IMG/VR virus record: IMGVR_UViG_3300030090_000984
Span: 1-23,151 of that record
Direction: 5' to 3' (one strand)
Length of the DNA stretch: 23,151 nt
Source of the DNA: a virus
Numbering within the stretch: position 1 is the first letter of the stretch; each line of letters begins with the position of its first letter. Under the pieces are notes generated by a model. The model did not search any database. It was not told where the DNA came from and saw only the letters and a list, made by a program, of their open reading frames with translations. Both the position numbers and the translations under genes were made by a program. This document shows, piece after piece, positions 1 to 23,151 of the stretch.

Positions 1-15
1 TTCTTTTTTAGCCAT
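1..15 (-). CDS. Start of a further virion-arm gene (truncated)
   Basis: Only the first five codons (MAKKE) are inside the window; the gene continues past base 1. The start is supported by an AAAGGAGC Shine-Dalgarno at 22-29 on the minus strand, about six bases upstream of the ATG, and by its position 30 bases after the fibre stop codon. Because it follows the fibre in the same leftward operon it is likely another tail, fibre-assembly or lysis gene, but the sequence shown does not say which. Confidence 0.6.
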
Positions 16-45
16 TATTTAGCTCCTTTGTTTGTTAGTTAAAAT

Positions 46-3000
46 CTACTTTGATTCTAATTCTTTTACTCTTGCAGATAACTCTTGAACTGCCTTTACT
101 AAGATTGGAATTAAATTACCACTTGCAATTGTTTGTGTACCATCATCTTTTAATTTCCACATTTTAAAACCATCTTTTAATTCATCGTGATTATCTATTA
201 CTTCTTTAACTTCTTGAGCAATAAATCCGTGTAGTTGTTCACCATATTTAGTTCCTAATACTGGTTCATCTGAGTCTTTATATTGTGGCAAATCTTTTTG
301 CACATCTTTAGCTTTTTTCCAATTATAAGTAACTGGTCTTAAATCGTTTATTACATTTAATCCAGCAGAAGATGACTCAATATTTTCTTTTAATCTTTCA
401 TCTGAACTAGCTGCTGCCCAACTTTCATCTGAACCATCTAATCCCAATGATGCTGTATTAGCACCAATTCCAACAGTTATTGTATTGTCACCAGTACAAG
501 TAACACTTGCACCAATAGCTATTTGACCAACTGCTCCGTTAGCACTTGCATCAGCGTTATAACCTATTATAGTATTAGTGTTACCAGCTTGAATTACATT
601 ACCTGCATCTTTACCTATCGCTACATTATCTGCTCCAGTACAAACTCCTAAAGCTCCATAGCCAATAGCTACATTATCATCATCTGCATTAGCACTAAGA
701 GCTGCTTCTCCAATAGCAACATTTCTATGTCCATCAGTACAATGGTCAGCAGCGGCATTTCCTATATAAACACACCCTGCACCACTAGTATGCCTTTTTC
801 CAGCAGATTGTCCAATAGCGATTGTTCCATTTGCACCACTTGAGGTTATTGCTGCACCTGCATCTTTACCTAACAATACTAAATTTGATGCATCAGTAAC
901 TGCTGTACCTGCACTTACTCCTATTGCAACATTACTATTACCAGATGTTATTACTTTTAAACTGTCTACCCCAACTGCTACATTATTAACACCAGTAAAA
1001 TCGTATGTATTACTACCATCAGTACCCTGATATCCACCCATTGATGATTTACCAATACCAACATTGTTATTAGCAGTATTGTTATTTGTATTACTATGGT
1101 CTCCATTTGAACCAGATGCTGCACCCATAAAAGTATTATTATCAGCTAGGTCTGAGCCTAAACTCCATCCTGATGTATAGCCTACTAATGTATTATGAGT
1201 TGAATCTAATAATTTTAACCCAGCTTGATGACCAACTATTGTTGTATAATTTATTGTTGTTGCTGTGTTACCAGCTTGATGACCAATAGCAACTGTATTT
1301 GCACCTGAAGTAAGAGATTGTAGTGCTTGTTGTCCTATTCCAACTACAGAATCAGCCGCAGATGTTAATGCACCTTGAAGTGCAAATTTACCTATAGCGA
1401 CTACACCATCAACCGCATTACTACCATTATTCATAGCAGATTGACCAATAGCTATATTATTATCTCCAGTAAGTGATTGCCCTGTTTGATATCCCATTGC
1501 GATATTGTGGTCAGCGGCATCAGCATCAACTAAATTCATAGTTTGAATACCTATTGCAATATTATTTCCTTCTCCACCATCAGCAGAAGACATTGCACTT
1601 TGACCTATGGCTATATTACCACCGCCACTAGTTAGTTCTAATAAGGCACTTTTGCCTATCGCAATATTTTCAGCTCCATCTACGATAGCTTTTCCTGCGT
1701 AAGCTCCTATTGCTATATTTCTATCACCATCATTTATACTTTGTAATGCTCTATATCCTATTGCAACGCTATCTTGAGGGTCGTGAGAAGTACCAGACGA
1801 CATTGTTTGAAAACCAACGGCAGTATTTCTTAAACAATTAACTTGATTAAAAGTTTGCATTGATTGATAACCGATAGCAATATTACCACTACCGTGTCCT
1901 GTTTGCCCCTCAGCATCATTAGCAGTATCTTGAGCTGAGTATGCATGATAACCAATAGCTACAACATTTTGGTCTGTTGTAATTGCATCTCCTGCTTCAT
2001 AACCCATTATAACATTATTACTAGCAGAAGTTGCTGATAATAAAGAATTTCTACCTACAGCAACATTATAATTACCAGTCAATGCACCACCACTTGCAAC
2101 TGCACTTCCTAATAAAGTATTTGAATGACCAGTAGAAGATGCATTACTTGCTACTGCGTGTCCAACATAGGTATTATTACTGCCACTTACGATTCCTTTT
2201 CCTGTATTTACACCAATAGCAATATTTTCAGAACCGCCTGTTAATGCACTTAATGCACTTGACCCAATAGAAATATTAGATTCTCCACCTATAAGATTTG
2301 TTGATGCTAAATATCCGATTGCTACATTGTGGTCTGCATCTACTACATCCATCAATGCTTGATAACCTATTGCAATACTACTATTAGCATCATTATCTGT
2401 AGCAGTTCCAGTTCCACCCATTAATGCCTCATAACCAATAGCTACATTATTAGTACCACTTACATTTCCAACATTGTAAAATGCTTTGTAACCGAGTGCT
2501 GTATTATTAGTATTCGCTACTACTCCATAACCTGCATACATACCAACCGCAGTATTACCAGTTGTTTCATCATTAGAATCAGAATTTTGACTATATAAAG
2601 CTTGATATCCTATGGCGGTTGTACCTCTACCAACATCATCTGTATTTAATGCTTGAACACCAACAGCCGTATTAAAGTCTCCAGTTGTCATACCAGCCAT
2701 AACATTTGAACCAACTGCCGTATTACCATGTCCCTCTGTAATAGAAACTCCCGCATTAGAACCTAAAAGAGTAGTATCAAATGCGGTTGTTACTGCATAT
2801 CCAGCCTTATATCCAACGGCACTATTATTAACAGTTCCATCTCTATTTTGATTTGTTAAAGCTAGATGTCCAACAGCTGTGTTAAAATCACCTGTATCTT
2901 CTGTAGCTAAAGAACCATATCCTATTCCAACATTTCCTATCCCACTTGTTAATCCACCTAAAGAAGCTTGACCGATACCAATCGAACCAAGAGCATCTGT

Positions 3001-4635
3001 TGAACTTGTTGCATCTAATGCACCATAACCGATAGCAACCATACCATCTGCACCACCAGCTCTCATTGCTTGTGTGCCTATAGCAATGTTATAATTTCTA
3101 TCTGTAACTTGTTCTCCAGCCTCGTAACCAATAAAAGTATTGCTTCTTCCGCCAGCTAAGTCTTTTCCTGATTCAAATCCTACTGCCGTATTTTCAACAC
3201 CAGATGTCAAAGCAGTAAGTGCATTATAACCTATTGCTATTGCACCAGTAATGTCGTTACCAGCAGTTGCATCTAAAGCTTGTGCTCCTATAGCAATAGA
3301 TTGTTTTAAGTTTCCAGTACCGCCTTTACCAGCAAATGTTCCTATAAACACATTTTCATCAGCACCTGAATTATTAACTAATTGACCTGCTCCCCAACCA
3401 ATCGCAACATTGTTATTTTCTCCATCGTCAGCAGTTTTAAATGCTTCAACTCCAATTACAACATTATAACTATTAGTTGTACCAGCAAGTAATGCATCTT
3501 TACCTATTGCAACATTATCTGCTCCAGTTGTAATTGCATATAAACTTGAATTTCCTACTGATGTATTGTTAGAGTGGTTTTGTCCACTAGCTCCTCTTTG
3601 GGAATATGCACCAACAGCAGTATTACTTGAACCAGTTTGATTATACCTTAAAGCACTCATCCCCAAACCAGTATTTGCACCACCAGCTGTATTTGATTGC
3701 ATTGCAACTGAACCCATACCAACATTGTTATCACCTTCAGTAAGGGCATTCATTACATAATAACCAATAGCAGTATTATCATTTGCTAAAGTCATATTAC
3801 CACCACCAACTATCTGATTACCAAAAAATGTATTATAACTTGAATTAGTAGGTGTAGCACCTATACTAGCACCAAAATATGTGTTTGATGTTCCGTTTCC
3901 ACTAGAAGTATCATTATTAGATAGACTAATACGAGAATTACCATCAAGTGTAAATTTTGGAGCAGCGAGATTGTGCTGAGATGATATAATAAATTGACCG
4001 GTACTATTTACTCCAGTTGTCCAAGTGTGTACTCCAGCAGACCTTAAAAATTGTAAAGAAGTATCTCCACTACCAGCATTTTCAAGACCAAGCATAGCAT
4101 CTGTACCACTTGTATTTATTTTTAAATGAGTTGATTGATAACTAGGCGAGTCTGTACCTAGTCCTAACTTACCTGCTGAAGTAACAGTCATTACTTCTGT
4201 TGTTGTAGCTCTAAGATTTAAAATATCTCCAGTTCCATCTTGCCTAATGTCTAAAACAGTTCCTGATGCGGATGCGTGGTCTAATTCAAGTGATACAAAA
4301 GCGGCATTACCAGTTCCTGTGTAAATTTGATTACTATATACATATAAAGCTGAACCTGATGTTACATTACCAGTAATTTTCATATCACCAGTTATAGCTT
4401 CTGAGAATGACATACTACCGCCACCTTCAACAGTTAAGTCACCACTTATAGTAACGTCACCAGATATTGTACCACCTGCCAGTGCTACTTGCAATCTATT
4501 ATTAGAACTATCTAATACAGCGTTTAATGTTTCTTTTGAAGTTTGTGAATTTAATCCTATCGTAATACCAGAGGAATCTGTGTATACTTTATTTAGGACC
4601 TCTTGAGTTGTATACTTTCGTAAATTATCTGCCAT
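46..4635 (-). CDS. Giant repetitive tail fibre/spike with S74 chaperone domain
   Basis: This 1529-residue protein is probably the host-recognition fibre. Residues 1-120 are a virion-attachment type region with GDVTISGDLTV-like beta repeats. From about residue 250 to 1390 the protein is made of some sixty copies of an NxAIGxxAL-type motif spaced about 17-25 residues apart (NVAIGYEAL, NTAVGFESG and so on). This resembles the left-handed beta-roll repeats of YadA-like trimeric adhesin heads, so a long trimeric stalk is inferred. The last about 118 residues are a peptidase S74 (endosialidase-type) intramolecular chaperone: SSDERLKENI near residue 1410 carries the Ser-Asp cleavage pair, followed by LRPVTYNWK, GFIAQEV and a C-terminal coiled coil (LVKAVQELSARVKELESK). 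Known family behaviour is trimerisation, then self-cleavage at that Ser. The start has an AAGGAG site. The protein is unusually long for a phage of this gene style. Confidence 0.9.
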   Translation of the reverse strand: MADNLRKYTTQEVLNKVYTDSSGITIGLNSQTSKETLNAVLDSSNNRLQVALAGGTISGDVTISGDLTVEGGGSMSFSEAITGDMKITGNVTSGSALYVYSNQIYTGTGNAAFVSLELDHASASGTVLDIRQDGTGDILNLRATTTEVMTVTSAGKLGLGTDSPSYQSTHLKINTSGTDAMLGLENAGSGDTSLQFLRSAGVHTWTTGVNSTGQFIISSQHNLAAPKFTLDGNSRISLSNNDTSSGNGTSNTYFGASIGATPTNSSYNTFFGNQIVGGGNMTLANDNTAIGYYVMNALTEGDNNVGMGSVAMQSNTAGGANTGLGMSALRYNQTGSSNTAVGAYSQRGASGQNHSNNTSVGNSSLYAITTGADNVAIGKDALLAGTTNSYNVVIGVEAFKTADDGENNNVAIGWGAGQLVNNSGADENVFIGTFAGKGGTGNLKQSIAIGAQALDATAGNDITGAIAIGYNALTALTSGVENTAVGFESGKDLAGGRSNTFIGYEAGEQVTDRNYNIAIGTQAMRAGGADGMVAIGYGALDATSSTDALGSIGIGQASLGGLTSGIGNVGIGYGSLATEDTGDFNTAVGHLALTNQNRDGTVNNSAVGYKAGYAVTTAFDTTLLGSNAGVSITEGHGNTAVGSNVMAGMTTGDFNTAVGVQALNTDDVGRGTTAIGYQALYSQNSDSNDETTGNTAVGMYAGYGVVANTNNTALGYKAFYNVGNVSGTNNVAIGYEALMGGTGTATDNDANSSIAIGYQALMDVVDADHNVAIGYLASTNLIGGESNISIGSSALSALTGGSENIAIGVNTGKGIVSGSNNTYVGHAVASNASSTGHSNTLLGSAVASGGALTGNYNVAVGRNSLLSATSASNNVIMGYEAGDAITTDQNVVAIGYHAYSAQDTANDAEGQTGHGSGNIAIGYQSMQTFNQVNCLRNTAVGFQTMSSGTSHDPQDSVAIGYRALQSINDGDRNIAIGAYAGKAIVDGAENIAIGKSALLELTSGGGNIAIGQSAMSSADGGEGNNIAIGIQTMNLVDADAADHNIAMGYQTGQSLTGDNNIAIGQSAMNNGSNAVDGVVAIGKFALQGALTSAADSVVGIGQQALQSLTSGANTVAIGHQAGNTATTINYTTIVGHQAGLKLLDSTHNTLVGYTSGWSLGSDLADNNTFMGAASGSNGDHSNTNNNTANNNVGIGKSSMGGYQGTDGSNTYDFTGVNNVAVGVDSLKVITSGNSNVAIGVSAGTAVTDASNLVLLGKDAGAAITSSGANGTIAIGQSAGKRHTSGAGCVYIGNAAADHCTDGHRNVAIGEAALSANADDDNVAIGYGALGVCTGADNVAIGKDAGNVIQAGNTNTIIGYNADASANGAVGQIAIGASVTCTGDNTITVGIGANTASLGLDGSDESWAAASSDERLKENIESSSAGLNVINDLRPVTYNWKKAKDVQKDLPQYKDSDEPVLGTKYGEQLHGFIAQEVKEVIDNHDELKDGFKMWKLKDDGTQTIASGNLIPILVKAVQELSARVKELESK

Positions 4636-4654
4636 AACTTACTCCTTATTTATT

Positions 4655-4668
4655 CCACCTCCACCGCC
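4655..4668 (-). promoter_or_regulatory. G-rich tract in the fibre leader
   Basis: Read on the transcribed minus strand this is GGCGGTGGAGGTGG, five GG pairs separated by single bases, between the stop of the connector gene and the AAGGAG site of the fibre gene. It stands out in an AT-rich genome and could form a two-tier RNA G-quadruplex or simply be an accessory SD-like tract. Function is inference. Confidence 0.3.
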
Positions 4669-4686
4669 ATTTAGGCACTTAAATTT

Positions 4687-5379
4687 TTATCTCACCGCAA
4701 ATGGGGAGATTGGGAAAGCAGAAGATACTATCCTCTTATTACTTTCATTATCTGCTAATTTACTATAAAATTCTTTTATGTAATATTCTTTTTTATCTAT
4801 TTCTCCTCTTTCTTCGTGAATCATTGCTTTTACATAATCTACTACTGCTAGACATAACATTTTATTAACATTAATACTAGATGTACTATCAGGAGATGTT
4901 ACTTCTTTTGGTATTTGTGTAACTGTAATTCTTTGACCTGCGTCTTCGCCTGTAAATGTAGTTGCTGTTCTTAATAGTTTATTATCTGTTCCAGCAAATG
5001 CAGTAATAGTATAATCTCCATCATTACTAGTAGAACCTTGTACTTTGATTTTATCACCAATTGCAAATCCACTTGTAGTGTCCCAAAAATTAGAAGTAGT
5101 AGTTACTATATCATTACCAACAAAACTAATATTTATTCCACTTGCTTTTGAATTAGTTGTTTCTAATGCTTCTGCGACAAATGGTTCATTTAATGCAGTA
5201 TATTCTATTCTTAATCCATTTTCAATATCTTCATCTGGATACATTAATTCATTATGATAAGATTGAAGAATACCAGTTTGTGTTATTCTAGTTCTATTTC
5301 TACTTCCTAATAATTTATAAAGTAAAAGTTCTCTACCTCTTAAATAGTAAAAAAATTCTTTATCTACATAACTACTCAT
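4687..5379 (-). CDS. Probable tail connector/neck protein with an inserted beta domain
   Basis: 230 residues, unnamed. The N-terminal part (1-80, with a Tyr/Leu/Arg-rich helix and PDEDIENGLRIEY) and the C-terminal part (about 160-230, helical: MLCLAVVDYVKAMIHEERG, then a K/E-rich helix) look like the two halves of a phage head-completion or tail adaptor. Between them, residues about 82-155 form a beta-rich segment with the pattern GDKIKVQGSTSNDGDYTI and GQRITVTQI, a small sandwich-like domain seen inserted in many phage structural proteins. The ATG overlaps the stop of the preceding 96-residue gene as ATGA, indicating translational coupling. Its position between connector genes and the fibre supports a neck or tail role; a precise name is not justified. 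Confidence 0.65.
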   Translation of the reverse strand: MSSYVDKEFFYYLRGRELLLYKLLGSRNRTRITQTGILQSYHNELMYPDEDIENGLRIEYTALNEPFVAEALETTNSKASGINISFVGNDIVTTTSNFWDTTSGFAIGDKIKVQGSTSNDGDYTITAFAGTDNKLLRTATTFTGEDAGQRITVTQIPKEVTSPDSTSSINVNKMLCLAVVDYVKAMIHEERGEIDKKEYYIKEFYSKLADNESNKRIVSSAFPISPFAVR

Positions 5380-5666
5380 GGTGATGTATCCTCAAGTAAG
5401 TAATGAGGTTGATTAGATATTCTTTTAATTCTTTTATACCTACTATCACTAGTATCTAATATACTTACATTTTCTATTGCAATTAAATCACTAGGTAATT
5501 CATAAACATTGTCATCACTATCAGATGCATTTAAAACATCTTGCTTACTTACTTTAATTTTTTCTTTTGTATTACTTTGTATTAAATGAAGAGCATCTTT
5601 TATATATGCAATTGCAAGTGTTTCGTTTTTAATACCTGCTCTTTCCATTAATTCTAAGACTGTCAT
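5376..5666 (-). CDS. Small probable head-tail adaptor protein
   Basis: 96 residues. An N-terminal helical segment (MTVLELMERAGIKNETLAIA) leads into VYELPSDLIAIENVSIL and YKRIKRI; the ELPxDLIxIxxV stretch is of the kind found in small phage head-to-tail adaptor proteins. The start is supported by an AAGGAGC site, and its ATG shares one base with the preceding stop (TAATG). Its own stop overlaps the next ATG by four bases, so it is in a tightly coupled trio (236, 96 and 230 residues). The role is inferred from position and pattern, not from a confident family match. Confidence 0.55.
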   Translation of the reverse strand: MTVLELMERAGIKNETLAIAYIKDALHLIQSNTKEKIKVSKQDVLNASDSDDNVYELPSDLIAIENVSILDTSDSRYKRIKRISNQPHYLLEDTSP

Positions 5667-6376
5667 TATCTTGCTCCTTGCATTGCCATTGCAGTTGCTA
5701 ATGTTTTAGGATTGTTTTCTATATAAGATTTTATTTCTGCTAATGCTAAGTTATAATGTTGTTGAGACATTTGACCAAAGTGTGTACGTTCTCCTAATTG
5801 AGCCTGTATTGTTTGAATCCTTGCCATTAACATTTCACTATCTTCTTCTGTTCGTATCCAATGTTCTGTTCCCATATTAGTAGAAGAATCACTAAAGTCT
5901 CCTTGCCTAGCATCTTCCATCATTAATTTTGCAAACTCTTTAAAACAAGCATAATTAACAACTACATTTCTTAAATCAGAATCATCATCTATTTTTGTGT
6001 AATCTATAAAATAATAATAACCATCTTCTGAACCAGCGGGTTCTGGTAATATTTTAATTACTCCATTATCATTCCACCATACAGGGTGTGTCGTTGTTGC
6101 TTTTTTTAAACTAGTAGAATCAGATGCCCATTTAGAATCTGATATTGATATTTGTCTACATGAATATCCATTTCTTTGAACTTCTGTAATTGTATCTACG
6201 TTTACAGATACTCCTCCTCCACCAGTAAATGTAGAAGATTGAGTTTGAGCAAACATTAATAAATTATTAGGAACATTTGCTACTACAAATTTTTGTGCAG
6301 ATGGGATAAAGTCTACATCAGCAGTTGCTACTCCTGTTATATCTTTTATCTCTGCTGTGATTGCCGCTGTTGCCAT
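5666..6376 (-). CDS. Probable head-completion/connector protein
   Basis: 236 residues, first gene of a coupled connector cluster. It begins with a beta-rich part (about 1-130) that includes GGGGVSVNVDTI, WASDSTS and HPVWWNDNGVIKILPEP. It then becomes helical (VVVNYACFKEFAKLMMEDAR, MLMARIQTIQAQLGE, HYNLALAEIKSYIE). The beta-then-helix layout, with a YACFKEFAKLMMEDA-like helix, is typical of phage adaptor or neck proteins in this genomic position. No canonical Shine-Dalgarno precedes the ATG (leader GAAAGTAAAAT), unlike its neighbours, and a very stable hairpin lies just upstream. Lower translation than the capsid genes is therefore likely (inference). Confidence 0.55.
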   Translation of the reverse strand: MATAAITAEIKDITGVATADVDFIPSAQKFVVANVPNNLLMFAQTQSSTFTGGGGVSVNVDTITEVQRNGYSCRQISISDSKWASDSTSLKKATTTHPVWWNDNGVIKILPEPAGSEDGYYYFIDYTKIDDDSDLRNVVVNYACFKEFAKLMMEDARQGDFSDSSTNMGTEHWIRTEEDSEMLMARIQTIQAQLGERTHFGQMSQQHYNLALAEIKSYIENNPKTLATAMAMQGAR

Positions 6377-6393
6377 ATTTTACTTTCTATACA

Positions 6394-6413
6394 TGGGGGA
6401 CCGAAATCCCCCA
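6394..6413 (-). promoter_or_regulatory. UUCG-tetraloop hairpin between capsid and connector genes
   Basis: On the minus strand the sequence TGGGGGATTTCGGTCCCCCA folds into an eight-pair stem (five G-C, two A-U, one G-U) closed by a UUCG loop. It lies in the 54-base gap between the decoration-protein stop and the next ATG. No U-tract follows, so it is a poor classical terminator. An mRNA 3'-end stabiliser or processing barrier separating abundant head genes from connector genes is more likely. Confidence 0.55.
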
Positions 6414-6430
6414 CATATATTTACTTTGTA

Positions 6431-6889
6431 TTAACTAGAAGCAGGAGCAACAGCAGTCAATAGGCAAATTGTAACTTTAATAGTTTTAGAACTATCAATT
6501 GAATTTGCATCTATTGAAAGATGTACATCCTCAGCTCCACTAACATCGATGAAGTCAGTATCTTTTAAAGCATATACTCCGTCACCAGAACTTCCGTACC
6601 CAGCTCCAAAGTCTGCTTGTCCAGCTGCTAAACCTAAGTCAAAGTCTAAAGAACCAGAATCATTTCCAACTCCTTCTACTCTAACAAATCCACCCCATAC
6701 TGAAGTATCTGTTCCAATATTAATAAGAACACCAGAATTATCAGTGTTACCACCAGCAAAACTATATTCTGCTTTTTGAGCAAGAAGTCCTTTGCCTTCA
6801 ACTGGGTCTATTTTATCAGAACGAAATAAATCAACAACATCTTGTATGTTAATACCATCTTTATTTGAACCATATAAAGGGATTCCCAT
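6431..6889 (-). CDS. Probable head decoration protein
   Basis: 152 residues immediately downstream of the major capsid gene. The N-terminus (MGIPLYGSNKDGINIQDVVD) precedes a Gly/Asp/Ser-rich beta protein with no cysteine until near the end (VTICLLTAVAPASS). The full SD AGGAGGT lies across the capsid stop codon, seven bases before the ATG. It is the strongest ribosome site in the virion arm, as expected for a protein made in near-stoichiometric amount with the capsid subunit. Decoration/cement function is inferred from position, size, beta-rich composition and SD strength; a short tail component is the alternative. Confidence 0.55.
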   Translation of the reverse strand: MGIPLYGSNKDGINIQDVVDLFRSDKIDPVEGKGLLAQKAEYSFAGGNTDNSGVLINIGTDTSVWGGFVRVEGVGNDSGSLDFDLGLAAGQADFGAGYGSSGDGVYALKDTDFIDVSGAEDVHLSIDANSIDSSKTIKVTICLLTAVAPASS

Positions 6890-6898
6890 GATTACCTC

Positions 6899-8467
6899 CT
6901 ATTTCCAGACAGCATGAGCTTCAGGCATACGCCATTCCATTCCTGCTTCTGTTTGAATTAAATCAACCCTACGGTCAACACCACTATTTTCAAGTGTCTG
7001 AACACCAACGTATACTGCTGTATCACGGTTCAATCCGTTACCAACCAAAGGTCTGTAAGCACATTGAGCCATGTTAATAGCAAGTATCTTAACTGGAGAA
7101 CCATCCAAGTGAATATTGCGAACAAGATTCATGTTTCCATAAGGAGTCATTACTTGAGTAATATCTAATCCATACACTTGTTTTCTACCTGCAATACTAA
7201 AGTCTGCACGACCTAATAAGTTACTTCCTCCGTCACTAACTTTTTGTACGTTAGCTGAAAAGTAACCACTTAGTTTATGCATCCAATTGTATGTATCAGT
7301 AGAACACATGAATAGTGTTGCATTAGCATTGTTGTATCTTGGGTCTAAAAATTGAGACATATCATCAAGAAAATCATCTTGAGACTTTGTACCAGTTCCA
7401 CCAATACCAGAACCATCAAAAATGTTTCCATAGTTAGTGCAAAAACTAATTGCACCTTCTGTGTATTGTATACCATCTGTTTCAGATTGAGAACCAAACA
7501 ATAATGCTGTTTCAATATCATACTTATGCTCAATTAACTTTGTTCTCCAAATTCTTGCAAATTCATTTGGTTCATACTTTAGAACAGTTGCTCTTGTAGT
7601 ATTATCCATTGCCATTGCAGTTTTAAAGATTTGAGTTAATCCAACAGCGCTTGAGAAAGGTTGGTCTTTCCAAGAATCTGGGTATCCAGAACCTTGAGCG
7701 TGAGCAGTTCCAACAACATAAGAACGAATTGGTTCAAGACCATTTGCTATGTTTTGATTGTAAACTCTTTCACCACCTGCGTCTCTATCTGCAGTTGCAT
7801 CACTAGCACCTGGAGTAAAATTGTTAGTTAAAAAAGAAGCAAGTTCATTACCTGCGCTATCAAATTTAACAATCTTACCAGATATTTTAACACATTCTTT
7901 ACTATCTTTACTTAATCCATCAGTTACGCTATCAATCTTCATTAGATGATAACCATCTGCAACACCATCAGTTGTTGAAGCTACTGGAATTTTTACTACT
8001 TGACCTGGTAGGAAAAAAGTAGGTCTAGTTCCAGATGCGCCAACATCAACTTTAGTTCCTGATTGTCCAATTACACTAGTAATATTACCAGCAGATTTGT
8101 AATCAGAAGCCATATAAAGTTCAACGCTTTGTCCAACAGCACTAACAGCGGCAGCTGCATTTGATTGGTCGAGTTCTGAATCTGCAAATTCATCGCTTCC
8201 ATTAGAAACGAATCCCATTACATATGCATATCTCTTGTGATACGAATGTCTCTGTTCAGTAAATTTGAACTGAGGGTCATCCGTAGGTTTTTTTGCGACG
8301 GAAGAAACAAATCTGAAAAAAGGGTCTTGAGCTATAGAAAGTTCAGAAATCCTGTCTCCAAAGTTGTATCTACGTCTGAGGTCGCCTGTGCTAGGAAGTG
8401 ATACCGAACCACTATGCCCAGCGTCAGGAGACGCTCCGTATGTTTCCATGCCGAATACATCAGCCAT
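6899..8467 (-). CDS. Major capsid protein
   Basis: 522 residues following the scaffold gene. Recognisable stretches are the N-terminal arm (GDLRRRYNFGDRISELSIAQ), DPFFRFVSSVAKKPTDDPQF, the mid-protein KTAMAMDNTTRATVLKYEP and IWRTKLIEHKYDIETALLFG, and the late MFMCS-like FMCSTDTYNWMHKLSGYFS. Later still are KQVYGLDITQVMTPYG and YRPLVGNGLNRDTAVYVGVQ. The E-loop/P-domain-like arrangement, length and order (portal, scaffold, capsid) indicate an HK97-fold shell protein, probably related to those of marine podoviruses and siphoviruses. The SD is AGAGGT. Cleavage of an N-terminal delta domain is unlikely, because a separate scaffold gene and no prohead protease are present. Confidence 0.8.
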   Translation of the reverse strand: MADVFGMETYGASPDAGHSGSVSLPSTGDLRRRYNFGDRISELSIAQDPFFRFVSSVAKKPTDDPQFKFTEQRHSYHKRYAYVMGFVSNGSDEFADSELDQSNAAAAVSAVGQSVELYMASDYKSAGNITSVIGQSGTKVDVGASGTRPTFFLPGQVVKIPVASTTDGVADGYHLMKIDSVTDGLSKDSKECVKISGKIVKFDSAGNELASFLTNNFTPGASDATADRDAGGERVYNQNIANGLEPIRSYVVGTAHAQGSGYPDSWKDQPFSSAVGLTQIFKTAMAMDNTTRATVLKYEPNEFARIWRTKLIEHKYDIETALLFGSQSETDGIQYTEGAISFCTNYGNIFDGSGIGGTGTKSQDDFLDDMSQFLDPRYNNANATLFMCSTDTYNWMHKLSGYFSANVQKVSDGGSNLLGRADFSIAGRKQVYGLDITQVMTPYGNMNLVRNIHLDGSPVKILAINMAQCAYRPLVGNGLNRDTAVYVGVQTLENSGVDRRVDLIQTEAGMEWRMPEAHAVWK

Positions 8468-8510
8468 TTTTGTACCTCTTTAGTTTGAGTTAATGGCTAA
8501 CAATATAATT

Positions 8511-9365
8511 TTATATACCGAAAGCCTTTTCTAGTTCACTATCAGTACCCAAAATTGTATCAAAGACTGTATCGTCTGTACTCTTTTCAACAGGAACACT
8601 ACCTTGTGTTGCAAGTGTGCTAGGTTGAGATTGTACTTCTCTCATCTTGTTTTGAATTTCTTGTCTCGTTGAATCAGCAATTTGACTATCTCTGTTTTTA
8701 CGATTCATCAAGTAATATATATCTTCAAGTTCTAAAGATTTGCTTTTTGCAAACTCAGTAAATTCACTCCATTCTTCATCAGACATATTCATTTTTTGTT
8801 TGAATTGAGTTTCTTTAGCCATTTTTGCATTTTCAGCTTGTTGTGTCTTTAAAACATTATTTAGACGACGTTGCACAATACCATCGATTGTTGCACCCAT
8901 TACTTTTGCGGAATCGGAATCAGGTTTTTGAAATGCTTCATCAGGGTCAAAAACAAAATCTTCATCAAGATTCAGTTGTTGATTCATTGATTGTGGGGCC
9001 TGACCTCCACCCTCAAAATAATTTCTTACATGAGAAATTAAATTAGGGTCTTCACGCATAGCGTCTAGAATAGGCATATAAGGTTCAATTTCTTTTAGTT
9101 TTCCATTGAGTCTTTTAGCCTCTCTACTTGAATCGCTATATCGTTTTTGCAAGACTTCGTTGTCATCTTGCGGTTGAACTTCTACATTGGGGCTCGACTG
9201 CGTGTTATCGCTTTGTACCGAGGTTGGTTGTGTTGGTTCGTCTAATATGCCTCCATTTACTTCTCTATCTAATGATTCAAAAAAATCACTTGAGCCGTTC
9301 ATGACTGCATCTTGTACGTTTGTACTTTCGGGGGCTACTTGAGCGTTACCTACTTGTTCTGACAT
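8511..9365 (-). CDS. Capsid scaffold protein
   Basis: 284 residues between portal and major capsid genes, the standard scaffold position. The protein is very hydrophilic and acidic, with a disordered N-terminal third rich in Q, S, T, P and D. A helical centre follows (QKRYSDSSREAKRLNGKLKE, then IEPYMPILDAMREDPNLI), then a second charged helix (FKQKMNMSDEEWSEFTEFAK) and a short C-terminal DTILGTDSELEKAFGI, probably the capsid-binding tail. No cysteine and no enzymatic motif are seen. The SD is AGGAGA. The protein would assemble the procapsid with the capsid subunit and leave during packaging, as in P22. Confidence 0.75.
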   Translation of the reverse strand: MSEQVGNAQVAPESTNVQDAVMNGSSDFFESLDREVNGGILDEPTQPTSVQSDNTQSSPNVEVQPQDDNEVLQKRYSDSSREAKRLNGKLKEIEPYMPILDAMREDPNLISHVRNYFEGGGQAPQSMNQQLNLDEDFVFDPDEAFQKPDSDSAKVMGATIDGIVQRRLNNVLKTQQAENAKMAKETQFKQKMNMSDEEWSEFTEFAKSKSLELEDIYYLMNRKNRDSQIADSTRQEIQNKMREVQSQPSTLATQGSVPVEKSTDDTVFDTILGTDSELEKAFGI

Positions 9366-9424
9366 ACTATCTCCTATTTTAAGGTTATTTTAATTTAGCA
9401 ACTATAAAATCTAAAATGCAATAA

Positions 9425-11680
9425 TTAAGATTGCTCGTTCTTAGCAACATCTTGCTTACTAGATTCCATGTCGTTTTTCATTTCGTCTCTCATTTTCTGA
9501 AACTCAACTTTTAACATTCCTCTTAGAAGTTTTTGTTGTGCTTCAGTTTCAAGAACATCTTTTCGTATTTCAGTATTTGCATCTCCTACTTTCATCTTAA
9601 TACCTGCTTGTACTAATTGACGTTGTAGTGTTTCGATTGTTCCATCTTTATCTTTTATTAATTCTTGTACAGATTGTAATTGACTTTGCATTTGAGCTAA
9701 TTGTGATTTTCTTTCAACAATCTTATCTTTGTTTCTAATATCTGTTTCAGCTAACATTGCAATATCATCAATTAATCCAGATTGATACCATCTAAAATAT
9801 TCTTCTAATAATGCCCATCTATTTAATGGTAGTGTTGCGCCTGCAATTATTCTTACATCAAATCTTGCAGATGCATAATCTTTATATTTACCAATAGCTT
9901 TACCATAATCATTGTAAAGATTTACATTTATTCTTACTTCTCTTTCTTCATCATTACCTGCCATTGGTTGTACAATTCTAAATACTTTTTCAATTGTATA
10001 ATGTTTTTGAGCCATCATTTTAAATACTCTACCTAAATGTTCAAGTGAAGGTTCTACAATACTATTCATCCATGCTTTTAATCTTCTAGTACCAAACTCA
10101 TCATTAGCAAGTAATCCTCGATATGTTTCTGCTTGGTCTTGAGAAAATCCCATCATTGCACTAGGTACACCACTAATATATTCTGCATCTGTTTTACCTT
10201 GCTGAACAACTGTAAAGAATGCATTATTGATAGGTGCTGGTTGTATTGGAGTAGGTGGAGAGAATCCACTTCTATATTTTAACAATGCTCCAGGCGCTGA
10301 AGAATACTTTTCCCACTCATCTTCAGGAACAGAACCTTCTTCGTACATCCATCTAAGATTAGAAGATAAGTTTGCATTATGTAACATTATTTGATGTGCT
10401 TTATTTATTTCTTGTTGTTTACCTATAAGAGGAGTTACTGCACTCATAGGATATGGTGTTCCTGTGTACATATAAGAAATAGGTACAATAGGATATTCAC
10501 TAATAGGAATAATAGATTCATATAAGAATGTATCATCTCCTACACTAACTGTTTTAACTATTCTGTTTTCATAAAATTCTACAGAATCAACAATATTTTT
10601 AGAAAAGTTTTTATCTGCTTCAAACTTTTTATATGATGCTTCACTCATTACTTGTTCTTTAATAATAGTAGCTTCATCTCTAGCTTGAGATATTAATTCC
10701 ATTTCTCTTTCTCGTATTGCTTGAGCAGCCATCTTTTGAGAATTATCAATCATTAGTCTTGCTCGTTCTGGAATTATTTCACCTTCTTGAACTTGTTGTT
10801 CAATTTGCATTTGTTTTTCAATTAGACTTACTTCTATTTCTTGTTTATATAAATCTAATTGTTCTTGTACTTGCTCTTTCAACATAACAAGTTGAGACTC
10901 AGAAGGTTCTATCTTAATATATACATTTCTGTATTTAAATTTTTTCTTACTATATGTTTCGTAGTATGGCACAATGTCGTCATCTTCAGCATCCATATTT
11001 ACACCATATGTCAAATCTTCAGGTTGAATACTATCTGTAAAATCAATATCTCTTTGTGAATACGATACTACATCACTACCTTTAGTTACTTTTTTAATCT
11101 TTGCTTCAAATTGAGGTAACATATTTATTAGTCTTGCTCTAGCAATATTCTTTCTTATTTGAATAAAATTCGCATCTCTAAATAAAAAATCTCTACTAGC
11201 AGGGTCTACAAATACATCATAAGGGTCAAGTCTTTTAAAACAAACTTCTCCAACTCCTCTATCAGCATCTTTATCAATATCTACAAGAAAGTACCCTAAT
11301 CCTTTAGTAAGTGAATCTAGTATTACTTGACTATATAATGATTTACCATTTGATAGATACCAACAATAATCTGCTACATCAGCATGAACTTGAGCGACAT
11401 CTACATCATCTCCAGTTGCTCCTACTGCTTTCCACTTAGGGTCATTAGCAGTTACAAAGTATTTCATTATTTCTATAATAGGAGTTATTCTATTTATAGT
11501 AAATGTTGGCATTCCAGATTCTTCCAACATTGTTAATTCTTCTTTTGTAAGTTGTTCATTTAGATAAAAGTCATATCCTTTTTGACTTACACTTTGCCAT
11601 CTATGTCTATGGGAGTTATTTACTTTATCCCATATTTGTTTATTTATTTGTGCTTTAGATTTTTTTGTTACTCTTGGCAT
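9425..11680 (-). CDS. Portal protein, P22-like, with internal coiled-coil insertion
   Basis: 751 residues. The portal forms the dodecameric DNA entry ring. It has an N-terminal helical wing (RHRWQSVSQKGYDFYL), TFTINRITPIIEIMKYFV, GLGYFLVDIDKDAD and FKRLDPYDVFVDPASRDF, and later PMSAVTPLIGKQQEINKAHQ and MGFSQDQAETYRGL. This order matches the P22-type portal, including the length (P22 portal is about 725 residues). Residues about 258-358 are a long heptad-like charged insert (QVQEQLDLYKQEIEVSLIEK onward), and the C-terminal 110 residues are another coiled coil (LAQMQSQLQSVQELIKDKDG). The ATG shares one base with the M15 gene stop (TAATG). Confidence 0.85.
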   Translation of the reverse strand: MPRVTKKSKAQINKQIWDKVNNSHRHRWQSVSQKGYDFYLNEQLTKEELTMLEESGMPTFTINRITPIIEIMKYFVTANDPKWKAVGATGDDVDVAQVHADVADYCWYLSNGKSLYSQVILDSLTKGLGYFLVDIDKDADRGVGEVCFKRLDPYDVFVDPASRDFLFRDANFIQIRKNIARARLINMLPQFEAKIKKVTKGSDVVSYSQRDIDFTDSIQPEDLTYGVNMDAEDDDIVPYYETYSKKKFKYRNVYIKIEPSESQLVMLKEQVQEQLDLYKQEIEVSLIEKQMQIEQQVQEGEIIPERARLMIDNSQKMAAQAIREREMELISQARDEATIIKEQVMSEASYKKFEADKNFSKNIVDSVEFYENRIVKTVSVGDDTFLYESIIPISEYPIVPISYMYTGTPYPMSAVTPLIGKQQEINKAHQIMLHNANLSSNLRWMYEEGSVPEDEWEKYSSAPGALLKYRSGFSPPTPIQPAPINNAFFTVVQQGKTDAEYISGVPSAMMGFSQDQAETYRGLLANDEFGTRRLKAWMNSIVEPSLEHLGRVFKMMAQKHYTIEKVFRIVQPMAGNDEEREVRINVNLYNDYGKAIGKYKDYASARFDVRIIAGATLPLNRWALLEEYFRWYQSGLIDDIAMLAETDIRNKDKIVERKSQLAQMQSQLQSVQELIKDKDGTIETLQRQLVQAGIKMKVGDANTEIRKDVLETEAQQKLLRGMLKVEFQKMRDEMKNDMESSKQDVAKNEQS

Positions 11681-12060
11681 TATTCTCTAATCTCCACATG
11701 AACTAAATCATCGAAGCGATTATCTCGTGTTTCGCCATCACTATCCCAATCGCCGCCCCAACGAACATTAATATTTAATTGTTTTGCTATTCCTCTAATC
11801 ATTCCACCCATGTAATGAAACCTATCTCTATCTTCCCAATCTATAGGATACGGAGCGAGGTCTACAGCTTTTCCTTCAATATGTTTGCTAAACTTAGTTT
11901 TAGTTTTGCCTTCTTTTAGTAATATCTCCTGTCGTTGCTTGCTCCGTAATCCTTCAATAATTGTAACATCCATAATCTTAATAAGTTCATTTAGGACATT
12001 AACAAGTCTAGTGTCTACTCCTCTTAATCGTTCTTTTGACCTTTTACCAAATTTAGGCAT
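11680..12060 (-). CDS. M15-family zinc peptidase, probable endolysin
   Basis: 126 residues, complete for a single-domain M15C-type L-alanyl-D-glutamate (or D-Ala-D-Ala) peptidase, which cuts peptidoglycan cross-bridge peptides. Visible motifs: EGLRSKQRQE, SKHIEGKAVDLAP with zinc ligands H60 and D67, and DLVHVEI with H121. The WGGDWD motif just before the last part is also typical. No signal peptide or membrane segment is visible, so release would need a holin or a virion role. The SD AAGGAG overlaps the end of TerL. Placement between TerL and portal is unusual for an endolysin and could mean it is packaged. T5 endolysin (about 137 residues) is the closest well-known size analogue. Confidence 0.85.
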   Translation of the reverse strand: MPKFGKRSKERLRGVDTRLVNVLNELIKIMDVTIIEGLRSKQRQEILLKEGKTKTKFSKHIEGKAVDLAPYPIDWEDRDRFHYMGGMIRGIAKQLNINVRWGGDWDSDGETRDNRFDDLVHVEIRE

Positions 12061-12069
12061 ATATACTCC

Positions 12070-13635
12070 TTACGATACTAACCAGCTTTTAGCTTTTCTT
12101 TTAGGCTTAAACCATGATTTTTTATCTTTACTTTTTTTCATACTTGGCGGAAATGCATGTATTTGTGCGTAATAAAGTGATTCAATAGTGTCATCATGAG
12201 CCATTTTAGGACCGAAAGTAAGGATTTCGTTAATTAAATCAAACATATTTTTCCTTAAATGGACAGTTCCTGTACTAAAACGTGCAGAAAGTCCAGAATA
12301 AATGCGATTTCTTTTCTGTGTACCGCCTGGTTTTTGTGGTATTACGGATATATCGTACTTATTTAATCTTCTTCTTTCATCATTCATTGCTTGAAATATA
12401 CTACGATTCATTGCTACATCTTCAACTGTAGATGATGTGCAATTGTATTTTTGATGTAATTCTATAATAATATCTACTACACCTTTCTTTCCTATTATAT
12501 CTCCAGTTTCAGGATTTTTAGAACCTATAGTAGGAATACTACGATGTCTTTCGTATTCTAATACATATAATTCATTATTAGCATCAATCGCAATAACAGT
12601 TATAACACTATAGTCAGAATGTTTAGTATCAATATCTGTAGCAGGGTCGCATCCAATAAATGTATTAACTGGTATGTCATCTCCATCTTTTACAATATAA
12701 TTAACACCATCTTCATTTTTAAAGTACCCATTCCAATATCTAATATGTTCTCTTTTCCATATAGCATCTTCTTCAGATTGTACTTCCATCATATATTCTT
12801 GATAAAATTTTTGTGGCATACCACTATCTGCATAAAATTTTTTCTTTTCTTCTAGTTTTTTTCTAGTAAAGAAAGATGCCCATAATGGCGTTTCATTATC
12901 TAGTAACGCTTTATATGTAATTACTTTCCAAGCAAACTCTTTATTTTCTTTTTTAGATTTCGCATGACTGTTAAGAAGATTGTTAATAAATGAATCATAA
13001 TGTACAGGAGTGCCATTAACACGAAGACGACCAGTATGAGGCTCAATAGCGGGATAGATAACAGCAGTAACAAGATTAGCATTTTTATCTCTTGCTTCCT
13101 GCGTAATTGTGTTTGCCTCATGCTCGAAGTCATCAAGTACGATGAGGTCATATCTTTTGTGTAGTTTTGCTCCACCTCTGATTCCTGCGACATTGCTTTT
13201 ACTAATAAGTTTACATCCATTACTTAACTCTATATCTTCCTCTGTCCATTTTTTTCCTTTTAAATTTCCAAAATAGTATTTTAATCTATCATTAAATTCA
13301 AGGTGGTGTCTAATGTAATCCATATTACCTACACTAAGTTTTTGTGTAGCAGATACCCAAGCATAGAATAAGAAGTCATCTTTACAAAAGACAAAATCTT
13401 TTAACATAGATGCTTTAGTTAATACAGTCTTACCATGACCTCTAGGAATAATAATGGCAGTTTGTTTGTTTTCTTTATTATCAATTGCATCAGCAACTTC
13501 ATAATGAAAAAATGGTGTTTCGCTTCGTAAAAAATCATCAGGTAAAAATAATTTACCAAAAGCTATTAAGTCTGTATATGCAAGTTTTAATGCTTCTTCA
13601 GCTTCGCTTACGTTCTGTGTATTTATATTTGCCAT
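12070..13635 (-). CDS. terL: Terminase large subunit (packaging ATPase/nuclease)
   Basis: 521 residues, full length for TerL. The ATPase has Walker A PRGHGKT (K69) after IIIP, Walker B LIVLDDFEHE (D168, D169, catalytic E171 by position) and the coupling motif RVNGTP near 206-210. The C-terminal RNase H-like nuclease shows GCDPATD with D330, D341, VEDVAMN with E405 and AHDDTIESL with D481/D482. It drives DNA into the prohead through the portal and cuts concatemers with the small subunit. The SD is weak (GGAAG about 11 bases upstream), unusual among its neighbours, so expression is probably modest. A basic C-terminal tail (KKSKDKKSWFKPKRK) ends the protein. Confidence 0.93.
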   Translation of the reverse strand: MANINTQNVSEAEEALKLAYTDLIAFGKLFLPDDFLRSETPFFHYEVADAIDNKENKQTAIIIPRGHGKTVLTKASMLKDFVFCKDDFLFYAWVSATQKLSVGNMDYIRHHLEFNDRLKYYFGNLKGKKWTEEDIELSNGCKLISKSNVAGIRGGAKLHKRYDLIVLDDFEHEANTITQEARDKNANLVTAVIYPAIEPHTGRLRVNGTPVHYDSFINNLLNSHAKSKKENKEFAWKVITYKALLDNETPLWASFFTRKKLEEKKKFYADSGMPQKFYQEYMMEVQSEEDAIWKREHIRYWNGYFKNEDGVNYIVKDGDDIPVNTFIGCDPATDIDTKHSDYSVITVIAIDANNELYVLEYERHRSIPTIGSKNPETGDIIGKKGVVDIIIELHQKYNCTSSTVEDVAMNRSIFQAMNDERRRLNKYDISVIPQKPGGTQKRNRIYSGLSARFSTGTVHLRKNMFDLINEILTFGPKMAHDDTIESLYYAQIHAFPPSMKKSKDKKSWFKPKRKAKSWLVS

Positions 13636-13710
13636 CTATTGTAAACTTCCATTGGTCATAACTTTGAGACTTATTATTTATTTGATAATATAAAACAAAT
13701 GGTTTAACTA

Positions 13711-14766
13711 TTATTTCTGTTTCGATTTTTTCCATTGTTTTCTTTTGTATTCTAAAAACTTAGCACCTTCGTATGGATTAAATATAGTAGTAATTAATCT
13801 ATTATCATCATCTTCATAGTAAGGGTCAATAATTGTAACTGGTGCATTAAATATATTTTTATCATCTAATCCAAGTTTATCTGCATAACTATCCATTATT
13901 TTAAATGATGCTACTTGTATTGCATGACTTATAAGTCCACTAGCTGCATCTTTTAATACTTGATAGCCTGAAACATGAGTATGTCCGCAAGTAAGTATAT
14001 GGTCTTTCCATCCCATCTGAGCAGCTTTAGCTACACCATGAGCAGTATTCCACATTGAGTTACCTTTGAACATATGACGAGCATTAATACGAATTTCTTT
14101 TCTATTAGGAAATATAAGATTAAGTCTTGCTCCCCATTGTTCATACACACCACTATGTTCTCTCATAATAAATTCTAGTGGGTCGCCATCTCCACTCCAT
14201 ACATCATGATTACCTGCTACTAAGTATAGCCATTCTACTTGATTAACAAAATGTTCTGTAAGTCTCCATGATTCTTTTGCAGATGTAGATTGTTGTCCAT
14301 ATAATGCTTGAAGTCTACCTATCCAATTGTTTTGTATATCCCCTAAGTTACCTCCAAATAATCCATCTGTTTTATTTATTAAGTCACACAATGAATATAT
14401 TTCTGCTAAGTCTGTACCATCGTCATCTACATGAGGGTCTCCAAAATGAAGTATACCTATAGGTCCCATTTGATTAATTTTTATATTTATTAATCCTCTA
14501 GATTTTTTTGCTTTTAATTTTTGATTAAATTGTTTTTTTCGATGTTTTATTATATCATCTATTGGTATAAAATCAACTTCTAATTCTTCTGCTTTAAATG
14601 GAGACTTCTCAAGAACTTTTGGATTAAGCATTTTTTTACCACATGCCATACATTGCCATCTTTGTCTTTTTTTACTTTTCCAATATGCCCATCCATCTTT
14701 TTTTAAATTTCTTGCTCCGCATTTATCACATCCGATAATATTTCCAGTATCATCTTTTACTAGCAT
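13711..14766 (-). CDS. Metallophosphoesterase with N-terminal zinc ribbon
   Basis: 351 residues. N-terminal zinc ribbon: C13-C16 and C39-C42 around a WAYWKSKKRQRWQC basic stretch, suggesting nucleic-acid binding. The calcineurin-like phosphoesterase core follows: ILHFGDPHVDDD (D110, H112), GNLGDIQNN (D143), VAGNHDVW (N186, H187, D188) and CGHTHVSGY (H262, H264), all metal-binding residues present. Such enzymes cleave phosphodiesters in nucleic acids or nucleotides. Its place between TerS and TerL suggests a role tied to packaging or DNA end processing, but the substrate is unknown. It starts four bases after TerS stops, with SD GAGGAAAA inside the TerS end. Confidence 0.85.
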   Translation of the reverse strand: MLVKDDTGNIIGCDKCGARNLKKDGWAYWKSKKRQRWQCMACGKKMLNPKVLEKSPFKAEELEVDFIPIDDIIKHRKKQFNQKLKAKKSRGLINIKINQMGPIGILHFGDPHVDDDGTDLAEIYSLCDLINKTDGLFGGNLGDIQNNWIGRLQALYGQQSTSAKESWRLTEHFVNQVEWLYLVAGNHDVWSGDGDPLEFIMREHSGVYEQWGARLNLIFPNRKEIRINARHMFKGNSMWNTAHGVAKAAQMGWKDHILTCGHTHVSGYQVLKDAASGLISHAIQVASFKIMDSYADKLGLDDKNIFNAPVTIIDPYYEDDDNRLITTIFNPYEGAKFLEYKRKQWKKSKQK

Positions 14767-14767
14767 A

Positions 14768-15541
14768 TTATTTTTCCTCTATTGGATTAAGTTCTTTTTT
14801 TCTATTTGCTATTTGTAAATCTTCTGAACCAAATCCTTGAAACATTCCTACTATACCAGTTTCTATTTGTTTTACATTATTACCTGATGTTCCAACAATC
14901 TTACCTAATTCTTTTGTAGATTGCAATATAATGTTATCATCTTCACTATAATCAGCAAGATGTTTTAGTTTGCCTAATATATACTCGTGGTCTATACCTA
15001 GTGTCTTTGCAACGTCTAATACTGATTTTTCTATTTCTTTCATAACTCTTTCCTGTTTAAGTAATATAGCTGCTTTTTTACCAGCTTTGTTATCTGACAT
15101 TTCATTGTATGCTTTTTTGTATGCTTTTACAGCACCCATACCTACAACGATGTTAGTAGCAAATTGTTTTTCTTTATTTGTTACCTTAGTTCGTTCTTTT
15201 ACTCGTTTACTCGTATCTTTAATTGTTTTACTAAATGTATATCTATTTGGATGTTGTGAAAAATCTGTATCCATTTTAACTGTGTGTCTATTTAAAAAAC
15301 TACCTACAACAGTTCTTACCCATCCATTAGCGTATTTATAATTTTTTCTATCGCCTGGGTGATTTACATTTTTACTTACTTTTAATAATTGAACAATCCT
15401 ACCATCATCAGACCATACCCAATCTCCCTCATTACCAGTTCTCCAATTATCGTGAATCTCTTCACTAGGGCAATTTTCTTTGAACTCCTCATATGTATCA
15501 TATACATAGTGAGGCACTCCTTTAATTGTCTGCTTCTCCAA
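14768..15541 (-). CDS. terS: Terminase small subunit with extra N-terminal domain
   Basis: 257 residues. The C-terminal half contains the terminase small-subunit signature: VTNKEKQFATNIVVGMGAVK followed by AYKKAYNEMSDNKAGKKAA and LLKQERVMKEIEKS (about 119-175), a helix-turn-helix that binds the packaging site. Then comes a helix (AKTLGIDHEYILGKLKHLAD). Residues 1-115 are an extra domain with GDWVWSDDGRIVQLLKV and YANGWVRTVVGSF, probably a small beta barrel, which is not part of the minimal family. The start is TTG: the triplet at 15541 follows an AGGAG site by seven bases, and no ATG in frame is better placed. It overlaps the previous gene by 20 bases. It works with TerL to recognise phage DNA. 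Confidence 0.7.
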   Translation of the reverse strand: MEKQTIKGVPHYVYDTYEEFKENCPSEEIHDNWRTGNEGDWVWSDDGRIVQLLKVSKNVNHPGDRKNYKYANGWVRTVVGSFLNRHTVKMDTDFSQHPNRYTFSKTIKDTSKRVKERTKVTNKEKQFATNIVVGMGAVKAYKKAYNEMSDNKAGKKAAILLKQERVMKEIEKSVLDVAKTLGIDHEYILGKLKHLADYSEDDNIILQSTKELGKIVGTSGNNVKQIETGIVGMFQGFGSEDLQIANRKKELNPIEEK

Positions 15542-15740
15542 TTATATCTCCTATGTTTACTTGATGTCCATTGCGTTCTAATCTTTGAACTAGTCTATCT
15601 ATAAGGTCATTTACTTCTTCAGGTATCATATATACTCTATCATTAATTTGTATAGGATAATATGATTCAGACATAGTACGCAGTATGTCTTCTTGTTCAT
15701 CTACGGAAAATCTACTTAGGAATTTGTATTCTTCTGCCAT
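15522..15740 (-). CDS. Unrecognised small acidic protein, first gene of leftward operon
   Basis: 72 residues with no recognised family. It is mostly helical and acidic (FSVDEQEDILRTMSESYYP, EEVNDLIDRLVQRLERNGH). The stop overlaps TerS, so the two are translationally linked. It lacks a canonical Shine-Dalgarno: the bases before the ATG are an A-rich run (AGAAAAAAAAATAATA), unlike the AGGAG sites elsewhere. This suggests initiation by an S1-type A/U-rich leader or a special regulation of the first late gene. A role in packaging control or as a TerS partner is plausible but unsupported. Confidence 0.6.
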   Translation of the reverse strand: MAEEYKFLSRFSVDEQEDILRTMSESYYPIQINDRVYMIPEEVNDLIDRLVQRLERNGHQVNIGDIIGEADN

Positions 15741-15797
15741 TATTATTTTTTTTTCTACTACACATTATTATAATCCTTTACCCAACCACCGCCCAGA

Positions 15798-15826
15798 ATC
15801 TAATACATAAGTCAAATCAATGTCAA
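15798..15826 (-). promoter_or_regulatory. Candidate leftward (structural operon) promoter
   Basis: On the minus strand a perfect TTGACA (15826-15821) is followed after 17 bases by TTAGAT (15803-15798), a 3 of 6 match to TATAAT. The resulting transcript would start near 15791 and give a leader of about 50 bases before the ATG at 15740. A separate exact TATAAT at 15772-15767 lacks a -35 partner and could be a phage-specific or host-activated alternative. Confidence 0.45.
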
Positions 15827-15864
15827 GCGATGACCAAGTTGTTACCCAAAAAAATTGTAGGATT

Positions 15865-15892
15865 TTGAAATGTAACCTTTTTCCCATAGTAT
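15865..15892 (+). promoter_or_regulatory. Candidate rightward early promoter
   Basis: TTGAAA (5 of 6) at 15865-15870, a 16-base spacer and TAGTAT (4 of 6) at 15887-15892 precede the first rightward gene. A transcript would start near 15899, inside the CCCCC/GGGGG repeat, and read through the 15913-15929 palindrome before the gene at 15979. The same TAGTAT hexamer recurs at 16788. Confidence 0.4.
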
Positions 15893-15893
15893 A

Positions 15894-15908
15894 CCCCCTA
15901 TACGGGGG
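15894..15908. repeat. C5/G5 inverted repeat in the divergent control region
   Basis: CCCCC, a five-base spacer TATAC, then GGGGG. In an AT-rich genome such a pure GC dyad is striking. It sits immediately after the -10 of the candidate rightward promoter, a normal place for a repressor or anti-terminator site. Whether it acts as DNA or RNA is not determinable here. Confidence 0.5.
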
Positions 15909-15912
15909 ATTT

Positions 15913-15929
15913 CGTAAATAGAATTTACG
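15913..15929. promoter_or_regulatory. Operator-like palindrome CGTAAAT-AGA-ATTTACG
   Basis: A perfect 7+7 base dyad with a three-base centre, typical of a dimeric helix-turn-helix repressor site, placed between the candidate promoter and the first early gene. It lies about 50 bases before the ATG. No second identical copy was found in the window, so it could also be a stem-loop in the leader. Confidence 0.5.
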
Positions 15930-15978
15930 TTATTTTTGATTTGTATTTTATTTGATTAATTAATAAGGAGAAACAAGT

Positions 15979-16272
15979 ATGAACTTTCATGAGATGATAC
16001 AGTCAGAAGTCAGTAGCAGTGAAGTTATTGATAGAGACTTCTATGTGAGACTAGCTAAGAAGGTTAAGTTGAATGCTTTACCTAAGATACTAGGAGCCAG
16101 TCCTCAAAGACAATGGAATAAGTTTGTTGGTAGAATACCTAACAAGAATGATTTGAGAAGAGAGCTTGATGCTAATCTTAGAATCATTAACGACTATTGT
16201 TTAGAAGATGGTTTTGAAAGCATCTATACACCAGCAGAAGATAAACCAATCGAAGTTGGAAACATAGGATAA
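15979..16272 (+). CDS. Unrecognised protein, first gene of rightward operon
   Basis: 97 residues. No family recognised. Mixed charge, with helical stretches (MNFHEMIQSEVSSSEVID, DFYVRLAKKVKLNALPKIL) and a basic patch (KNDLRRELDANLR); the C-terminal quarter is acidic and ends EVGNIG. Start ATG follows AAGGAG by nine bases. Being the first gene after the control region it may be an early takeover or regulatory protein (inference from position only). A ten-base tandem repeat covers its last codons and stop. Confidence 0.75.
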   Translation: MNFHEMIQSEVSSSEVIDRDFYVRLAKKVKLNALPKILGASPQRQWNKFVGRIPNKNDLRRELDANLRIINDYCLEDGFESIYTPAEDKPIEVGNIG

Positions 16273-16280
16273 CATAGGAT
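16261..16280 (+). repeat. Perfect 10-base tandem repeat across a stop codon
   Basis: AACATAGGAT occurs twice without a gap. The first copy supplies the last codons and the TA of the TAA stop; the second provides one arm of the hairpin immediately downstream. It looks like a recent slippage duplication. Confidence 0.9.
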
Positions 16281-16310
16281 GGGGGTGATAACGTAGCCCC
16301 CACAACCTAT
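16274..16310 (+). terminator. Strong hairpin after first early gene, terminator-like
   Basis: ATAGG-A-TGGGGG pairs with CCCCCA-CAA-CCTAT around an 11-base loop, giving 11 base pairs with one asymmetric bulge. The gene stop is just upstream. The trailing sequence TTTAATTATTAATTATTA is U/A-rich but not a clean U-tract, so termination would be partial; an mRNA-stabilising 3' hairpin is the alternative. Confidence 0.5.
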
Positions 16311-16393
16311 TTAATTATTAATTATTACACTTAATGTCATAAGAATGTAGATAGAATGTCGCAGATAGTTTATTCTGTTATATATACGTCTAT

Positions 16394-16422
16394 TTGCATA
16401 ACTTTGGCATACACTTTATAAC
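16394..16422 (+). promoter_or_regulatory. Candidate promoter before the 78-residue gene
   Basis: TTGCAT at 16394-16399 (3 of 6), 17-base spacer, TATAAC at 16417-16422 (5 of 6). The -10 sits in the loop of the TTTGGCA/TGCCAAA dyad, so repressor binding or cruciform formation there could block it. The rest of the 186-base gap (16311-16393) holds no further convincing element. Confidence 0.4.
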
Positions 16423-16432
16423 ACTTGCCAAA
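16403..16432 (+). repeat. TTTGGCA/TGCCAAA inverted repeat
   Basis: Perfect 7-base arms (16403-16409 and 16426-16432) with a 16-base loop, followed by AATTTTTAAA. It could act as a weak intrinsic terminator or as an operator around the TATAAC box. The left arm and following TACACTTT recur, with a 4-base insertion, at 17526-17544. Confidence 0.55.
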
Positions 16433-16458
16433 AATTTTTAAACAAGGAGATATTAGTA

Positions 16459-16695
16459 ATGAATGACTTTATTATGTATGATGAAGAGATTGTAAAAAAT
16501 CTAAAAAGAATAAAAGAATTGTTGTTGGATAAGAAAACTACAACTAGATTTGACCATGTTCGTGGTAATGTTGAAAACAAAGAAATAATGGTAGAATCCA
16601 TTGATAGAGCTATAAAGATTATTGAAGATAAGAATGAAGATGACAATAATCCATTTGCTAATGATATGAATCCATATAGATTCAATGATTTATAA
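16459..16695 (+). CDS. Unrecognised small helical, charged protein
   Basis: 78 residues, no family recognised. N-terminal two thirds are predicted helical with heptad-like charge (EIVKNLKRIKELLLDKK, VESIDRAIKIIEDK); the tail DNNPFANDMNPYRF is disordered and acidic. ATG is preceded by CAAGGAGATATTAGTA, a good ribosome site. It stands alone between two structured gaps with its own candidate promoter, so it may be regulated separately from the genes around it. Confidence 0.65.
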   Translation: MNDFIMYDEEIVKNLKRIKELLLDKKTTTRFDHVRGNVENKEIMVESIDRAIKIIEDKNEDDNNPFANDMNPYRFNDL

Positions 16696-16859
16696 TTTAG
16701 TCTCTGATTATGTGCGTTTAAGTCGTGCTATGATGTCAGTTACTAATGAGGGTGGCTCATGAGTCTTGGCCAGACTTGCTAAGCGCTTAGTATTGCCAAA
16801 GGTGCATCTTGAGTTGCCCAAAAATTTTAACAATAAACACTATAACAAAGGAGGAACTT
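16696..16859 (+). other. Non-coding gap rich in palindromes
   Basis: 164 bases without a supported gene. It holds CTCATGAG (16757-16764), AGTCT-TGGCC-AGACT (16762-16776), the perfect 12-base palindrome CTAAGCGCTTAG (16779-16790) and outer arms TTGGC/GCCAA (16766-16770 and 16795-16799). A box GCCCAAAAATTTTAA lies at 16816-16830. A candidate promoter TTGGCC-N16-TAGTAT (16766-16771, 16788-16793) would have the 12-base palindrome in its spacer. GC content is locally higher than around it. Operator array, structured RNA or replication origin are all possible. Confidence 0.5.
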
Positions 16860-17012
16860 ATGTTCACAATAAAGGACTTTGAAACAATGATACCTGATAA
16901 GATTATAGGTGTCGAGCAACAGAATAAAAACACAGTTATATTTATAACTAATGGCAGAATAAAACTAATGCATAAGGAGAGTAAGCATGGAATCACACAA
17001 TCTAAGGTTTGA
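16860..17012 (+). CDS. Unrecognised 50-residue protein
   Basis: Start chosen at the ATG at 16860 because a strong AAAGGAGG site lies six bases upstream; a longer frame from a TTG at 16809 would run through the A5T4 box and lacks a ribosome site. The product is short and beta-like in the middle (IIGVEQQNKNTVIFITNGRI), a pattern expected of a tiny barrel or hairpin domain, with a basic tail. No family recognised. Its last 26 bases overlap the next gene. Confidence 0.6.
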   Translation: MFTIKDFETMIPDKIIGVEQQNKNTVIFITNGRIKLMHKESKHGITQSKV

Positions 17013-17259
17013 TGAACCTGCTCATCCTATTGAACATAAAGTAATGCTGTTACTTGGTATTAAAGGATATAGTAGAAAAGAATTGCGATTTAAAAACTGT
17101 TCTGATGGTAGAATCCTGCAACATGGATATTGGAAGAGTATTGATTGGGATGATATTATGTATGTTCAAGATAATTGTAAAGTTACATTTAGTATAGTTA
17201 ATTGGGAAGATGAAGACACAGGATTTCTTACAGGATATAGGATGCATTATGAAAGTTAA
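16987..17259 (+). CDS. Unrecognised 90-residue protein
   Basis: Start ATG follows AAGGAGAGTAAGC. Mixed alpha/beta sequence with aromatic-rich second half (HGYWKSIDWDDIMYVQDN, TFSIVNWEDEDTGFLTGY). Two cysteines (NCSDG, NCKVT) do not form a CxxC. No recognised domain. The end overlaps the next start by 11 bases, so the 50-, 90- and 79-residue genes form one coupled unit. Confidence 0.65.
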   Translation: MESHNLRFDEPAHPIEHKVMLLLGIKGYSRKELRFKNCSDGRILQHGYWKSIDWDDIMYVQDNCKVTFSIVNWEDEDTGFLTGYRMHYES

Positions 17260-17488
17260 ATCTAAAGATGAGATAATTGGTAAATTAATTCATGAGATAA
17301 AGATTAGATATGCTAATTTAAGTTTTTTATATCAAAATTCAGAAGGTGAAGAAAAAGAAGATTGGTTACATAAGATGATTCATGCTGAAGGGTATATAGA
17401 AGCAATGGAATGGGTATTATCTATGGAAAACATTAGCTTTAAATATACTAATGGGACAAGAATAAGTGATAAGAAAGAAACAAGTTAA
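17249..17488 (+). CDS. Unrecognised 79-residue helical protein
   Basis: Start ATG at 17249 is preferred over an upstream in-frame ATG at 17210 because AGGA at 17239-17242 is six bases before it and because it gives an 11-base overlap with the previous stop, like other junctions here. Helical and charged (KDEIIGKLIHEIKIRYANL, EEKEDWLHKMIHAEGYIEAM), similar in style to small phage proteins with an HAEGYIEAMEWVL helix. Family unknown. Confidence 0.65.
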   Translation: MKVKSKDEIIGKLIHEIKIRYANLSFLYQNSEGEEKEDWLHKMIHAEGYIEAMEWVLSMENISFKYTNGTRISDKKETS

Positions 17489-17527
17489 TCTATTGGATGG
17501 CCACCAAGAAATTAACGCAAGTGTTTT

Positions 17528-17562
17528 TGGCAGTGATACACTTTCCAAAACGAAAACTGCCA
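17528..17562 (+). terminator. Terminator-like hairpin with a competing stem
   Basis: TGGCAGT (17528-17534) pairs with ACTGCCA (17556-17562), followed by TTCTTTTA. An alternative stem TTTTGG (17525-17530) with CCAAAA (17545-17550) shares the left arm, so only one can form. That is the layout of an attenuator, but the 21-base loop makes an efficient terminator doubtful. Confidence 0.4.
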
Positions 17563-17715
17563 TTCTTTTAGTCTATACATATCTCCTGCGACTAGAGCGG
17601 TCCAGTCGTATACAGTTAAGATTAAATGGTAGACTATTAACCAGAGAACAATGCTGATTATAGGTTGTAGCCGTAATGAACACGTGGTCCTATGTATTGT
17701 TACTCAAACAAGGTT

Positions 17716-17745
17716 TGCTCTGTACCTTGACACTCAAACAGAGCA
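17716..17745 (+). repeat. 8-base perfect hairpin TGCTCTGT/ACAGAGCA
   Basis: Arms 17716-17723 and 17738-17745 around a 14-base loop that contains TTGACA, the -35 of the candidate promoter. A protein binding the dyad would cover the -35 box, so it could also be an operator. Confidence 0.6.
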
Positions 17746-17756
17746 TATGGTATACA
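17727..17756 (+). promoter_or_regulatory. Strong sigma70-like promoter with extended -10
   Basis: Perfect TTGACA (17727-17732), an 18-base spacer, and TGG-TATACA (TG at 17748-17749, hexamer 17751-17756), an extended -10. The transcript would start near 17762 at the head of the hairpin 17759-17820 and lead to the winged-helix gene at 17850. This is the best promoter match seen in the window. Confidence 0.6.
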
Positions 17757-17758
17757 AA

Positions 17759-17820
17759 ATGGGGTGGATAAAAACAACGTCATGTTTTGTTGGATTCCGC
17801 GATTCACACATTCACCCCAT
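17759..17820 (+). promoter_or_regulatory. Leader hairpin of the winged-helix gene
   Basis: ATGGGGTGGAT (17759-17769) pairs with ATTCACCCCAT (17810-17820): ten Watson-Crick pairs and one G-U. The interior holds a CAAC/GTTG or AAAAC/GTTTT mini-stem. It lies at the predicted 5' end of the transcript and 30 bases from the ATG, so it may protect the mRNA or regulate translation. Confidence 0.55.
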
Positions 17821-17849
17821 AAATTTTAAATAACAATAAAGGAGAGATA

Positions 17850-18146
17850 ATGTACTATAATACAACAAATGAAACTGGTAATGATTTGAAAGAATCACAC
17901 AAAAAAGCAGAATCACAACAGAAAAAGATACTTGATATATTTAAGACAAGTAAAGAAGCATCACCATCACAAGTAATGTTAGCATTGCCTGTTGGTACTC
18001 TAATTACCTCTGTTCGTAGATGTATTACTGATTTGACTAAAGAAGGACACCTTGAAAAGACTACAAGAAAAAGAAAAGGTATTTACGGAAGACCAGAATA
18101 TATCTGGAAACTTCATTCTTTAGAATTTATGCACAACAATAATTAG
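17850..18146 (+). CDS. Winged helix-turn-helix DNA-binding protein
   Basis: 98 residues; ATG preceded by AAAGGAGAGATA. After a charged N-terminal helix (about 10-30), residues 36-68 form a helix-turn-helix of the winged type: ASPSQVMLALPVGTLITSVR then RCITDLTKEGHLEK. Residues 69-88 give a beta wing with KRKGIYGRPEYIWKL. The pattern of recognition helix, GHL turn and Arg/Tyr-rich wing is characteristic of phage winged-helix modules. It probably binds DNA as a regulator of the early arm, or recruits a replication component. With its own strong promoter it is a good candidate for the protein acting on the palindromes nearby (inference). Confidence 0.75.
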   Translation: MYYNTTNETGNDLKESHKKAESQQKKILDIFKTSKEASPSQVMLALPVGTLITSVRRCITDLTKEGHLEKTTRKRKGIYGRPEYIWKLHSLEFMHNNN

Positions 18147-18155
18147 GAAGTAGTA

Positions 18156-18296
18156 ATGAAAGGTAGAAGTAGAAAACATAAAACAATAGAAGATTATAAT
18201 CCTAGATATGGATTAAATAAAAGAACAAAAAAGAATAATAAAATAAAGCGTATCTGTAAAGGTTGGAGTAACTATGGTATGCTTGGATGGAGGTAA
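18156..18296 (+). CDS. 46-residue basic peptide
   Basis: ATG at 18156 with AGGAAG five bases upstream; stop at 18294. The sequence is very Lys/Arg-rich (MKGRSRKHKTIEDYNPRYGL, NKRTKKNNKIKRICKG) and ends WSNYGMLGWR, so nucleic-acid binding is plausible. No family recognised. Spacing of nine bases from the previous stop and a GGAGG site that overlaps its end and serves the next gene argue it is a genuine member of the operon. Confidence 0.6.
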   Translation: MKGRSRKHKTIEDYNPRYGLNKRTKKNNKIKRICKGWSNYGMLGWR

Positions 18297-18297
18297 T

Positions 18298-18471
18298 ATG
18301 TCAATAATGAATGAAATAACAAAAGAGATGTTTGAAGAATATAAACGTATACAAGCATCTGGTATGTATAATATGTTAAGTCCACAAGCAAGAGAAATGT
18401 CTTCAATGGATAAAAAACAATGGTTTGCTATTATAAAAAACTATAATGAACTAAATATTAAACACTCATGA
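18298..18471 (+). CDS. Unrecognised 57-residue protein
   Basis: ATG at 18298 preceded by TGGAGG; upstream in-frame ATG at 18274 lies inside the previous gene with no ribosome site. Helical, with two regions: EITKEMFEEYKRIQASGMYN and PQAREMSSMDKKQWFAIIKN. The last residues are NELNIKHS. The stop overlaps the following ATG as ATGA. Length and style suggest a small regulatory or anti-host peptide, without further support. Confidence 0.65.
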   Translation: MSIMNEITKEMFEEYKRIQASGMYNMLSPQAREMSSMDKKQWFAIIKNYNELNIKHS

Positions 18472-18578
18472 TAGAGATTATTATATTATTATTGGTAGCT
18501 TTGTTACCAATTGCAATAATGTTTTGGGTAATATTAGGAGATAAAAATGAACAAACAAGTAGAAAAAGAACTAGATAA
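18468..18578 (+). CDS. 36-residue single-pass membrane peptide
   Basis: ATG overlaps the previous stop (ATGA). The N-terminal 24 residues are one hydrophobic segment (IIILLLVALLPIAIMFWVIL) followed by a short hydrophilic tail GDKNEQTSRKRTR; the positive charge after the segment predicts the tail in the cytoplasm. No own ribosome site, so translation is by coupling. A small inner-membrane peptide such as a holin-like or host membrane modifier is a possibility, not a finding. The next gene starts 32 bases before its stop. Confidence 0.55.
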   Translation: MIEIIILLLVALLPIAIMFWVILGDKNEQTSRKRTR

Positions 18579-18705
18579 AATCAGAAATTTATCAAATGAA
18601 CTAAATATACAATACCAATCAATGATTGATTTGTGTAAAGATATTGAAAATCTTTTTGATAATTTACAACAGGACCTATATAAATTAAGTGAGGAGTTAA
18701 AATAA
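18547..18705 (+). CDS. 52-residue coiled-coil protein
   Basis: ATG at 18547 preceded by AGGAGATAAAA. Whole length is predicted helical with heptad-like hydrophobic spacing (VEKELDKIRNLSNELNIQYQ then SMIDLCKDIENLFDNLQQDL). One cysteine. The stop shares a base with the next ATG (TAATG). Probably an oligomer; partner unknown. It overlaps the membrane peptide gene by 32 bases in another frame. Confidence 0.6.
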   Translation: MNKQVEKELDKIRNLSNELNIQYQSMIDLCKDIENLFDNLQQDLYKLSEELK

Positions 18706-19046
18706 TGGGAGCGCATCATCATCAAGATTTTGCAATAGGTAGATTTAAAAGTGCTTTTGAAGCATATCAAGAGTGTTGTGCAGAAGCACACTACCAACAT
18801 GGACATGACGGATACAATGGTACAATAAGTACATCTGATGGATTTAAAATGGTAACAAAACATCCTAGATATGGTACTCAAAAGTTCTGGAAGTTTGTAG
18901 AAGATACAATGGATGGTACAAAATGGTCTAGATGGAATTGTATTGAGATTAAAGGAGCAATGCTTAAACGTATGAAAGAACAGGAAGGTTACAAAGATAA
19001 AAGAAATATAAGAGCATTCTTCTTTTGGGGTTTAGCAGCCACTTAA
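18705..19046 (+). CDS. Unrecognised histidine-rich 113-residue protein
   Basis: ATG with GAGGAG eight bases upstream. N-terminus MGAHHHQDFAIGRFKSAFEA is His-rich; then YQECCAEAHYQHGHDGYNGT and ISTSDGF, a GYNGTISTSDGF motif I associate with conserved phage proteins of unknown role, and a basic, aromatic C-terminal half (KFWKFVEDTMDGTKWSRWN, RAFFFWGLAAT). Metal binding is possible from the His/Cys content (HHH, CC, HYQHGH), but no known zinc pattern is complete. Family and function unknown. Confidence 0.7.
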   Translation: MGAHHHQDFAIGRFKSAFEAYQECCAEAHYQHGHDGYNGTISTSDGFKMVTKHPRYGTQKFWKFVEDTMDGTKWSRWNCIEIKGAMLKRMKEQEGYKDKRNIRAFFFWGLAAT

Positions 19047-19192
19047 TGTGGTATATAGCAGAGTGGGGGTTTATCCTTCTTGTACCTCCACTTTGCATTA
19101 TCTTATTGTATATAAACTTTAATATTGTTAAATTTACAGAAAGGAGAGAGTATGAATATACACGATATATATATAAGTTTTTTAAAATATAA
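19046..19192 (+). CDS. 48-residue membrane peptide overlapping the nuclease gene
   Basis: ATG shares one base with the previous stop (TAATG) and no independent ribosome site is seen. One hydrophobic segment, EWGFILLVPPLCIILLYINF, then a basic, tyrosine-rich tail (REYEYTRYIYKFFKI). The last 41 bases overlap the nuclease gene start, whose ribosome site is inside this frame. The frame is open and coupled, but conservation cannot be judged; it could be a chance frame. Confidence 0.45.
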   Translation: MWYIAEWGFILLVPPLCIILLYINFNIVKFTERREYEYTRYIYKFFKI

Positions 19193-19907
19193 AAATGCAG
19201 AAAATGCCGAAGCAAGAAATGATGGTAAGTTTCATGCATCATCAGCAGGTAGTTGTTATCGTAAACAAATGTACAGACTTGAAAATTATCCACAAGATGA
19301 TATGGATGATAATTCATATAAGATATTAAGACTTGGTACAATTGTACATAAAGATTTTGAAGAGGCAATAAAATATCGTTTTGAACATAATGCATTAGTA
19401 ACACGAAAAAAAATAGCTGTATTTACAGAGCATAAAGTAAACCTTGATAAATATAATGTAACAGGAACACTTGATATCGGTGAATATAATTTTAAAGATA
19501 AAGTTTTTAACCTTTATGACCTTAAAACAACAGCTGCTTATAAGTGGTCTACTATGTTTGGTATAAAGAAAAATAGACAACCTACATTTGAATTTGATAA
19601 ATATCGTATGCAATTAGCAACATATGGTATGGCAATCAAAGAAGAGTTAGATGTAAAAGAACTAAATATGTTTTTAGTATTTTATAATAAGAATACTAGC
19701 ATGATTAGAGAAGTAAAAGTATATGCAGATGAGTGGATAGATAAAGCAACAGACTATTGGGAAGAATTAACTAGTCTAGCATCTACTATGAAGAACGGAT
19801 TGTTTGAAGAAAAGCTAAGGCCCGGTTGGCAGTTTGGTGTACCATACGAAGATTGGGAATGTAAATATTGTAACTATAAAACAATATGTCCAAGTAACTT
19901 AAAATAA
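19152..19907 (+). CDS. Cas4/RecB-like PD-(D/E)XK exonuclease with Fe-S cysteines
   Basis: 251 residues from the ATG at 19152, chosen because AAGGAGAGAG lies just before it; a TTG nine codons upstream lacks support. Nuclease motifs in order: GTIVHKDFE (H66), GTLDIG (D108), LYDLKTT (D123, K125) and MQLATYG (Q154, Y158). C35 plus C237, C240 and C246 (ECKYCNYKTIC) form the four-cysteine set of a Cas4/AddB-type 4Fe-4S cluster. Family members resect DNA to 3' single strands. It leads a cassette with a Rad52-like protein and an SSB-like protein, so a recombination role is likely. No Cas genes are nearby. Confidence 0.85.
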   Translation: MNIHDIYISFLKYKNAENAEARNDGKFHASSAGSCYRKQMYRLENYPQDDMDDNSYKILRLGTIVHKDFEEAIKYRFEHNALVTRKKIAVFTEHKVNLDKYNVTGTLDIGEYNFKDKVFNLYDLKTTAAYKWSTMFGIKKNRQPTFEFDKYRMQLATYGMAIKEELDVKELNMFLVFYNKNTSMIREVKVYADEWIDKATDYWEELTSLASTMKNGLFEEKLRPGWQFGVPYEDWECKYCNYKTICPSNLK

Positions 19908-19917
19908 AGGAACAATA

Positions 19918-20538
19918 ATGAGTGATATAATACAAATAGAAAACCTAGAAAGTATCGAACAAGTAAGAAAATCGATAACAGATAAACATAAACAAGTATC
20001 TAATATCAAAACTCCTAAACCATTTATTAAAAAGAAAATGGGTATGGAATATGTAGAATATTCATATATGAGAGAGATTGCAGATAAAGAATTTCCAGGT
20101 TGGAGTTGGAAAGTTGTAAGTACAGAAGTCTTAGGTAGTGAAGCATATGTTGTGCATGGTAGACTAAAGTTTTATGATGAAGGTATCTGGAGAGAGTGTG
20201 ATGTAACAGCATCTCATCGTATACAAAAGCAACGAGGCACAAATGACTTTGTTGATATTGGTAACGATATTAAAGCAGCGAATACAGATGCAATCAAGAA
20301 AGCATTTAATATGTATATGAATATTGCAGATGATGTTTATCGTAATCAAGTAGATGATTTAGAGTTGTCTGATTTAGAAAAAAGTGATATACTCGTCCTC
20401 GCTTCAGAGATAAGTGAAGAAAAGTTAGAGAAAATTAAAGGACTAATAGAAGATGAATCAATCAATACTGCTAATTACAAAGCATCTTTTGCAAGGTTAA
20501 GTAGAGAAGTAGAAGAAAACAAAAAGGAGAGTAAATGA
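19918..20538 (+). CDS. Rad52-like single-strand annealing protein
   Basis: 206 residues, ten bases after the nuclease. Core features: GMEYVEYSYMREIADKEFPG, WSWKVVSTEVLG, YVVHGRLKFYDEGIWRECDV, then DIGNDIKAANTDAIKKAFNM and YMNIADDVYRN. The AANTDAIKKAF helix after a curved beta sheet is the pattern of the Rad52/Sak-type annealing fold, which forms rings on ssDNA and pairs complementary strands. The C-terminal third (150-206) is acidic then basic and probably contacts partners. SD is AAAGGA. Assignment rests on motif pattern and cassette position, so subfamily (Sak, Rad52 or DUF) is open. Confidence 0.7.
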   Translation: MSDIIQIENLESIEQVRKSITDKHKQVSNIKTPKPFIKKKMGMEYVEYSYMREIADKEFPGWSWKVVSTEVLGSEAYVVHGRLKFYDEGIWRECDVTASHRIQKQRGTNDFVDIGNDIKAANTDAIKKAFNMYMNIADDVYRNQVDDLELSDLEKSDILVLASEISEEKLEKIKGLIEDESINTANYKASFARLSREVEENKKESK

Positions 20539-20768
20539 TTACAGTTAAACAAAATCCCCCAGTTAAAAATGATAGTTTGTTGCAAGAAAATGAACTATAT
20601 ACAATTGGATTAAGTGATGGAAGAGAGCATCAAAGAGTGAAATATCTTGGTAATAAATTACTAAATGGCAAACCTATGATGGTATTTGCAACTACAGACC
20701 AAAGACAAATCACAATAAACCCTTCATTCCACACATTCACAATAACAGAAAGAAAGAGAGGTCAATAA
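20535..20768 (+). CDS. Unrecognised 77-residue beta-rich protein
   Basis: ATG overlaps the annealing-protein stop as ATGA and has AAGGAGAG upstream. Sequence alternates short strands (NELYTIGLSDGREHQRVKYL, KPMMVFATTDQRQITIN, HTFTITERKRG), like a small barrel. A position inside the recombination cassette suggests a nucleic-acid-associated accessory role. Family unknown. Confidence 0.65.
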   Translation: MITVKQNPPVKNDSLLQENELYTIGLSDGREHQRVKYLGNKLLNGKPMMVFATTDQRQITINPSFHTFTITERKRGQ

Positions 20769-21040
20769 TGCAAAGTGCAAAGAACATTGAAATCTTAAAG
20801 AAAAAAGGTGTGCTATCATCAGCTGCTGTTAAATCACTAGAGAAATCTGGTGGTGTTAGCAAACGTAAAAGTACACCAACATATGTCTTTATAACAAAAG
20901 ATAAGAAAGAAGTTACTCCAATGCTATACATGAGAGGTGGTAAAGGTACTACTCCTGATAAAAAGCAAGATAAGTTTGTGGAAGAATACAACAAACTAGT
21001 AACTAAATATGCAACACTAAAAAAAGATAAGGATAAATAA
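20768..21040 (+). CDS. Unrecognised basic 90-residue protein
   Basis: ATG shares one base with the preceding stop (TAATG), with AGAGAGG upstream. Lys-rich throughout: helical N-terminus (MQSAKNIEILKKKGVLSSAA), a short beta part (TYVFITKDKKEVTPMLYMRG) and a helical tail (KQDKFVEEYNKLVTKYATLK). Charge suggests DNA or RNA binding. The next gene again starts on its stop, so it is tightly coupled to the SSB-like gene. No family recognised. Confidence 0.65.
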   Translation: MQSAKNIEILKKKGVLSSAAVKSLEKSGGVSKRKSTPTYVFITKDKKEVTPMLYMRGGKGTTPDKKQDKFVEEYNKLVTKYATLKKDKDK

Positions 21041-21681
21041 TGCCAAAAACAATAGATGCAGTATATAATCCAGCAAATAGCAATGCTTGGAAACCAGTTG
21101 AAGAGGGTGAATACCCTGCTCATATTACAACTCTTGATACAAGAGAGGTAAATACTAAAGCAGGACCTGCTATTGTTGTAAATATGCAATATAAGATAGC
21201 ACCTGAAGTAGAAGAGTGTACTCAACCATTGTATGAAATGGATGGATACAATTATATTACAGACTCTAATGGCGATTTAGTTCCTAAAGTTGGAACTGAT
21301 GGTAATCAAGAGTATGGAACTTGTGAGCATCTAAAAGATAGAACATACAGAGACAATGGTACATTTGTATTTCTTGATAGCTCTTCTAGTGGTAAAAACT
21401 CTAGGTATTTTCAATTGTTAGAAAATCTAAATGTAGAGTTAGAATCAGATAAAGTAGATGGTCAAGAAGTAAAGAAACTTGTGCTTATAGAAGAAGATGA
21501 TGTCGTAGGTAAAGCAGTTATAGTAAAACTTAAAAAAGAAACTTATGTAACTTCTAATACTAAACATTTACCTCCAAATGAGCAAGATGTTAGGTCTACA
21601 TTCAAAGTCTCAAGTGTAAATACTTGGGATGGTGGTACAGATATTACTGCTGATGAATTAGACGCTGACGTACCATTCTAA
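21040..21681 (+). CDS. SSB-like single-stranded DNA-binding protein
   Basis: 213 residues, ATG overlapping the preceding stop by one base (TAATG). Beta-rich N-terminus with EEGEYPAHITTLDTREV and GPAIVVNMQYKI, a variable centre, then VVGKAVIVKLKKETYV near 165-180, consistent with a phage DUF669-type OB-fold. The decisive feature is the acidic C-terminus TADELDADVPF, closely matching the DDDIPF-type tail by which bacterial SSB proteins recruit DNA-repair partners. It closes the recombination cassette. Family placement (DUF669) is from pattern, not from a search. Confidence 0.7.
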   Translation: MPKTIDAVYNPANSNAWKPVEEGEYPAHITTLDTREVNTKAGPAIVVNMQYKIAPEVEECTQPLYEMDGYNYITDSNGDLVPKVGTDGNQEYGTCEHLKDRTYRDNGTFVFLDSSSSGKNSRYFQLLENLNVELESDKVDGQEVKKLVLIEEDDVVGKAVIVKLKKETYVTSNTKHLPPNEQDVRSTFKVSSVNTWDGGTDITADELDADVPF

Positions 21682-21694
21682 AATAAAGTAATAT

Positions 21695-21790
21695 AAAGGG
21701 GAGTGAAAGACATTTGTTCCTTTCGATTTTTTAATAATTCGTATGTGGGAAGAAAAGGTTGATAAATTGGTTGGCATCAAACTCCCCTTT
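21695..21790 (+). ncRNA. Candidate three-way-junction RNA after the SSB-like gene
   Basis: P1: AAAGGGGAGT (21695-21704) with ACTCCCCTTT (21781-21790), ten perfect pairs. P2: GAAAG (21705-21709) with CTTTC (21720-21724), abutting P1. P3: TTGAT (21759-21763) with ATCAA (21776-21780), abutting P1 on the other side. P2 and P3 are joined by 34 bases that include a T6 run. The closely stacked helices are like a riboswitch or small RNA, but no known class is recognised. Confidence 0.45.
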
Positions 21791-21821
21791 TACTTTTATC
21801 CGATTGGTTGTAAATTAGATA

Positions 21822-21886
21822 GAGGGCGGTACTTATTTATATAAGTCTCTCTTCTCTCTCTTCTACTACCAAGAACGGCCGCCCTC
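21822..21886 (+). ncRNA. GC stem-loop with nested hairpin and pyrimidine tract
   Basis: GAGGGCGG (21822-21829) pairs with CCGCCCTC (21879-21886). Inside is ACTTAT-TTAT-ATAAGT (21831-21846), then the 19-base all-pyrimidine run at 21846-21864. No U-tract follows, and the next gene starts 25 bases later after TATAACACAAAGG. It could be an operon-internal leader structure, a protein-binding RNA or an accumulating small RNA. Confidence 0.45.
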
Positions 21887-21910
21887 AAATTATAACACAA
21901 AGGTATAAAC

Positions 21911-22150
21911 ATGAATGAAGCAACAGCAACTATAAAGTTCACTAAATCAGAAATAGAAAACATAATAATATCTCTTGTTCTTTCATCTAGGTCAGCAGAA
22001 ATATTTAGTAATACAGAGATGAGTAACACTATGACAAAAATAAAAGATGACTTAGTAAAAATAAAAAGAGATTTAAATAAAAAAGTAGAGGAGAAACAAA
22101 ATGGATTATTGGAAGAAGGTCAAGCGCCGTATTGCAAAACTTGCGACTAA
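21911..22150 (+). CDS. Unrecognised 79-residue helical protein ending in CxxC
   Basis: First gene after the structured gap; ATG preceded by AAAGGTATAAAC, a modest ribosome site. Two long helices (TKSEIENIIISLVLSSRSAE and MTKIKDDLVKIKRDLNKK) with coiled-coil spacing, then PYCKTCD at the end, a single CxxC. It overlaps the next gene by 50 bases. Family unknown; the CxxC could be half of a metal site completed by dimerisation. Confidence 0.6.
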   Translation: MNEATATIKFTKSEIENIIISLVLSSRSAEIFSNTEMSNTMTKIKDDLVKIKRDLNKKVEEKQNGLLEEGQAPYCKTCD

Positions 22151-22379
22151 GGCATTGAATGATAAGCCAGATTGGCAACCACCAAAGGGAGCAATATACT
22201 TAAAAGATGTCGAAGACGGACAGTTAATACAAGTATACAATTCAGAAACACAAGCAATAGTATTAAATAAAACACCAAGTTCAGTTAGTGTATATGTAAC
22301 TAATCATAGGTCTAATGACCCTTTTTATGCTGGAGAGCAACGATGGGGATTAGAAACAGAAGTGCAGGTAGTACAATGA
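22101..22379 (+). CDS. Unrecognised 92-residue protein
   Basis: ATG at 22101 with GAGGAGAAACAAA upstream, inside the end of the previous gene. Basic N-terminal helix (MDYWKKVKRRIAKLATKALN), then alternating beta stretches (GAIYLKDVEDGQLIQVYN, QAIVLNKTPSSVSVYVTN) and a C-terminal WGLETEVQVVQ. The stop overlaps the next ATG (ATGA). The basic helix plus barrel-like part could bind nucleic acid. No family recognised. Confidence 0.65.
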   Translation: MDYWKKVKRRIAKLATKALNDKPDWQPPKGAIYLKDVEDGQLIQVYNSETQAIVLNKTPSSVSVYVTNHRSNDPFYAGEQRWGLETEVQVVQ

Positions 22380-22537
22380 CAAACTATTATGATAAGTTAA
22401 GACCAAGAGGATTCTTATTTAAGAGTGAAAAAGAATATCTAAAAGAAAGAGATAAGTTTTTAAACGAACATGGTAATGGTTGGTGGGTAAACTATTGTAT
22501 AGATAAAAAGAATAAAAGAACAAGAGTAACAAAATAA
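22376..22537 (+). CDS. Unrecognised 53-residue basic protein
   Basis: Start at 22376, where ATGA overlaps the previous stop and AGG precedes by eight bases; an upstream in-frame ATG at 22343 has no site. Basic and aromatic: MTNYYDKLRPRGFLFKSEKE, then YLKERDKFLNEHGNGWWVNY and DKKNKRTRVTK. Family unknown; member of the coupled small-gene series. Confidence 0.55.
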   Translation: MTNYYDKLRPRGFLFKSEKEYLKERDKFLNEHGNGWWVNYCIDKKNKRTRVTK

Positions 22538-22549
22538 AAAGGAGAGAGA

Positions 22550-22741
22550 ATGGAAAAATGTTTTTCATTAGAAGAAATAAAGTTCGCAGTTAATGTAGCA
22601 GTAGGAGATGATGGACACAAAGCTAAACAAGTGTCTGAAGTATTAATATCAATATGGAATGAACGAGAAAGATTATTAGAACGTAAGATACAAGACGAAC
22701 AAGCACAAGCATATGAGGAGAAAAGAATCAATGGCCTATAG
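22550..22741 (+). CDS. Unrecognised 63-residue helical protein
   Basis: ATG follows AAAAAGGAGAGAGA, a strong ribosome site. Helical with acidic and basic clusters (FSLEEIKFAVNVAVGDDG, KQVSEVLISIWNERERLLER). It ends KRINGL and overlaps the following gene by 11 bases. No recognised domain. Confidence 0.65.
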   Translation: MEKCFSLEEIKFAVNVAVGDDGHKAKQVSEVLISIWNERERLLERKIQDEQAQAYEEKRINGL

Positions 22742-23135
22742 AACAAATAGGTTCAACAAATGTCCTGAATGTGGATTTGACCTCAATAACAGAGGTAATA
22801 AGATGGGTAAAGAGATGTCCGAAATGCTTAGAGCAAGAACAAAGTACACTAGAAATAAAATCAATAACATAGCAACACTTATCAATGATTTGATACCATC
22901 ACAGAACAGAACAGAATATTGGAAGTTTCTTGTAGGTATAAAAAATATAGATGATAAAATTGTAGACTATGGTATTGAGCAATATTATCAAGGTGGACAT
23001 CATAATCAAGGTAAAGGTTTTCCTTATCTTAAAAAGATATTACAAACATTAGGACAAGATAACGAAGCAATAAGAGAACTAGAACGTAAAAGAATTGGTG
23101 GAGTTCCACCGATAATAAAAGTAGGAGAGAAATAA
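22731..23135 (+). CDS. Zinc-finger-like protein, possible replication-module member
   Basis: 134 residues from the ATG at 22731, preferred over 22713 because the GAGGAG site lies ten bases before it. N-terminus MAYRTNRFNKCPECGFDLNN has one CPECG zinc-knuckle half (C11, C14) without an obvious second pair. The middle and end are helical (TKYTRNKINNIATLINDLIP, RTEYWKFLVGIKNIDDKIVD, GKGFPYLKKIL). The GHHNQGKGFPYLKKIL stretch recalls helix ends of phage replication-initiation or loader proteins, but this is weak. The stop shares a base with the next ATG. It is the largest gene downstream of the recombination cassette and may begin a replication module. Confidence 0.6.
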   Translation: MAYRTNRFNKCPECGFDLNNRGNKMGKEMSEMLRARTKYTRNKINNIATLINDLIPSQNRTEYWKFLVGIKNIDDKIVDYGIEQYYQGGHHNQGKGFPYLKKILQTLGQDNEAIRELERKRIGGVPPIIKVGEK

Positions 23136-23151
23136 TGAAAGCAAATATACA
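23135..23151 (+). CDS. Start of the next early gene (truncated)
   Basis: ATG at 23135 shares one base with the previous stop (TAATG), and GGAGAG lies about six bases upstream. Only MKANI and part of the next codon are visible. Its position after the zinc-finger-like gene suggests more replication or recombination genes follow, but nothing can be said about its product. Confidence 0.55.

Follow-up and report, generated by a model that had tools for sequence, protein, structure and literature searches.

The non-coding gap of 361 bases at 17489–17849, which separates two plus-strand open reading frames (ORFs) in the 23,151-nt stretch of viral DNA analysed here (the window), very probably holds an array of autonomous structured RNAs. 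Compared with its relatives, the gap resolves into at least five RNA modules in series, B to F. The modules have distinct identities and a base-paired architecture maintained by compensatory changes, they are coherent in strand and shuffled among loci, and the loop of module D carries a palindrome that switches between variants. Taken as a whole, the gap is best read as a transcribed cassette array of such RNAs, probably acting in trans, a reading that we consider probable from the sequence comparisons. The original prediction had described a structured non-coding region, large for this genome, with attenuator-like stems and a strong promoter. The size of the gap is as stated, its structured non-coding character is strongly supported by comparative evidence from relatives, and all of the predicted paired segments exist, yet they belong to separate modules rather than to a single leader. 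The elements of the gap are as follows.

17489–17516, + strand: segment A, a short TTGG..CCAA hairpin-like leader directly 3' of the 92-aa ORF
17519–17562, + strand: module B, H-type pseudoknot (covariation, rarity by chance)
17569–17636, + strand: module C, stem-closed domain (29 distinct members, compensatory changes)
17644–17705, + strand: module D, stem-closed domain (29 distinct members)
17709–17745, + strand: module E, H-type pseudoknot (covariation; contains the predicted -35 hexamer)
17760–17819, + strand: module F, stem-closed domain (core kept within differing closing stems)
17839–17844, + strand: Shine-Dalgarno-like AAGGAG of the 98-aa ORF, which starts at 17850 (from the sequence)

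Segment A is kept in close relatives only and is the weakest part of the array.

Single-sequence folding of both strands gained little: the gap folds with a z-score of -1.6, and 9 of 100 shuffles fold equally well. The original prediction held its paired segments to be unlikely together by chance. Single hairpins are unremarkable in this respect, a Watson-Crick stem of at least 8 bp arising in 90 of 300 dinucleotide shuffles, whereas any H-type pseudoknot of 6+6 Watson-Crick pairs appeared in just 17 of 3000 shuffles, and modules B and E are the sole two such pseudoknots on both strands of the whole 23-kb window. No family of Rfam 15 was matched in the window at the gathering threshold, and across 30 array loci the same search returned three tRNA-Met genes and no module; sub-threshold matches at a permissive threshold look like chance. 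A tRNA array was considered and rejected, ARAGORN finding no tRNA in the window. The same program found none in 27 of the 30 array loci and, in the other three, one tRNA-Met away from the array; a single tRNA-Met lies upstream of the array in L011 (1246–1318), L013 (85–157) and L023 (1119–1191).

Modules B and E are H-type pseudoknots

In module B, stem S1 (AAGTGT/ACACTT, 17519–17524/17538–17543) and stem S2 (TGGCAGT/ACTGCCA, 17528–17534/17556–17562) enclose a U-rich loop 1 and an A-rich loop 3. The two stems predicted around 17525–17562 thus both exist, but they are not mutually exclusive as had been proposed, because they have no base in common and interleave to form an H-type pseudoknot. 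Among 11 distinct sequences, three pairs distributed over both helices are changed on both sides, and the covariation score exceeds those of all 500 shuffles. Module B was present in 41 loci in an earlier-stage seed-profile survey.

Module E is likewise formed by S1 (17709–17714/17724–17729) and S2 (17716–17723/17738–17745). The latter, TGCTCTGT/ACAGAGCA, had been read as an 8-base hairpin; the pairing exists, as helix 2 of the pseudoknot. Across 16 distinct sequences 99.5% of cells are paired, and two pairs change on both sides, one in helix 1 (A-U to U-A) and one in helix 2 (U-A to C-G), again with a covariation score above all 500 shuffles. The same earlier-stage survey placed module E in 55 loci. 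B and E together thereby contain five pseudoknot pairs with compensatory changes. A high-GC match to the E pattern in L102 looks like chance and was rejected.

Stem-closed modules combine a conserved core with variable stems and inserts

Compensatory changes, whose absence from relatives had been named as grounds for abandoning the original prediction, are numerous, and pairs that carry them occur in families C, D, F, G, K and L; all covariation counts given here refer to sequences rather than events, the contigs being uncultured, many of them closely related and not all independent. Module C is closed by P1 (17569–17575/17630–17636), followed inward by P1b (ATCT 17581–17584/AGAT 17619–17622) and P2 (17587–17593/17604–17610), the end of which is an exchangeable insert. 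Ten alifold pairs have compensatory support; P1b, for instance, changes from AUCU/AGAU to AUUU/AAAU in L017 and to AUUC/GAAU in L098. The P1 arms pair at 164 of 175 positions, compared with a maximum of 158 after permutation. P2 carries 24 different inserts of 15–73 nt, whose ends pair at 111 of 120 positions (permuted maximum, 97), and in L124 this variable hairpin holds a miniature D-like element, one module being nested within another.

Module D consists of an outer stem (GAG/CTC plus ACAAT/ATTGT) and an inner hairpin (ATAGG/CCTAT). Module F is closed by P1 (17760–17769/17810–17819), which is the hairpin TGGGGTGGAT/ATTCACCCCA that the original prediction placed at the head of a transcript, and which does exist (GGGGTGGAT/ATTCACCCC). 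Inside it lie the hairpin AAAACA/TGTTTT and two conserved segments, AACGTCATG (17776–17784) and GGATTCCGC (17792–17800); in L139 and L140 this core, AACGTCATG and GGATTCCGC, is found inside wholly different closing stems.

Covariation is clearest in module G, which stands in for C in near relatives. Among its 28 distinct members, with 17 different 5' arms, the closing stem is paired at 222 of 224 positions (permuted maximum, 185) and the second stem, P2, at 135 of 140 (permuted maximum, 128). Judged by these sequences, module G has the best claim to be a new RNA family. Its core, CTGACCGAAGTATGAA ... GAATAGTAGGAGG, occurs in L083, L088, L115, L118 and L153–L170. Module K (GCTGGGATGGACTA ... 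CATCCCAG; L074, L091, L115, L130, L133 and L137) has seven compensatory pairs among eight distinct sequences. An anti-Shine-Dalgarno-like CTCCT in module C and a Shine-Dalgarno-like AGGAGG in module G could be either a ribosome contact or chance.

The module D loop carries a switching palindrome

A 6-nt palindrome occupies a fixed position in the module D loop, CACGTG at 17681–17686 in the window, and each of the 15 canonical variants has GATATC, CTCGAG, CACGTG, AATATT or GCATGC (15/15). The few variants without a palindrome are a GATTC deletion form, those of L023 and L095, and short forms. A viral-collection scan in which the loop bases were left free recovered the D hairpin within other non-coding RNAs of larger size, where it bears a sixth palindrome, TCTAGA; the non-palindromic matches of the scan apparently lie in protein-coding sequence. 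One such larger RNA, GATGGTCACCGATGAGCC ... GGGGCTAACCATC, holds the D hairpin with TCTAGA in L175, L182, L183, L190, L191 and L193, and is apparently akin to a GTGAGAG/CTCTCAC-closed module of L077 and L104.

Since the palindrome switches yet stays palindromic, and its halves cannot pair within one hairpin loop, this pattern speaks for the pairing of one molecule with another. For OLE and GOLLD, palindrome changes of this kind are evidence of intermolecular loops (PMC12286853). Self-pairing of module D through a kissing loop is, on this sequence pattern, an evenly balanced proposition. Some module C inserts carry AGTCTAGACT, which becomes AATCTAGATT in L125.

Modules are gained, lost and reordered as units on a single strand

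A search with the downstream protein yielded 71 viral loci, and comparison with these relatives splits the gap into blocks, each of which a given relative has, lacks or replaces as a whole. Module C is missing from L004, where the adjoining sequence is retained (TTCTTT|AACCAGAGA), and module G occupies its place in L012 and L007. L005 and L008 lack modules C, D and E, with F placed directly after B and the promoter-like site of E absent; L006, L010 and L011 have further modules 3' of F. When the viral collection was scanned for the patterns of modules E, C, F, B, K and G and of the D loop, many more contigs turned up, with other gene neighbourhoods and many additional modules. Automated clustering with RNAfold and BLAST suffered from poor ORF calls and over-merging and was set aside in favour of seed profiles, by which 35 module seeds were catalogued, about a dozen of them (B–H, K, L, P and others) with at least eight distinct members.

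Before the last scan, modules had been found in 103 loci, some of which overlap on one contig; 80 of these have at least two modules, and a series can comprise up to eight or nine different ones. Their order is permuted: B-C in the window becomes C-B in L095, C-D-E is matched by E-H-I-C in L015, and module J lies 3' of F in some loci and of E in others. Two order rules were found, D then E (38/38) and M then E (8/8), so that certain modules may each form half of a larger RNA.

In none of the 103 loci do modules occur on both strands. Furthermore, 181 module hits lie between ORFs that are both on the module strand and none between ORFs both opposite, with ORF calls being approximate. A test of wobble pairs is biased if folding is done on the sense strand, and a strand-symmetric version was used instead, which weakly favours the sense strand (17 G-U versus 9 A-C). 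Gene orientation is the better argument for the strand, because wobble pairs alone cannot settle it.

The terminase was matched in 37 of 48 module-carrying records, at identities from 98% down to 29%. The cores of C and E stay nearly identical despite terminase identity down to about 30%, and the module cores are probably under strong selection, because they persist almost letter for letter at that distance while closing stems and inserts turn over. A nucleotide search of 50,697 isolate phage records for similar arrays or modules gave nothing convincing (one 22-base chance match), an exact match to the module C core pattern was found in none of 84,980 prokaryote species genomes, and searches with terminase and portal reached distant isolates only. 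The character of the sequence and its relatives suggest that the source phage is probably marine.

Alternative explanations

In the original prediction, the winged-helix gene is controlled by an attenuator and a promoter in the gap, the upstream part of which may encode a small RNA. The array does directly precede the 98-aa gene in the window and in many relatives, and TTGACA (17727–17732), with TATACA 18 nt downstream and an extended -10, is promoter-like. The winged-helix call for the 98-aa protein is itself plausible from its structure model (helix-helix-helix-wing, pLDDT 81), with winged-helix regulators among the best Foldseek matches, all of them weak (E > 0.001); the protein belongs to PHROG 9069, whose function is not annotated, and Pfam has no match for the ORFs upstream and downstream of the gap. 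However, a consensus scan lists no promoter on the plus strand of the gap, and TTGACA lies inside pseudoknot E. Several other E members have CCATGAAG, TTGTGA or TTGGCA at this position and retain the helices, so the hexamer is likely a structural by-product of E in this group. A riboswitch or attenuator, which would combine an aptamer with an alternative terminator or a sequestered ribosome-binding site and serve one gene, was rejected in view of compatible pseudoknot helices, a gap with no terminator-like site found in it, and modules that are not tied to one gene. Nor does control of the winged-helix gene appear to be the main role, because modules B–F precede different genes elsewhere, in varied orders, and are freely replaced in relatives; F, moreover, persists without E. 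We regard this model as very unlikely. Least probable of the alternatives are DNA-level mobile repeats, MITE- or REP-like with terminal inverted repeats. Such elements would account for the gain and loss of whole modules and for their inverted-repeat ends, but the ends of transposons are conserved, whereas the terminal arms here differ within a family with compensation; both orientations never occur in one locus (0/103), and the pseudoknots and internal covariation would be left unexplained.

The main rival has the modules act in cis on the processing or stability of mRNA: they would be intergenic stabilisers, processing sites or translation spacers of a polycistronic early mRNA and would shuffle with its genes. 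Compact pseudoknots are able to block exonucleases or ribosomes, the modules invariably share the strand of the genes beside them, and they sit between genes of apparent operons. Against these points, up to eight or nine modules follow one another although a single stabiliser would suffice, neither module-specific conserved cores nor a switching palindrome would be required, and the modules are not bound to particular genes; we consider a cis role unlikely, although the least so of the alternatives. A further proposal is that the modules are mimics or decoys of RNA antitoxins, similar to those of type III toxin-antitoxin systems, with pseudoknots that neutralise RNA-activated or endoribonuclease defences of the host. 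H-type pseudoknots with A-rich loops are found in ToxI, CptI and TenpI, and B and E share that fold, with an A-rich third loop in each; the accessory region is hypervariable. Escape of phages from type III systems is reported (PMC5449768). Type III antitoxins, however, are tandem repeats of one pseudoknot, whereas B and E are present in one copy each in the window; no Rfam family is matched, and most modules are of types other than such pseudoknots. No toxin-like neighbour was recognised: a ToxN-like endoribonuclease was not found downstream, where the neighbouring ORF is the PHROG 9069 protein with its winged-helix-like model. This reading is, in our judgement, distinctly improbable.

A cassette array of RNAs that may act in trans

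In the preferred reading, the array consists of short modules (~40–170 nt) that fold on their own and share the strand of the early genes around them. The core of each is conserved, its closing stem varies freely, and an inner hairpin is often exchangeable. As whole units the modules are gained, lost, reordered and nested, and they are shared among distantly related uncultured phages. They would be transcribed with the operon and perhaps processed, and the palindromic loop of D, together with the loops of some C inserts, could give rise to homodimers or inter-module contacts. Action in trans is somewhat favoured, because many unrelated modules with cores of their own stand in series, travel independently of particular genes, nest within one another and have loops that probably self-pair. 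The rapid turnover of modules in a hypervariable early region suggests a role in phage-host conflict, for example as decoys or inhibitors, which we put forward tentatively. The furthest-reaching version, in which these phages possess more than 30 unrelated small RNA families, exchanged as shuffled and nested cassettes and acting during infection in part as multi-RNA assemblies held by kissing loops, is rather unlikely as a whole, and its figure of more than 30 is an estimate in which some seeds rest on one or two distinct sequences. If true, the array would be to RNA what an island of accessory genes is to proteins. With no module matching a known RNA family, these phages seem to possess a large repertoire of RNAs yet to be explored. 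Being small, folded and easily made by synthesis, the RNAs are within reach of experiment, so that their structure, self-association, catalysis and partners are directly testable.

Relation to known systems

Individual large RNAs of phages are known, as are phage tRNA arrays and the stable RNAs of T4, both of which group small structured RNAs in a variable early region. We know of no case in which phages exchange many different short structured RNAs as an array of cassettes, and no description of such an array was found in the open-access literature. Nearest in kind are GOLLD and ROOL, the tRNA arrays and the antitoxin pseudoknots of type III systems, none of which is the same kind of object, because each fails a defining feature. 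The modules described here are not tRNA-like, fall into many families and form arrays that contain no tRNA. GOLLD and ROOL are likewise non-coding RNAs of phages and prophages with pseudoknots and kissing loops, for which palindrome covariation has served as evidence of self-association (PMC12286853). They are, however, single RNAs of ~650–800 nt or more, in contrast to a shuffled array of short unrelated modules; the Rfam search gave no match to either family, and the modules fall short of the length of more than 500 nt that marks them. The manA and wcaG riboswitch candidates are structured RNAs of marine phages as well, but occur singly in the 5' UTRs of metabolic genes (PMC2864571), whereas the present modules form arrays with no match in Rfam.

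Structured elements in other gaps of the window

Two further stem-closed domains share another intergenic gap of the window.

21696–21790, + strand: module AI, AAAGGGGAGT/ACTCCCCTTT-closed domain (one relative locus)
21822–21886, + strand: module AJ, GAGGGCGG/CCGCCCTC-closed domain in the same gap as AI (relatives)

Copies of the two modules (21696–21886) occur in a few relatives. The gap at 16273–16458, 3' of a 97-aa ORF, contains a hairpin of the GGGGG..CCCCC type (GATGGGGGTGATAACGTAGCCCCCAC).
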